Positions 1-43,223 of a stretch of 43,223 nucleotides of DNA are shown piece after piece; the first letter of the stretch is position 1, and every line of letters starts with the position of its first letter. The DNA comes from a virus. The position numbers and the translations under genes were made by a program. The stretch is from the IMG/VR virus record IMGVR_UViG_3300020394_000421, positions 1 through 43,223 of that record. The stretch is one strand, 5' to 3'. The notes beneath the pieces are model-generated. The model was not told the origin of the DNA. It did not search any database and saw nothing but the letters and a program-made list of their open reading frames with translations.

Positions 1-155
1 TCGTAAATCATCATACCTTCGTTTCTTAATTTTCCAACCATTGCAGCTGGAGATTTCAGATCAAATTTGTTCCTTAGAGTTTTCCAAGTAACATCAGCAC
101 CTGTATTGAATAGGTTTCTGATCTTTGCTGTTTTTGATAGTGCTTGTCTACCCAT
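1..155 (-). CDS. Small basic phage protein, 3' part cut by window edge
   Basis: The reading frame starts at 155 (MGRQALSKTAKIRNLF...) and runs off the left edge after 51 codons. The start is set by a good Shine-Dalgarno (AGGAGA, 8 nt before ATG). The visible part is basic; residues 18-48 (DVTWKTLRNKFDL through MVGKLRNEGMMIY) read like a winged-helix fold with a recognition helix, similar to small proteins encoded next to gp32 in marine T4-like phages. That DNA-binding reading is inference. It is the first gene after the promoter at 232-260. The C-terminus is outside the window. Confidence 0.75.
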   Translation of the reverse strand, partial: MGRQALSKTAKIRNLFNTGADVTWKTLRNKFDLKSPAAMVGKLRNEGMMIY

Positions 156-231
156 GATGTAGTTCTCCTTTTTCACTAAGTTTAAGAAATTTAACATGTG
201 TTACCTTTCTCTTATGTTTATACAAGTATCA

Positions 232-260
232 AGATAACACATATTAGGGGTTATTGTCAA
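232..260 (-). promoter_or_regulatory. Host-type (sigma70) promoter
   Basis: On the minus strand TTGACA (260-255) is followed by a 17-nt spacer and TTATCT (237-232). The spacer shares CCCCTAAT and TGTG with the promoter at 10398-10426. It lies just after the gp32 stop codon and would drive the gene starting at 155. Confidence 0.75.
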
Positions 261-283
261 GGGTTATTTTTTCCTTGATTTTC

Positions 284-1150
284 CTATGCGTTTGCAAGTT
301 TCTCAAAATATGACAGAGTATCATCTGTTGATTCTGCCGATTCAGTCTTCGTTTCTTTGGTATCCGACTTCTCAACTTCATCAATAGTTTCTGCGACATT
401 ACCGACCACAGTTTTACCACTTAAAACAATGTCGAGTCTAGTTTTTAGTTCGTCATATGATTTAAAGTTATCTGCAGCTGTAAACTCTTTGAGAGGATAT
501 GCTTTTTGACATACTGCTTCGATTTTTGCCTCATCCTCAAATAGTTTAGAAGATGACTCAAAATCCGATGTATCATAGTTCCAAAAACCAGCAACCTTTC
601 TAATCTTCAACTTGAAGTTAGCACCACTAAATGGGTCAAATGGATTGACAGGTTGTTCATCTTGAAACTCTGGTTGCATCGCAGCCAAAAGTTTATCATA
701 TATTTTCTTACCATATCTGAATAAGAAAACCTTACCTTCATTCTCTGGGTGTTTAGGGTCTGTTACTACATAAACGTTAGAGTAGTATTGTAACTTTCTC
801 TTTTGTTTTCTAGCAATTTCTTTATCAGACTCAGCACCTGTATTCCAAAGAGCCGTATTATATTCTGATACGGGGTCTTTCTGTCCAACAGTAGTTAGTG
901 AGTTTTCAATGTACCACTGACCAGTAGGTCCTTGAAATGCATGAGAATAAACTTTTGCCCATGGTAATTCTTCACCATGAACAGCTGGTAAGAAACGAAG
1001 TACAGCATAACCATTGCCAGATTTATCTAACTCTGGTTTCCATAGTCTCTCGTCTGTATATGATTTTTTCTCTTGTGGTTGATTTTCTTTAGTAACCGCA
1101 CCAAGCAATTTATCTAAAGAATTATTTTTACGTATGTTGTCTAATGACAT
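284..1150 (-). CDS. 32: ssDNA-binding protein gp32
   Basis: 288-aa homologue of T4 gp32 (301 aa), which coats single-stranded DNA and organises replication, recombination and repair. The N-terminal basic segment (NIRKNNSLDKLLG) is followed by the core-domain motif LDKSGNGYAVLRFLPA (residues about 41-56) and the YSNVYVVTDPKHPENEGKVF block typical of the OB fold. An acidic C-terminal tail (EVEKSDTKETKTESAESTDD) is the usual protein-interaction tail. The T4 zinc-binding Cys-rich loop is replaced by IENSLTTVGQKDPVSEY, with no cysteines there, so this form probably does not bind zinc. It follows 59 and 33 in the T4 order and has both a sigma70-type and a late-type promoter upstream. Confidence 0.96.
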   Translation of the reverse strand: MSLDNIRKNNSLDKLLGAVTKENQPQEKKSYTDERLWKPELDKSGNGYAVLRFLPAVHGEELPWAKVYSHAFQGPTGQWYIENSLTTVGQKDPVSEYNTALWNTGAESDKEIARKQKRKLQYYSNVYVVTDPKHPENEGKVFLFRYGKKIYDKLLAAMQPEFQDEQPVNPFDPFSGANFKLKIRKVAGFWNYDTSDFESSSKLFEDEAKIEAVCQKAYPLKEFTAADNFKSYDELKTRLDIVLSGKTVVGNVAETIDEVEKSDTKETKTESAESTDDTLSYFEKLANA

Positions 1151-1186
1151 TTTATTTCTCCTTATGTAAACGTATGTTATCGTATG

Positions 1187-1756
1187 TTAATTTGTATTAT
1201 TATTTATACAAGTTAATAGTGCCATTCTACACCTTTCCTTGTCTATTGTCAAGAACTTTTTATAGTTATTCATAAGATTTTTTATGTCTGTCCATATCAA
1301 GTCTTCTTGCCAATTCTTTTGATATTGAACTAAGTCGTCCAATATAATCATTGTTTCCAATGAAACTCTTTTACCTAGATACTCTCTTAATAATAATGGA
1401 TGAGTATCTTTCCACTCAAATAATTCCTCAAACTTATCAGCGTATGGTTCTATCTCGTTCTTAAAAGTGTATGTGAGAGACTCGGTTCTCTTCTTCCATT
1501 CTGTATAATATTCGTCCTCATACTTACCTACCCATCCACCTTTGACAATTACATAGTTTGCTATGAAATAGTTCTCTATTTCTTTTTTAGTCTTTAGTTT
1601 TCTAGCTAGTCTTGCAAAGAAAAACCTATCTTTTCTTTTGTAAAAACTATCTCTCTTTATCTTGGTCTTACCAGCAAACTTATGGTAATCATACTTGTTT
1701 TTAGAAAAGTGAGCTTTGATTGCACAATATGTTAGATATACATCTGCCGCATCCAT
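1187..1756 (-). CDS. 59: DNA helicase loader gp59
   Basis: 189-aa protein recognised as T4 gp59 (217 aa), which binds forked DNA and loads the gp41 helicase onto gp32-coated strands. The clearest match is the N-terminal half: YDYHKFAGKTKI followed by FYKRKDRFFFARLARK, then YFIANYVIVKGGWVGK, parallel to T4's YDVIKYNWCMRV, YQKRRDKYFFQKLSEK and LIFISNLVANQDAWIG. A SLETMIILDDLV segment matches the T4 FETFILLDSFL helix. Its ATG overlaps the gp33 stop by one base (TAATG), indicating translational coupling. The last codons contain the promoter elements that serve gp32. Confidence 0.9.
   Translation of the reverse strand: MDAADVYLTYCAIKAHFSKNKYDYHKFAGKTKIKRDSFYKRKDRFFFARLARKLKTKKEIENYFIANYVIVKGGWVGKYEDEYYTEWKKRTESLTYTFKNEIEPYADKFEELFEWKDTHPLLLREYLGKRVSLETMIILDDLVQYQKNWQEDLIWTDIKNLMNNYKKFLTIDKERCRMALLTCINNNTN
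1201..1208 (-). promoter_or_regulatory. T4-type late promoter box upstream of gp32
   Basis: Perfect TATAAATA on the minus strand, about 50 nt before the gp32 start. T4 late promoters consist of this single -10 element, read by sigma gp55 with co-activator gp33 and the sliding clamp. Confidence 0.6.
1224..1252 (-). promoter_or_regulatory. Host-type promoter for gp32, inside the gp59 coding end
   Basis: TTGACA (1252-1247), 17-nt spacer, TAGAAT (1229-1224) on the minus strand. It lies in the last codons of gp59, so gp32 can be made independently of 33-59. Confidence 0.7.
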
Positions 1757-1986
1757 TATATTGGTAACTTACCAACTCCACTATCACTTTTAATTAATTT
1801 AAGAGTTGAAGCATCTGCTTCTATTTTTTGTTTCAACGCTTTTGTAATTAATTTTGTTACTGTTTCAATTTCCATTTTATTTTTATCACAATATAACAGT
1901 ACTGAGTCTAAGTGATTTAAATTATTTTCACTAGAAATTTTTTCTATCTCTAATGAAAATTTTTTAGGAGTTAGTTTTGTAAGCAT
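1756..1986 (-). CDS. 33: Late-transcription co-activator gp33
   Basis: 76-aa protein placed exactly where T4 carries gene 33 (33-59-32). T4 gp33 bridges RNA polymerase beta-flap and the sliding clamp at late promoters. The internal pattern FSLEIEKISSENNLNHLDSV then IETVTKLITKALKQKIEADA parallels T4 FIIEKMVEEFGMSYLEATTA and ETQFAKFIPSGIIEKIQSEA. The ATG at 1986 is preferred over the adjacent TTG at 1989. The start lies inside the 3' end of the rubrerythrin gene. Assignment rests on position plus this weak pattern. Confidence 0.75.
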   Translation of the reverse strand: MLTKLTPKKFSLEIEKISSENNLNHLDSVLLYCDKNKMEIETVTKLITKALKQKIEADASTLKLIKSDSGVGKLPI

Positions 1987-2389
1987 CAAGAGTTCTCTGA
2001 AATTTACCTGCGTGAGATTTTTCAGCTTTTGCTAGTGTCTCAAACCAGTCACCAATTTCATCAAAACCTTCTTCTCTAGCTGTTCTTGCCATACCAGGAT
2101 ACATGTCTGTATATTCATGTGTTTCACCATGTATTGCAGATTTTAAATTGGCTTCTGTTTCGCCCATTGGTTCACCAGTTGCTGGATCACCGACCTCTTC
2201 CAAATATTCTAAATGTCCATGTGCGTGACCAGTTTCACCTTCTGCCGTGCTTCTAAATACTGCCGCAACATCTGGTGCGCCTTCTACATCTGCTTTTTGT
2301 GCAAAATAAAGATATCTTCTATTTGCTTGACTTTCACCTGAAAATGCATCTTTCAAGTTTTGTGCTGTTTTAGTTCCTTTTAAACTCAT
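1964..2389 (-). CDS. Rubrerythrin-like diiron protein (ferritin-like domain only)
   Basis: 141-aa four-helix diiron protein of the rubrerythrin family, which normally reduces peroxide in oxidative-stress defence. Visible motifs are SGESQANRRYLYFAQKA (first Glu), EGETGHAHGHLEYL (ExxH), HGETHEYTDMYPGMA and AKAEKSHAGKF (second ExxH). The C-terminal rubredoxin domain of classical rubrerythrins is missing, and the protein has no cysteine at all, so an external electron donor would be needed. Base composition looks more GC-rich than its neighbours, suggesting acquisition from a host. It starts about 27 nt after the tmRNA coding piece, with AAGGAAAT as ribosome-binding site, and its 3' end overlaps gp33. 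Confidence 0.9.
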   Translation of the reverse strand: MSLKGTKTAQNLKDAFSGESQANRRYLYFAQKADVEGAPDVAAVFRSTAEGETGHAHGHLEYLEEVGDPATGEPMGETEANLKSAIHGETHEYTDMYPGMARTAREEGFDEIGDWFETLAKAEKSHAGKFQRTLDAYKTNS

Positions 2390-2415
2390 AATATTTCCTT
2401 TTTTTATATTAAAAT

Positions 2416-2560
2416 GGCAAGTTTCTGTTGCCAGGTACTTGCCAACCCCGACAGGGTTAACCGCTAGGTTTAAGCTGCCATTGCAAAATTATTGTTTGCA
2501 CTTATGGTTGTGAATCCTCAGCAAAGATACTCGTCAGTAGTCGAAACCTATTTCACCCCC
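2416..2560 (-). ncRNA. ssrA: tmRNA coding piece with proteolysis tag
   Basis: Begins with the 5' acceptor strand at 2560, continues through the TTTCGAC signature and a resume context ATAAGT before GCA (2499-2497). The tag encodes A-N-N-N-F-A-M-A-A and ends in TAA (2472-2470). Downstream lie a hairpin AACCC/GGGTT (around 2460-2446) and a 7-bp stem GGCAAGT (2443-2437)/ACTTGCC (2422-2416) with CTG..CAG in its loop, the likely pseudoknot/3' end region. The exact 3' end is not defined. Confidence 0.85.
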
Positions 2561-2581
2561 TAAATCGAGGTTATCTAGGTT

Positions 2582-2640
2582 TGGTGGAGGTGTAGGGTAT
2601 CGCACCCTAGTCCTTACTGCTTTTCTACAAAGCTTCACCG
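2582..2640 (-). ncRNA. ssrA: tmRNA acceptor piece
   Basis: Contains a 5-bp T-stem TAGGG (2609-2605)/CCCTA (2597-2593) around a 7-nt loop TGCGATA, the 3' acceptor strand CACCTCC, discriminator A and CCA ending at 2582. The segment CAGTAAG (2620-2614) can pair with CTACTG of the coding piece, with one bulged A, to form helix H2. A small hairpin GCTTT/AAAGC (2633-2619) precedes it. The 5' processing site near 2640 is approximate. Confidence 0.85.
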
Positions 2641-2650
2641 AATTCAAATA

Positions 2651-2658
2651 TATTTATA
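2651..2658 (-). promoter_or_regulatory. T4-type late promoter box for tmRNA
   Basis: Perfect TATAAATA on the minus strand, overlapping the -10 region of the host-type promoter at 2653-2682. The predicted start lies only a few bases before the acceptor piece. This gives the tmRNA a route to expression both early and late. Confidence 0.55.
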
Positions 2659-2682
2659 CCACGATTAACCTTGATTTGTCAA
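2653..2682 (-). promoter_or_regulatory. Host-type promoter for tmRNA-rubrerythrin-33-59
   Basis: TTGACA (2682-2677) and, after 18 nt, TATAAA (2658-2653), or GTATAA after 17 nt. Predicted start near 2646, just before the acceptor piece. The preceding gene ends at 2692, so there is no room for a riboswitch leader. Confidence 0.75.
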
Positions 2683-2691
2683 GGGTTAATT

Positions 2692-3138
2692 TTATAATTC
2701 TTTGATTAAATTGATTGATATAGAATTAGTTTCTTGACCATGCTCTAGTATTTGAAATCCTTTACCAGTTGCTAATATACATGCCATATTGTATTGACTA
2801 TGCCATTCAAATACTGTAAATGTTCCATTATTAAAGTTAACAGCTGTAAAAATTATTACACTAGTTTTTTCACCATCAGGTTTAACTAGTTGACCAGCAC
2901 CCATAAATGCTCTGTATTCTTCTCTAAGTTCTAATATAGTGATGAAGGCATCACCATTCTGACAAAGTGTTGGTTTTTGTACAAAAAAAGGATTAGGACC
3001 TGGTGGTACAGTTTTTTCAATCTCTGGTTTAATACCTTCAGACCAATCAGTTTCAGGTGCTTCATTTGCGTATGCACTATTAAATAATAATACACTAACC
3101 AGTAGGGTTAATATCTGCAAAAATCGGTTCATTAACAT
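2692..3138 (-). CDS. Secreted/periplasmic protein of unknown function
   Basis: About 148 aa from MLMNRFLQ (alternative in-frame start at 3132; the frame is open further upstream to 3168). The N-terminus is a clear Sec signal peptide: basic start, hydrophobic LTLLVSVLLF, and an AYA-N cleavage site. The mature part has two cysteines about 70 residues apart (TLCQNG, NMACIL) that could form a disulfide, and a TSVIIFTAVNFNNGTFTVFEWHS stretch rich in beta strands. I do not recognise the family with certainty. The 5' end overlaps the exonuclease gene by about 40 nt. Envelope location is inferred from the signal peptide. Confidence 0.8.
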   Translation of the reverse strand: MLMNRFLQILTLLVSVLLFNSAYANEAPETDWSEGIKPEIEKTVPPGPNPFFVQKPTLCQNGDAFITILELREEYRAFMGAGQLVKPDGEKTSVIIFTAVNFNNGTFTVFEWHSQYNMACILATGKGFQILEHGQETNSISINLIKEL

Positions 3139-3793
3139 TTTCTTTCTGAAAGTCTGATACAATTTCATCTATTATAGGAACATACTCTTTTTTGTCCTTA
3201 ACAAACTCTTGTACCACACCATCCTCTGTTACGACCAAAATCACAATCTGATCGATTGATTGAGCAGTACGCTCTTCAAACATTTCAGCATATGCTGACG
3301 CCTGAATGTAGTAGTTTTGATTATATTCCTCTTTACGTTCCTTTGCTGAGGTTTTGAAGTCAATAACTGATAAGACACCATCGTATTCGGCAATGCAATC
3401 AACTCTACCTGCTAATTTGTATTTATCAGAATACAAAGCTATTTCTTGAGCCCGAATGTTGTCAATCTTGCATAGAACCTTTGTGCTTAATTGTTGGAAC
3501 AAACAATAAGGTAAGAAATCCTTTTTATGCTTGTCTATATCAAAATTATTATTAAGATAGTCTTCACACATATGGTGAACCTTGGTACCTCTTGACGCAG
3601 CAGTTCTTGATATATAGTTTGCTACATCTTCACCAACTCGTTTACGCCACTCAAACAAACCTTTTTTGTTTCGTGTAGATAATACGGTAGTTATAGATGG
3701 GTACTTGTTACCATCTGGTGTTACATAATATCTTTTCTTATCAATAGTTTCTGTTACCAACTCTGGTAACGTCACAGGTACATGTTTAAACAA
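3095..3793 (-). CDS. PD-(D/E)XK exonuclease (RecB/Cas4/MGME1-like)
   Basis: 232-aa protein with the nuclease core GRVDCIAEYDGVLSVIDFKTS: Asp132 in motif II and Asp145-x-Lys147 in motif III. An upstream RGTKVHHMCEDYL helix (His74, Glu77) matches the RecB-type N-terminal motif, and a later Q-rich helix (YNQNYYIQASAYAEMFEE) matches motif QxxxY. This is the typical layout of single-domain RecB-family exonucleases that digest DNA in phage recombination or host DNA breakdown. The start ATG overlaps the end of the lysozyme gene by 8 nt. Substrate polarity cannot be read from sequence. Confidence 0.85.
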   Translation of the reverse strand: MFKHVPVTLPELVTETIDKKRYYVTPDGNKYPSITTVLSTRNKKGLFEWRKRVGEDVANYISRTAASRGTKVHHMCEDYLNNNFDIDKHKKDFLPYCLFQQLSTKVLCKIDNIRAQEIALYSDKYKLAGRVDCIAEYDGVLSVIDFKTSAKERKEEYNQNYYIQASAYAEMFEERTAQSIDQIVILVVTEDGVVQEFVKDKKEYVPIIDEIVSDFQKENVNEPIFADINPTG

Positions 3794-4235
3794 TTCCTAT
3801 TACCCTCATTCTATCACATAGACGTTCAGCTCTATTAGTAACTTGTCGATACCAACCTGAGTCTTCCATCTGATTTGCAGCTTCTTCCCAATTTTGCTCA
3901 TCTACAGCTGCTTTCATTTTTTTAAATTTGCTTAATCTAGGACGACCCATATTAAACATCATATTTGCTATTATTTGTTTTGCTTCTTCTGGTAGTGTAT
4001 CAAAGTTAGGATAGAGAATTTTACACTCATCTATCATAACTTGACAATCTTTATCAAATAATTCGTTTACTCTTTCCTCAGATACAGGTGTTCCTACTGG
4101 TTGACCATATTCTGGGTCTGATTCTAAAATCAAATGTCCTATACCACAAGTTGGGTAACCCAAATGATCTTTATATATTTCGTATTTTACTCCCTCGTCT
4201 ATTGCGAGTTGCTCTCTTAATTTTACTATATCCAT
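3786..4235 (-). CDS. T4-type lysozyme (endolysin, GH24)
   Basis: 149-aa muramidase that cleaves the glycan backbone of peptidoglycan. The catalytic triad of T4 gpE (Glu11, Asp20, Thr26) is present as Glu14, Asp23 and Thr29 in DEGVKYEIYKDHLGYPTCGIGH. The C-terminal lobe keeps MMFNMG and SGWYRQVTNRAERLCDRMR, matching T4 NMVFQMG and SRWYNQTPNRAKRV. No signal peptide is visible, so it would need a holin. Its stop overlaps the exonuclease start, and it follows PhoH by a one-base TAATG overlap, so it is embedded in a replication/repair cluster rather than beside the spanin-like genes near 34 kb. Confidence 0.95.
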   Translation of the reverse strand: MDIVKLREQLAIDEGVKYEIYKDHLGYPTCGIGHLILESDPEYGQPVGTPVSEERVNELFDKDCQVMIDECKILYPNFDTLPEEAKQIIANMMFNMGRPRLSKFKKMKAAVDEQNWEEAANQMEDSGWYRQVTNRAERLCDRMRVIGIV

Positions 4236-4945
4236 TATTGCTCCATACCAAGACCTAGTTTGGTCTTCTCTATTAAATACTCTCTAATGAAACCAGATCG
4301 TACAATATCTGCGATTGTATATTCTGTCACATTAAAAGACTTCATGTTTTCTACAATTCTTAAAAAATCATGTAGACCATTTCTTTCGTTTGTTCTAATC
4401 AAGTCTGTCTGAAAAAAATCACCAGCAAATGCTATTTTAGAATTTTGACCTACCCGTGTTATGATAGTATCTAGTTCATGAAAGTTTAGATTTTGACACT
4501 CATCCACAATTATTATAGAGTTATCAAATGTCAATCCACGTAAAAATGAAGTTGACATAAAGTACATTGAACCTTGATTAATCAATCTATCATATAACAT
4601 ATTAAAAGCTTGTTCGTTAGGTTGTTGAAACATAAACTGAACCATGTTTCTATATGGTATTTGATATAATGCTGATTTATCTTCTTCGTCACCAGGTAAG
4701 AATCCTATCTCTCTGGTTGGAATAAGTGATCTAACCAATACAACTTTATCGTATTGTGATTTAATGTTTAAAACATCTTGAAATGCTTTGTAAAGTAAAA
4801 CAAACGTTTTACCTGTTCCAGCTGCACCAAATACAAATTGGTGTTTACCTTCATCCCAAGATTTAAAGACTTGCTCTTGGTTGTCGCCAATAGGCTTCAA
4901 CTTAAGCATATCCTCTAATCTAACATCTGTTTTATTTTTCGACAT
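4235..4945 (-). CDS. phoH: PhoH-like ATPase
   Basis: 236-aa P-loop ATPase of the PhoH family, very common in marine phages; its role in infection is unsettled (phosphate stress and RNA metabolism have been proposed). Walker A is GAAGTGKT (residues 40-47), Walker B is NSIIIVDECQN, and a sensor-type motif KIAFAGDFFQTDL follows. Length is typical for phage forms, which lack extra RNA-binding domains. The ATG overlaps the end of the next upstream gene (4932-5162) by 14 nt. Confidence 0.95.
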   Translation of the reverse strand: MSKNKTDVRLEDMLKLKPIGDNQEQVFKSWDEGKHQFVFGAAGTGKTFVLLYKAFQDVLNIKSQYDKVVLVRSLIPTREIGFLPGDEEDKSALYQIPYRNMVQFMFQQPNEQAFNMLYDRLINQGSMYFMSTSFLRGLTFDNSIIIVDECQNLNFHELDTIITRVGQNSKIAFAGDFFQTDLIRTNERNGLHDFLRIVENMKSFNVTEYTIADIVRSGFIREYLIEKTKLGLGMEQ

Positions 4946-5162
4946 ATTTCTTTGTATCTTCTTTTACAAAGTATTTATCTATCATTGACAATAGGTCATC
5001 ATAATCTGCAATAATTCTAACTTCTTTTTCTATGGTTTCAATAACGTCTGGGTGCTCTGCAATACCCATAGGTTTTTGTAACAATACTTCTACGTTAGCA
5101 ACATGTTTATCTATGTGACCTTTTGCATGAGATTGAAATGCTTTTATTAGTTCATTCCTCAT
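4932..5162 (-). CDS. Conserved small T4-like phage protein
   Basis: 76-aa protein beginning MRNELIKAFQSHAKGHIDKHVANVEVLLQ. The pattern (HAxGHIxKHVANVEV, then IAEHPDVIETIEKE) resembles a small conserved protein of T4-like cyanophages whose function is not known to me. It is acidic overall and predicted to be helical, without membrane segments or cysteines. It overlaps both neighbours by a few bases, consistent with one polycistronic unit ending in phoH and lysozyme. Confidence 0.8.
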   Translation of the reverse strand: MRNELIKAFQSHAKGHIDKHVANVEVLLQKPMGIAEHPDVIETIEKEVRIIADYDDLLSMIDKYFVKEDTKKYVEK

Positions 5163-5458
5163 TTTATTAGTCCTCGCTTTCTTAATATACTTTTTGCTTT
5201 TAGTTTACCGTGTGACTCATTAGAACCAAATCTTTCTGCAAGTGGTGAATTAGGATGGTTTGATGCTATCTTTTGCATAACCTCTTTCATTCCACCATCG
5301 ATTTTAGTTCTATCTCCTACTCCACCAACAATATTAATTGTTGTTGGTGCTTGTTTGTATCTAGGATTTTCTTTTAGAAACTTTTCTAATTCATCATAGC
5401 TACAAAATTCTTCGTATATATCGTCTGTCTCTGTGTCTCTAATATGATAAGTTGGCAT
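5159..5458 (-). CDS. Conserved phage protein, FmdB/zinc-ribbon-derived N-terminus
   Basis: 99-aa protein. The N-terminus MPTYHIRDTETDDIYEEF has the shape of the FmdB-type regulatory domain (MPxYxxxxxxxG...F) but lacks the CxxC zinc ligands; only one Cys is present. Similar proteins occur in T4-like marine phages beside phoH. The C-terminal KLKAKSILRKRGLIK is basic and could bind nucleic acid (inference). It overlaps the next gene by 4 nt. Confidence 0.75.
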   Translation of the reverse strand: MPTYHIRDTETDDIYEEFCSYDELEKFLKENPRYKQAPTTINIVGGVGDRTKIDGGMKEVMQKIASNHPNSPLAERFGSNESHGKLKAKSILRKRGLIK

Positions 5459-5721
5459 TAATCAGTACCTTCAGGCTTAACTTCATCTGTAAGTACCAAT
5501 GGTTGTAACTCTTCTAATTTATCTCTTAACTTTGTATTTTCTCTTCTTAATTCTCTAACAGACGCCATTTTAGTTCGTAACTCACCATTTGTTTCTTGAT
5601 GATACCTATTAAGTTCTTGTAAATTTTTTATCTCATTAATTAAATCTTCCCTTGATAACTTGTCAAAGTTTTTTATCTTAGGATGATCGTCAACTACGTA
5701 ATTCTTTAAGTCCTTTGTCAT
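5458..5721 (-). CDS. Coiled-coil protein of unknown function
   Basis: 87 aa from MTKDLKNYVV. I chose the ATG at 5721 because GGGAGG lies about 12 nt upstream, whereas the longer form from 5763 has no ribosome-binding site and would overlap the preceding gene by 74 nt. Residues 20-70 are a strong heptad-type coiled coil (EDLINEIKNLQELNRYH, then LRRENTKLRDKLEELQPL). No catalytic motif is visible. It is probably a scaffold or partner-binding protein. Confidence 0.7.
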   Translation of the reverse strand: MTKDLKNYVVDDHPKIKNFDKLSREDLINEIKNLQELNRYHQETNGELRTKMASVRELRRENTKLRDKLEELQPLVLTDEVKPEGTD

Positions 5722-6244
5722 ACCAGATTGGAACCTCCCTATTTTTCCATGTTGCAAATTCATTTTTATAATTTATATAGTAGTTCTTATATGCCTGTAT
5801 CACATCATTTGTTTTACAATCTTCTGGCATACATTGTGGTAATTCTGTTACTGGCCCATGTGGAATATTCATTGGGCATCTTTGTAACAAGAAAGATGGT
5901 TTGGCTGCACCATGTATTTTTCCGTATCTATGTTTAAACTCTCCAAGAGTTGCCATATATAAGAAAAATAATTTGTAATAATTACCTGATGTTTTTCTTA
6001 CCCATATACCATCTGGGTGTTTAATGTGTGATGCTTTGTATAAGATATCTTCTCGTTCATCATCTAGTCGCCATCGTTTTGCTTTACGACCAGTCTTAGT
6101 TTCACCGATGTACTCAGTTCCATCAAGAACCCTATGAGCAGTACTCAGTAATTGAGCATACTCAATGGGCATCTTGACAATGTGTTTATCACAATGCATT
6201 TCTGCACATTCACTAGGGTTAGTGTGTAATTCAAATATATTCAT
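5690..6244 (-). CDS. Conserved marine-phage protein with CDKHIVKM motif
   Basis: 184-aa protein starting MNIFELHTNPSECAEMHCDKHIVKMPIEYAQLLSTAHRVL. This N-terminal signature (short strand, then CDKHxVKM and a helix) recurs in T4-like marine phages, but I know no experimentally defined function. Conserved-looking Cys, His and Asp residues near the N-terminus, plus a HxxHPxxxW motif (HIKHPDGIWVRKTSGNY), suggest an enzyme, possibly metal dependent. The -10 box at 6259-6254 ends only 9 nt before this ATG, so a transcript from it would be almost leaderless. Confidence 0.8.
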   Translation of the reverse strand: MNIFELHTNPSECAEMHCDKHIVKMPIEYAQLLSTAHRVLDGTEYIGETKTGRKAKRWRLDDEREDILYKASHIKHPDGIWVRKTSGNYYKLFFLYMATLGEFKHRYGKIHGAAKPSFLLQRCPMNIPHGPVTELPQCMPEDCKTNDVIQAYKNYYINYKNEFATWKNREVPIWYDKGLKELRS

Positions 6245-6253
6245 TATGATTCC

Positions 6254-6282
6254 ACTATACTAGGTTTAAGAGTTGTTGTCAA
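6254..6282 (-). promoter_or_regulatory. Host-type promoter inside the lipoprotein gene end
   Basis: TTGACA (6282-6277), 17-nt spacer, TATAGT (6259-6254) on the minus strand. The -35 is within the last codons of the lipoprotein at 6266-6940. The predicted start lies about 3 nt before the ATG at 6244. Confidence 0.65.
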
Positions 6283-6940
6283 CCTGTTTCTCGATAATGA
6301 TTTCATTAATACCATTTTCAAGATTACTTAGAGATTGTGCCTCTTGTTCTTCTAGTTTTTTATTAACTTCTTTTTCAAGTTCTATCCAAGCCTTTTTAGA
6401 CTTTAGTTTAGAATAGACCATTTGATCTTTCTTGATTCTGTTAATAATTATTTTTTGTGCCTCAGCATCTGAGTATTTTAACAAGACATATGCTGTGTAT
6501 TGAGCACCGCTTGAGTGTACCTCAGTTTTTTCTGGGTAGTAACCTGCAACATCAACAGAAGCGATAACATTCTTCATTACCTTTTCTACCTCTGTAAGTG
6601 TTGTTGCGTTGATGTCATCATCTGTACCTAATCTAGTTACAAAAGATTTTGTCATCGCATCCATTTTACCATTTATTCTATCTGCTAGAACATACTTAGC
6701 ATTCATTGTTGCTAAGTCAACAGATAATTGTAGATCAGGTGCAGTTGCAGCTCCAGCAGTAAAAATTATATCATCCTCTTTAGGAAGTTTTTTATACCAC
6801 TTCGGTATTTCAACTATCGTCTTTTCTACCTTTTTACTTTTGTGTTCAAGTATCGCTGTTGTAGGACTCTTATGTGCCGTACAAGCAGATAAAACTAGAC
6901 CACCAAGAATTAACATTGATATTAGTTTCAATTGTTTCAT
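6266..6940 (-). CDS. LPP20-like outer-membrane lipoprotein
   Basis: 224-aa lipoprotein. The signal peptide ends in a lipobox LSAC, so Cys20 should be lipidated; the next residue is Thr, not Asp, so sorting to the outer membrane is expected if Lol rules apply. The body (IPKWYKKLPKEDDIIFTAGAATAPDLQLSVDLATMNAKYVLADRI in part) has the pattern of the LPP20 family: a WY..P segment, an AGAA/GxG strand and an AxxxAxxxLA helix. A charged coiled coil (KLKSKKAWIELEKEVNKKLEEQEAQ) closes the protein. Its ATG overlaps the stop of the small membrane protein upstream (ATGA). In bacteria, LPP20 proteins accompany surface appendage or curli-type genes. Confidence 0.8.
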   Translation of the reverse strand: MKQLKLISMLILGGLVLSACTAHKSPTTAILEHKSKKVEKTIVEIPKWYKKLPKEDDIIFTAGAATAPDLQLSVDLATMNAKYVLADRINGKMDAMTKSFVTRLGTDDDINATTLTEVEKVMKNVIASVDVAGYYPEKTEVHSSGAQYTAYVLLKYSDAEAQKIIINRIKKDQMVYSKLKSKKAWIELEKEVNKKLEEQEAQSLSNLENGINEIIIEKQVDNNS

Positions 6941-7074
6941 GATTTAAGACCCTCCAATGTCTCTATTGCTTTATCAGTTGCGCCAGAGTCGTTTAGAAAA
7001 TTTAGTATGTCTGGCAACAAACCAAATTGTACTATACAGATACCAATCACGATACCTATTATAAGTTTTATCAT
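6937..7074 (-). CDS. Small single-span membrane protein (45 aa)
   Basis: ATG at 7074, stop TGA at 6939-6937 overlapping the lipoprotein ATG as ATGA. Residues 2-22 (IKLIIGIVIGICIVQFGLLP) form one hydrophobic helix; the rest is a short soluble tail ending ETLEGLKS. Coupling to the lipoprotein suggests a shared membrane role. Support comes from the overlap geometry and the lack of any other gene in this interval. Confidence 0.65.
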   Translation of the reverse strand: MIKLIIGIVIGICIVQFGLLPDILNFLNDSGATDKAIETLEGLKS

Positions 7075-7080
7075 ATTACC

Positions 7081-7362
7081 TCAATTCATCCATTCGTTAA
7101 TATATTCAGACAAAGATACTACTTGTGGTAATTCCTCTATCTGTTCTGATTGTACTATATCAGCCCCACCATTGTCAACCCCACTTTTTGTATAACAATT
7201 AAAGGAAGTTTCGGCCGATACGATATCTTTACCATCATAAACTACTACTTTTTTGACATCACAATTCTCATACGGGTCTGCCATTACGTTCATGGCATAC
7301 AGTAATACTATTGCGATTGTTATAAAGATAAAGAATTTATTTGGTTGTGGTGGTTCTATCAT
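7081..7362 (-). CDS. Exported small protein of unknown function
   Basis: 93 aa: a short polar start, hydrophobic helix FFIFITIAIVLLYAMNVMA (residues about 10-28), then a polar region with two cysteines (ENCDVKK, SFNCYTK) that could form a disulfide in the periplasm. It may be a cleaved signal peptide (AMNVMA-DPY) or a membrane anchor. No family recognised. It follows the metallopeptidase and precedes the small membrane protein at 6937-7074. Confidence 0.7.
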   Translation of the reverse strand: MIEPPQPNKFFIFITIAIVLLYAMNVMADPYENCDVKKVVVYDGKDIVSAETSFNCYTKSGVDNGGADIVQSEQIEELPQVVSLSEYINEWMN

Positions 7363-7379
7363 AATATAATCTCATAATG

Positions 7380-7814
7380 TTAATCAATTTTTGATTTGTA
7401 ATAACTTTTGGCTAGAGTTTTTTGTTTTCTATATGCCTCACGTTCCCATGGCAATTTAGAATAACTTGTATTCTTTTTAATAAATCTATTTCGCCATCTC
7501 ATTTGGCCTTTCCAATATGAGTCTGTCATTTCATTACGAGCATATTGTTTTACATGCACCATTTCATGGCATACTGTTTTTACAATCTCGTCAAAGGTTA
7601 AACCTTTTTGTATTTCAATTTCAAATGTTCTATTATTATCTTGCATCAAGCAAGTACCGATAGTATTTTCTTGTTCTGGTATTTTTTTAAATAAGATAGA
7701 TATATCTAAAGTTCTCATTCTTGGCATAAGTTTATTAATGCAATGCTGTGCTACACTACGAGCAACCGCATTTTGAACTTTATTTCCGTTTCTTGCTGAT
7801 ATATAATTCATCAT
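7380..7814 (-). CDS. SprT-like zinc metallopeptidase domain protein
   Basis: 144 aa with the zinc-metalloprotease helix FDEIVKTVCHEMVHVKQYARNEM: His83-Glu84-x-x-His87. The neighbouring region (WKGQMRWRNRFIKKN and WEREAYRKQK) resembles the SprT/WSS-type fold, where a glutamate in WEREAY may supply further contacts. Small HExxH proteins like this are frequent in T4-like marine phages; substrates are unknown. Start is MM at 7814; the second Met is equally possible. A host-type promoter lies directly upstream with AAGAGG as ribosome-binding site. Confidence 0.8.
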   Translation of the reverse strand: MMNYISARNGNKVQNAVARSVAQHCINKLMPRMRTLDISILFKKIPEQENTIGTCLMQDNNRTFEIEIQKGLTFDEIVKTVCHEMVHVKQYARNEMTDSYWKGQMRWRNRFIKKNTSYSKLPWEREAYRKQKTLAKSYYKSKID

Positions 7815-7833
7815 TCTTGCCTCTTCTTAATTA

Positions 7834-7862
7834 ATACTACACGATTCGTGGTGATTTGTCAA
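7834..7862 (-). promoter_or_regulatory. Host-type promoter for the metallopeptidase unit
   Basis: TTGACA (7862-7857), 17-nt spacer, TAGTAT (7839-7834) on the minus strand. Predicted start near 7827, giving a leader of about 13 nt with an AAGAGG ribosome-binding site before 7814. Confidence 0.75.
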
Positions 7863-7959
7863 TAATATTTATTTTTTCAACTTCTAATTTTATACGACTT
7901 TTTGAACCACTTTTATTATAAGTGTTGGAATATGTGGTGGTCGGTATTGTCACACTCAT
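7837..7959 (-). CDS. Putative 40-aa peptide
   Basis: ATG at 7959 overlaps the TGA of the dehydrogenase gene (ATGA); stop TAG at 7839-7837. The product MSVTIPTTTYSNTYNKSG... is Ser/Thr/Asn-rich at first and charged later, with no membrane segment. The overlap geometry matches many other pairs in this window, which is the main support. The 3' half coincides with the promoter at 7834-7862, so it may be untranslated. Confidence 0.5.
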   Translation of the reverse strand: MSVTIPTTTYSNTYNKSGSKSRIKLEVEKINIIDKSPRIV

Positions 7960-8687
7960 TCTTTATCCCTAAAATTTGTATTTAATTCTTCTAGAACATG
8001 AAAAAATTCTTTTTGAAGACCACCCCGTGAAAGCAACCTAAAAATTTGCACATTTTTTGGAAAGCATTTTCCACCATACCCATATTTTCCGTCTGGCCCT
8101 GGCACTTGAAAGTGAATATGAGCTGCCATTCTTTCATCTCTCTCCAAGCATTTTTGTAGTTCGTGATAATTATCGCCAGCAATTGCTTTTAGCATATTTG
8201 CAAAAGTAACCTTCATTGCATAAAAAGTATTTGTAGATACTTTCATCAAAGCTGCTATCTTTGGTGTTGTACGATAAAAATTATATTTGTCAAGACATTG
8301 ATTAAATATTGTAACTTCATTCAATACTTCTAATTGTTTAAGTGTTCCACCTAATATATTACAAATAGGTTTTCTAGAATCTTCTAACCAAGTTCTCTCT
8401 GTTAGAAACTCTGGCCACACACCTGCCGACATAAATTCATCACCTAATAGTCTATAATCAATTGTTGATCTAATAATAACATCATGATGTTTTTCTTCTG
8501 GTATGTCTTCAAGATATGATTTTACTGTATCTGTTGGCACACATAAAAATATTAAATCAGCATCTAGATAACTTCCAATACGACCTTTACCTGGGTCATG
8601 TATAATAAGATTATCAAGATATTTTGTTTTTAAGATATTTTCTGTTGCCTGACCGACTATTCCATGTCCTACTATCGCTATTTTCAT
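7956..8687 (-). CDS. Shortened UDP-glucose/nucleotide-sugar dehydrogenase
   Basis: 243 aa from MKIAIVGHG (ATG at 8687, ATGA overlap with the glycosyltransferase). The N-terminal Rossmann motif GHGIVGQA binds NAD. A middle helix MKVSTNTFYAMKVTFANM keeps Lys149 and Asn153, and YGYGGKCFPKN keeps the catalytic Cys218 of UDP-glucose 6-dehydrogenases (usual GxGGxCFPKD). Family members are about 390-440 aa; the C-terminal UDP-binding domain is absent here, so either a truncated but active form or a repurposed enzyme is possible. The neighbouring glycosyltransferase suggests sugar or surface-glycan modification. Confidence 0.85.
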   Translation of the reverse strand: MKIAIVGHGIVGQATENILKTKYLDNLIIHDPGKGRIGSYLDADLIFLCVPTDTVKSYLEDIPEEKHHDVIIRSTIDYRLLGDEFMSAGVWPEFLTERTWLEDSRKPICNILGGTLKQLEVLNEVTIFNQCLDKYNFYRTTPKIAALMKVSTNTFYAMKVTFANMLKAIAGDNYHELQKCLERDERMAAHIHFQVPGPDGKYGYGGKCFPKNVQIFRLLSRGGLQKEFFHVLEELNTNFRDKE

Positions 8688-9268
8688 ATCGTATATTCTC
8701 TCCACCAACCTTTCTTTTTCATTGTCTCATGATGAGAATTAAAAAATACAATTGGATAATTACTAAAATCTTCTATACATCGAATAGAAGAATACATATT
8801 ATCATTATAAACTTCTGGTTGATAATTTATTAACCATGGGTCTACACCATCCCATGCTTTTTTATAGTTGTCTTTTAAGTCTTGTACAAAGTCTAAGTAG
8901 ATATCTGATCTATCACCACTCCAACACATAACATCACTAGAACGAGTAAACCCATCTGAATAATATTCTGGTTTTGCCCACTTCTTGGTATCACACATTG
9001 TAAGTTTATCTGTGATAAATTTATTCATATCACCTTTAATTACTGTGTCAATATCAAATACCAAGTTTGTACCATTTCTAAACTTTTTAAATAAAGTTAA
9101 AATATTATACAATGGATTAGGTGCATCTTTAAAAATTTCATCCACTTCATTATATACAATAAGTTCATCATATTTTAAATTAGAATACTTACTAATCATA
9201 TGTAAAAAATTATCTTCATACCATTGATCGAACTTGTCACCATATCGCATTGTGATTACTCTTAACAT
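8684..9268 (-). CDS. Putative GT-A-type glycosyltransferase
   Basis: 194 aa with the layout of small phage glycosyltransferases: N-terminal strand VITMRYGDKF, a central NLVFDIDTVIKGDMNKF segment in which D-I-D is the likely metal/nucleotide-sugar motif, and a C-terminal YPIVFFNSHHETMKKKGWW. A second protein with the same VxMDIDxxxxxDP layout is at 24081-24809. The start overlaps the preceding stop as TAATG, and the stop overlaps the dehydrogenase start as ATGA, so these genes are coupled. Donor and acceptor are unknown. Confidence 0.65.
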   Translation of the reverse strand: MLRVITMRYGDKFDQWYEDNFLHMISKYSNLKYDELIVYNEVDEIFKDAPNPLYNILTLFKKFRNGTNLVFDIDTVIKGDMNKFITDKLTMCDTKKWAKPEYYSDGFTRSSDVMCWSGDRSDIYLDFVQDLKDNYKKAWDGVDPWLINYQPEVYNDNMYSSIRCIEDFSNYPIVFFNSHHETMKKKGWWREYTI

Positions 9269-9549
9269 TATAAATCTTCCTTATCTACTAGTTGATATCC
9301 ACCTTTGTTGTAAGCGATTGTTACACACTTGCCCTCTGGTAATTGTAATTGTGGATAGTATTTTTTCTTTGTTGGCCCAACTATTCTATCACTTGTAGGA
9401 ATAGATGGTCTGCAAGATAAATCTGGCATTGGATATCCCTCGAAATCATTTTGTATTTCACCTGTGTCAGTATCTATACAAACTCCAAGAGACTTGATAT
9501 ATTTGTAGTGATCTTTTCTAATTTTTTCTAATCTCTGTTTTTTGTTCAT
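9268..9549 (-). CDS. Hypothetical phage protein
   Basis: 93 aa from MNKKQRLEKIRKDHYKYIKS; the ATG at 9549 overlaps the stop of the small membrane gene (TAATG), which favours it over an open extension to 9624. Visible features: a basic N-terminal helix, then DTDTGEIQNDFEGYPMPDLSCRP and a C-terminal segment KCVTIAYNKGGYQLV. No family recognised. It is the first soluble gene before the sugar-modifying pair at 7956-9268. Confidence 0.7.
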   Translation of the reverse strand: MNKKQRLEKIRKDHYKYIKSLGVCIDTDTGEIQNDFEGYPMPDLSCRPSIPTSDRIVGPTKKKYYPQLQLPEGKCVTIAYNKGGYQLVDKEDL

Positions 9550-9674
9550 TAGTAACTTACGTATATAACCCACACGATAGCAACAATAAACATTATCACC
9601 AAAGTATGATTGCCTAAGTTCCAAGCACTCTTACCAACTGTATGTGGATTTTTTGGGTCTATTAGTTTATTCAT
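9549..9674 (-). CDS. Small single-span membrane protein (41 aa)
   Basis: ATG at 9674, stop TAA at 9551-9549 overlapping the next ATG. The N-terminal half is polar (MNKLIDPKNPHTVGKSAWNL) and the C-terminal half is a membrane helix (TLVIMFIVAIVWVIYVSY). It starts just downstream of the structured RNA element at 9687-9818, so its ribosome-binding region lies at the edge of that structure. Confidence 0.65.
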   Translation of the reverse strand: MNKLIDPKNPHTVGKSAWNLGNHTLVIMFIVAIVWVIYVSY

Positions 9675-9686
9675 AATTTTAAAAAT

Positions 9687-9818
9687 GGGCGGGTTGGCTT
9701 TGTAGCCCCATGTCCGAAGACCTGCACCCGCCCGATGAGTACCCGTTCAATACTCTCATAATATATGGGTACCCGACTCTTGCGTTTGATGATGAGAGGT
9801 TGAGAGGTCGCAAGAGTC
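9687..9818. ncRNA. Highly structured non-coding element
   Basis: A 132-nt gene-free stretch much richer in GC than its surroundings, with nested inverted repeats: an 8-bp stem 9687-9694/9726-9733 enclosing two hairpins (9696-9699/9704-9707 and 9712-9714/9719-9721, the latter a UUCG-type loop when read on the minus strand); a 5-bp stem 9737-9741/9751-9755; and a perfect 10-bp stem 9775-9784/9809-9818 with a 24-nt loop. It lies between two small membrane-protein genes on the minus strand. It may be an sRNA, cis-regulatory leader or processing/termination structure. No match to a known class that I can name. Confidence 0.6.
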
Positions 9819-9824
9819 AAACTG

Positions 9825-9998
9825 TTAATATTGTTTTTGTGTAACTAAAGTCAACCCACTAAAAATTACACCTGTTGTTAAGAAGACAAAGAACATAGGC
9901 CAATTTTCTTGACCCATACAATGCCCACCACAATCTTCTATTGCCCCAACGGCAAATATAAAAGATAAAATGGCAATAATTGGAAATAACATTTTCAT
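9825..9998 (-). CDS. Small two-span membrane protein (57 aa)
   Basis: ATG at 9998 with a good ribosome-binding site (AGAGAGGT), stop TAA at 9827-9825. Residues 2-19 (KMLFPIIAILSFIFAVGA) and about 34-50 (PMFFVFLTTGVIFSGLTL) are hydrophobic, joined by a short loop IEDCGGHCMGQENW with two Cys, which may form a disulfide. It follows the gene at 10009-10371 by 10 nt and ends 7 nt before the structured RNA. A holin-like role is possible but not shown. Confidence 0.7.
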   Translation of the reverse strand: MKMLFPIIAILSFIFAVGAIEDCGGHCMGQENWPMFFVFLTTGVIFSGLTLVTQKQY

Positions 9999-10008
9999 AT
10001 ATACCTCT

Positions 10009-10371
10009 CTATTTTAAATATAAAGGACCAGTCCATCTTATAGGATAGTTACCTTCTAATACGTTTCCACGTGGCGCATTTAAAGCAGGTTTGTTATATC
10101 CAGCTGCTTTTAAAACATCACCTCTCTTGAAATGTTTATAATCTTGCATCATAACAAATCCAAATACACCTCTGTCACGGGTTACCTTGATGTATTTCTG
10201 ACCTACTTTATAATCCCAATCTTTATCCCAATTATCAACTTGTTCCTTGGCATAACCAGTAAGTTCTTTGCCACCCATAGTAGACCACTTAATGTAATCT
10301 TCCTTGGCACCTGCCATCATATTAGAAACACCTTCTAAAAGTGTCTTTGCTGTCTTATTTACTATTGTCAT
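10009..10371 (-). CDS. Conserved small phage protein
   Basis: 120 aa from MTIVNKTAKTLLEGVSNMM. The ATG at 10371 is chosen because GAGAGGTT lies just upstream, although the frame is open to 10407. The N-terminal helix is followed by a compact basic/aromatic region (KVGQKYIKVTRDRGVFGFVM, YKHFKRGDVLKAAGY) that reads like a small beta-barrel nucleic-acid- or protein-binding domain. Similar proteins occur in T4-like marine phages with no known role. It is driven by the strong promoter at 10398-10426. Confidence 0.75.
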   Translation of the reverse strand: MTIVNKTAKTLLEGVSNMMAGAKEDYIKWSTMGGKELTGYAKEQVDNWDKDWDYKVGQKYIKVTRDRGVFGFVMMQDYKHFKRGDVLKAAGYNKPALNAPRGNVLEGNYPIRWTGPLYLK

Positions 10372-10397
10372 ATTAACCTCTCTATTGTTTATTCTTA

Positions 10398-10426
10398 ATA
10401 ATACCACATTAGGGGTATATTGTCAA
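10398..10426 (-). promoter_or_regulatory. Host-type promoter
   Basis: TTGACA (10426-10421), 17-nt spacer, TATTAT (10403-10398) on the minus strand, in the gap between 10432 and 10371. Spacer text CCCCTAAT is shared with the promoter at 232-260. The leader is about 20 nt and carries GAGAGG. Confidence 0.8.
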
Positions 10427-10431
10427 GGGTC

Positions 10432-11046
10432 TTATTCGAAAAAAGCACTCTGAAAAGTGGTTGATTTTCCTACGTTTCCTACAAGTTGAATATTCCAAGA
10501 TACAGATGTTCTTGTTTTGTTCCCTTTTAGAGCCGGTACCCAATGATATATCCAACTAGGAAATAGATAGATTCGGTTAGTTTTAGATGCATACTGTAAA
10601 ACTGTTGCATTGTCTAGATTTGGTTGACTAGATGGTAGTATTACATTTGCTTGAACTCGTGGGTCTGCGAAGCATATACCCGAAGTGTCCTCTGCGTCTG
10701 CATACCATACACCAGACCAACTATTATTGCTGTGTGTATGTGGAGCATGATACTCACCTGGTTTCAATACGTTTGCCCACATATCAGTAATACGAATATC
10801 ATCAAACTCATATCTTAGTTTATCTCTAATAATTTCTTTGTTTGCTTCAATAATGTATTCTGCAAACTGTTTAAAATTATTTGATTGATGTAGATTTGGT
10901 CTTGATTGCCAATTTGGTAAGTGGTGTTCGTATCCTAGATGTATTGAATCTAGAAGTTCCGTATGATAAGGATAAAAATTATCACATGAAAAAATATGTG
11001 TCGGAAATACTTTTTGGTGTTGTAGTCTGCCTGTACAATATGTCAT
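10432..11046 (-). CDS. 2OG-Fe(II) oxygenase-like protein
   Basis: 204 aa resembling the phage family of putative 2-oxoglutarate/Fe(II) dioxygenases found in marine T4-like phages. The iron-binding region is GEYHAPHTHSNNSWSGVWYA (His100, His103, His105), followed by a jelly-roll strand and a distal YLFPSWIYHWVPALKGNKTRTSVSWN segment with the second histidine and the Arg that usually binds 2-oxoglutarate. The usual HxD is not obvious, so metal ligation needs checking. It is adjacent to a second, more canonical oxygenase (11047-11607). Confidence 0.85.
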   Translation of the reverse strand: MTYCTGRLQHQKVFPTHIFSCDNFYPYHTELLDSIHLGYEHHLPNWQSRPNLHQSNNFKQFAEYIIEANKEIIRDKLRYEFDDIRITDMWANVLKPGEYHAPHTHSNNSWSGVWYADAEDTSGICFADPRVQANVILPSSQPNLDNATVLQYASKTNRIYLFPSWIYHWVPALKGNKTRTSVSWNIQLVGNVGKSTTFQSAFFE

Positions 11047-11607
11047 TTACATAATCCATGTCATTACGCTGTATCTGTTTCCTTTGGTAACTTTTTTAAC
11101 TTCATGGTCATACATGAAGTTACTAGGAAATACAATTACCGAACCTTGTTTTATTTCTGGTTTATATGATTCATCAAGCATCATAAATTCACCACCTTCG
11201 TAGGTATCATTTAAAAATAATAATGATGTTAAATGTGGATAACCATATTGTTGACCATGACTTCTATAAATGTTGTCAACATGATTTTTCATAAACCCAC
11301 CCTCTGCATAATGATTTAATCTAAATGCTGTATATGCTGTAGGTGTGATACGTGGATGTAATTTTATATACTCATCAACTGCTGATCTAAATGTGTTTTT
11401 TAAAACATCATAATATTGATCTTTATCTGTAATCCAATACTCTTTCATGTCAACTTTTGCGTTGGTACCAGTATTCTCTGTATTACTAGAAAATGTTGAG
11501 GTATCCCACAAAGCATTTTGATTAAAATAAGCTATCAATGCGTTGCATGTCTCTGGTATAAGTTTATTGTGATAAACTTCTATAAAATCGCTTCTTTGAT
11601 TTTTCAT
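11047..11607 (-). CDS. Prolyl-4-hydroxylase-type 2OG-Fe(II) oxygenase
   Basis: 186 aa with all canonical residues: His109-x-Asp111 in FMKNHVDNIY, distal His168 in MYDHEVKKV, and Arg178 in KGNRYSVMTW for the 2-oxoglutarate carboxylate. The middle segment TSLLFLNDTYEGGEFMML is the standard double-stranded beta-helix. Such enzymes hydroxylate proteins, nucleobases or small molecules; the substrate here is unknown. Its stop is directly adjacent to the ATG of the second oxygenase, and its start overlaps the preceding stop by one base. Confidence 0.92.
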   Translation of the reverse strand: MKNQRSDFIEVYHNKLIPETCNALIAYFNQNALWDTSTFSSNTENTGTNAKVDMKEYWITDKDQYYDVLKNTFRSAVDEYIKLHPRITPTAYTAFRLNHYAEGGFMKNHVDNIYRSHGQQYGYPHLTSLLFLNDTYEGGEFMMLDESYKPEIKQGSVIVFPSNFMYDHEVKKVTKGNRYSVMTWIM

Positions 11608-12107
11608 TACGGCAACTGTGGATTTACAAAATCATCGTTCCAATTAAATGCTTCTTTAACAACATCTTTACTTAATCCTTTATAAACTTGATGTAGTTTT
11701 TTGTCTTTAGCTGCGATAACAAGTCTAGCTTCTGACTCATGTAATCCCTCTAGCATTTGAATAAACATAGTTTCTTTTTTAACTTTAGGTGTAGTTGCAT
11801 CTGCACCTTCTATGAAATGATATAGTTTCTTTGCCTCTGTTGCTAGTCTTGTATGATCTGTACCAGCAGGTGCATCGTTAGGCATAAAAGGAACATCACC
11901 AGTAGGCATTGCCCATTTTATCTTAGGGTCAAACGATGATTTAAGTACCATTCTTAAAGATGCATTATTGTGCTGTTTTAGAATATCTACTTTTTGTGCT
12001 TTTGTTTTTGCTTTATGAACCTTGTCAAGCACTTCAGAAAATAATAGTGTTGATGAACTATTATCCATAACTTGGCTCATATTGTTTTTGATTGGTTCTT
12101 TTGACAT
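11607..12107 (-). CDS. Conserved T4-like phage protein (DUF6433-like)
   Basis: 166 aa. The pattern KAKTKAQKVDILKQHNNASL, then MPTGDVPFMPNDAPAGTDHT, then MFIQMLEGLHESEARLVIAAKDK matches a family found in nearly all T4-like marine phages, which I recall as DUF6433. Function unknown; the fold is mostly helical. It is coupled to RNase H (its ATG overlaps the RNase H stop region at 12107), so a role in replication or lagging-strand processing is a guess from position. Confidence 0.8.
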   Translation of the reverse strand: MSKEPIKNNMSQVMDNSSSTLLFSEVLDKVHKAKTKAQKVDILKQHNNASLRMVLKSSFDPKIKWAMPTGDVPFMPNDAPAGTDHTRLATEAKKLYHFIEGADATTPKVKKETMFIQMLEGLHESEARLVIAAKDKKLHQVYKGLSKDVVKEAFNWNDDFVNPQLP

Positions 12108-12955
12108 TAAAAGTCTCCTATTGAATCAGTTAACTCTTTTAATCTGTTCTCAATAAAATAAGTTAACAATTTGCTTTTGTCGCCATGTTTGGCTTCTTGA
12201 AATGTGGTTTTAATATTTGTTGATATTTCATTTGGTATACATTCTAAATCAATAAGAGTTTTGTTTCGTTCATAATTACGAATAACATTATCATTGACAA
12301 TCTTACCATCGAAGTTACCATCTTTCCACGCTTCAATTTTTTTCTTACTTAAAGGTTTTTGTCTCAAACCTTCTACAAACACATCGTCATTCGACAATAC
12401 ATTTGGCACACCATCAGAGGCATCGCCTTTAAGAATATGTACTCGTATATAGTCATTTGGGTCTTCACCATTTACGTGTTTTTTTAGTATCGGACTATAT
12501 TGAGATACGTTTGAATATTTTTGTAGTTGAATGAAATCTTTGTCACCAGATATAATCATAATTTTTTCGTTAGGATATTCCTTTACTAAAGTTGCAATAA
12601 TGTCATCTGCTTCAGCACCATGCACTTCAATATGTTTGTAAGGAAAATTATCTGCAAGTTCTTGTTTAATTTTATTTAAACAATTAAATATAGACTCCCA
12701 ATCTTTACCATCCTTGTCTCTACTCTTACGTCTGTTTTTCTTATAGTGAGGAAAATAATCTCTTCGCCAATAGTGTTTACTATCCCACGCCAAAACTATT
12801 TCACCATAGTCTTTTACAAACTGAGTACGATACATTCGAATAGAGTTTAAGATCATGTGGCGAACCATATTCTCATCCACCACATCTGTCTTACTCATAT
12901 TCAATTGCATCATCAAACTAGCAACGCTAATCTGATTCATATCAAGAATAATCAT
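12107..12955 (-). CDS. rnh: RNase H / 5'-3' flap exonuclease (T4 Rnh type)
   Basis: 282-aa member of the FEN-1/T4 RNase H family (T4 Rnh is 305 aa), which removes RNA primers from lagging strands with gp32's help. Acidic metal-site motifs are MIILDMNQIS at the N-terminus, GAEADDIIATL, ISGDKDFIQL and LKGDASDGVPN (the helix-three-turn-helix DNA-binding segment). The RRDYFPHYKKNRRKSRDKDG region is the basic arch. In T4 rnh lies next to 33-59-32; here it is about 10 kb away, so the cluster is rearranged. Confidence 0.95.
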   Translation of the reverse strand: MIILDMNQISVASLMMQLNMSKTDVVDENMVRHMILNSIRMYRTQFVKDYGEIVLAWDSKHYWRRDYFPHYKKNRRKSRDKDGKDWESIFNCLNKIKQELADNFPYKHIEVHGAEADDIIATLVKEYPNEKIMIISGDKDFIQLQKYSNVSQYSPILKKHVNGEDPNDYIRVHILKGDASDGVPNVLSNDDVFVEGLRQKPLSKKKIEAWKDGNFDGKIVNDNVIRNYERNKTLIDLECIPNEISTNIKTTFQEAKHGDKSKLLTYFIENRLKELTDSIGDF

Positions 12956-12958
12956 TTA

Positions 12959-13174
12959 TCACCTACCTAATTTTTTACTACGTCCTATTGGTAATTTAAC
13001 AGCACGAGCAATTTCATTTCCTTTTTTATTTATATACTCTACATTAATGAATTTGTTAACTTTTAAATCTAATTTAGATTGTATTGATTTTACTGCTCGT
13101 TTAAATCCTAAGGCCTCTATTTTTTCGTCAAACCCAGAATCGTTATAGAAGTGATATTCTTTATTTTTTGCCAT
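12959..13174 (-). CDS. Small basic protein of unknown function
   Basis: 71 aa, strongly basic, ending in KLPIGRSKKLGR. A central segment KVNKFINVEYINKKGNEIARAVKLPIG looks like two beta strands of a small nucleic-acid-binding domain. The start overlaps the 3' end of the next gene by 14 nt, and the promoter at 13218-13246 lies about 40 nt upstream. It is followed by RNase H after 3 nt. Confidence 0.7.
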   Translation of the reverse strand: MAKNKEYHFYNDSGFDEKIEALGFKRAVKSIQSKLDLKVNKFINVEYINKKGNEIARAVKLPIGRSKKLGR

Positions 13175-13571
13175 AAATGTCTTTCAATATTTTTTTTAGT
13201 GTTTTTATATCTAAGACATTATAATTAATCTCTATCCCTTTGTCAAGGGCAGAATCTATCATTATTTTATCAATAAATTCTTGTAAATCATTATTGTAAC
13301 CTTTAGAAAGCATTATATAACTTTTTATACTTTCGTTAATAAATTGTAAATACTTTTGAAATACAGGTCTTTGTATATCTACTTTATTATCTGATAATGC
13401 TTGAATTAATCTTACACATATTGCTTCTGTTAATTCCTCTGCAAATACAAAATCTTGAGCTTTCTTTTCTTGCTCTGCCCAATTCTTTTGATTGGTTTTT
13501 GCTTTTCTTTTAAGAACATCAGTAAGAGACCAAGGTCCCTTAATGACATTTGATTTAATATCCTCTCTCAT
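13161..13571 (-). CDS. Hypothetical helical phage protein
   Basis: 136 aa. Starts MREDIKSNVIKGPWSLTDVLKRKAKTNQKNWAEQ; the KGPWSL motif followed by long amphipathic helices (FAEELTEAICVRLIQALSDN, FQKYLQFINESIKSYIMLSK) is all I can see. No catalytic motif, membrane helix or cysteine pair. The start overlaps the S21 gene by 17 nt, and the 3' end contains a consensus promoter, so downstream genes can be transcribed separately. Confidence 0.75.
   Translation of the reverse strand: MREDIKSNVIKGPWSLTDVLKRKAKTNQKNWAEQEKKAQDFVFAEELTEAICVRLIQALSDNKVDIQRPVFQKYLQFINESIKSYIMLSKGYNNDLQEFIDKIMIDSALDKGIEINYNVLDIKTLKKILKDIYGKK
13218..13246 (-). promoter_or_regulatory. Consensus host-type promoter
   Basis: TTGACA (13246-13241), 17-nt spacer, TATAAT (13223-13218) on the minus strand: both hexamers match the consensus fully. 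It lies inside the 3' part of the gene at 13161-13571 and would drive the small basic protein and RNase H. Confidence 0.75.
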
Positions 13572-13872
13572 TAAATTGTCTTGCTCTCTCCCTTTTCCAC
13601 TTTCTTATACCTGCTTCTTTTCTTAATCTTTTTTTCTCTGATGGTTTTTGATAATACTGTCTATCTTTATATTCTTGTAAATGACCAGACTCTTTAACTA
13701 TTCTTTTAAATCGCCTTAATGCTTTCATTAAGTCTTCTGGTTTATCCCCACGTACAGTTACCATAAGACCTTCATCTTTAGGGAATTTTTTAAATTCTTT
13801 TTTCTTTTTTACTCCACCAAAGTTATTAAAGTTCTTAAATTGTTTTCGTGGTTTGTTTTGTTCTTGTCTCAT
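13555..13872 (-). CDS. rpsU: Ribosomal protein bS21 homologue
   Basis: 105 aa. Residues about 38-95 match bS21: VRGDKPEDLMKALRRFKR, then a Gly-Leu turn and YYQKPSEKKRLRKEAGIRKWKRE, the pattern of E. coli S21 (ALRRFKR..., FYEKPTTERKR). A 35-residue basic N-terminal extension (KPRKQFKNFNNFGG...KKKEF) is extra. bS21 sits on the 30S platform near the anti-Shine-Dalgarno and helps initiation. Phage copies are known from pelagiphages and other aquatic phages; exchanging it into host ribosomes could favour phage mRNAs. It overlaps both neighbours by a few bases. Confidence 0.92.
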   Translation of the reverse strand: MRQEQNKPRKQFKNFNNFGGVKKKKEFKKFPKDEGLMVTVRGDKPEDLMKALRRFKRIVKESGHLQEYKDRQYYQKPSEKKRLRKEAGIRKWKRERARQFNERGY

Positions 13873-14129
13873 TTAGTACCTTCCATGTTTTTTTTAAGTT
13901 CAGAGTTAGCTGCATTAAAAGCATTTATCATAAATTCATTTAAAGCTTTATCTAGTTTGTCAGTTTTGATTGTAACATTATTGTCAAACTCTTTATCCAT
14001 AACAATAATCTTTTGTTGCATTTCTGCCATAGAGTCTTCTATGTCAATTAACTTTTTACATATTAATGTACCACTAACTGCAATAATAATTAGTAGTGTA
14101 GTAATTATACCAATTAAAAAGTTTCTCAT
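13869..14129 (-). CDS. Membrane-anchored coiled-coil protein
   Basis: 86 aa from MRNFLIGIITTLLIIIAVSGTLI; this ATG overlaps the preceding stop (TAATG) and is preferred over the open frame to 14141. One N-terminal transmembrane helix (residues about 4-23) is followed by an extramembrane helical region (DIEDSMAEMQQKIIVMDKEF and LDKALNEFMINAFNAANSEL). The layout resembles phage spanin-like or Rz-like proteins, but no such partner gene is nested here. It overlaps S21 by 4 nt. Confidence 0.7.
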   Translation of the reverse strand: MRNFLIGIITTLLIIIAVSGTLICKKLIDIEDSMAEMQQKIIVMDKEFDNNVTIKTDKLDKALNEFMINAFNAANSELKKNMEGTK

Positions 14130-14401
14130 TATTTCCACCATTCGTTTTCCATGTTAATAGCAACATCAACATCTGAGTCTTCTTTTGTAGTTACTTCTTT
14201 TATTTGATCGAAATAACACCAATTAGAACCACCGAATGTTACTGCACCAGTATATCCTAGATCAGTATCATATTCTTTTGCACTTAAAGATGTATCATCC
14301 TCAGCTGCAATGTCCTCTTTTCTAACTGCGATACCAATATTAATTAGTTCGCCTACTCTACCTCTATTGTCTGTAATTATATCACCTAACTTAATTTGCA
14401 T
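14129..14401 (-). CDS. Hypothetical acidic phage protein
   Basis: 90 aa starting MQIKLGDIITDNRGRVGELINIGIAVRKED. The start has the form of a small beta-barrel (SH3-like) domain: GDIITDNRGRVGELI, then a loop and VTFGGSNWCYFDQIKEV. The C-terminus is very acidic (TKEDSDVDVAINMENEWW). No family recognised. The ATG is part of a perfect TATAAT hexamer (see 14400-14428), and the gene overlaps the 58-aa gene upstream by 11 nt with GGGAGGTT as ribosome-binding site. Confidence 0.7.
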   Translation of the reverse strand: MQIKLGDIITDNRGRVGELINIGIAVRKEDIAAEDDTSLSAKEYDTDLGYTGAVTFGGSNWCYFDQIKEVTTKEDSDVDVAINMENEWWK

Positions 14402-14567
14402 TATAACCTCCCATTAGTTGTTTGTCAATTAAATTTTTACTAATAACTTCATATAAAGTCTTTTGTTTTAAACCAGTAAAAAACTCTTTCTTTGCGAAAG
14501 CAATTCTTTCTTCTAATATTCTCAAAGATTTACTCAGTTCTTTTTTTGTTTTTATATCTATATTCAT
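14391..14567 (-). CDS. Small helical protein (58 aa)
   Basis: ATG at 14567 with ribosome-binding site AGAGAGGTT, stop TAA at 14393-14391. The product MNIDIKTKKELSKSLRILEERIAFAKKEFFTG... is charged and helical, likely a short coiled coil, with no membrane segment. It is the first gene of the unit driven by the promoter at 14589-14617 and overlaps the next gene, indicating coupling. No family recognised. Confidence 0.65.
   Translation of the reverse strand: MNIDIKTKKELSKSLRILEERIAFAKKEFFTGLKQKTLYEVISKNLIDKQLMGGYNAN
14400..14428 (-). promoter_or_regulatory. Possible consensus promoter overlapping a start codon
   Basis: TTGACA (14428-14423), 17-nt spacer, TATAAT (14405-14400); the last bases of TATAAT are the AT of the ATG at 14401. 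Transcripts would begin inside that gene and serve the membrane/coiled-coil protein and S21. Perfect hexamers and spacing, but it lies entirely in coding sequence. Confidence 0.45.
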
Positions 14568-14588
14568 AATAACCTCTCTTACTCTTAT

Positions 14589-14617
14589 AATTTAACAGGT
14601 TGTAGAGGTATTGTCAA
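14589..14617 (-). promoter_or_regulatory. Host-type promoter
   Basis: TTGACA (14617-14612), 17-nt spacer, TAAATT (14594-14589) on the minus strand, followed about 22 nt later by the start codon at 14567. It separates the curli/cyclase region from the S21 unit. Confidence 0.7.
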
Positions 14618-14640
14618 GGCATAAAAATCGTTGATTTTAC

Positions 14641-14739
14641 TGCTTTTTTGGGGGTGGTATAGTAAGGGAAGACCCCTTTAGGCCGGCTGCTCGGCGATGC
14701 TAGCGACCCGATTTTTTAGTGATTCTCTAGATTTCGGGG
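14641..14739. other. GC-rich gene-free stretch, possible RNA or terminator region
   Basis: About 100 bp without a supported gene, between the small basic protein (ends 14740) and the promoter at 14589-14617. The core (14650-14710) is clearly more GC-rich than its surroundings and contains short hairpins AAGGG/CCCTT (14664-14678) and GCCG/CGGC (14682-14695). An A/T-rich inverted repeat AAAATC/GATTTT (14624-14638) follows on the minus strand and could act as a weak terminator. I cannot name an RNA family, and no tRNA cloverleaf fits. Confidence 0.4.
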
Positions 14740-14877
14740 TTATATCCCTAATCTACGTCTTTTATGTTTATTTAAGGATGATTTGTGATATCTTTTCTTT
14801 TTTCCACCGATAGTTGTTTTCTTACCTGCCGGTTTCTCATACGCTACTGCGTTTCCGTATAATCCTTTTTTTCCCAT
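14740..14877 (-). CDS. Small, highly basic protein (45 aa)
   Basis: ATG at 14877, stop TAA at 14742-14740. The product starts MGKKGLYGNAVAYEKPAGKK and ends NKHKRRRLGI; about a third of residues are Lys/Arg. Small basic proteins beginning MG(K/R)KGLY... occur in T4-like marine phages with unknown roles; DNA or RNA binding is likely from charge. A perfect TATAAATA late box ends 8 nt before the ATG. Confidence 0.75.
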   Translation of the reverse strand: MGKKGLYGNAVAYEKPAGKKTTIGGKKKRYHKSSLNKHKRRRLGI

Positions 14878-14884
14878 ATGAACC

Positions 14885-14892
14885 TATTTATA
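14885..14892 (-). promoter_or_regulatory. T4-type late promoter box
   Basis: TATAAATA on the minus strand immediately upstream of the basic protein at 14740-14877. The predicted start is within a few bases of that ATG, so the message would have almost no leader. Confidence 0.5.
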
Positions 14893-14986
14893 TGAGATCA
14901 AAAGTACCTAATACCATACAGATCAAAATATAACACATGTAACCTAATAAACAATATCCTATTATTTTTTCGTATATACTAAACAT
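14888..14986 (-). CDS. Putative 32-aa membrane peptide
   Basis: ATG at 14986 overlaps the stop of the adenylate cyclase gene by 8 nt; stop TAA at 14890-14888. The product MFSIYEKIIGYCLLGYMCYI... is one hydrophobic helix with three Cys. There is no ribosome-binding site, so expression would need translational coupling. Other gene pairs in this window use the same overlap, but on its own this is weak evidence. Confidence 0.35.
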   Translation of the reverse strand: MFSIYEKIIGYCLLGYMCYILICMVLGTFDLI

Positions 14987-16817
14987 CGGGTTTGAAGATT
15001 GTAATTAATTCTTCTTTTCCTTTGACCTTTATCTTATCTACTTCTACTGATTTAATGTTCTCTAATTGTTCTTTTGTATATGATGAATATAAAGTAGGTG
15101 TAACTTTACCATTCTCGTCTTTGTAGTTCCTAGTCTGTGCCTCTAGTCTTGCGGCCAGATTAACTGCATCTCCAATAACAGAATAGTCTAGTCTCATTTC
15201 ACTACCCATATTCCCAACTATACAAGTACCAGTATTGACACCAGAACCTATATTGATATCTGGTAATCCTTTTTCCTTAAACTCTTTCTTAATTCTATCT
15301 GTCTCTTCAGCACATTCGATAGATGTCTTGACTGCCATCTCTGCGTGATTAGGACAATCCAATGGTGCGTTCCAAAATGCCATGATACAATCACCCATGT
15401 ACTTGTCTATCGTTCCACCATTCTTTAATACTATCTTACTCATACGATTTAGATAATCGTTAATGACATTGACCAATCCCTCTGGGTCATCTTTGTTCTT
15501 GTAGTATTCTGATATTGGTGTGAAACCTACAATATCCATGAATAAGAAACTCATCTCTTTTCTTTCACCACCAAGTTTTAATTTACTAGGGTCTTTAACT
15601 AATATTGCTACTTGTCTAGGGTCTAGATACTTTTCAAATTGTTTTCTTATTTGTTGTTTTAATCTAAACTCTAATATAAATCTTAAAAATGTTCCATGAA
15701 AAGCAACTATCAAAAATGTTAATAACATCCATGTAACATCTACTAACAATAAGTTTTGTTTAAAAAATAAATTAGCATATACAGGTAGTGAAATACAATT
15801 AAATATTATTGCCATTGCAATCACCCAATATGGTGAATATCTAACTATAAAAATTATAGCAATACCTAATATAAATGCTATTATTAATTCAACAAGTGAA
15901 TCATATCTTACAATAGTTTCACCATCTAAAACTGTCTGTAAAGTATTTGCTGATATAACATAATCGTATTTTTCACCAGTTGGTGTTGCAATCACACCAC
16001 CTAATCCCTCTGCTGTTATGGCAATGATTACTGTTGTTCCAGCTGCATCTGAAAAATCATCACTAGCTGCTGATATAGTTTTAAATTCTTTGTTCCACCT
16101 TACCCATATTCTTGCGTTTGCATCTGTTTTGATTGTATCATAACCAGGCACTCTCATTGCAATAACCCCAAACTCATCTGCTTTAACTTGATAACTAGGG
16201 TCTCCTACTGCAACTCTTATTGTTTCAATTGCCATGTTAGGATAAACTTCATCGCCTATCTTCATTAACAATGGTACTCTTCTCACCACACCATCTATCT
16301 CTGGTGCTGTGTTAATTACTCCAACACCATCAGCACATTCTGCTAATTCTACATCTGGTCCAACCATACCAGGCCACTCAAACAAATAGTCAAGTGGGTT
16401 TCCTATCTTTGCAACTCCTCTTGGTACTGGGTTAGACGTTCTTTTTTGCGTGGTACCTGTTTGTGCAATTACAGTACCCATCTCTAAAGCTTCACAGAAT
16501 ACCCAATCTCCATCAAATCTATCTGGTTCACTAAACAGTATCGGCATAACTATTATACCTGTTTGTGCGTTTCTTAATTCTAATACTATATGAGCAAGTA
16601 CATCTCTTGGCCAAGGCCATTGACCATACTTTTCTATTGCTTCTTCATCTATTGTTATGATTGTTATATCTTGCGATTGTGATACTTCTTCGTTTGCTAA
16701 CATGTAGTCAAACGATTTAAGTCTTAGAGTTTCTTTAAATGAATAGTCTTGTAAACCTATAAATGTAATAACAAATAAGGTTATAAATGCTGTAGTCCAA
16801 TGTGTTAAAAATTTCAT
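14979..16817 (-). CDS. CHASE2-domain transmembrane adenylate cyclase
   Basis: 612 aa from MKFLTHWTTAF; this ATG overlaps the curlin-like gene's stop (TAATG) and is chosen over the open frame to 16859. Order: transmembrane helix (about 6-22), periplasmic CHASE2 sensor domain (about 28-300, including ITIITIDEEAIEKYGQWPWPR), three transmembrane helices (about 310-385), then a class III cyclase domain. The cyclase has the metal-binding Asp in MSFLFMDIVGFTPIS, GGTIDKYMGDCIMAFWNAP, and RLDYSVIGDAVNLAARLEAQ, with the Lys and Asp expected for ATP specificity. It should make cAMP in the cytoplasm in response to an envelope signal. In bacteria, CHASE2 cyclases are often next to FecR-domain proteins, as here. 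Very unusual in a phage. Confidence 0.93.
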   Translation of the reverse strand: MKFLTHWTTAFITLFVITFIGLQDYSFKETLRLKSFDYMLANEEVSQSQDITIITIDEEAIEKYGQWPWPRDVLAHIVLELRNAQTGIIVMPILFSEPDRFDGDWVFCEALEMGTVIAQTGTTQKRTSNPVPRGVAKIGNPLDYLFEWPGMVGPDVELAECADGVGVINTAPEIDGVVRRVPLLMKIGDEVYPNMAIETIRVAVGDPSYQVKADEFGVIAMRVPGYDTIKTDANARIWVRWNKEFKTISAASDDFSDAAGTTVIIAITAEGLGGVIATPTGEKYDYVISANTLQTVLDGETIVRYDSLVELIIAFILGIAIIFIVRYSPYWVIAMAIIFNCISLPVYANLFFKQNLLLVDVTWMLLTFLIVAFHGTFLRFILEFRLKQQIRKQFEKYLDPRQVAILVKDPSKLKLGGERKEMSFLFMDIVGFTPISEYYKNKDDPEGLVNVINDYLNRMSKIVLKNGGTIDKYMGDCIMAFWNAPLDCPNHAEMAVKTSIECAEETDRIKKEFKEKGLPDINIGSGVNTGTCIVGNMGSEMRLDYSVIGDAVNLAARLEAQTRNYKDENGKVTPTLYSSYTKEQLENIKSVEVDKIKVKGKEELITIFKPDV

Positions 16818-17182
16818 TATTGATTTACTGTCATAGTACAGTAGGCATGTCCACACCAATAGCTACCTGTAAAACTTTTATTATTACCAGATTGATTAAT
16901 GTACATAGATGAACCATTACTATTTCTACCATCAACATCAACGTCAATGTTATTATTATTTCCAACTTGGTCTAAATCAATAATAAAACCATTCATACTT
17001 TCTATATCAAAATCAATATTATTATCTTGACCATCTTGTAGAGTATTTAGAGTACCACCTGCTGATGTTGTAACAGTAATTGTTAAATCATTAGCTTGAC
17101 TAGAACTATGTAATAGTATAAGAAAAAATGCTAAAGTTATTCCTATTACTGCACTAATTAATTTGTTGTATGGTGATAACAT
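16817..17182 (-). CDS. Curlin-like repeat protein (short)
   Basis: 121 aa with an N-terminal signal segment (ISAVIGITLAFFLILLHSSSQA). The mature part is made of short Gln/Gly/Asn repeats: LQDGQDNNIDFDI, LDQVGNNNNIDVDV, INQSGNNKSFTGS, MTVNQ, the Q-x-G-x-x-N spacing of CsgA/CsgB curlin repeats. Two cysteines (YWCGHAYC) near the end are unusual for curlin. It lies between the FecR-domain gene (28-nt overlap) and the adenylate cyclase. Probably an exported substrate or nucleator for the CsgG pore. Confidence 0.8.
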   Translation of the reverse strand: MLSPYNKLISAVIGITLAFFLILLHSSSQANDLTITVTTSAGGTLNTLQDGQDNNIDFDIESMNGFIIDLDQVGNNNNIDVDVDGRNSNGSSMYINQSGNNKSFTGSYWCGHAYCTMTVNQ

Positions 17183-18269
17183 TTTCTGCTCCTCCTAATT
17201 CGAAATCATACATTTCGAATTCACTCTGTATTATATTTAGGACATAACCATATTCTTTATCAAGTCTTAATTCTATGTATGAACCAGATGCATCTTCTCT
17301 AATCCATACCCATTCTGGGTCTTCATCTAATATAATAACACCAGTCTCTGGGTCTTTTCCTAAAGTTACATCGCCAGTAGTTTCTTTTTTGTCAAACTCT
17401 GATCGCATTTGTTTTGCTAATTCTTTGTTTAATTGTTTTAGAATATCAACTAAAAAATTTTGTTCTAAAAAATCTATGTCAAGACCTGTTGCAAATTGAC
17501 TTTCATCTTCTTCAAGATAGTCTGTTTCTAAATCATCAAATTGTAAAAAGTCAATATCTAAAGCATCTGCAACTTCATTTAGACCTTCTTCATTTTGCAT
17601 TTGTTCTATCTCTGCTGGTTTAGATATGATTAATAAATTACCAATCATCTCTTCGTCTAAATCTAGCATTACAGGTTTCATTGGTTTACTTGCAACTGTA
17701 TCAACCACCGTTGCTTGAAATGCTTGGTTTAGTATTACTTGACCAGCATCTGACTCGACACTAATCTCTCCAACAAAACAATTACCATTTGTATCACAAC
17801 TTGGTAATAAGATAATTGTAGATGAACCTATTTCATCTATCGTCATTGTAAAGTCTGTACCACGAACACCAATCGTAGCTGTTGGTGTTGTTATCTGTAC
17901 ATTTTGTTTTGAGTTTTTTGCAATCTGACCTGAAGCATATCTTACAGTTCCAAGTTTTGCTTTGAGTGATAATTTACCTGTTTTGGTATTTGGGTCATAG
18001 ACAAACTCATCGATTACAAGTTTAGAATGTTCAGTAACATCAACTCTGGTATTATCGATAAACTCTATACCAACTTTTCCTTTACCTGTCTTTACTGTAT
18101 CGTATGAAAAAACATCTAAGTCTTTTGCGACCTCTTTACTCTCACCTTCTTTTCTATCTATTACAGCATTGCCTTCGTGTAAGGAAACTTGTCCTATCGA
18201 TGCAAAACTATTTTGTAAAGATATAAGGGTTAAGAGTATGAACCCAATTGTAAAATTTACGAGCCGCAT
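17154..18269 (-). CDS. FecR-domain envelope protein
   Basis: 371 aa. A signal peptide (FTIGFILLTLISLQNSFA) precedes a FecR domain (about 27-170): a start IGQVSLHEGNAVIDR, then DTVKTGKGKVGIEFIDNTRVDVTEHSKLVIDEFVYDP in parts, and QITTPTATIGVRGTDF, the hallmark of the family. The C-terminal half is acidic and repetitive (LDIDFLQFDDLETDYLEEDE, LDIDFLEQNFLVDIL). It should be periplasmic. FecR-domain proteins frequently pair with CHASE2 proteins and may relay surface state to them. Start chosen at ATG 18269 with AGGA about 10 nt upstream. It overlaps the short curlin-like gene downstream. Confidence 0.9.
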   Translation of the reverse strand: MRLVNFTIGFILLTLISLQNSFASIGQVSLHEGNAVIDRKEGESKEVAKDLDVFSYDTVKTGKGKVGIEFIDNTRVDVTEHSKLVIDEFVYDPNTKTGKLSLKAKLGTVRYASGQIAKNSKQNVQITTPTATIGVRGTDFTMTIDEIGSSTIILLPSCDTNGNCFVGEISVESDAGQVILNQAFQATVVDTVASKPMKPVMLDLDEEMIGNLLIISKPAEIEQMQNEEGLNEVADALDIDFLQFDDLETDYLEEDESQFATGLDIDFLEQNFLVDILKQLNKELAKQMRSEFDKKETTGDVTLGKDPETGVIILDEDPEWVWIREDASGSYIELRLDKEYGYVLNIIQSEFEMYDFELGGAENVITIQQIN

Positions 18270-18312
18270 ATATTGTCAGTCCTACGAATAATATAAAAGT
18301 TATTGTACCCAT
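18208..18312 (-). CDS. Small membrane peptide (34 aa) in the curli cassette
   Basis: ATG at 18312, one base after the curlin-like gene's stop, with ribosome-binding site AGAGAGAC; stop TAG at 18210-18208. The product MGTITFILFVGLTIYAARKF... is one membrane helix with a basic/aromatic tail (YNWVHTLNPYIFTK). It overlaps the FecR gene in another frame by 62 nt. The good ribosome-binding site makes translation likely; its function is unknown. Confidence 0.55.
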   Translation of the reverse strand: MGTITFILFVGLTIYAARKFYNWVHTLNPYIFTK

Positions 18313-18313
18313 A

Positions 18314-18997
18314 TTAGTCTCTCTGTATAATATCGATGTTGTGGTTATCACCACTTGTTGTTAATGTTATCATATTATCATAGATACCTGATTGTGTAAT
18401 ATCTACATCTGCAATAGAACCCGTATGATTGTGTATGTAAGTGTGACCTGCACTATCACCATCTCCGTCTATGTCAACTAAGAAATTATTTGTGTCACCA
18501 TTGACGTTTAACGTAAAGATAACACTTGTACCATCTATTGTTGCAGCCACAACGTTTGAGTCTGAACCAGACGCACCTGATATTGTTATGTTAGCACCTG
18601 TTGCATCTGCTGTTTCTCCAACATCAATGTCTAAATCGTTAGATGAACCTACCCAAATAATAGAAGCTGTTACAGTAGCACACGATGAGTTAGACCCACC
18701 ACTATCACAATTAAAGTCAATGTTGTTACTGTTACCAGTTGTACTAAATGTACCTGTATATGAATTACCGTTTATATCAAAAGTTAGTACGTTAGAGTCT
18801 CCAATCTGATCGATGTTAAAATTAGATGTAGTACCTGTTACAGTTGATGCTGTTGTACTATTACCTATTGTGTTGTTTTGACCATCTTGTAATACATCTA
18901 AAGTTAAAGTATTACCTGATTGTGTAACGTAAATATCATTTGCCAATACTGGCGAAAACATCATCAAACACATAACGAATTTAATTAATGTTTTCAT
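18314..18997 (-). CDS. Curlin-like repeat protein (CsgA/CsgB-like)
   Basis: 227 aa, signal peptide MKTLIKFVMCLMMFSPVLA, mature start about NDIYVTQSG. Repeats with curlin spacing (Q/D-x-G-x-x-N-x) are visible: VTQSGNTLTLDVLQDGQNNTI, IDQIGDSNVLTFDINGNS, TGNSNNIDFNC, ITQSGIYDNMITLTTSGDNHNIDIIQ. The composition is rich in Gly, Asn, Ser, Thr and Asp and poor in Lys/Arg, as in amyloid curlins and marine repeat proteins. It directly follows csgG (17-nt overlap), the natural exporter. No CsgE or CsgC gene is visible. Confidence 0.85.
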   Translation of the reverse strand: MKTLIKFVMCLMMFSPVLANDIYVTQSGNTLTLDVLQDGQNNTIGNSTTASTVTGTTSNFNIDQIGDSNVLTFDINGNSYTGTFSTTGNSNNIDFNCDSGGSNSSCATVTASIIWVGSSNDLDIDVGETADATGANITISGASGSDSNVVAATIDGTSVIFTLNVNGDTNNFLVDIDGDGDSAGHTYIHNHTGSIADVDITQSGIYDNMITLTTSGDNHNIDIIQRD

Positions 18998-19808
18998 GTC
19001 TTATCCCCTTAACGCCCTCCATTTTCCATAATTTTTTATTAACACCCTCATATATCATTTGTAAAACGGCGTGTTCTATTGTTGTTCTTATTGCATAATT
19101 AACAGGTTCATTTGTTGCCATACCTGATTCAAATTCTAATGCTTTTGTACTCATATCTAAAAATCTGAATACATCGCCACCTTTGCTATAACTAGCAATT
19201 GTCTTTGTTGCTGAAACAGATAATAGTATCTCACCTGTTTGTACTGCAACAACTCTTAGTGAAACAGTTACTTGGTCTGTACGATATTGCTCATTCAATC
19301 CTAAACCAAAGTATCTTGCACCAACACCGCCACTTGCAATGTTACTGTCATATCCTACAATACCACCTTCTATAATTAATCCAGCAAACACCAATGGTTT
19401 TAATTGATTGTTCGCTTCTGTTTCACCATCGTATAATTCTCTTGTTGATCTTATAAGTTGTCTTTCCTTAACTAGATTACTTAAACCTTTTCTTTCTACA
19501 ACTTTAAACCAATCTCCGTCACTAACTGCTTTTAAAGCAGATATAACCCAAACATCTGGTCCTTGCGTAACTGCTGTTGACAGTTGAGAAAACTTTGGAT
19601 TAGGTTTTCTCTGACCAGTTTGATCTGTAAACTCGTATACCGCAATTGTTATCTGCGGTTGATTATCTAAATCAGGTATTTCTCTTAACTTTTCTAAAGT
19701 TGTTGTTCCCTCTATAAAAGGTTCTGCACCTTTAATAGCAGGTTTCTGTTGTGTCGAGGCACAACCTGAAAGTATACCTAATAGTAATATAATCAATACT
19801 ATTCTCAT
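18981..19808 (-). CDS. csgG: CsgG-type curli export channel lipoprotein
   Basis: 275 aa, same length as E. coli CsgG (277). Lipobox LSGC (Cys16) anchors it to the outer membrane. Matches along the length include ITIAVYEFTDQTGQRKPNP, LSTAVTQGPDVWVISALK, RKGLSNLVKERQLIRSTRE, VAGLIIEGGIVGYDSN-like text, SGGVGARYFGLGLNEQYRTD and VSLRVVAVQTGEILLSV. CsgG forms a nonameric outer-membrane channel that secretes curlins. At the constriction, E. coli Tyr51, Asn55 and Phe56 appear replaced by Asn, Gln and Leu in KPNPKFSQLSTAV, with one extra residue, so pore size may differ. Preceded by csgF and followed by a curlin-like gene. Confidence 0.95.
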   Translation of the reverse strand: MRIVLIILLLGILSGCASTQQKPAIKGAEPFIEGTTTLEKLREIPDLDNQPQITIAVYEFTDQTGQRKPNPKFSQLSTAVTQGPDVWVISALKAVSDGDWFKVVERKGLSNLVKERQLIRSTRELYDGETEANNQLKPLVFAGLIIEGGIVGYDSNIASGGVGARYFGLGLNEQYRTDQVTVSLRVVAVQTGEILLSVSATKTIASYSKGGDVFRFLDMSTKALEFESGMATNEPVNYAIRTTIEHAVLQMIYEGVNKKLWKMEGVKGIRHENIN

Positions 19809-19818
19809 TTTTTAAATC

Positions 19819-20301
19819 CTAAAATTGAAAATCACCTAATGGCACAGACATTGTTGTTACAGCTCCGTCTGGGCTTGTTATTGTCAAAGTAATAATCTCA
19901 GTTGTGCTATCCTTAATCCAATATATCGTTGACCCCTCAACTTCAGCTGTACCACTGGTTGGGCATGTTGTTGTACTACTGTCGCATGTAGTACCAAACA
20001 TATTATCAACTAACTGTTTAGATAAGTTAGCATATATTCTACTTTCAACGTTTTTAATAAACTTGTTGATAGTAGTATTATTCGCTTTTCTCTCTGCGGC
20101 GGCAGCTGCAGATTTGGCATCATCTTTCACTTGTTTTTCTCTATTGTACTGCAATTGTTCAATAGATAAAACATGACTAGAGTATCCATTCCCACTAAAA
20201 GATGGGTTTTTGAACTCATGTACTAATTCTGAAGTCGTGCTTATGGTAGGCAAAAACACATAAAATAGTATCACCACAAACACTATTTTAAGTGTTTTCA
20301 T
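19819..20301 (-). CDS. csgF: CsgF-type curli assembly protein
   Basis: 160 aa with a signal peptide (MKTLKIVFVVILFYVFLPTIS). The mature N-terminus LVHEFKNPSFSGNGYSSHVL matches the pore-binding segment of E. coli CsgF (FQFRNPNFGGNPNNGAFLL). A Lys/Ala-rich helical linker and a C-terminal beta region (IYWIKDSTTEIITLTITSPDGAVTTMSVPL) follow, as in CsgF (DRKTGQTSTIQV). CsgF couples CsgG to the nucleator at the cell surface. It starts the cassette and ends 10 nt before csgG. A GATAAATA late-like box and the inverted repeat GTCAA/TTGAC lie in the 48 bp upstream. Confidence 0.93.
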   Translation of the reverse strand: MKTLKIVFVVILFYVFLPTISTTSELVHEFKNPSFSGNGYSSHVLSIEQLQYNREKQVKDDAKSAAAAAERKANNTTINKFIKNVESRIYANLSKQLVDNMFGTTCDSSTTTCPTSGTAEVEGSTIYWIKDSTTEIITLTITSPDGAVTTMSVPLGDFQF

Positions 20302-20349
20302 ACTATTATTTATCTGCTGTCAATCTTTTGACGGGTGTAATTATTTGAC

Positions 20350-20589
20350 TTATTTGGGGGGTTTTCTTTTTAAGTCTAAAACTGTGTTAAGTTTAGACCT
20401 TAATCTGATAATATCGTTGTCTAACATTCTAATTCTGTCTAATAATCCTATTAATGCAGAGTTAGCTTCAGATAATTTTTGTTTGATATTTTCCGTTGTG
20501 AATTTATATATGAAATATATGAACCATCCCATGGCAATAGCTGCCAATGTTGCAAAACCATATTGGTTCAATATTTCTATAATTGTCAT
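20350..20589 (-). CDS. Membrane-anchored coiled-coil protein, paralogue B
   Basis: 79 aa: N-terminal helix EILNQYGFATLAAIAMGWFIYFIYKF (transmembrane) and a coiled coil (LIGLLDRIRMLDNDIIRLRSKLNTVLDLKRK). It is clearly similar in layout and sequence to the preceding gene product (LLIEFGLPVASAAVMGIFIYIILKY, then GLDNRIKTMNNDMLKLDVQVSDALDLRQ), so the two are tandem duplicates. The pair lies between the metabolic island and the curli cassette. Function unknown; membrane-linked lysis or envelope roles are possible. Confidence 0.75.
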   Translation of the reverse strand: MTIIEILNQYGFATLAAIAMGWFIYFIYKFTTENIKQKLSEANSALIGLLDRIRMLDNDIIRLRSKLNTVLDLKRKPPK

Positions 20590-20870
20590 TAATCTTTCCT
20601 AGCGTCTTTCTTTCCATCTGATCTTGCTATTCTATCCTCATCTTGTCTTAAATCTAATGCATCTGAAACTTGCACATCTAACTTTAACATATCATTGTTC
20701 ATGGTTTTAATTCTATTATCTAATCCCATGATAATACCATGCATAGTATTTACTTGACTGATTACTGAATCTAAAATGTATTTGAGAATAATGTATATGA
20801 AAATACCCATGACAGCAGCTGATGCCACAGGTAATCCAAATTCAATTAGTAACGTAAAGAATAAATCCAT
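20589..20870 (-). CDS. Membrane-anchored coiled-coil protein, paralogue A
   Basis: 93 aa: transmembrane helix near residues 8-32 (FGLPVASAAVMGIFIYIILKY), then an amphipathic helix repeated in its neighbour (GLDNRIKTMNNDMLKLDVQVSDALDLRQDEDRI), and a basic tail SDGKKDARKD. The stop and the next gene's start share base 20589 (TAATG), so they are co-translated and could form a heteromer. Similar small paired proteins occur in marine T4-like phages, unassigned as far as I know. Confidence 0.75.
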   Translation of the reverse strand: MDLFFTLLIEFGLPVASAAVMGIFIYIILKYILDSVISQVNTMHGIIMGLDNRIKTMNNDMLKLDVQVSDALDLRQDEDRIARSDGKKDARKD

Positions 20871-20882
20871 ACAGTATATTTA

Positions 20883-21491
20883 TTAGAAGAGTATTGTATC
20901 TGCCTTAAATACCTCAGCATGTGGAACTTTAATAAAAGAACCTCTAAACCTTGACATAGATTCTATATCTTCAGCCCATCTAGTCTCTACATTTTTATAA
21001 CACTCTATTGCTTTCCTTTTAGATTTAACTTGCTGAGAAATATCTACAAACACATTAGCTTCAAAACTTGTATATTTTTGACAGTAAGGAAAAGAATTCA
21101 TATACCAAACCTCTAGTGGTTGTTTACGTCTTAAGGTATTACCTACTTCATGACATATTCTATGATCTTGATGCCAGTCTTCTTTCCAATGAGTTATTAG
21201 TAGATCATAACTTGTAATGTTCAGTTGTTTCTCAATTCTTTCTATCATCTTATTATCTAGTTTAGGTCTTTCATATGATCTACCTCTTTGTCCTATAACC
21301 ATATTTGCATCAAAGAATATCGGTTTAAATCCTAATATCTTAGAAGTCTCTGGTAAATATTTTTTATGATCTTGATAGGGAAAAATTATTAAGTTATCTA
21401 CACTACCGCCTTGATCTACAATTTTTTTTATAGTTCCACCACAAGATAATTCTAAATCATCTGGGTGTGCTGTCAAAACTAAAGTTTTCAT
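20883..21491 (-). CDS. PIG-L/LmbE-family deacetylase
   Basis: 202 aa zinc-dependent N-deacetylase of the PIG-L fold. Metal and catalytic residues are AHPDDLELSCGG (His9, Asp11, Asp12) and HWKEDWHQDHRICHEVG (His107, His110). Such enzymes deacetylate N-acetylglucosaminyl groups in glycolipids, antibiotics or small thiols. Length and motif order are typical. It is one gene away from the amidinotransferase and close to a glycosyltransferase, so a role in making or trimming an amino-sugar conjugate is plausible but unproven. Confidence 0.9.
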   Translation of the reverse strand: MKTLVLTAHPDDLELSCGGTIKKIVDQGGSVDNLIIFPYQDHKKYLPETSKILGFKPIFFDANMVIGQRGRSYERPKLDNKMIERIEKQLNITSYDLLITHWKEDWHQDHRICHEVGNTLRRKQPLEVWYMNSFPYCQKYTSFEANVFVDISQQVKSKRKAIECYKNVETRWAEDIESMSRFRGSFIKVPHAEVFKADTILF

Positions 21492-21492
21492 T

Positions 21493-21705
21493 TTAAAATC
21501 CTACCATTGTTCCTATTTTGCCCAATTGTTGTAAAACTAATATTTGTAAATTTTTTAAATTTTCTGCTGATGCTGCTATCAATGAAGCGTTTTCTGATAA
21601 TGCTTGCCAAAGATTATTTAAATCGTGAGTAATTGCAGCTATCATAATTAAACATATAATTAATCCAAATGCAACAACTAAAATAAGTATTTTATCTAAG
21701 TTCAT
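21493..21705 (-). CDS. Small single-span membrane protein (70 aa)
   Basis: From MNLDKILILVVAF; the ATG at 21705 overlaps the amidinotransferase stop (ATGA), preferred over the open frame to 21720. Transmembrane helix at residues about 5-27 (KILILVVAFGLIICLIMIAAI), followed by a soluble helix (LWQALSENASLIAASAENLKNLQILVLQQLG). Layout resembles the tandem pair at 20350-20870. Function unknown. Confidence 0.7.
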   Translation of the reverse strand: MNLDKILILVVAFGLIICLIMIAAITHDLNNLWQALSENASLIAASAENLKNLQILVLQQLGKIGTMVGF

Positions 21706-22913
21706 AAGTATGTTTCGCAACCACCTTCCCTATATGTATCTAGTGTTAGACAATGTAAACCACTATCCCAAAAGTGTCTATGTCTAAATCTAGTATATAT
21801 GGGTTCTATTCCAACAGATTTTAATTTATCATGTACCTCTTTTTGGTAATTTATAGACAAGATAGTGTTTTCATTTATACTTAACATATTAACTTCAAAG
21901 ATTGACTCTTCCATAAATCCAACCCAATCTTTTAAATATGTATCAACAAAATCTGTAAATGGTTTATTATTTTTTTCATTATCAACATACCAGTTCATAT
22001 CTGCTTTTTTATTTTTTTTAAATTCTTCATACTCTTTTGGGTATTGTTGTTCAAAGTTATTTGGATGTTCAATAATAAGTTGGTCCCAACCAGGTAATGT
22101 ATTTTCAAAGAAACCTTTTTCCATCCAAGGCGCAGCAATAACCAAACCAGGTTTTGGTAAACACATAGAGCCATCATTGTGTCCACCAATATCAATAAGT
22201 TTAAATTTAAATTTATTATCTGGTCTAATATTATTGTACCAGTCAGCAATTCCTTTTCTATAATTACTTTGCCCCTCATCAACAAGTATTGTATCACCTA
22301 TTCTAGTAATAAATGGGGCATCAAAATTCCAAGTTTCATATACAAAGTTTCTAAAATTAACTGGGTCGTGTTTCATATTCATATCAAAGTATTCTTGTTC
22401 CGTCCACAACTCATTTTTTAATTCTTGTTCATTTGGTCTAAATGGACCTAATTTACTATCAATGTTTTTCCACGTATCTTTAACTAAAGTTAAATCAACA
22501 TCAAACATATCTAAAGGATGTTTACCATCTATTACCATTTGTGGATTATATTGCTGAGTAATAAACAAATCATTACCCATGGTAATGTGGCTGTTTCTGG
22601 GTGACATAAGTGGTTTTGGTAATGCCAGAAGACCTTTTGATTCTTTTGATTTTTCTAAAAACTCTCCAAAAGTCTTATAAGGATTTAAACCAAGACCATC
22701 TGTCCAACAGTCATCTACTAGAATAACTTCAACACCTAAATCTTCTAGTGTTTTTTTTATGCCATCCAAATCTTCTTTTGTTTCATGCACAACTCTTTGT
22801 AACGAGTCTCTTAATTTTGTATCTTTAACATCCTCAAAAAATTCTGGTGGAAATACATTTCCAAGAACAACTTGTTTCAAAGGTTGCCAATGAGTCCAAC
22901 TATTAACTTTCAT
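21702..22913 (-). CDS. Amidinotransferase-family (pentein) enzyme
   Basis: 403 aa, the usual size of glycine/inosamine amidinotransferases, which move the amidino group of arginine to an amine acceptor. Signature regions: DIGGHNDGSMCLPKPGLVIAAP with the catalytic His245, and RHFWDSGLHCLTLDTYREGG with the nucleophile Cys388, matching the GGGFHCWTCDxRR motif of AGAT. An N-terminal WTHWQPLKQVVLGNVFPPE resembles the family start (W..L..vvvG). Arginine deiminase-like or peptidyl-modifying activity is an alternative. It overlaps the next gene by 11 nt. A possible auxiliary metabolic gene. Confidence 0.88.
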   Translation of the reverse strand: MKVNSWTHWQPLKQVVLGNVFPPEFFEDVKDTKLRDSLQRVVHETKEDLDGIKKTLEDLGVEVILVDDCWTDGLGLNPYKTFGEFLEKSKESKGLLALPKPLMSPRNSHITMGNDLFITQQYNPQMVIDGKHPLDMFDVDLTLVKDTWKNIDSKLGPFRPNEQELKNELWTEQEYFDMNMKHDPVNFRNFVYETWNFDAPFITRIGDTILVDEGQSNYRKGIADWYNNIRPDNKFKFKLIDIGGHNDGSMCLPKPGLVIAAPWMEKGFFENTLPGWDQLIIEHPNNFEQQYPKEYEEFKKNKKADMNWYVDNEKNNKPFTDFVDTYLKDWVGFMEESIFEVNMLSINENTILSINYQKEVHDKLKSVGIEPIYTRFRHRHFWDSGLHCLTLDTYREGGCETYL

Positions 22914-23235
22914 CTGGGTAATCTCTATATAAAAAGTGTTGGATGGTTTCTACATCTACTAATTGATTAAATGCAACATGTTTTTCATCTATACTTTTTT
23001 CATTTCTTATAATGCTTGTCATTGCATCATCTAATTGTTGCATGTTATTAAAATTCATATCAATACGAAACTCTGGTAAGTCCATAGACCTAAATCCTAA
23101 TTTTGCTCTAGTTATTCTATATGAAACCATTCTATTCATTTTAACAAGACCATCTAAAAAAGGTTTCATCTTTTCTATAAATTCTTTTGCATCTATATTT
23201 TCATTGTGATCTGCGTATATTGTGTATAAGTCCAT
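22903..23235 (-). CDS. DUF6614-like small alpha/beta protein
   Basis: 110 aa. The pattern YTIYADHNENIDAKEFIEKMKPFLDGL, then MVSYRITRAKLGFRSMDLPEFRIDMNFNNMQQLDDAM, then VAFNQLVD and LYRDYPDE matches a family I recall as DUF6614, a ferredoxin-like dimeric alpha/beta-barrel protein found in marine bacteria. In bacteria it is uncharacterised. Here it is coupled to the amidinotransferase by an 11-nt overlap, which suggests the two act together. Confidence 0.75.
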   Translation of the reverse strand: MDLYTIYADHNENIDAKEFIEKMKPFLDGLVKMNRMVSYRITRAKLGFRSMDLPEFRIDMNFNNMQQLDDAMTSIIRNEKSIDEKHVAFNQLVDVETIQHFLYRDYPDES

Positions 23236-23654
23236 TATAAAGCTCCTAACTTTTCATATCCTTTAAATTGTGATTTGTATCTGTCATCTTGTCCTAGATA
23301 TAAAAATTTATATCCGTTTTGTTTTGCCCAAGCACACTCATTTTCTAAACTCTTAATACCCAATCTTAGTTTAGGATTTTCATAATCCCATGCAAATTGT
23401 AAACTTTCTATGTTATGATTGTCAAGAGGATAGAGCATAGTAAATGCTACTAATTCATGTTTGTAATAGTATCCCATTATTTTATTTACTTTTACATCAT
23501 TTTCAAATATTGGTTGGACAGACTTAAACTTTTTATAATCACAATATTTTTTATAGATTTTTTGTAATTGTTTTAAGTTTGGTTCTTTTATTATTAAAGA
23601 ATTTTCATATAAATTATAATCAGTTTTTGATAACCTAATTCGACAATATATCAT
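23235..23654 (-). CDS. GNAT/aminoacyl-transferase-like protein
   Basis: About 139 aa from MIYCRIRLSKTDYN (Met at 23654; the frame is open to 23672). Core text MGYYYKHELVAFTMLYPLDN, WDYENPKLRLGIKSLENECAWAKQNGYKFLYLG and YKSQFKGYEKLG resembles the C-terminal GNAT fold of arginyl-tRNA-protein transferases and related acyltransferases. The acyl donor is unknown. It is directly adjacent to the DUF6614-like gene (stop/start share base 23235) and overlaps the gene before it by about 20 nt. Confidence 0.65.
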   Translation of the reverse strand: MIYCRIRLSKTDYNLYENSLIIKEPNLKQLQKIYKKYCDYKKFKSVQPIFENDVKVNKIMGYYYKHELVAFTMLYPLDNHNIESLQFAWDYENPKLRLGIKSLENECAWAKQNGYKFLYLGQDDRYKSQFKGYEKLGAL

Positions 23655-24084
23655 CCTTATATTCCTTATCAAAATTTTTATAATAATCTTTAGTCTCTAA
23701 AAACTTTCTAGCCTCAGTTAGTTTTTTTCTATTCTGAACAAATAAAACTGGTTTACCAAAATTTAAATTCATACCACCAACTTCTTCTTTTAACTCTGGG
23801 TGATCTTCTAGTATAACATAATCTTTTCCTAAGTTACTTTCTAAATAATCTTTAAGTTCATATAGTTCGTCCACATTTGCATCTTGTTGAATAATCATAA
23901 TTAAATCTAATTCGCCAGAATTTAATTTAGCATAATCTTCCATGAGAACAGATTTATCATATGTAACTTTTACTTTTTTATCTTTCCAAGCTTTTCTTGC
24001 ATAAGGACATGGTGGTAGGTTACCAAAAATTTTATTTGGTTTAGATATTACTTCATTAATCCAATCTTCTACTTCTTTTGTCAT
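23635..24084 (-). CDS. Hypothetical protein with DUF1415-like N-terminus
   Basis: 149 aa from MTKEVEDWINEVIS (ATG 24084 overlaps the previous stop as ATGA; an ATG at 24105 is the alternative). The N-terminal VEDWINEV...LPPCPYARKAW recalls the DUF1415 pattern (W...V..L.LCPFA), with a Cys-Pro-Tyr motif. The remainder is alpha/beta: KVKVTYDKSV, LDLIMIIQQDANVDELYELKDYLE, PVLFVQNRKKLTEARKFLE. Function unknown; the family link is tentative. Confidence 0.65.
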   Translation of the reverse strand: MTKEVEDWINEVISKPNKIFGNLPPCPYARKAWKDKKVKVTYDKSVLMEDYAKLNSGELDLIMIIQQDANVDELYELKDYLESNLGKDYVILEDHPELKEEVGGMNLNFGKPVLFVQNRKKLTEARKFLETKDYYKNFDKEYKDDILSN

Positions 24085-24809
24085 TTGTTTGCTTTGTATG
24101 TCCATATTGCATCAAAATAATAATCTTGATAATTTTTGCCTGTTGCTTTATTAAATCTTTTTTCATATAATTTTTGTTTTTCTGAATCTGTTTGATGAGA
24201 TTTCATACACCACTCTGCAGGTTGTAGTTTTATATTAAACCATGGTTGTTTACGTTTAACCGTATCATAAACAAAATATTGTTCACCCTCATTTGGATGT
24301 GCGACAATACCCTCTTTATAATAGTAAGGTCTAATTGTGTTAAAGTTTGTCATATACTCTTCATATACAAACTGAAAATCATATGAATTAAACTTATACA
24401 GATTGCCGCTAATAGGCATTTCGTTGTCTTTCCACCATCTGTCCATAGAAACAAACTGGCCCATTTCTACGGGGTATGTGAGGACTGGTGATGGGTCTTT
24501 CTGCCATTGCATATCAATATCCATAATAACAGTTGTATCATTTTGACCAGCGTTTATGTAATATGGATTAAAGAAAAATATCTTAGACCAATGTTCGTGT
24601 GTGTCTATCATGTCCTCAGACAACTTGATAAAGTTTATATCTTTGATACCCAGATCAAACCAACCATAATATGGTTTATCAGTTGCGATATGTATTTTGT
24701 AATCTACTTTTAAATTTTCTACAATTGGTGTTAAGAAATCTTTTGTAAGTTGGTTTATTTCAAATCCTTGAACTTCAGTTCCATATTTCACTAAACATAT
24801 ATTAAGCAT
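24081..24809 (-). CDS. Putative glycosyltransferase (DID motif)
   Basis: 242 aa. The N-terminus NICLVKYGTEVQGFE and a conserved-looking TTVIMDIDMQWQKDPSPVL segment, where D-I-D would coordinate the metal and sugar nucleotide, fit a GT-A fold. Later aromatic stretches (QFVSMDRWWKDNEMPISGNLYKF, AEWCMKSHQ) may form the acceptor site. It has the same overall plan as the protein at 8684-9268 but is longer. It heads the island that contains the acyltransferase-like, amidinotransferase and PIG-L genes. Confidence 0.65.
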   Translation of the reverse strand: MLNICLVKYGTEVQGFEINQLTKDFLTPIVENLKVDYKIHIATDKPYYGWFDLGIKDINFIKLSEDMIDTHEHWSKIFFFNPYYINAGQNDTTVIMDIDMQWQKDPSPVLTYPVEMGQFVSMDRWWKDNEMPISGNLYKFNSYDFQFVYEEYMTNFNTIRPYYYKEGIVAHPNEGEQYFVYDTVKRKQPWFNIKLQPAEWCMKSHQTDSEKQKLYEKRFNKATGKNYQDYYFDAIWTYKANK

Positions 24810-24960
24810 AACTATTCCATACCAATTTAATCAATGCTGTAAAAAATAAAAATGTTGGTATTGATATACTAGTTTTTAGTGCGAGGATATTTCCTAATTT
24901 GAATGACCAAAATATAGTTATCCATAATAAAAGTATATTCAATAATATTATATTATTCAC
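24802..24960 (-). CDS. Putative 52-aa membrane protein, GTG start
   Basis: A GTG at 24960 opens a frame ending TAA at 24804-24802. The product is almost wholly hydrophobic, with two predicted helices (IILLNILLLWITIFWSFKLG and ISIPTFLFFTALIKLVW). Its start overlaps the stop of the charged protein at 24953-25159, and its stop overlaps the glycosyltransferase start. The only start is GTG and the ribosome-binding site is weak (GGAAAA), so confidence is limited. Confidence 0.45.
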   Translation of the reverse strand: MNNIILLNILLLWITIFWSFKLGNILALKTSISIPTFLFFTALIKLVWNSYA

Positions 24961-25159
24961 TTTTCCACTTTTCCATTTCAATATTGTCGGATTGCATGTT
25001 GGCTTGTCTTTCTTTTTCGAGTCTTTCTTTCTTTGCTCTTCTTGACTCTTTCAATCCGATATCAAGTATTTTTTGATCTTTTTCTATTTCTTCTAAAAAG
25101 TCTTTGTTTTTTTCTTTTTCTTTTTTGTAATAGCTTGGATGTTTAAATTCAAATGTCAT
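24953..25159 (-). CDS. Small charged coiled-coil protein
   Basis: 68 aa, very rich in Lys and Glu (YYKKEKEKNKDFLEEIEKD, ESRRAKKERLEKERQAN), predicted as one long helix. No cysteine pair or membrane helix. The start overlaps the nuclease gene's stop by 4 nt (ATGA). Function unknown. Confidence 0.7.
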   Translation of the reverse strand: MTFEFKHPSYYKKEKEKNKDFLEEIEKDQKILDIGLKESRRAKKERLEKERQANMQSDNIEMEKWKSE

Positions 25160-25506
25160 AAGTCTTCTACGTTATTTGGTTGATGCATTTTTACAAAGTA
25201 TTCTGCATCCACCAATACTAATGGTTTTGATTTATTCCTTTTTATTACAACTAATGGTTCACCTTTTTTTGCATTACCTTTTGCTTGTTCATAAGCATCC
25301 CATACATTTACTTTCTCAACATTTTTACATTCTATGCTATATGGGAATTTGCGTCTGGCATCTCTTGCCATAATTAAATCTTCACCACTTGCTCCCATTG
25401 ATCTAGATTCAACATCTTCCTCATTAACCATTAAGTGTTCAATGAGTTGATCTCTAACCCATTGTTGAAGTCTGCGACCCTTTGCTTTCGCTGATTGTGT
25501 TTTCAT
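25156..25506 (-). CDS. Holliday-junction-resolvase-like PD-(D/E)XK nuclease
   Basis: 116 aa. The N-terminus KAKGRRLQQWVRDQLIEHL matches the E-type helix of small resolvase-like nucleases; GASGEDLIMARDAR provides the acidic residue (Asp43) and FPYSIECKNVEKVNVWDAYEQA gives Glu59-x-Lys61, followed by the Q-containing helix. Phage enzymes of this fold cut branched DNA or act in repair. It lies upstream of genes for nucleotide metabolism and overlaps a small zinc-binding-type ORF at its start. Confidence 0.82.
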   Translation of the reverse strand: MKTQSAKAKGRRLQQWVRDQLIEHLMVNEEDVESRSMGASGEDLIMARDARRKFPYSIECKNVEKVNVWDAYEQAKGNAKKGEPLVVIKRNKSKPLVLVDAEYFVKMHQPNNVEDL

Positions 25507-25624
25507 ATCTCGCTACCTTACATATTTCTATTTCATATTGTCTGCCGTCATAATCCTTTTCAATTCTCGTAAGAGGACCATCTCCCTCATGAATATAACC
25601 ACAGTTGTTGCAATATTTAGACAT
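25454..25624 (-). CDS. Putative 56-aa Cys-containing protein
   Basis: ATG at 25624 overlaps the MazG stop by 8 nt; stop TAG at 25456-25454 lies inside the nuclease gene. The N-terminus MSKYCNNCGYIHEGDG has a CxxC knuckle, and a third Cys occurs in EIEICK, a partial zinc ribbon. GGAG lies 3 nt before the ATG. Overlap geometry and CxxC support a real gene, but the last 17 codons read through the nuclease gene in another frame. Confidence 0.5.
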   Translation of the reverse strand: MSKYCNNCGYIHEGDGPLTRIEKDYDGRQYEIEICKVARYENTISESKGSQTSTMG

Positions 25625-25979
25625 CTACTCCAATCATGGTATTAAGAGTTTGACCAAATGAAGTTGTTTGTTCTGGTGCCTGTGCCTTTACAAAGATACC
25701 ATCAACCATTCTACCTTTTCTATGTTTAATATCGTTGTATGCTGTCTCTAAACATTCTTCCATTGTTATTTTATTACGTGCCATTATGTTTATCATAACA
25801 ACTAGCATATCACCCAAATCATCTTTCATATCTTTACCTTTACATACACTATCACTTAACTCACCAAGTTCTTGTTGTAGTTTTAAGACTTGATCTTTAT
25901 CTGTGCTACCATCTATTAAGTTTCTATCTTTATGCCATTGGCAAATTTTTTCTATTAGTGGGTTGTTTTCATATTTCAT
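25617..25979 (-). CDS. mazG: MazG-like nucleotide pyrophosphohydrolase
   Basis: 120 aa, all-helical. The metal-binding signature is KLQQELGELSDSV (Glu37, Glu40) followed by KDDLGDMLVVMINIMA (Asp54, Asp57), the ExxE...(D/E)xxD pattern of the MazG/dUTPase-2 superfamily. These enzymes hydrolyse (d)NTPs to (d)NMPs and are near-universal in marine T4-like phages, often said to tune alarmone or nucleotide pools. Position next to the ribonucleotide reductase genes supports a nucleotide role. Confidence 0.9.
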   Translation of the reverse strand: MKYENNPLIEKICQWHKDRNLIDGSTDKDQVLKLQQELGELSDSVCKGKDMKDDLGDMLVVMINIMARNKITMEECLETAYNDIKHRKGRMVDGIFVKAQAPEQTTSFGQTLNTMIGVDV

Positions 25980-25988
25980 TTTACTCTC

Positions 25989-26219
25989 CTAATGATATGC
26001 TTCTAAAAATGTTTCTAATTGGTCGTATCCACCAATATGTTTATCGTCTATAAAAATTTGTGGCATAGTTCTTGCGTTGGGTACTAACTTTAACATTTCT
26101 TGTATATCATGACCCTCTGCTATATTTTTTTCTTCAAACTCTATACCTTTATTATTTAAAAGTGATTTTGCTTTGACACAATAACCACACATAGGTTTAC
26201 TCCATACTATCGCTTTCAT
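25989..26219 (-). CDS. Glutaredoxin
   Basis: 76 aa from MKAIVWSKPMCGYCVKAKSLL. The ATG at 26219 has AAGGAG 4 nt upstream, so the open extension to 26285 is rejected. Active site CGYC, cis-Pro segment TMPQIF and glutathione-binding GGYDQLE are all present. It should supply electrons to the ribonucleotide reductase encoded just upstream. It is clearly related to the glutaredoxin domain fused to NrdB (CGYC, VPQIF, IGGYAGL), so the phage has two copies. The start overlaps the 3' end of the preceding gene by 23 nt. Confidence 0.92.
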   Translation of the reverse strand: MKAIVWSKPMCGYCVKAKSLLNNKGIEFEEKNIAEGHDIQEMLKLVPNARTMPQIFIDDKHIGGYDQLETFLEAYH

Positions 26220-26859
26220 CTCGCTCCTTTTCTTTGTAGAAGTAGTTATCGTCATCACCGAATGCCCACTTTCTCTCTTGTTCACATGTAAAGTATCTAG
26301 TTGATACTTTAAAATCTGGTCTCTTTAATTCTGCTGGTGTGCTTGATTGTTCGTACCATAACATTCTATTATTTGGTTGTGCAAAGAATTGGCCATTTTC
26401 TAATTTACCAAAATTAAATTGTTTATGTTCTTCTGGCACCTCTGATAGATTTAAGTTAGTGGTATTTAAATCACTATGACAACTATCGATAGAGAATAGA
26501 TACTCACCTTTCATACGTCCACCACCTTTTAACATTATATCCACATCACAATTTGCTAGTAATACTTTTTTCCAAACTTGTATCTCATAACTAAATGCAT
26601 CCCATAACTCTAACACATCTAAAGGTAATTGTTCACTTTCAATTATATCTTTCTTCCACACAAATGCTGACAATGGAAACTTATCAAAACAAGCACCATA
26701 CTCTGGTAGATATGCTTCAAAGTATAATGCTCGTCCTTGAATTGATTTAACTGCTATGATCGTTGCATCAACAAACTCGCCATGACCATCTTCTAAGTCT
26801 CGTAAGTATTCTTTTCTTACGTAACATTTAATATGTGGTAAGTTTGCTACAAAGTTCAT
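26197..26859 (-). CDS. Conserved T4-like phage protein of unknown function
   Basis: 220 aa. Starts MNFVANLPHIKCYVRKEYLRD; a conserved-looking core includes RALYFEAYLPEYGACFDKFPLSAFVW and LPLDVLELWDAFSYEIQVW, and the end is very acidic (FGDDDNYFYKEKERDESDS). Proteins of this type lie between nrdB and the glutaredoxin gene in T4-like marine phages; I know of no assigned activity. No signal peptide or membrane segment. Confidence 0.75.
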   Translation of the reverse strand: MNFVANLPHIKCYVRKEYLRDLEDGHGEFVDATIIAVKSIQGRALYFEAYLPEYGACFDKFPLSAFVWKKDIIESEQLPLDVLELWDAFSYEIQVWKKVLLANCDVDIMLKGGGRMKGEYLFSIDSCHSDLNTTNLNLSEVPEEHKQFNFGKLENGQFFAQPNNRMLWYEQSSTPAELKRPDFKVSTRYFTCEQERKWAFGDDDNYFYKEKERDESDSME

Positions 26860-26862
26860 AAG

Positions 26863-27015
26863 CTATTCCTCTTCCTCATCTATATTGTAATCTAAATCAG
26901 TAATCTCTTCGCCACAAAATGGACAATACCTTGGTGAGTATAAGTCATCATCCATTTCATAAGAAACGGTATAACTTGCATCACAATGATTACACAATAT
27001 AGTTTTTTTAGCCAT
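26863..27015 (-). CDS. Zinc-ribbon protein (50 aa)
   Basis: ATG at 27015 overlaps the nrdB stop by 8 nt; stop TAG at 26865-26863. Two CxxC knuckles (ILCNHCDAS and RYCPFCGEE) about 20 residues apart form a classic zinc ribbon, followed by an acidic tail (DYNIDEEEE). Small zinc-ribbon proteins beside nrd genes are common in T4-like phages. Nucleic-acid or protein binding is likely; the partner is unknown. Confidence 0.8.
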   Translation of the reverse strand: MAKKTILCNHCDASYTVSYEMDDDLYSPRYCPFCGEEITDLDYNIDEEEE

Positions 27016-28318
27016 TTACTACCTCATCGGGTCCGTCAAGTGGCGATGAATATAATGATTCTTCGTCTTCGTCATATGCATCATCCCAATCACCACTCAT
27101 ACCAGCAACTTCATATTCTGTAACTCTGTTTTCAAAGAAGTTAGTATGGTCAGCTGCATTTAGAATCCACTCCAACCATGGTATAGGATTCTCTTTTACT
27201 TTAAAGTTAGTTTTTAGTCCTAGTTGTAAAAGTCTTCTATCTGCTATGTATCTGATATATTGTTTTACATCTTTTTTAGGAAGACCTTCTATGTCGCCCA
27301 TCTTGTAAGCAAGATCAATAAACTTATCCTCTAGTTCTACAATCTTTGTTGACATTTCATATATTTTCTTTTTAAAATCATTGTCAACTATTCTAGCGTT
27401 CTCCGAACAGTATGCTCTAAACAAATGAGCAATACCTTCAACGTGCATAGACTCATCTCTTACAGACCATTCTACAATCTTACCACAACCTTTCATTTTA
27501 CCAAATCTTTGAAAGTTTAACAACATTATGAATGATGCAAATAAAGATACACCTTCATTGAATACAGATTTTGCTAGAGCAAGTCCTAAACCTTTTTTAG
27601 TAGTTACATCTGAATCCATCATGTAATCTACTTTGTCGGCCATTTCTTTGTATTCTAAAAAAGCATGAAACTCTTCGTCTGGTAATCCAAGAGTTTCATT
27701 TAATAGTGCGTATGCTCTTTGGTGTATACCTTCTCTGCTTGCAAACGAACCAAGCATATTTCTTACTTCGTTATTTTTAAATTTAGGGATAAATTGATCG
27801 TAATAGTTTTGACCTACTGCTACGTCTGATTGAGTAAATAATCTTAAAACGTTAGTAACAAAATCTTTTTCGGTAGCTGTCATACGTCCACCTTTCCAAT
27901 CTGTTACGTCCTCAGATAAATCAACTTCGTCCTCAATCCAATGAACCTTTTCGTGTTTGACTACCATATCGACCGCCCACGGAAAATAGAAAGGTTTGTA
28001 TGCTTCACTAAATCTAGTTAAACTACCACCTCGTCTTTTTAAAATCTTTTCTGAATTTTCTAACAGTCCAGCATATCCACCAATACGTTCTCCATTAACA
28101 AAAATCTGTGGTACAGAAGCAACTAATCTTACATCTTGTTTTGCAGATTCGCTTCTCTGTAATTGTTCTTGCGTATCATTTACTCTTTGATAGAATTCTA
28201 ATTTTTCTTCCTCTGAAGCCAATTGATGTTCAACATAATCAATACCATGTTCATTAAACCAATTCTTTGCCTGTACACAATAACCACAGGTAGGTGTCGT
28301 ATAAATTTGTACGTCCAT
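27008..28318 (-). CDS. nrdB: Glutaredoxin-NrdB fusion (ribonucleotide reductase beta)
   Basis: 436 aa. Residues 1-95 are a glutaredoxin domain (CGYC at 11-14, VPQIFVNGERIGGYAGL) with an extra charged insert of about 20 residues before the cis-Pro strand. Residues about 110-430 are the class Ia beta subunit: RLFTQSD with the first Asp, SREGIHQRAY with Glu, His and the radical Tyr four residues after the His, FNEGVSLFASF with Glu, and RDESMHVEG with Glu and His. The tail is acidic, ending SLYSSPLDGPDEVVNG. Electron delivery is thus built into the reductase. Similar fusions are known in a few bacteria (for example Francisella). It is 12 nt after nrdA. Confidence 0.96.
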   Translation of the reverse strand: MDVQIYTTPTCGYCVQAKNWFNEHGIDYVEHQLASEEEKLEFYQRVNDTQEQLQRSESAKQDVRLVASVPQIFVNGERIGGYAGLLENSEKILKRRGGSLTRFSEAYKPFYFPWAVDMVVKHEKVHWIEDEVDLSEDVTDWKGGRMTATEKDFVTNVLRLFTQSDVAVGQNYYDQFIPKFKNNEVRNMLGSFASREGIHQRAYALLNETLGLPDEEFHAFLEYKEMADKVDYMMDSDVTTKKGLGLALAKSVFNEGVSLFASFIMLLNFQRFGKMKGCGKIVEWSVRDESMHVEGIAHLFRAYCSENARIVDNDFKKKIYEMSTKIVELEDKFIDLAYKMGDIEGLPKKDVKQYIRYIADRRLLQLGLKTNFKVKENPIPWLEWILNAADHTNFFENRVTEYEVAGMSGDWDDAYDEDEESLYSSPLDGPDEVVNG

Positions 28319-28330
28319 TTGTTTATCCCC

Positions 28331-30091
28331 TTATCCTTGACAATTAATACAATCGTCTTCTTCTTTTTTAATATCTTGATAGTCTCTTAATTTATTCAAT
28401 TCAACTTTTTGACTTACATTCTCAGCTCTGTTAGATACTTCAGTTCTCAGATAATATAATCCTTTACATTCATTCTCCCATGCTTTAATATGAGTCTTTG
28501 TTAAGTATTTCTTCGAAGCACCTGCTGGAAAAAATACGTTTAAAGATTGTCCTTGACACAAATACTTTTGTCTTTGACCACCAAGTTCCACTAATCTAAC
28601 TTGGTCTATCTCAACTGCTGTCTTAAACACTTCCTTTTCATGATCTGCTAAAAACTGTAAGTGTTGTACAGAACCACCATTAGTGATTATACCTGTCCAC
28701 ACCTCAGACTTATTCATATCATATCCGTCTAAGACTTCGGCCAGATATTTATTCTTTATTAGATGTGAACCAGCTCTTGTTCTATGCGTATATGCATTTG
28801 CTTTGTGTGGTTCAATACTCGGTGAAGTAGAAACTATCATTGATGAATTAGCATTAGGTGCTATCGCCAACAAGTGTGCGTTTCTTCTACCTGTACCTTT
28901 CATGTCAGGTGCCTCACCTCTTTCTTTTCCTAGTAATAAACTTTCTTCAACAGCCTCATGTTGTATATGTTCAAAAATTTCTTTATTAATATCATCTGAC
29001 TTTTCAAATGGTATTCTATGTTTTTGTAAATATGAATGATAACCCATCGCACCAAGACCTAGTGATCTTTCTTGACTTGCAGAATATCTTGCTTTAGATA
29101 AATCATCTGGTGCATGATCTATAAAAAATTGTAACACGTTATCTAAGAAACGTATTAAGTCTCTTACAATATTTGTATCTTTCCAATCATCATACATCTC
29201 AAGGTTTAATGATGATAGACAACAAACTGCTGTTCTCTCTTCACTTGTTGCTAAATGAATTTCGTTACATAAATTAGAACCATGTATTTTTAGTCCTAGT
29301 TTTTTTTGTGTTTCTGGTAAATACTTATTAGCTGTATCAATAAAGTTTACGTATGGTTCACCTGTTCTAAATCTTACTTCTAAAATTTTTTCCCAAAGTT
29401 TTCTTGCTGGCATTGTTTCTCTAATCGTACCATCATTAGGGTCTTTTAGATGCCATTCTTTTCCTTGTTTAACAGCTTGCATAAATTCATTTGTAACGTT
29501 TACAGCGTTATGTAAGTTTAAACATTTACGACCAACATCACCAGTTGGTATTCTAACAGATAAAAATTCTTCGATATCTGGGTGCGATACATCCATGTAA
29601 GCCGCATAAGAACCCTTACGTGTTTTACCTTGTCGATATGCAATCATGTCAGCATCGACTGTATGTAAAAATGGTATTGGGCCTGGTGCAATATCTGATA
29701 CTGATCTAACTGCTGACCAATGTCCACCAACTCCACCCCCTTTAACAGACAACCATCTTAATTCTGCTGTATGATCTATAAGACCTTCTAAACTATCTGG
29801 TACAAAAGATAGAAAACAAGAAATGGGTAATGCTTTAATTTTTTTATTATTAAGTGGTGCATTTGATAATACTGGTGACGCAAACATAAACCAACCCTTA
29901 GACGCATAGTCATATATTCTTTGTGCTAGTTTATTATCGCCATATGAATAAGCTTTAGATGCTCTAGCAAATGCTTGTTGTGGTGAAGTCTCACCTGTTT
30001 GACAGTAATAATCTTTTAGTAATTTGTTTGCTTGTTCTGATAATAATTTGTCTCTGGCCTCATCTATTTTGATACCCATATATTGTGTCAT
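28331..30091 (-). CDS. nrdA: Ribonucleotide reductase alpha subunit
   Basis: 586 aa, shorter than E. coli NrdA (761) because it lacks the N-terminal ATP-cone, so the usual dATP feedback inhibition is absent. Key parts: PVLSNAP and PISCFLSFV with the redox Cys, KGGGVGGHWS, active-site GSNLCNEI (N-x-C-x-E), IAPNANSSMIVSTSPSIEP, and a C-terminal CINC pair that shuttles electrons from glutaredoxin. It reduces NDPs to dNDPs for phage DNA. It ends 12 nt before nrdB and follows the primase gene by 3 nt. Confidence 0.97.
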   Translation of the reverse strand: MTQYMGIKIDEARDKLLSEQANKLLKDYYCQTGETSPQQAFARASKAYSYGDNKLAQRIYDYASKGWFMFASPVLSNAPLNNKKIKALPISCFLSFVPDSLEGLIDHTAELRWLSVKGGGVGGHWSAVRSVSDIAPGPIPFLHTVDADMIAYRQGKTRKGSYAAYMDVSHPDIEEFLSVRIPTGDVGRKCLNLHNAVNVTNEFMQAVKQGKEWHLKDPNDGTIRETMPARKLWEKILEVRFRTGEPYVNFIDTANKYLPETQKKLGLKIHGSNLCNEIHLATSEERTAVCCLSSLNLEMYDDWKDTNIVRDLIRFLDNVLQFFIDHAPDDLSKARYSASQERSLGLGAMGYHSYLQKHRIPFEKSDDINKEIFEHIQHEAVEESLLLGKERGEAPDMKGTGRRNAHLLAIAPNANSSMIVSTSPSIEPHKANAYTHRTRAGSHLIKNKYLAEVLDGYDMNKSEVWTGIITNGGSVQHLQFLADHEKEVFKTAVEIDQVRLVELGGQRQKYLCQGQSLNVFFPAGASKKYLTKTHIKAWENECKGLYYLRTEVSNRAENVSQKVELNKLRDYQDIKKEEDDCINCQG

Positions 30092-30094
30092 TTG

Positions 30095-31096
30095 TTAAAC
30101 CCTTTTCCATTCACTTAGTTTTGTTCTTGCAAGTAATCCATTAAATGTATTACGAGCAATGATGTCTTTAATATCTCTTTCAGTTTTACCTGAAAGAATC
30201 ATTTCGTTTATATCTTTTTCTTTTATATCACTTGGCCAAATAACAACATTGAAGTTACCTTCTATATATGTTTTTACTTGTTTCACTACCTCATTGTTTC
30301 TTGGCTCATTATCAGGTATCAAAACAACATCATCACCATTAACTCTTAAATCAGATTGTGCTGTCGCAATACAATTATCTAAGAACAAACTATCAATAGG
30401 ACCTTCAACAACATACACTCTTTTAGACCAATCAATATCGTCTAAACCATATATCTTATTTTTACTCTCATCCACCTTAATAGTTATATATTTTGGATTT
30501 TCATTATTCAATGCTCTACCTTGAAAAGCGAACATGTCACCCTCCTTAGTATAAAAAGGAATTATAAGTCTTGGGTGGTCTTTTTGAATAGATGAAAATT
30601 TATTTTCAACAACCGTATTTACCCACTTATAAAACTGTGGAGCATAAAATATTTTATAATGTTTATTAAAAGGTATATTTCTTTTTAAGACAAATTGTCT
30701 CGCTGGATGATTATCTTCTAGTTGAGATACCTTTTTCAAACTACGCAACTTAGAGTTGCTATCTTTAAACATTTGTTTTAAGGTTGTGGATAACTTTTCT
30801 GCTGGACTCTCTTTATGTGTTTTATCTTCTCTATATTTTTCTGTTACAAACTGATTATATAATTTTTCATCTACATGTTTTATTAGTTTAATAGCTGAAG
30901 TAGATACGCTACAATTATGACATTTGTAAATATAAGAGTTACCTTTAGGAAAGATATATCCTCTTGCCTTTGATTTGTTTTTTTGAGAGTCACCACAATA
31001 AGGACATCTAAAATTAAATAAAGAATTAGATTTCTTTTTAAATAGAGTTAATTGTGGGGATAATAATAGTATATACTTTTGTTCAAGATAATCCAT
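30095..31096 (-). CDS. 61: DNA primase (T4 gp61 type)
   Basis: 333 aa, close to T4 gp61 (342). An N-terminal zinc-binding domain (FRCPYCGD at about 29-36 and YKCHNCSVS) is followed by the RNA polymerase domain with TOPRIM motifs VYVVEGPIDSLFL (catalytic Glu) and VVLIPDNEPRNNE (Asp). It makes primers for lagging-strand synthesis with gp41. The promoter at 31103-31131 has its TATAAT ending 6 nt before this ATG, so its transcript should be leaderless. No other start fits, since the zinc domain begins near residue 29. Confidence 0.93.
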   Translation of the reverse strand: MDYLEQKYILLLSPQLTLFKKKSNSLFNFRCPYCGDSQKNKSKARGYIFPKGNSYIYKCHNCSVSTSAIKLIKHVDEKLYNQFVTEKYREDKTHKESPAEKLSTTLKQMFKDSNSKLRSLKKVSQLEDNHPARQFVLKRNIPFNKHYKIFYAPQFYKWVNTVVENKFSSIQKDHPRLIIPFYTKEGDMFAFQGRALNNENPKYITIKVDESKNKIYGLDDIDWSKRVYVVEGPIDSLFLDNCIATAQSDLRVNGDDVVLIPDNEPRNNEVVKQVKTYIEGNFNVVIWPSDIKEKDINEMILSGKTERDIKDIIARNTFNGLLARTKLSEWKRV

Positions 31097-31102
31097 GCTG
31101 TC

Positions 31103-31131
31103 ATTATATACAGATTAGGCAGTATTGTCAA
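31103..31131 (-). promoter_or_regulatory. Consensus host-type promoter for primase-nrdA-nrdB
   Basis: TTGACA (31131-31126), 17-nt spacer, TATAAT (31108-31103) on the minus strand, within the 3' end of the gene at 31115-31753. The expected start coincides with the primase ATG at 31096. Confidence 0.75.
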
Positions 31132-31753
31132 GGTCCTTTTTAATCCAAATGGTATATTTTTTTACTATTTCTTTCCAATTATCTTTAGGTTTACATTGTA
31201 AAAAATTTATCAACTTATCATACTCCTCTTGGTCGCAATCCAATAATCTATCAATTTGTAAAATATGATTAAGTTCGTGTTTAGGATACTCTTTTAATTT
31301 TGTAAATTTTTTAACATACCATTTTTTATCATATGGTATGTTCCAATGTTTACACAACATCTCTATTCTTTTAAAAAACAACAATCCCCATTCACTTAAT
31401 AATTCTAATTCAGTAAATATTATTTTATGTTTTAGAGAATGAATAATATCGTATTCAGGTGTATTTAAAATATTGTGTGTATGTTTATCGTCCTCATTCG
31501 TAGAAAGTTTAACCTTATAAATGTGTGTTGATGGTGGTGGACAACTTTTTTGAAATAATTTTAAAAAAGAATCTGTATTAAGTTTTTCTGTTATATGAAT
31601 ATGTTTATTTGGTTCAAGTATTATTTTATGCATACCCATAAAATCATTATCAAAAATGATATCTGTATCTTCAATCTGACCTGTGTGAAGACCACAGAAA
31701 TATCTAATGAAATCGCCAAACTCTCCAGCGTTATAGGATACACACATGTTCAT
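31115..31753 (-). CDS. Hypothetical phage protein
   Basis: 212 aa starting MNMCVSYNAGEFGDFIRYFCGLHTG. The N-terminal strand-turn-helix with GDFIRYF resembles the start of the protein at 32701-33609 (NACCYDDFLRYYLN), hinting at a shared P-loop-like or transferase-like start, but no Walker or sulfotransferase motif is complete. The rest is rich in Lys, His and Asp with helical segments (TELELLSEWGLLFFKRIEMLCKHW in parts). Function unknown. Its end carries the primase promoter. Confidence 0.75.
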   Translation of the reverse strand: MNMCVSYNAGEFGDFIRYFCGLHTGQIEDTDIIFDNDFMGMHKIILEPNKHIHITEKLNTDSFLKLFQKSCPPPSTHIYKVKLSTNEDDKHTHNILNTPEYDIIHSLKHKIIFTELELLSEWGLLFFKRIEMLCKHWNIPYDKKWYVKKFTKLKEYPKHELNHILQIDRLLDCDQEEYDKLINFLQCKPKDNWKEIVKKYTIWIKKDLDNTA

Positions 31754-31770
31754 AATATAATTATATATGT

Positions 31771-32217
31771 TTAGGAAACTACAATACTAAAATTCATTAA
31801 TTTATGTAATGCAAAACCAATTACTATACATCCCCCAATTAATAACCATCGCCATCTTTCTAATACACCAACTCTATCTTTTAAATCTTTTTTAATTGAG
31901 TTGATAGCAACAGTTTGTTCTTCATGTTGTTTTGACATCATAGTAGAAAGATCATCTTTTGTATTTTTAATTCTTTCATGTATGATCTCTACATCTTTTT
32001 CAAATTCTCTTTTTCTCTCAACGGTATCTTGTTCTTGTCTAGCGATTGCGTCCTCTTGACTGGCAAGTTTTTCTTCATGAACAGCTAACATTCTATTAAT
32101 AGAATTAGAAACATCTGTAATTTTTGTGATTGCGTTATCTAGTCTGCCATGAATCAACTTCATGTCAGCAACTTCTCGCTTAAGAATTTCAACATCTGTA
32201 GCTAGTTTATCGGCCAT
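31771..32217 (-). CDS. Coiled-coil protein with C-terminal membrane anchor
   Basis: 148 aa. Residues 1-115 are a long coiled coil (VEILKREVADMKLIHGRLDN, EREFEK-type heptads, TKDDLSTMMSKQHEEQTVAIN); residues about 122-142 (WRWLLIGGCIVIGFALHKL) form one C-terminal transmembrane helix. Similar tail-anchored coiled coils occur in T4-like marine phages with unassigned roles. An AATAAATA late-like box lies 22 nt upstream (around 32239-32246). Confidence 0.75.
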   Translation of the reverse strand: MADKLATDVEILKREVADMKLIHGRLDNAITKITDVSNSINRMLAVHEEKLASQEDAIARQEQDTVERKREFEKDVEIIHERIKNTKDDLSTMMSKQHEEQTVAINSIKKDLKDRVGVLERWRWLLIGGCIVIGFALHKLMNFSIVVS

Positions 32218-32242
32218 TTTTTCCTCTTTACTCTCTAGCTAT

Positions 32243-32410
32243 TTATTGTTTTGTAGATTCGCTCTTCACCTCTTCTGGTGTCTTCTTACCACCTATCATA
32301 TCCCAAAAATTATCTAATGCCATTAATTTACTACCTTCTAGTTTTTTAGGTACCTGACTACAACCAGTTAATAATAATATTACCATTGATGTTAAGAATA
32401 AATGTCTCAT
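32243..32410 (-). CDS. Small lipoprotein (55 aa)
   Basis: ATG at 32410, stop TAA at 32245-32243. A lipobox signal (MRHLFLTSMVILLLTGC) predicts lipidation at Cys17, leaving a mature peptide of 39 residues with a central amphipathic helix (SKLMALDNFWDMIGG). It may be an o-spanin-like or immunity lipoprotein, but lacks the Pro-rich stretch of Rz1. The promoter hexamer at 32421-32416 ends 5 nt before the ATG, with AAGGA between them. Confidence 0.75.
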   Translation of the reverse strand: MRHLFLTSMVILLLTGCSQVPKKLEGSKLMALDNFWDMIGGKKTPEEVKSESTKQ

Positions 32411-32415
32411 TCCTT

Positions 32416-32444
32416 ATACTACCAGATTTTTACTAAATTGTCAA
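32416..32444 (-). promoter_or_regulatory. Host-type promoter for the small lipoprotein
   Basis: TTGACA (32444-32439), 17-nt spacer, TAGTAT (32421-32416) on the minus strand, between the genes at 32447 and 32410. Predicted start falls at the ATG, implying a leaderless message or an unusual start. Confidence 0.65.
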
Positions 32445-32446
32445 GG

Positions 32447-32701
32447 TTATTTTTTCTTTAAATTCTTGACTTCTTGTTCGAGTTTGTTGATACGACTCAT
32501 AAGATAAGGATACTTTTTCATTGCTCTTTCTTCTTTAGTTGCAATTTCTATATCGTATCTTTTTGCGGCCCATGTATAGAAACCATCTACCTTTGCATAA
32601 AACCAAATACCTACTTTAGTTTTCTTAAACCATGCATTTGTAGATTGGCCTAAGATTGCTGAAGCTGATGCTTTCAGTATGAAAAACCAAATACTAATCA
32701 T
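32447..32701 (-). CDS. Conserved small membrane-associated phage protein
   Basis: 84 aa: an amphipathic/hydrophobic start (MISIWFFILKASASAILG), aromatic middle (WFKKTKVGIWFYAKVDGFYTWAAKRYDI), and a C-terminal coiled coil (YLMSRINKLEQEVKNLKKK). Similar small proteins are seen in T4-like marine phages. No catalytic motif. The start shares base 32701 with the preceding stop (TAATG), so it is coupled to the 302-aa protein. Confidence 0.7.
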   Translation of the reverse strand: MISIWFFILKASASAILGQSTNAWFKKTKVGIWFYAKVDGFYTWAAKRYDIEIATKEERAMKKYPYLMSRINKLEQEVKNLKKK

Positions 32702-33609
32702 TATCTAATATCGTTTAAGAAGGTATCAATAATAGTTGATGCATCATCACTTACTGATATACCCATGAAAGTTGCTAAGTCTGTCATTGTTGCAGAGTCT
32801 TTATCTAAAAGTTTATCTATTTCTAAAACATGCACTCTATCATTTTTAACACCATCTATGTAAGTTGGATAACCTAAAGGATAATTTTTAACCGTGTTAG
32901 TGATTATTTCTACACTACCATCTGGTTTACCAATTGGGTCTTGAGCTGTGTACATTGTACAACCCAATAGTGATTGTGCTTGTGCTTTATTAGCTGCTTT
33001 TGTAGAGTCATCCCAACTTGAATTACATGCTTCTACTCTAGACCAATATGTATCAAAGTGTGGTGAATATACGTTGTGAAAATCTACAAATATAAATTTG
33101 TTATCTGTGCTGGCATCTCTTACTGTTTCGTATAAAGTTGTATCACCTTTTGGTGTCCAAATAGTAGAACCTTCATCACCCTCAACAGTAAAAGCAATTC
33201 CTTTTAATGCTGTTGCTGGAACTGGTTTACTTTCGTCACCTTCTGCCCAACCTGTTCCCCAACCTGGTCTTGCTGATGTTGAACCGTCCTCATTTGTTAT
33301 TGGCACACCATATTCTAAGCTTTTTGTTTTTGTTGCAACATCTGCCATAAATGCAGCGTTGTCTGAAAAAGCCTCTATTTGAGCTTTAGTCCAATTATTA
33401 AAAGGATAAACAAACCCAGTATTAGCTGATAGTTCATATTTTTTATATGGTGCAGTTTCAATTCTTTTTCCAAAAGGACCATAGACAGAGCTATATTGTG
33501 CATCAGAAATGTTATCAACTGCCATTTGTTTTAAAAATTCTCTATTTAAATAATATCTTAAAAAATCATCATAACAACAAGCGTTAGTTGATATAAAATA
33601 GTTTTTCAT
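32701..33609 (-). CDS. Hypothetical protein, possibly virion-associated
   Basis: 302 aa. The N-terminus MKNYFISTNACCYDDFLRYYLNREFLKQM is followed by a long Thr/Ser/Gly/Asp-rich region with many aromatic residues (STSARPGWGTGWAEGDESKP, WTPKGDTTLYETVRDAS) and a helical C-terminus (DLATFMGISVSDDASTIIDTFL). The composition resembles structural proteins. The FLRYY start resembles the protein at 31115-31753. No recognised family. Confidence 0.7.
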   Translation of the reverse strand: MKNYFISTNACCYDDFLRYYLNREFLKQMAVDNISDAQYSSVYGPFGKRIETAPYKKYELSANTGFVYPFNNWTKAQIEAFSDNAAFMADVATKTKSLEYGVPITNEDGSTSARPGWGTGWAEGDESKPVPATALKGIAFTVEGDEGSTIWTPKGDTTLYETVRDASTDNKFIFVDFHNVYSPHFDTYWSRVEACNSSWDDSTKAANKAQAQSLLGCTMYTAQDPIGKPDGSVEIITNTVKNYPLGYPTYIDGVKNDRVHVLEIDKLLDKDSATMTDLATFMGISVSDDASTIIDTFLNDIR

Positions 33610-33618
33610 TTTCTACTC

Positions 33619-34092
33619 CTACCATTTCCTTTTTGCTGAGCTTTTAATTGCACTCCAACCAAACAATCTTACCGCATAGTAAGCTGACCATTTTTTCCAA
33701 CTTGCTACTTTAGGTTCTGCAGCTTCCATACCATGTAGGAAAACTGTATCAGCGATTGCTCTCATTGTTGCAAACTCTGTTTTTTTAACTTTTTTTCTTA
33801 CGGCGTTTAATTTTTCATACATTACATCGTGACAAATAGCTGCTCTTGCAACATCAAATGGTGCAATAAAAGCCCAAGCTGCTCTTGGAACTGAAGCCAT
33901 ATCTGTAATATAACCTTTAGGTACAGTTAATGTATCCTTATTCCATTTAAGATCAACTTTGTGTTTCTTAAATAAAGCAATCTCATTTTCAAATAAATCG
34001 GTTTTAAAAGTCAAAGACTTAGTAAGTTTCCACTTATTAGGTCTTTTAAATTGACTTGACATCAATCCGTTAAATTTACTCTTCTTTGCCAT
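33619..34092 (-). CDS. DUF1353-family protein
   Basis: 157 aa from MAKKSKFNGLMSSQFK (ATG 34092; the frame is open to 34140 but that would overlap the lipoprotein gene more). The signature VPKGYITDMASVPRAAWAFIAPFDVARAAICHDVMYE is that of DUF1353, a small domain common in phages and prophages near lysis or structural genes; function unknown. It overlaps the o-spanin-like gene by 17 nt with GAAGAAG as ribosome-binding site. Confidence 0.85.
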   Translation of the reverse strand: MAKKSKFNGLMSSQFKRPNKWKLTKSLTFKTDLFENEIALFKKHKVDLKWNKDTLTVPKGYITDMASVPRAAWAFIAPFDVARAAICHDVMYEKLNAVRKKVKKTEFATMRAIADTVFLHGMEAAEPKVASWKKWSAYYAVRLFGWSAIKSSAKRKW

Positions 34093-34483
34093 CTTCTTCT
34101 TTACTCTCTTCCTCACCATTTGGTGAAACTGCTTTCTCATAGTATAAAATCAACTTTTGATTTTGTTCTAAGTATCTTTTTATATCTGCCATATTGAGAG
34201 CCATCGCCTCATATCCTCTGACAGATATTGCATAGAATACCCATTGTTCGCCGTGTTCTTTCTTGTATTTAGTAATAAATTCATCGAAGTTTGCCTCTGT
34301 TACCACATACCATTCAACATTTTGCATACTTAGGGGTTTAGGATGTGGTTGTAAAGGAATAACTTTCTCAATATATTCAGTCTTTACAACTGTTTTTGCA
34401 GGCATTTTAAACGTACTACAATTAGTTAGTAGTAGTGTTACCAGTAAGAGACTCAAAACTTTCAAAAAGTTTTTTAGTTCCAT
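34076..34483 (-). CDS. Outer-membrane lipoprotein, probable o-spanin (Rz1-like)
   Basis: 135 aa. The lipobox is LLLTNC (Cys22), followed by a Pro-rich stretch IPLQPHPKPLS as in o-spanins, then a domain VEWYVVTEANFDEFI and a helix YEAMALNMADIKRYLEQNQKLILYYEKA also seen in phage spanin-type lipoproteins. The C-terminus is acidic. The start lies 62 nt inside the coiled-coil membrane gene in another frame, the nested arrangement typical of Rz/Rz1 pairs. Spanins fuse inner and outer membranes at lysis. Confidence 0.75.
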   Translation of the reverse strand: MELKNFLKVLSLLLVTLLLTNCSTFKMPAKTVVKTEYIEKVIPLQPHPKPLSMQNVEWYVVTEANFDEFITKYKKEHGEQWVFYAISVRGYEAMALNMADIKRYLEQNQKLILYYEKAVSPNGEEESKEEDGKEE

Positions 34484-34811
34484 TGTTTATCCTTTTTTCG
34501 ATTAGACCAGGTTTTTTCAAAGATAATCTAGTCAAATCATGTTTTTGTAATTTATTAATTAATTCGTCTTTATACTTAGTTGCCTCTGCCAACTCTAATT
34601 GCAACTCACCAGATAACTTACTCATCTTCTCGTTATCTGCTTGTAATTGATTTATAGTATTTTGATTAGTTTCTGCAACTAGCTCTAGTTTTGCGTTACT
34701 GTCTTGTAGAATTGCAATTTTATTTTGAGTGGTATCGTAGTAATATTTCGCACCAAAACCAATTGCACCTACGATACCAATTACTAATATTATGCCATAT
34801 ATTTTAAACAT
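34422..34811 (-). CDS. Inner-membrane coiled-coil protein, probable i-spanin (Rz-like)
   Basis: 129 aa: N-terminal transmembrane helix (IYGIILVIGIVGAIGFGAKYYY, residues 3-24) followed by a long periplasmic coiled coil (KIAILQDSNAKLELVAETNQ, LSGELQLELAEATKYKDELINKL) and a C-terminal segment RLSLKKPGLIEKRINNGTKK seen in T4-like marine phage proteins. Topology and the nested downstream lipoprotein support an i-spanin role. It lies 22 nt after a small two-helix membrane protein that could be the holin. Confidence 0.75.
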   Translation of the reverse strand: MFKIYGIILVIGIVGAIGFGAKYYYDTTQNKIAILQDSNAKLELVAETNQNTINQLQADNEKMSKLSGELQLELAEATKYKDELINKLQKHDLTRLSLKKPGLIEKRINNGTKKLFESFESLTGNTTTN

Positions 34812-34832
34812 TATCTCTCTCTAATTATATGA

Positions 34833-34994
34833 TTAGTCTTTTCTGTATATAGACCATGCTCCCCAAGCGATTGCCGCATAGGCAGCTATTTTTACAAGAG
34901 GACCTCCAAGAATTACTAATACGCCAAATGCTATTAAACTTGCACCTGACCATGAGGACATCTCTTTTGCTCTTTCTTTAATCCAATTAATCAT
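34833..34994 (-). CDS. Small membrane protein (53 aa), holin candidate
   Basis: ATG at 34994 with ribosome-binding site AAGGAG, stop TAA at 34835-34833. A charged N-terminal helix (MINWIKERAKEMSS) precedes two closely spaced hydrophobic segments (GASLIAFGVLVILGGPLV and IAAYAAIAWGAWSIY) and a basic tail RKD. Similar MINWIK... proteins occur in T4-like marine phages. Position directly upstream of the spanin-like pair suggests holin function; this is inference. Confidence 0.7.
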   Translation of the reverse strand: MINWIKERAKEMSSWSGASLIAFGVLVILGGPLVKIAAYAAIAWGAWSIYRKD

Positions 34995-35066
34995 ATTTTT
35001 TCTCCTTAATGTTTATTGTTAATATAAACCTAGGCATTGAGTAAGTATTTAGGAAATTTGTGGCGA

Positions 35067-35609
35067 TTATCTTGCCAATTTGAAAGCGGCTGATTGCATC
35101 TTTAAGAACTGACTTTTATCACCATTTACCATACGCTCAATTTTTGCCTTGTTGCTTTTATTAACTTTATCATATACACCAATGATCGCTGATGCTGTCA
35201 TTAGATCAACTTTCATTTGGCCATTACTAAATTTTATAGGCCTGTTTTGTTTCTTCTTAACTATCTGTCTTAACATGTTAATATTGTTTTCGACTAAATC
35301 TGATTCTCTATCAAATTCATCAAGCTTTGATAATAAACTTTCTTTTACAGCTGATTTTTTCAAAGCCTCTAATCTTTTTTCTCTTCTTAATCTTAATCTC
35401 TCTGCATGTATTTTATATGCTTTTGTTCTTGCGTCAAGAAACATTTTGTTGTCTTTCTTTTTCTTTTTAACAACAACAACTGAACTGTCATCACCTGTTC
35501 CAGCAACAGCTGGACCTGTAGCATTTGCTGGTGCGTCCTCAGTTCTATAATTAATACGTTCACCTGTATAAGGGTTTACTTCATCGTATATCTTTTTTTC
35601 TTTACGCAT
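35067..35609 (-). CDS. Hypothetical protein, probably structural
   Basis: 180 aa. A proline/glycine-containing N-terminus (VNPYTGERINYRTEDAP) is followed by a poly-Lys stretch (VVVVKKKKKDNK), long charged helices (IHAERLRLRREKRLEALKKS, KLDEFDRESDLVENNINML) and a C-terminal basic domain. It belongs to a three-gene set (35067-36578) with overlapping ends. Such sets occur next to structural genes in T4-like marine phages; the function is not known to me. Confidence 0.7.
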   Translation of the reverse strand: MRKEKKIYDEVNPYTGERINYRTEDAPANATGPAVAGTGDDSSVVVVKKKKKDNKMFLDARTKAYKIHAERLRLRREKRLEALKKSAVKESLLSKLDEFDRESDLVENNINMLRQIVKKKQNRPIKFSNGQMKVDLMTASAIIGVYDKVNKSNKAKIERMVNGDKSQFLKMQSAAFKLAR

Positions 35610-36216
35610 TTGTAATATCCTCTAGAGAAACATAAATTTTTTCTTTTGATTTCTCATGTATAACAGGAAAGATATCAACTCCTAGAATAGTGTCAACAGG
35701 TGCCTCGTCATCAAAGGCAATAACTTTATCACCTTTCTTAGCAGTTAACTCTTCCTCTTCTTTATTTAGTATATCTTGCTTGAGTATATATTCACCTTTA
35801 GGTAGTACTTCCCCAAATCCCACAACTTCCTCTGATATTTCACCATCTAATTCTACGTTATTTTCCTTTAAAAACTTAACAAATTCTTTTTCAAATACAT
35901 CTGGGTCATCTACTGATTCTTTAAATGTATCTTTTAGTAGAAATAATGCAGCTGCATACGTACCAACTTTTGTACGTAGACCAGGAACTTTAGCAAATAT
36001 TTTTTTGATGTTGAATACTAGTTTGTGTAGTATTGTGTATGAATTTTTTAGTTGTGAAGTAAGTAGATCAACAGCAACCTCATCTGAATTTTTTTTCTTA
36101 ATTCTGTTACCATCTTTATCGATAATACCAAACTTATAAGCATCCGTTTTATTGAATGGTGTTGTAAGTAACTTTAAAAATCTGTATGTTACAAATAAGT
36201 CTATCGCTCTACCCAT
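35602..36216 (-). CDS. Conserved T4-like phage protein near structural genes
   Basis: 204 aa starting MGRAIDLFVTYRFLKLLTTPFNKTDAYKFGIID, an N-terminus I recognise as conserved among T4-like marine phages. A helical domain (DLLTSQLKNSYTILHKLVFNIKKIF) follows, then a C-terminal beta-rich part (GEYILKQDI, TAKKGDKVIAFDDEAPVDTILGVDIFPVIHEK). No enzymatic motif. It overlaps the gene downstream by 8 nt and shares base 36216 with the gene upstream. Confidence 0.75.
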   Translation of the reverse strand: MGRAIDLFVTYRFLKLLTTPFNKTDAYKFGIIDKDGNRIKKKNSDEVAVDLLTSQLKNSYTILHKLVFNIKKIFAKVPGLRTKVGTYAAALFLLKDTFKESVDDPDVFEKEFVKFLKENNVELDGEISEEVVGFGEVLPKGEYILKQDILNKEEEELTAKKGDKVIAFDDEAPVDTILGVDIFPVIHEKSKEKIYVSLEDITNA

Positions 36217-36578
36217 TAAATCTTCCTTAGTTCTTCTAGAACATATTCGTCATGTTCTACCTCTGTTAATTCATTCTCTTGTATCATATTTAGATATAAT
36301 AAGAATGATTTAAGTACATGCCAATGTTCTCTTTCTATTTTATATAATAGAAGTGTTATACTGGCATCTGTACCAAATACGTTTTTTAATACTATGAAGT
36401 GATTTAATAATAGACGTTCTTTAAGGACTTTGGTATCGACATACTTTTTGAAAAGACGTTTGATGTACTTAAATCTCTTTAAGTCATCATGAAACTCCAA
36501 CTCCCCCTCGCATTGTGGGTTGTTGTAGTGCTTGATTGCAAACATAATAACATTTTCCGAGGTAATCTTCTCGTACAT
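36216..36578 (-). CDS. Conserved helical T4-like phage protein
   Basis: 120 aa, all helical. The pattern ENVIMFAIKHYNNPQCEGELEFHDDLKRFKYIKRLFKKY, then LKERLLLNHFIVLKNVFG and IEREHWHVLKSFLLYLNMI is shared by many marine and rhizobial T4-like phages; I know no function for it. A CATAAATA box, a variant late promoter, lies 9-16 nt before the ATG, consistent with late expression. Confidence 0.78.
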   Translation of the reverse strand: MYEKITSENVIMFAIKHYNNPQCEGELEFHDDLKRFKYIKRLFKKYVDTKVLKERLLLNHFIVLKNVFGTDASITLLLYKIEREHWHVLKSFLLYLNMIQENELTEVEHDEYVLEELRKI

Positions 36579-36586
36579 AATGTTAG

Positions 36587-36594
36587 TATTTATG
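36587..36594 (-). promoter_or_regulatory. Variant late promoter box
   Basis: CATAAATA on the minus strand, 9 nt before the start at 36578. It differs by one base from the T4 late consensus; an identical variant precedes 37921. Confidence 0.4.
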
Positions 36595-37030
36595 CGATCT
36601 TAGCAGTAATCTTACAAGTATTATCCTCTTGCATCTCATAAGTAAAATTAATTTTTAATCCACCTTCTACTTTATGAGATATACCATCATCGTTAATAAA
36701 TTCATCAAATGGTGTGTTTTCATCTTTTCCAAATCTTCCACCAAATAACGTTAATGGTAATGAGAAATTTCCTTTATCGCCTTCCATGACTGGTGTAGCA
36801 CCAAACTGTAAACCAACTCTAGTCATAAGTCTTTGTCTTATGTGGTTAATTGCTTGTTCTGGTAGTTCATGTGTTTGTCTAGCTAATGCACCAACGTAAG
36901 CATTTAATGCTCTTACTACGTTAGGATTATCTAAAGCAGCCATGTTGTTACCATGAACACCATTAACATCTGGGCTTTGAACAGTAGAGTTAACACCGTC
37001 TTCGGATATGTATTTTTTAAATGACTTCAT
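36590..37030 (-). CDS. Hypothetical phage protein, probably virion-related
   Basis: 146 aa starting MKSFKKYISEDGVNST, the kind of N-terminus (MKSFKxFI-E) shared by several T4-like head and neck proteins. Middle text ALNAYVGALARQTHELPEQAINHIRQRLMTRVGLQF is helical and amphipathic; the end is a beta sandwich (FSLPLTLFGGRFG, GGLKINFTYEMQEDNTCKITAKIA). Function unknown. A strong hairpin lies just upstream at 37052-37070. Confidence 0.72.
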   Translation of the reverse strand: MKSFKKYISEDGVNSTVQSPDVNGVHGNNMAALDNPNVVRALNAYVGALARQTHELPEQAINHIRQRLMTRVGLQFGATPVMEGDKGNFSLPLTLFGGRFGKDENTPFDEFINDDGISHKVEGGLKINFTYEMQEDNTCKITAKIA

Positions 37031-37051
37031 TTATCTTTCCTTAATAATACC

Positions 37052-37070
37052 TGGGGCGATAAACGCCCCA
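37052..37070 (-). terminator. Strong hairpin, possible terminator or mRNA end
   Basis: Perfect 7-bp inverted repeat TGGGGCG/CGCCCCA with a 5-nt loop, between the genes at 37086 and 37030. The following minus-strand text (GGTATTATT) has no true U-tract, so it may be a processing or stability element rather than an efficient intrinsic terminator. Confidence 0.5.
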
Positions 37071-37085
37071 AGTAAGTATTAAATA

Positions 37086-37562
37086 TTAGTCGTCTGATAC
37101 CTCAGCAACACCAGTATTAGCAGCTGCAGCGTGAGAAGCAAGAACTACCCAAGCAGAACCAGTCCACATACATGTAAGTGTGTCACCAGCAGTAACAAAG
37201 TCTGCGTTAACAAATCCTAATGGAGTCGCAGGTGTCATCTCAGTTGAACCACCGTCTGTATCGTGAACGATGATTTTGATTTGACCAACTACTGTTCCGT
37301 TAGCAAGTGTAGTTGCGTTTGTACCAGCAGTTTGTAAAAGTGTCAAAGCTGTTGATACAGATATCGCAGTTTGCGTACCGTCAGAAATATCTTCTACTGA
37401 ATTTGAAAATCCAATAAAAGATGGTAAGTTGTTTATGAAGTTAGTTACACTAACTTTTTTGTTAATCGGTGTACCACTTGGGTCATCGATTACGTGTAAT
37501 AAGTCAGCACCAGCTATACCTGTTGAAAGGTCAGTTAACGCCGTTATCTTTTTATCTGCCAT
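37086..37562 (-). CDS. Tail-fibre-like structural protein
   Basis: 158 aa. The N-terminus KKITALTDLSTGIAGADLLHVIDDPSGTPINKKVSVTNFINNL is the common attachment-domain pattern of marine phage fibre-like proteins (ALTDL...ADLLHVVDDP). The remainder is Thr/Ala-rich beta sequence (DGTQTAISVSTALTLLQ, LTCMWTGSAWVVLASHA) without charged clusters. Base composition is less AT-rich than neighbours, as for several structural genes here. Probably an adaptor or short fibre. Confidence 0.78.
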   Translation of the reverse strand: MADKKITALTDLSTGIAGADLLHVIDDPSGTPINKKVSVTNFINNLPSFIGFSNSVEDISDGTQTAISVSTALTLLQTAGTNATTLANGTVVGQIKIIVHDTDGGSTEMTPATPLGFVNADFVTAGDTLTCMWTGSAWVVLASHAAAANTGVAEVSDD

Positions 37563-37627
37563 TTTAGGCCTCCTTTATATTAACCCCGTATGTATTTGGG
37601 GAATGTTACTTGTAGCATTTACTACAA

Positions 37628-37921
37628 TCACTTAATAGCAGCTTTCTCTTTCGCCTTTTGGATTTCGATTTCTTCAGCAGTAGGGGCAGGACCTCCTAAT
37701 GTGCCGTTGTCAATCGCACCACTTGACGTTTCTGTGCTATCCTCATTATTAATTTCTTGTAGAAACATTTGACATTGTTGTTTTGCACCTTGTAGTGCGT
37801 TCAACAAAGCAATTGCTTCAATTTTTTTCTTATCAAGGTCTTGAATTTGGTCAGTAACTTTTTTTACGTCACCCTCCAATTTTTCAAGTCTTGCCTTTAT
37901 TTTATCATCTTCAATTGACAT
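37628..37921 (-). CDS. Coiled-coil protein of unknown function
   Basis: 97 aa. Residues 5-45 form a heptad coiled coil (ARLEKLEGDVKKVTDQIQDLDKKKIEAI), followed by a Ser/Thr/Gly-rich linker and a short charged helix (AEEIEIQKAKEKAAIK). Its position between fibre-like and virion protein genes suggests a structural chaperone or fibre-assembly factor (inference). A CATAAATA late-like box is 33 nt upstream. Confidence 0.72.
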   Translation of the reverse strand: MSIEDDKIKARLEKLEGDVKKVTDQIQDLDKKKIEAIALLNALQGAKQQCQMFLQEINNEDSTETSSGAIDNGTLGGPAPTAEEIEIQKAKEKAAIK

Positions 37922-37953
37922 GATATATTCACTCCTTGTTTATAATTATAATC

Positions 37954-37961
37954 TATTTATG
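37954..37961 (-). promoter_or_regulatory. Variant late promoter box
   Basis: CATAAATA on the minus strand, 33 nt upstream of the start at 37921 and just outside the end of the gene at 37968-38591. Confidence 0.4.
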
Positions 37962-37967
37962 CAACTA

Positions 37968-38591
37968 TTATGATGTTACTGTTTTACTTACACCAACTGT
38001 TCCAAATGCAAGCGAAGCTGCAGTTGAACCGTCTGCTGTATCAACGATTGTACCTGAGTTCAATGCAATGTTTGAACCACCGACTGTTAATACGTCTGTA
38101 TTACCAATACCACAAGATGTTTTTCTAAATCTTAGTGAGTTAGCAGTTGATTCTGAAGCAAGGTAAGTTAATGTTAAGTTACCGTAACCTCCGCCTGAAG
38201 CGTCATTGTTAGCAACAACAAGTGTTGGTGTACCACCTGAAGTATTAACCGTGACTTCCTCATCGTAAGTTACTTCTACATCTATTTGTGCGTTAGCATC
38301 ATTAGCTGTAAAGTCAGTATTTGCTGTATTTCCAACAATAAATCTAACTGAAGATATTGTAGGTGCTTTCAAACCAGTAGTTGATGATGCACCTGATAAA
38401 TCACCGATCGCAACCAAAACTTCTTCTTGAGCGTCTGCGTTATCGTTACCATTGGCAGCAGTTCCAGCTCTTCGCACCCAACCCATTTTGTTTGCGAAAA
38501 CATCTTTTTTTGCGTAATCGGAGTTAGTATCAGTAGTCAGATTTTTTGGTTTGTTATCAGTTGCGTCTGCGTCTGTTCCCCATAAACCCAT
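37968..38591 (-). CDS. Virion structural protein (cyanophage MALWGT-type)
   Basis: 207 aa. The N-terminus MGLWGTDADATDNKPKNL, then KKDVFANKMGWVRRAG, matches a virion protein common in T4-like cyanophages and pelagiphages (MALWG...KPK). The C-terminal two thirds look like an Ig-/cadherin-like beta domain (APTISSVRFIVGNTANTDF, AQIDVEVTYDEEVTVNTSGG, TPTLVVANNDASGGG). A perfect TATAAATA lies 43 nt upstream, consistent with late expression. Confidence 0.82.
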   Translation of the reverse strand: MGLWGTDADATDNKPKNLTTDTNSDYAKKDVFANKMGWVRRAGTAANGNDNADAQEEVLVAIGDLSGASSTTGLKAPTISSVRFIVGNTANTDFTANDANAQIDVEVTYDEEVTVNTSGGTPTLVVANNDASGGGYGNLTLTYLASESTANSLRFRKTSCGIGNTDVLTVGGSNIALNSGTIVDTADGSTAASLAFGTVGVSKTVTS

Positions 38592-38633
38592 TTGATTTCT
38601 CCTTTTTTACTTATTAGTAATTTTACTTTCTAT

Positions 38634-38641
38634 TATTTATA
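38634..38641 (-). promoter_or_regulatory. T4-type late promoter box
   Basis: TATAAATA on the minus strand in the 50-bp gap between 38643 and 38591, upstream of the virion structural protein gene. The location and consensus are ideal for a late promoter. Confidence 0.65.
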
Positions 38642-38642
38642 A

Positions 38643-39152
38643 CTATTTAAACCCTAATTTTTTAAGTTCTTGTATAGTTTTGTTAGTGTTTGTGTGCAAT
38701 ATTCCTCGTCCACCAGCACTTTCCCACTCTTTTATGTTCTTTTCATAGTCATCAATCAATAGATTGTTACCCTTTGCAAAGTCCTTTTTTTGACTTCTAA
38801 CAACTAAATGTATCTTCCCTCTAGGAACCTTAGTGTTTTTAGTCAACCACTTCATTTTTCCCACTCTAGAATTCTTATCTTTACCTGCGTAGGCAGACAA
38901 GATATGTGGGTCATATCTAGAACAAAATCTATATAACTGTTTACCCCCAGGCATCCATTCTAAGTCTGCCCAAAAGTTTTTAGTCTGATTTAATATCTTC
39001 CAACGCTTAGCAGAGTCCATAGTAGCAAAACTACCACCTACTGCTTTGTCAGCGCCTTTGAGAAAATTACACAATACCTGGTCCATATCCAAGTAAATTG
39101 TAGGCAAATCCTCTTGCTCAGATATACCTTGCAACTCAACCAGGTGTTTCAT
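38643..39152 (-). CDS. HAD-family 5'(3')-deoxyribonucleotidase-like protein
   Basis: 169 aa. HAD motif I is TIYLDMDQVLCNF (Asp22 nucleophile, Asp24), a conserved SAYAGKDKN supplies the motif II Ser, and GNNLLIDDYEKNIKEWESAGG is motif IV with paired Asp, as in phage-type 5'(3')-nucleotidases. It could dephosphorylate dNMPs. An alternative is a polynucleotide 3'-phosphatase. It ends just before the late box at 38634-38641, among structural genes. Confidence 0.87.
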   Translation of the reverse strand: MKHLVELQGISEQEDLPTIYLDMDQVLCNFLKGADKAVGGSFATMDSAKRWKILNQTKNFWADLEWMPGGKQLYRFCSRYDPHILSAYAGKDKNSRVGKMKWLTKNTKVPRGKIHLVVRSQKKDFAKGNNLLIDDYEKNIKEWESAGGRGILHTNTNKTIQELKKLGFK

Positions 39153-39156
39153 TGAA

Positions 39157-40308
39157 TTACACCTTAGGGTTTATTTCAACTTTAGTTACTGGCTTACCTG
39201 TTTCAGTTTTAGAAGAAGATATTGGTCTTTTTATCTGTCTTTTAGCAGTATCAACTGGGCCCATAGGTTTTCTTGATTGATCTCTTTTTACAGTCTTAAC
39301 ACCTTGATTTGATGTTGGTGTATTTGCACCAAACATCTCAAAAGGATTGTTATTAGCTGATGTTTCCCAAACTTTTGCCAATGCTTCTCTCATAGAGTAG
39401 TTTTTATTCTGAATGATGTCTGCAACAGACTCCTCTTTTTGATTTGCCTTTAATCTTTTATCACCTTCAGCAACTCTTCTATTTTTACCACCCGCTTCAA
39501 CATATTCTTTTTTCATCGAAGCTCTTGCTTTTTGTTCTCTTTCTCTTTGTTTCATCTTTTGCATTTGTGCTTTAGCTCTTGCAAGTCTGTCTTGGTCTGC
39601 TTTTCTTTTTTGCATCTTAGCTAATTTTGCTTGTGCAGCATCTGCTCGACCAGCAGTTGAAAGTCTGTTAGCAACTTTTTTAACACCACCTACTGCAGCT
39701 TTACCAACTGCTTTAACTCCTCTACCTATCGCACCAAGAATGCCTTCTAATTGAAGAAGGTCCTCATCTGATAAAGTATCTAAGTGTTCGAAGAATACCT
39801 CGTCAGACATTTCAAGAACTTCATCAAGAGATTTTTCTTCTTTTTTGATTGCTTTGGATATTGCTTGTCTTCTTTTATGTAAGTATTTGTCGGATGAATC
39901 CACATCGCCATCGTTATCAATGTCTTTGTCCTTTCTATCTGCAAATTTTTTCTTAATTGCTTTAGGTTGAACTTTGTCCATACCTTCACCATCGTCTGAT
40001 TTGTCGTTAGTGTTGTCTTCTTTTTTATGCTTCTTGCTTGAGTTCATAACTTTTTTTGCTACCTCAGCGCCTGCGCCTGCAGCCGCAGCTCTAGCAATAC
40101 CTGCTATAGCAGGTGCTATTTCTTTAACTTTACTATATGCTTCTGTTTCGTATTGTTTTCCATTTACCGAAAAGAATTTTTTACCATTCTCTCTTGCAGC
40201 CATTAGTGCTTTTGTAAACTTGTTACCTTCTTTGGCAACAGTTTCGCCGAAAATCTGTTTAATCTTTTCTTCGAGACTTTCAGCTTTTGTATCAAAATAT
40301 TTACTCAT
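39157..40308 (-). CDS. Low-complexity structural/internal protein with Ca-binding-like loop
   Basis: 383 aa, Lys/Ala/Glu-rich. An N-terminal segment (EEKIKQIFGETVAKEGNKFTKAL) is followed by an Ala-rich helix (AIAGIARAAAAGAGAEVAKKV). Around residues 125-142 a KDKDIDNDGDVDSSDKY stretch has DxDxDG spacing, like an EF-hand/dockerin loop. Long basic helices follow (KLAKMQKRKADQDRLARAKA). Composition suits an internal head or scaffold-associated protein. It follows the 642-aa gene by 4 nt. Confidence 0.7.
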   Translation of the reverse strand: MSKYFDTKAESLEEKIKQIFGETVAKEGNKFTKALMAARENGKKFFSVNGKQYETEAYSKVKEIAPAIAGIARAAAAGAGAEVAKKVMNSSKKHKKEDNTNDKSDDGEGMDKVQPKAIKKKFADRKDKDIDNDGDVDSSDKYLHKRRQAISKAIKKEEKSLDEVLEMSDEVFFEHLDTLSDEDLLQLEGILGAIGRGVKAVGKAAVGGVKKVANRLSTAGRADAAQAKLAKMQKRKADQDRLARAKAQMQKMKQREREQKARASMKKEYVEAGGKNRRVAEGDKRLKANQKEESVADIIQNKNYSMREALAKVWETSANNNPFEMFGANTPTSNQGVKTVKRDQSRKPMGPVDTAKRQIKRPISSSKTETGKPVTKVEINPKV

Positions 40309-40312
40309 TTTT

Positions 40313-42241
40313 TTACCTTCCCTTTATTGCGTTTAGTAAGTCTCGATAAGATTTCTCAATCTTTTTCTGAAACGCTAGTTTTTCTGCTGGTCTTTTCATA
40401 CCTGCATGTTTTAAAACAGCCGCTCTTGCGATTGTATCTTTTACTTTCACTTTTTTACCATCTTCGAATTCTACATCAAATCGACCCTTTAAGTCAACTG
40501 ATTTTCTTAGTTGCATTATAATATTTTTGTTTGCACCTTCTTCATCGTCTTGGTCCATATCGTATTTTGATTTACGACCTTCGTCTGTAACTTTACCAAG
40601 TTCTTTTTTCTTAAGGTCCTTAGCAACTAAACCTATTCTGTTCATTGCAAAATTCTTTTTAGAAAATTCTGGTTCATCAAACTTCATTTCTTTAACTTTT
40701 GTAAATTGTAATTTGTTTCCATATGAAGAATACTTAATGTCATCTCCAACTTTAAATTTGTTTCTAGGTTGTGACTCTTTAGATTGTGCATAAACTCTTG
40801 CTTTGTGAGATGGTTTACTTGGTTTATTTTTTCTATCGTAATCATTTCTCATCTTTTGAGCTTGTCTTAAATTTTTGTTCATGCCAATAACTTTTTGTGC
40901 GTTATCACCTGGTCCAGCAGTTACTATAAAAAGTTCGCCACCTTCTGGTTTAAATCTTTCATCTATTGTGTCTTCTCTTAATTTTTTAAAATTTTTTCTT
41001 AAATAATCTTTTGCTAGTCTTTCATCTGTTGATCTGTAAACTTCTTTTTCATTTTTATCTAATACAACATAATTCATTTTGCCATTTTTTCTTTGCATAG
41101 AAACATATGGTTTGATACCTTCATCCATTTCAGACTTAGGTTTTTTACCAGCTTTTTTCATTGATATTGCAATCGCAGCTTGTTGAGCAGGATTAGCTGC
41201 CTCTGTCTTCAATGCTTTTTCTAAATCATCTGCTTGTTTACCATGAGTTTTAGAACCACTTCTAAGGTTCTTAATTAAATCTTTTACAAAAGGTTCATCT
41301 TTTTTATCTAATGCTTCTTTTTGCTCTTCACCATCCTCGTCATCTTTTTTACCTTTAATTCTGTTTCTTAAATCTGCTTTGTAATCTGCAGGCATTACTC
41401 TTTCTACTGATTCTAAATCATCAGGTTTCTTCAATGCTTTTCTTAGAGCAACTTTTACTTTACCTGCTGACTCTGAGTCCATGTATATTGGTTTTGGTAA
41501 GAAAGAAAGTTTTACAGCAAACTTAGCTTCTTGTAATTCGTATTGTTCTTTAAACTTGACACCACGTTTTAAAACATCTTTTGTAACTTCTATCTCTTTG
41601 ACACCATCTCTTTTTAATTGTTTCATTTTATCGTCTGCTGATTTTTTATCTTTGTATGGTACAGCAAATCTTTTTTTGTTTTTAGGGTCTGTAAATCTTA
41701 CAACAAAAACTTGACTTTCTTCTAACTCTGCCAGATCGTTTAGGTCATTAGCCATCTTCTTTGCTTTGTCTTTGTCGTTCATAATTCGACTAGCCTTTGA
41801 CTTCAACTTATCCATCTTAACCAATGTTTTAATTTTTTCTTGTGGTGTCTTAGCTTTTATCAACTGTTCTATCACATATTCTAACTCTTCCATTAACTTA
41901 TCATGATTTGCTTTAGCATATGCTACTGCATCATCTTTTTTATCAAATAGTTTTACTTCATTTCCATCTTTGTCAAATACACAAAACTTGTCTGGGTTCT
42001 TTTTACTTCTAGCGACATGTTTAGCAGGGTCCATGTCTTTATCTTCTTTTTTTGCTTTATCTTTATCGTCTAGATATGCAGCTACTGCCATCTTTTGAAT
42101 TTTTTTGTCTGATTTTCCCTTGAATTGTGGAGCATCTGATTTTCTGAAATCGTCAATGTATGCACCTGCACCATCAGAAGGTTTTAACTTCTCGTACATT
42201 TTTCTATATGCGTCTGCAAAATTTGATCTATTTTGTGTCAT
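40313..42241 (-). CDS. Large Lys-rich structural/internal protein
   Basis: 642 aa, dominated by Lys, Asp, Glu and Ala, with many short charged helices. The start SNFADAYRKMYEKLKPSDG and repeated blocks such as VVRFTDPKNKKRFAVPYKDKKSADDKM and FIVTAGPGDNAQKVIGMNKNLRQAQKM look like small alpha/beta modules separated by flexible linkers. Similar long basic proteins lie among structural genes of T4-like marine phages and may be packaged with DNA. I recognise no catalytic motif. A perfect late box lies 19 nt upstream of the ATG. Confidence 0.72.
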   Translation of the reverse strand: MTQNRSNFADAYRKMYEKLKPSDGAGAYIDDFRKSDAPQFKGKSDKKIQKMAVAAYLDDKDKAKKEDKDMDPAKHVARSKKNPDKFCVFDKDGNEVKLFDKKDDAVAYAKANHDKLMEELEYVIEQLIKAKTPQEKIKTLVKMDKLKSKASRIMNDKDKAKKMANDLNDLAELEESQVFVVRFTDPKNKKRFAVPYKDKKSADDKMKQLKRDGVKEIEVTKDVLKRGVKFKEQYELQEAKFAVKLSFLPKPIYMDSESAGKVKVALRKALKKPDDLESVERVMPADYKADLRNRIKGKKDDEDGEEQKEALDKKDEPFVKDLIKNLRSGSKTHGKQADDLEKALKTEAANPAQQAAIAISMKKAGKKPKSEMDEGIKPYVSMQRKNGKMNYVVLDKNEKEVYRSTDERLAKDYLRKNFKKLREDTIDERFKPEGGELFIVTAGPGDNAQKVIGMNKNLRQAQKMRNDYDRKNKPSKPSHKARVYAQSKESQPRNKFKVGDDIKYSSYGNKLQFTKVKEMKFDEPEFSKKNFAMNRIGLVAKDLKKKELGKVTDEGRKSKYDMDQDDEEGANKNIIMQLRKSVDLKGRFDVEFEDGKKVKVKDTIARAAVLKHAGMKRPAEKLAFQKKIEKSYRDLLNAIKGR

Positions 42242-42259
42242 TTTAGTTTCCTATTCTTG

Positions 42260-42267
42260 TATTTATA
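42260..42267 (-). promoter_or_regulatory. T4-type late promoter box
   Basis: TATAAATA on the minus strand between the fibre-like gene (ends 42272) and the 642-aa protein start at 42241. Predicted to drive the Lys-rich structural pair. Confidence 0.65.
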
Positions 42268-42271
42268 AGTA

Positions 42272-43223
42272 TTATGCCCCTACATGTGACTCACTTGAGC
42301 CCAAATCTACGTTGTTAGCAGTACTACTTCCTATTGGTTCCATACAGTCAAATACTGACCCTACCGCAGACCCAAACGCATCTGTAGCAGTTGTATCAAA
42401 AGGTGTTTCTGCACTACCAGCATTATTAGTTTTTGATAAGTCAAAATCAACAGCACCTGGTGTTGTTGTAATTGTTGATGAAGAAAAACCAGAGCTACCT
42501 GCGTCTGCAAAACTAAAAGTACCAGAACCATCGGTTACAAGTGCTTGTCCATCTGAACCATCTGCTGTTGGGAAGTTAAATGTTGTTCCACCAGATTTAA
42601 TAATTAGTTTAGAACCATCTGATTTAATTGACTCATTAGTGTCAACAAACTGCACCTCTTTATTGCTAGCCATAATAATTTTTTCAGTAAATGAAGCTGA
42701 ACCATCTGTTGCAATAGATAGTAAATTACTTGAACCAACTCCATAATTATTTGATAATACAAATGCATCGCTTTGATCGTTATCAATACCTAATGAATAT
42801 TGTTCTCCACCATCAACTTTAAAATGTAAATAAGGGTCACCACCACTTGTTCCACCTGAATATATTGACACTACACCATGAGAGGAACCTGTGTCTGATG
42901 TATTGTTTACTTCAAATCTTACTGGGCTACCACTAGTTGATTTTTTTACGTGTAAATCTCTTGATGGTGCGTTTGTTCCAATACCAACTTTACCTCCCTC
43001 TGACATGTCCATTCTCATGACTTCAATAGTTGAACCACCATCGTTACCTGTAAATATAATATCCTTGTCAGACGTTGTTTGATTAATACTAAGACTGCCT
43101 GAATTACTTGTTAATGTACCATATGTTGTGCTACCACCTGCTTTTAATATTGCTCCGCCACTTCCACTATCTAAAGTGATACCATTTGCTGTATCGATAC
43201 CTAATGAGTTTGAAGAAACGATA
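42272..43223 (-). CDS. Tail-fibre/appendage-like protein, 5' end outside window
   Basis: The frame is open from the right edge of the window to the stop at 42272, giving 317 codons of the C-terminal part; internal Met codons (for example 43018) are not real starts. The text is typical of phage fibre shafts: TTSDKDIIFTGNDGGSTIEV, MSEGGKVGIGTNAPSRDLHV, SATFTEKIIMASNKEVQF-type blocks and GSDGQALVTDGSGTFSFAD. The DMSxGGKVGIGT...P repeat is common in marine phage fibres and host-recognition appendages. The C-terminus (SSTANNVDLGSSESHVGA) may be the receptor-facing tip. A host-range determinant is likely. Confidence 0.85.
   Translation of the reverse strand, partial: IVSSNSLGIDTANGITLDSGSGGAILKAGGSTTYGTLTSNSGSLSINQTTSDKDIIFTGNDGGSTIEVMRMDMSEGGKVGIGTNAPSRDLHVKKSTSGSPVRFEVNNTSDTGSSHGVVSIYSGGTSGGDPYLHFKVDGGEQYSLGIDNDQSDAFVLSNNYGVGSSNLLSIATDGSASFTEKIIMASNKEVQFVDTNESIKSDGSKLIIKSGGTTFNFPTADGSDGQALVTDGSGTFSFADAGSSGFSSSTITTTPGAVDFDLSKTNNAGSAETPFDTTATDAFGSAVGSVFDCMEPIGSSTANNVDLGSSESHVGA

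Follow-up and report, generated by a model that had tools for sequence, protein, structure and literature searches.

A permuted two-piece tmRNA gene lacking pseudoknot PK1 and preceded by a composite promoter in a T4-like phage genome fragment

The tmRNA gene and its genomic setting

tmRNA releases ribosomes that have stalled and marks the incomplete protein for degradation. The virus record IMGVR_UViG_3300020394_000421, analyzed here over its whole length of 43,223 nucleotides (hereafter, the window), is a marine T4-like fragment akin to the Methylophilales phage Melnitz and the pelagimyophage HTVC008M, and contains an intact permuted tmRNA gene of the alphaproteobacterial type on the minus strand (positions 2415-2645; Table 1). 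ARAGORN calls a permuted tmRNA with the tag ANNNFAMAA, and two Rfam covariance models are covered in full, namely, RF01849 (alpha_tmRNA; 88.6 bits, E-value 7.6e-23, positions 2686-2413) and RF04321 (tmRNA_permuted; 87.8 bits, positions 2634-2470), both above the curated cut-offs of 50 and 47 bits, respectively. A previous, sequence-only reading of this DNA had proposed a phage-encoded, circularly permuted two-piece tmRNA and suggested the covariance model search; ARAGORN and the alphaproteobacterial model both support the proposal.

The hallmarks listed in that reading, that is, the encoded CCA, the T-arm, the TTTCGAC and GGAC signatures, and the tag frame, could each be located, all on the minus strand, which it had left unspecified. 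As it had also noticed, the acceptor piece precedes the coding piece, and the two are closed by a 7-bp acceptor stem with a G-U wobble at the third pair, the alanine identity pair G3-U70. Co-folding of the two pieces yields -69.3 kcal/mol, compared with -52.7 (s.d. 4.4) for shuffled pieces, and the acceptor stem forms between the pieces. The tag frame comprises a resume codon, an Ala-Ala end, and a stop codon. Pseudoknot PK1 is absent between helix 2 and the resume codon; PK1 is usual but not universal among permuted tmRNAs, so that its absence does not disqualify the assignment. Given the intact tag frame, the window gene does not belong with the inhibitory tmRNAs of the DS6A type that lack a coding sequence.

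The 10 annotated genes around the tmRNA locus are all encoded on the minus strand, and several are of T4 type. The tmRNA gene lies between a rubrerythrin gene and an unassigned frame. No terminator is evident between the tmRNA and the phage rubrerythrin gene (region 1964-2413), so that transcription may read on from the tmRNA, as a 5' leader, into rubrerythrin and gp33. Elsewhere, the window encodes a ribonucleotide reductase small subunit with a fused N-terminal thioredoxin-like domain (27008-28318). The tmRNA neighborhood is the same in HTVC008M, Melnitz, and the pelagimyophage Mosig. In the SAR11 myophage HTVC008M (L002; NC_020484.1, locus positions 5946-6287), the permuted tmRNA has the tag ANFNEYALAA and is not annotated in the record; the statement in the sequence-only reading that related pelagimyophages have such a gene is thus borne out.

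Table 1. Features of the tmRNA locus and its surroundings in the window, in the order of transcription
Feature	Positions	Strand	Remarks
PhoH	4235-4945	-	
Lysozyme	3786-4235	-	
PD-(D/E)XK exonuclease	3095-3793	-	
tmRNA promoter, -35 element	2677-2682	-	sigma70-type TTGACA
tmRNA promoter, TATAAATA	2651-2658	-	sigma70 -10 (TATAAA); also an exact match to the T4-type late box
Helix P2, outer strand TGAATTC	2640-2646	-	pairs with 2511-2517 on the coding piece
tmRNA acceptor (tRNA-like) piece	2582-2645	-	transcribed first; 5' end at 2645 predicted; ARAGORN, Rfam
GGAC signature	2610-2613	-	just before the T-arm
T-arm TAGGG-TGCGATA-CCCTA	2593-2609	-	
Acceptor stem, 3' strand CACCTCC	2586-2592	-	pairs with 2554-2560, G3-U70 wobble
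Encoded CCA	2582-2584	-	3' end of the acceptor piece
Spacer between the pieces	2561-2581	-	21 nt; excision expected; empty in the window
tmRNA coding piece	2415-2560	-	begins with the acceptor 5' strand, ends with the 3' pseudoknot stem; Rfam
Acceptor stem, 5' strand GGGGGTG	2554-2560	-	
TTTCGAC signature	2540-2546	-	tRNA-like domain
Helix P2, outer partner GGATTCA	2511-2517	-	
Single-stranded linker	2500-2510	-	ends with CCATAAGT directly before the resume codon
Tag reading frame GCA...TAA	2470-2499	-	ANNNFAMAA
3' pseudoknot	2415-2450	-	stem TGGCAAGT (2437-2444) / ACTTGCCA (2415-2422) around the AACAGAA loop
3' pseudoknot, second helix	2445-2450 / 2433-2436	-	CGGGGT with ACCT; proposed from pairing only
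Rubrerythrin gene	1964-2389	-	directly downstream of the tmRNA, followed by gp33, gp59, gp32
gp33	1756-1989	-	
gp59	1187-1756	-	
gp32	284-1150	-	

Conservation of the phage tmRNA genes

Because whole-gene DNA similarity to isolate phages yielded only fragments (41 bases in the case of HTVC008M), relatives were collected via gp32 and two tmRNA patterns, and 113 distinct phage tmRNA genes were parsed. Both patterns fix a part of the acceptor 5' strand but leave the gene otherwise unconstrained, including the 3' strand and the T-arm; the invariance of the 5' strand is thus partly due to the selection by pattern. The acceptor stem is paired at 7/7 positions, with G3-U70, in 113/113 genes, including those found via gp32 only, so that the loss of pairing in related phages, which the sequence-only reading had named as evidence against a tmRNA, was not seen. 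The T-stem is likewise paired at 5/5 positions in all 113 relatives, through 19 different arms (a mean of 0.71 paired with shuffled partners), and the 3' stem around the AACAGAA loop is kept in 110 of the 113, in 56 different sequences. The tag is intact in every relative, with an Ala-Ala end and a stop codon; 92 tags end in LAA and 15 in MAA, and those of the window clade end mostly in MAA, not LAA.

Because the pairing of the acceptor stem and the T-stem is kept in all relatives, in the latter case via 19 sequences, the gene is under selection. Judging from these comparisons, the phage tmRNA is subject to purifying selection as a structured RNA with a tag and is not a remnant. The opposite possibility, namely, that the gene is a remnant of the host ssrA or of an integration site, picked up by chance and now drifting, is suggested by prophages, which frequently use ssrA as an integration site and contain parts of it (PMC9004378). 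However, the gene is complete and shows compensatory changes in its helices, occupies an identical position in lytic T4-like genomes, and is preceded by a phage-type promoter box that is absent from SAR11 ssrA, so that we regard such an origin as highly improbable. Abundant ocean phages thus maintain a complete ribosome-rescue RNA that is strongly selected, not a stray host fragment.

Loss of pseudoknot PK1

The coding piece runs 61 nt from its first base (G1) to the resume codon in the window and 58-61 nt in the window clade (18 distinct sequences). In comparison, this stretch measures 80-87 nt in another 84 phage genes; in bacteria, it is 83-87 nt (28 alphaproteobacterial genes) or about 82 nt (14 SAR11 genes). 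PK1 is retained in 42/42 bacterial copies examined, and in the longer phage genes, its helix shows paired changes (TTGACT/GGTCAA, TTGGTC/GACCAA, GTGATC/GATCAT, and TTGATC/GATCAA). In the window clade, GGATTCA and the acceptor-piece strand TGAATTC form helix P2 (7 bp), in which base-pair changes are seen; about 11 nt then remain up to the resume codon, which is too short for a pseudoknot, and hence PK1 is absent. A second, unrelated phage type (L250, L324) has a similarly short distance (58 nt), so that PK1 might have been lost more than once.

In Escherichia coli, tagging can remain efficient when single-stranded RNA takes the place of PK1, and the sequence favored upstream of the resume codon is AUAG or AUAA (PMC4236655). 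The window tmRNA has AUAA in this position. A few natural tmRNAs without a part of PK1 are known, for example, in Oenococcus oeni (PMC1168896), and the loss would apparently be tolerated by the tmRNA of the window clade as well. Work on chimeras indicates that the P2-PK1-linker region can be sensitive (PMC4236655), and accordingly, a tmRNA without PK1 might be weak. Such a weak tagger could act as a decoy or inhibitor, that is, compete for SmpB, AlaRS, or ribosomes and thereby damp host trans-translation, as in the case of the tag-less tmRNA of DS6A, which reportedly inhibits the endogenous tmRNA in E. coli (PMC11915505). The DS6A tmRNA, however, is devoid of a tag, whereas here the tag persists in all 113 genes and varies while its ends stay fixed, and PK1 is unnecessary for tagging in E. 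coli (PMC4236655). Inhibition thus seems a poor bet compared with a functional tmRNA, and the PK1-less branch can be viewed as a natural test of the need for that pseudoknot.

A composite promoter

The window TTGACA lies 17-18 bp from TATAAATA. This box is present in 85 of the 113 phage tmRNA genes at an almost constant position 67-77 nt upstream of the CCA end, and in 78 of these 85, TTGACA (5-6 matches out of 6) is located 17-18 bp upstream (9% for random anchors), with the extended -10 TG seen too. Many of the other sigma70-type promoters in the window have a -10 element ending in T (TATAAT, TAGTAT, TAGAAT), and its other five TATAAATA boxes have no matched TTGACA; only the tmRNA promoter contains both elements in full. 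Both are present at gp32 but are separate.

In two stretches of the Melnitz genome, 14 of the 17 same-strand TATAAATA boxes lie 24-69 nt before a gene start, whereas such windows account for 13% of positions. The genes preceded by a box include those for the major capsid, tail sheath, prohead core, and baseplate proteins, none of them with a good -35 element. Melnitz encodes gp55, gp33, and gp45, and the window has gp33; TATAAATA just upstream of the predicted start, in a phage group with these three proteins, qualifies as a T4-type late promoter. T4 late promoters have TATAAATA at -13 to -6 (PMC1524935), and this geometry predicts a start at 2645, six bases after the box, as the 5' end of the acceptor piece. 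The interpretation of TATAAATA as a purely late promoter, though, is too simple given the perfect TTGACA at the 17-18 bp distance. As far as promoter sequences can tell, the tmRNA is probably transcribed both early and late in infection.

As a caution, late promoters in pelagimyophages had escaped detection with the method of an earlier study (PMC7029224). In the Melnitz paper, ssrA is postulated to be expressed early, and non-intergenic promoters were discarded (PMC9004378). The late box may have been overlooked because the gene boundary reported by ARAGORN includes the promoter and non-intergenic promoters were discarded. The SAR11 ssrA genes mostly have TATATT instead of TATAAATA. The composite promoter thus calls into question the early-only timing assumed so far.

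The tag and a probable role in ribosome rescue

Among the SAR11 tags (ANESYALAA, ANDKFALAA, and ANNKFALAA), the last one differs from ANNNFAMAA of the window by two residues. Phage kinship and the likeness of the tags point to a SAR11 host. No SmpB gene was found in the window (a 43-kb fragment), Melnitz, Mosig, or HTVC008M, and we infer that host SmpB is used. The sequence-only reading had suggested either ribosome rescue by the phage itself or redirected degradation tags; the likeness of the tags and the lack of SmpB in the phages checked favor rescue with a host-like tag.

We consider it likely, with a probability of roughly 0.75, that the window encodes a working two-piece tmRNA that would rescue ribosomes during infection using host SmpB and a SAR11-like tag. 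A single transcript would be produced from the composite promoter, by the host sigma70 polymerase early and with the phage late sigma factor, via TATAAATA, later. In the folded precursor, a single acceptor stem would be formed by the coding piece and the acceptor piece with its CCA, and tRNA-processing enzymes, by analogy with the bacterial paradigm, would cut out the 21-nt spacer, leaving two base-paired RNAs. Host AlaRS would charge the tmRNA through G3-U70, host SmpB and EF-Tu would deliver it to stalled ribosomes, and translation would restart at GCA, add ANNNFAMAA, and stop. For the phage, the likely benefit would be to free ribosomes stuck on broken messages during host takeover and to clear their unfinished products as the host loses its DNA and its mRNA, ssrA included.

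A different tag could also change the fate of the tagged proteins, for example, by slowing or accelerating their ClpXP- or SspB-dependent decay, and thereby spare phage products. The phage tags indeed vary substantially (for example, ADQYEYAMAA, GEDNFALAA, and ANFNEYALAA), and the prevalence of MAA over LAA in the window clade fits this possibility. Nevertheless, the AN-N-F-like start and the xAA end are retained in almost all phage tags, in accordance with an unchanged adaptor and protease, and the proximity of the window tag to ANNKFALAA argues that it feeds the proteolysis route of the host tags, not a new one; altered proteolysis is therefore unlikely, though slightly less so than the decoy function discussed above. 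Among the tags, that of Mosig (L084, 3830-4168) was read as glycine-first (GEDNFALAA), instead of starting with the usual alanine resume codon, and that of L218 starts with threonine.

The spacer as a potential cargo slot

The spacer between the two pieces is 5-48 nt long in 27 of the 28 alphaproteobacterial genes and 8-247 nt long in phages. One alphaproteobacterial genome (G093) encodes a permuted tmRNA (L389) with a 232-nt spacer that consists of a repeated element. Among the 77 phage spacers of at least 40 nt, 72 have a stem that joins the spacer ends with 8-9 of 9 bp (55 versions of the stem among the 77), usually followed by TGAT adjoining the coding piece.

Several of these spacers contain apparent genes. 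Membrane miniproteins that share the motif WSICAD form a family encoded in 17 loci, with pN/pS of 0.21 and 0.17 in frame and greater than 1 in the other frames (L054, L056, L059, L072, L082, L239, L243, L245, L255, L256, L277, L278, L286, L293, L295, L300, and L336); these frames often have an AAAGGAG ribosome-binding site inside the terminal stem and a stop codon within TGAT. A 73-residue frame in the spacers of L022 and L328 shows pN/pS of about 0.16, the Melnitz-type spacer frame is covered in the record only as SsrA, and the 110-nt spacer of L302 contains a complete tRNA-Arg(TCT) gene. Within the window clade, L220, which shares the tag ANNNFAMAA, carries a 43-residue frame in a 172-nt spacer, so that the window apparently represents the empty-slot state. 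Searches of the nested miniproteins against Pfam and PHROGs yielded no convincing family; among isolate phages, the Melnitz frame was found only inside features annotated as SsrA, and the membrane family was absent. Genes inside tmRNA spacers were not described in the literature searched (open-licence papers only).

We propose, at even odds, a locus with two outputs, in which the fused early/late promoter would be active throughout infection and the spacer would be a stem-capped cargo slot that releases small RNAs, the window being an empty-slot member of the PK1-less branch. The proposed cargo would be mini-mRNAs for proteins of 26 to 73 residues, often membrane-spanning, or a tRNA. If confirmed, this would be the first case known to us of genes within the discarded part of a tmRNA, and RNA maturation may then double as a route to mini-messages. 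The cargo in the spacers of the relatives is a more surprising feature than the variations of the window gene itself.

Comparison with known systems

Phage two-piece tmRNA is a kind already known since 2022: in the Melnitz study, which linked the Melnitz ssrA to Alphaproteobacteria, 53 phage tmRNAs were judged two-piece, 50 of them marine or aquatic (PMC9004378). This is the report to which the sequence-only reading had correctly referred, and it covers other, mostly marine, phages besides Melnitz. We did not find previous descriptions of the PK1 loss in the window clade, the composite promoter, or the cargo in the spacers of the relatives.

As in the window, Melnitz, Mosig, and HTVC008M have a permuted tmRNA of the alphaproteobacterial type located upstream of gp33 and downstream of the PD-(D/E)XK exonuclease gene. 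In Melnitz, however, the spacer is 142 nt long and contains a miniprotein frame, PK1 is present, the tag has 14 residues, and a glutamine riboswitch immediately follows the gene, whereas in the window, the spacer is empty and 21 nt long, PK1 is missing, and the tag has 9 residues; a search for such a riboswitch at the window locus gave no match, while the one in Melnitz was confirmed. The Melnitz riboswitch (L083, 9522-9570) lies between the tmRNA coding piece and gp33, and thus more likely controls the downstream genes than the tmRNA.

The comparison with the ssrA of SAR11 (Pelagibacterales), which the sequence-only reading had recommended, revealed the same permuted organization, the same acceptor strands, and similarly short, 9-residue tags. 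Unlike the window gene, the SAR11 genes retain PK1; they also have a hairpin at the 5' end, a spacer of 11-13 nt, and a -10 element of the TATATT type rather than TATAAATA. Relative to the RF01849 and RF04321 consensus, the window gene has the PK1 segment deleted and a shorter tag. Mycobacteriophage DS6A carries a tmRNA too, but that one is tag-less and was reported to be inhibitory (PMC11915505), in contrast to the intact tag of the window gene. Compared with these systems, the window tmRNA is a real and conserved one, with a structural variation, the lack of PK1, and a regulatory one, the composite promoter.
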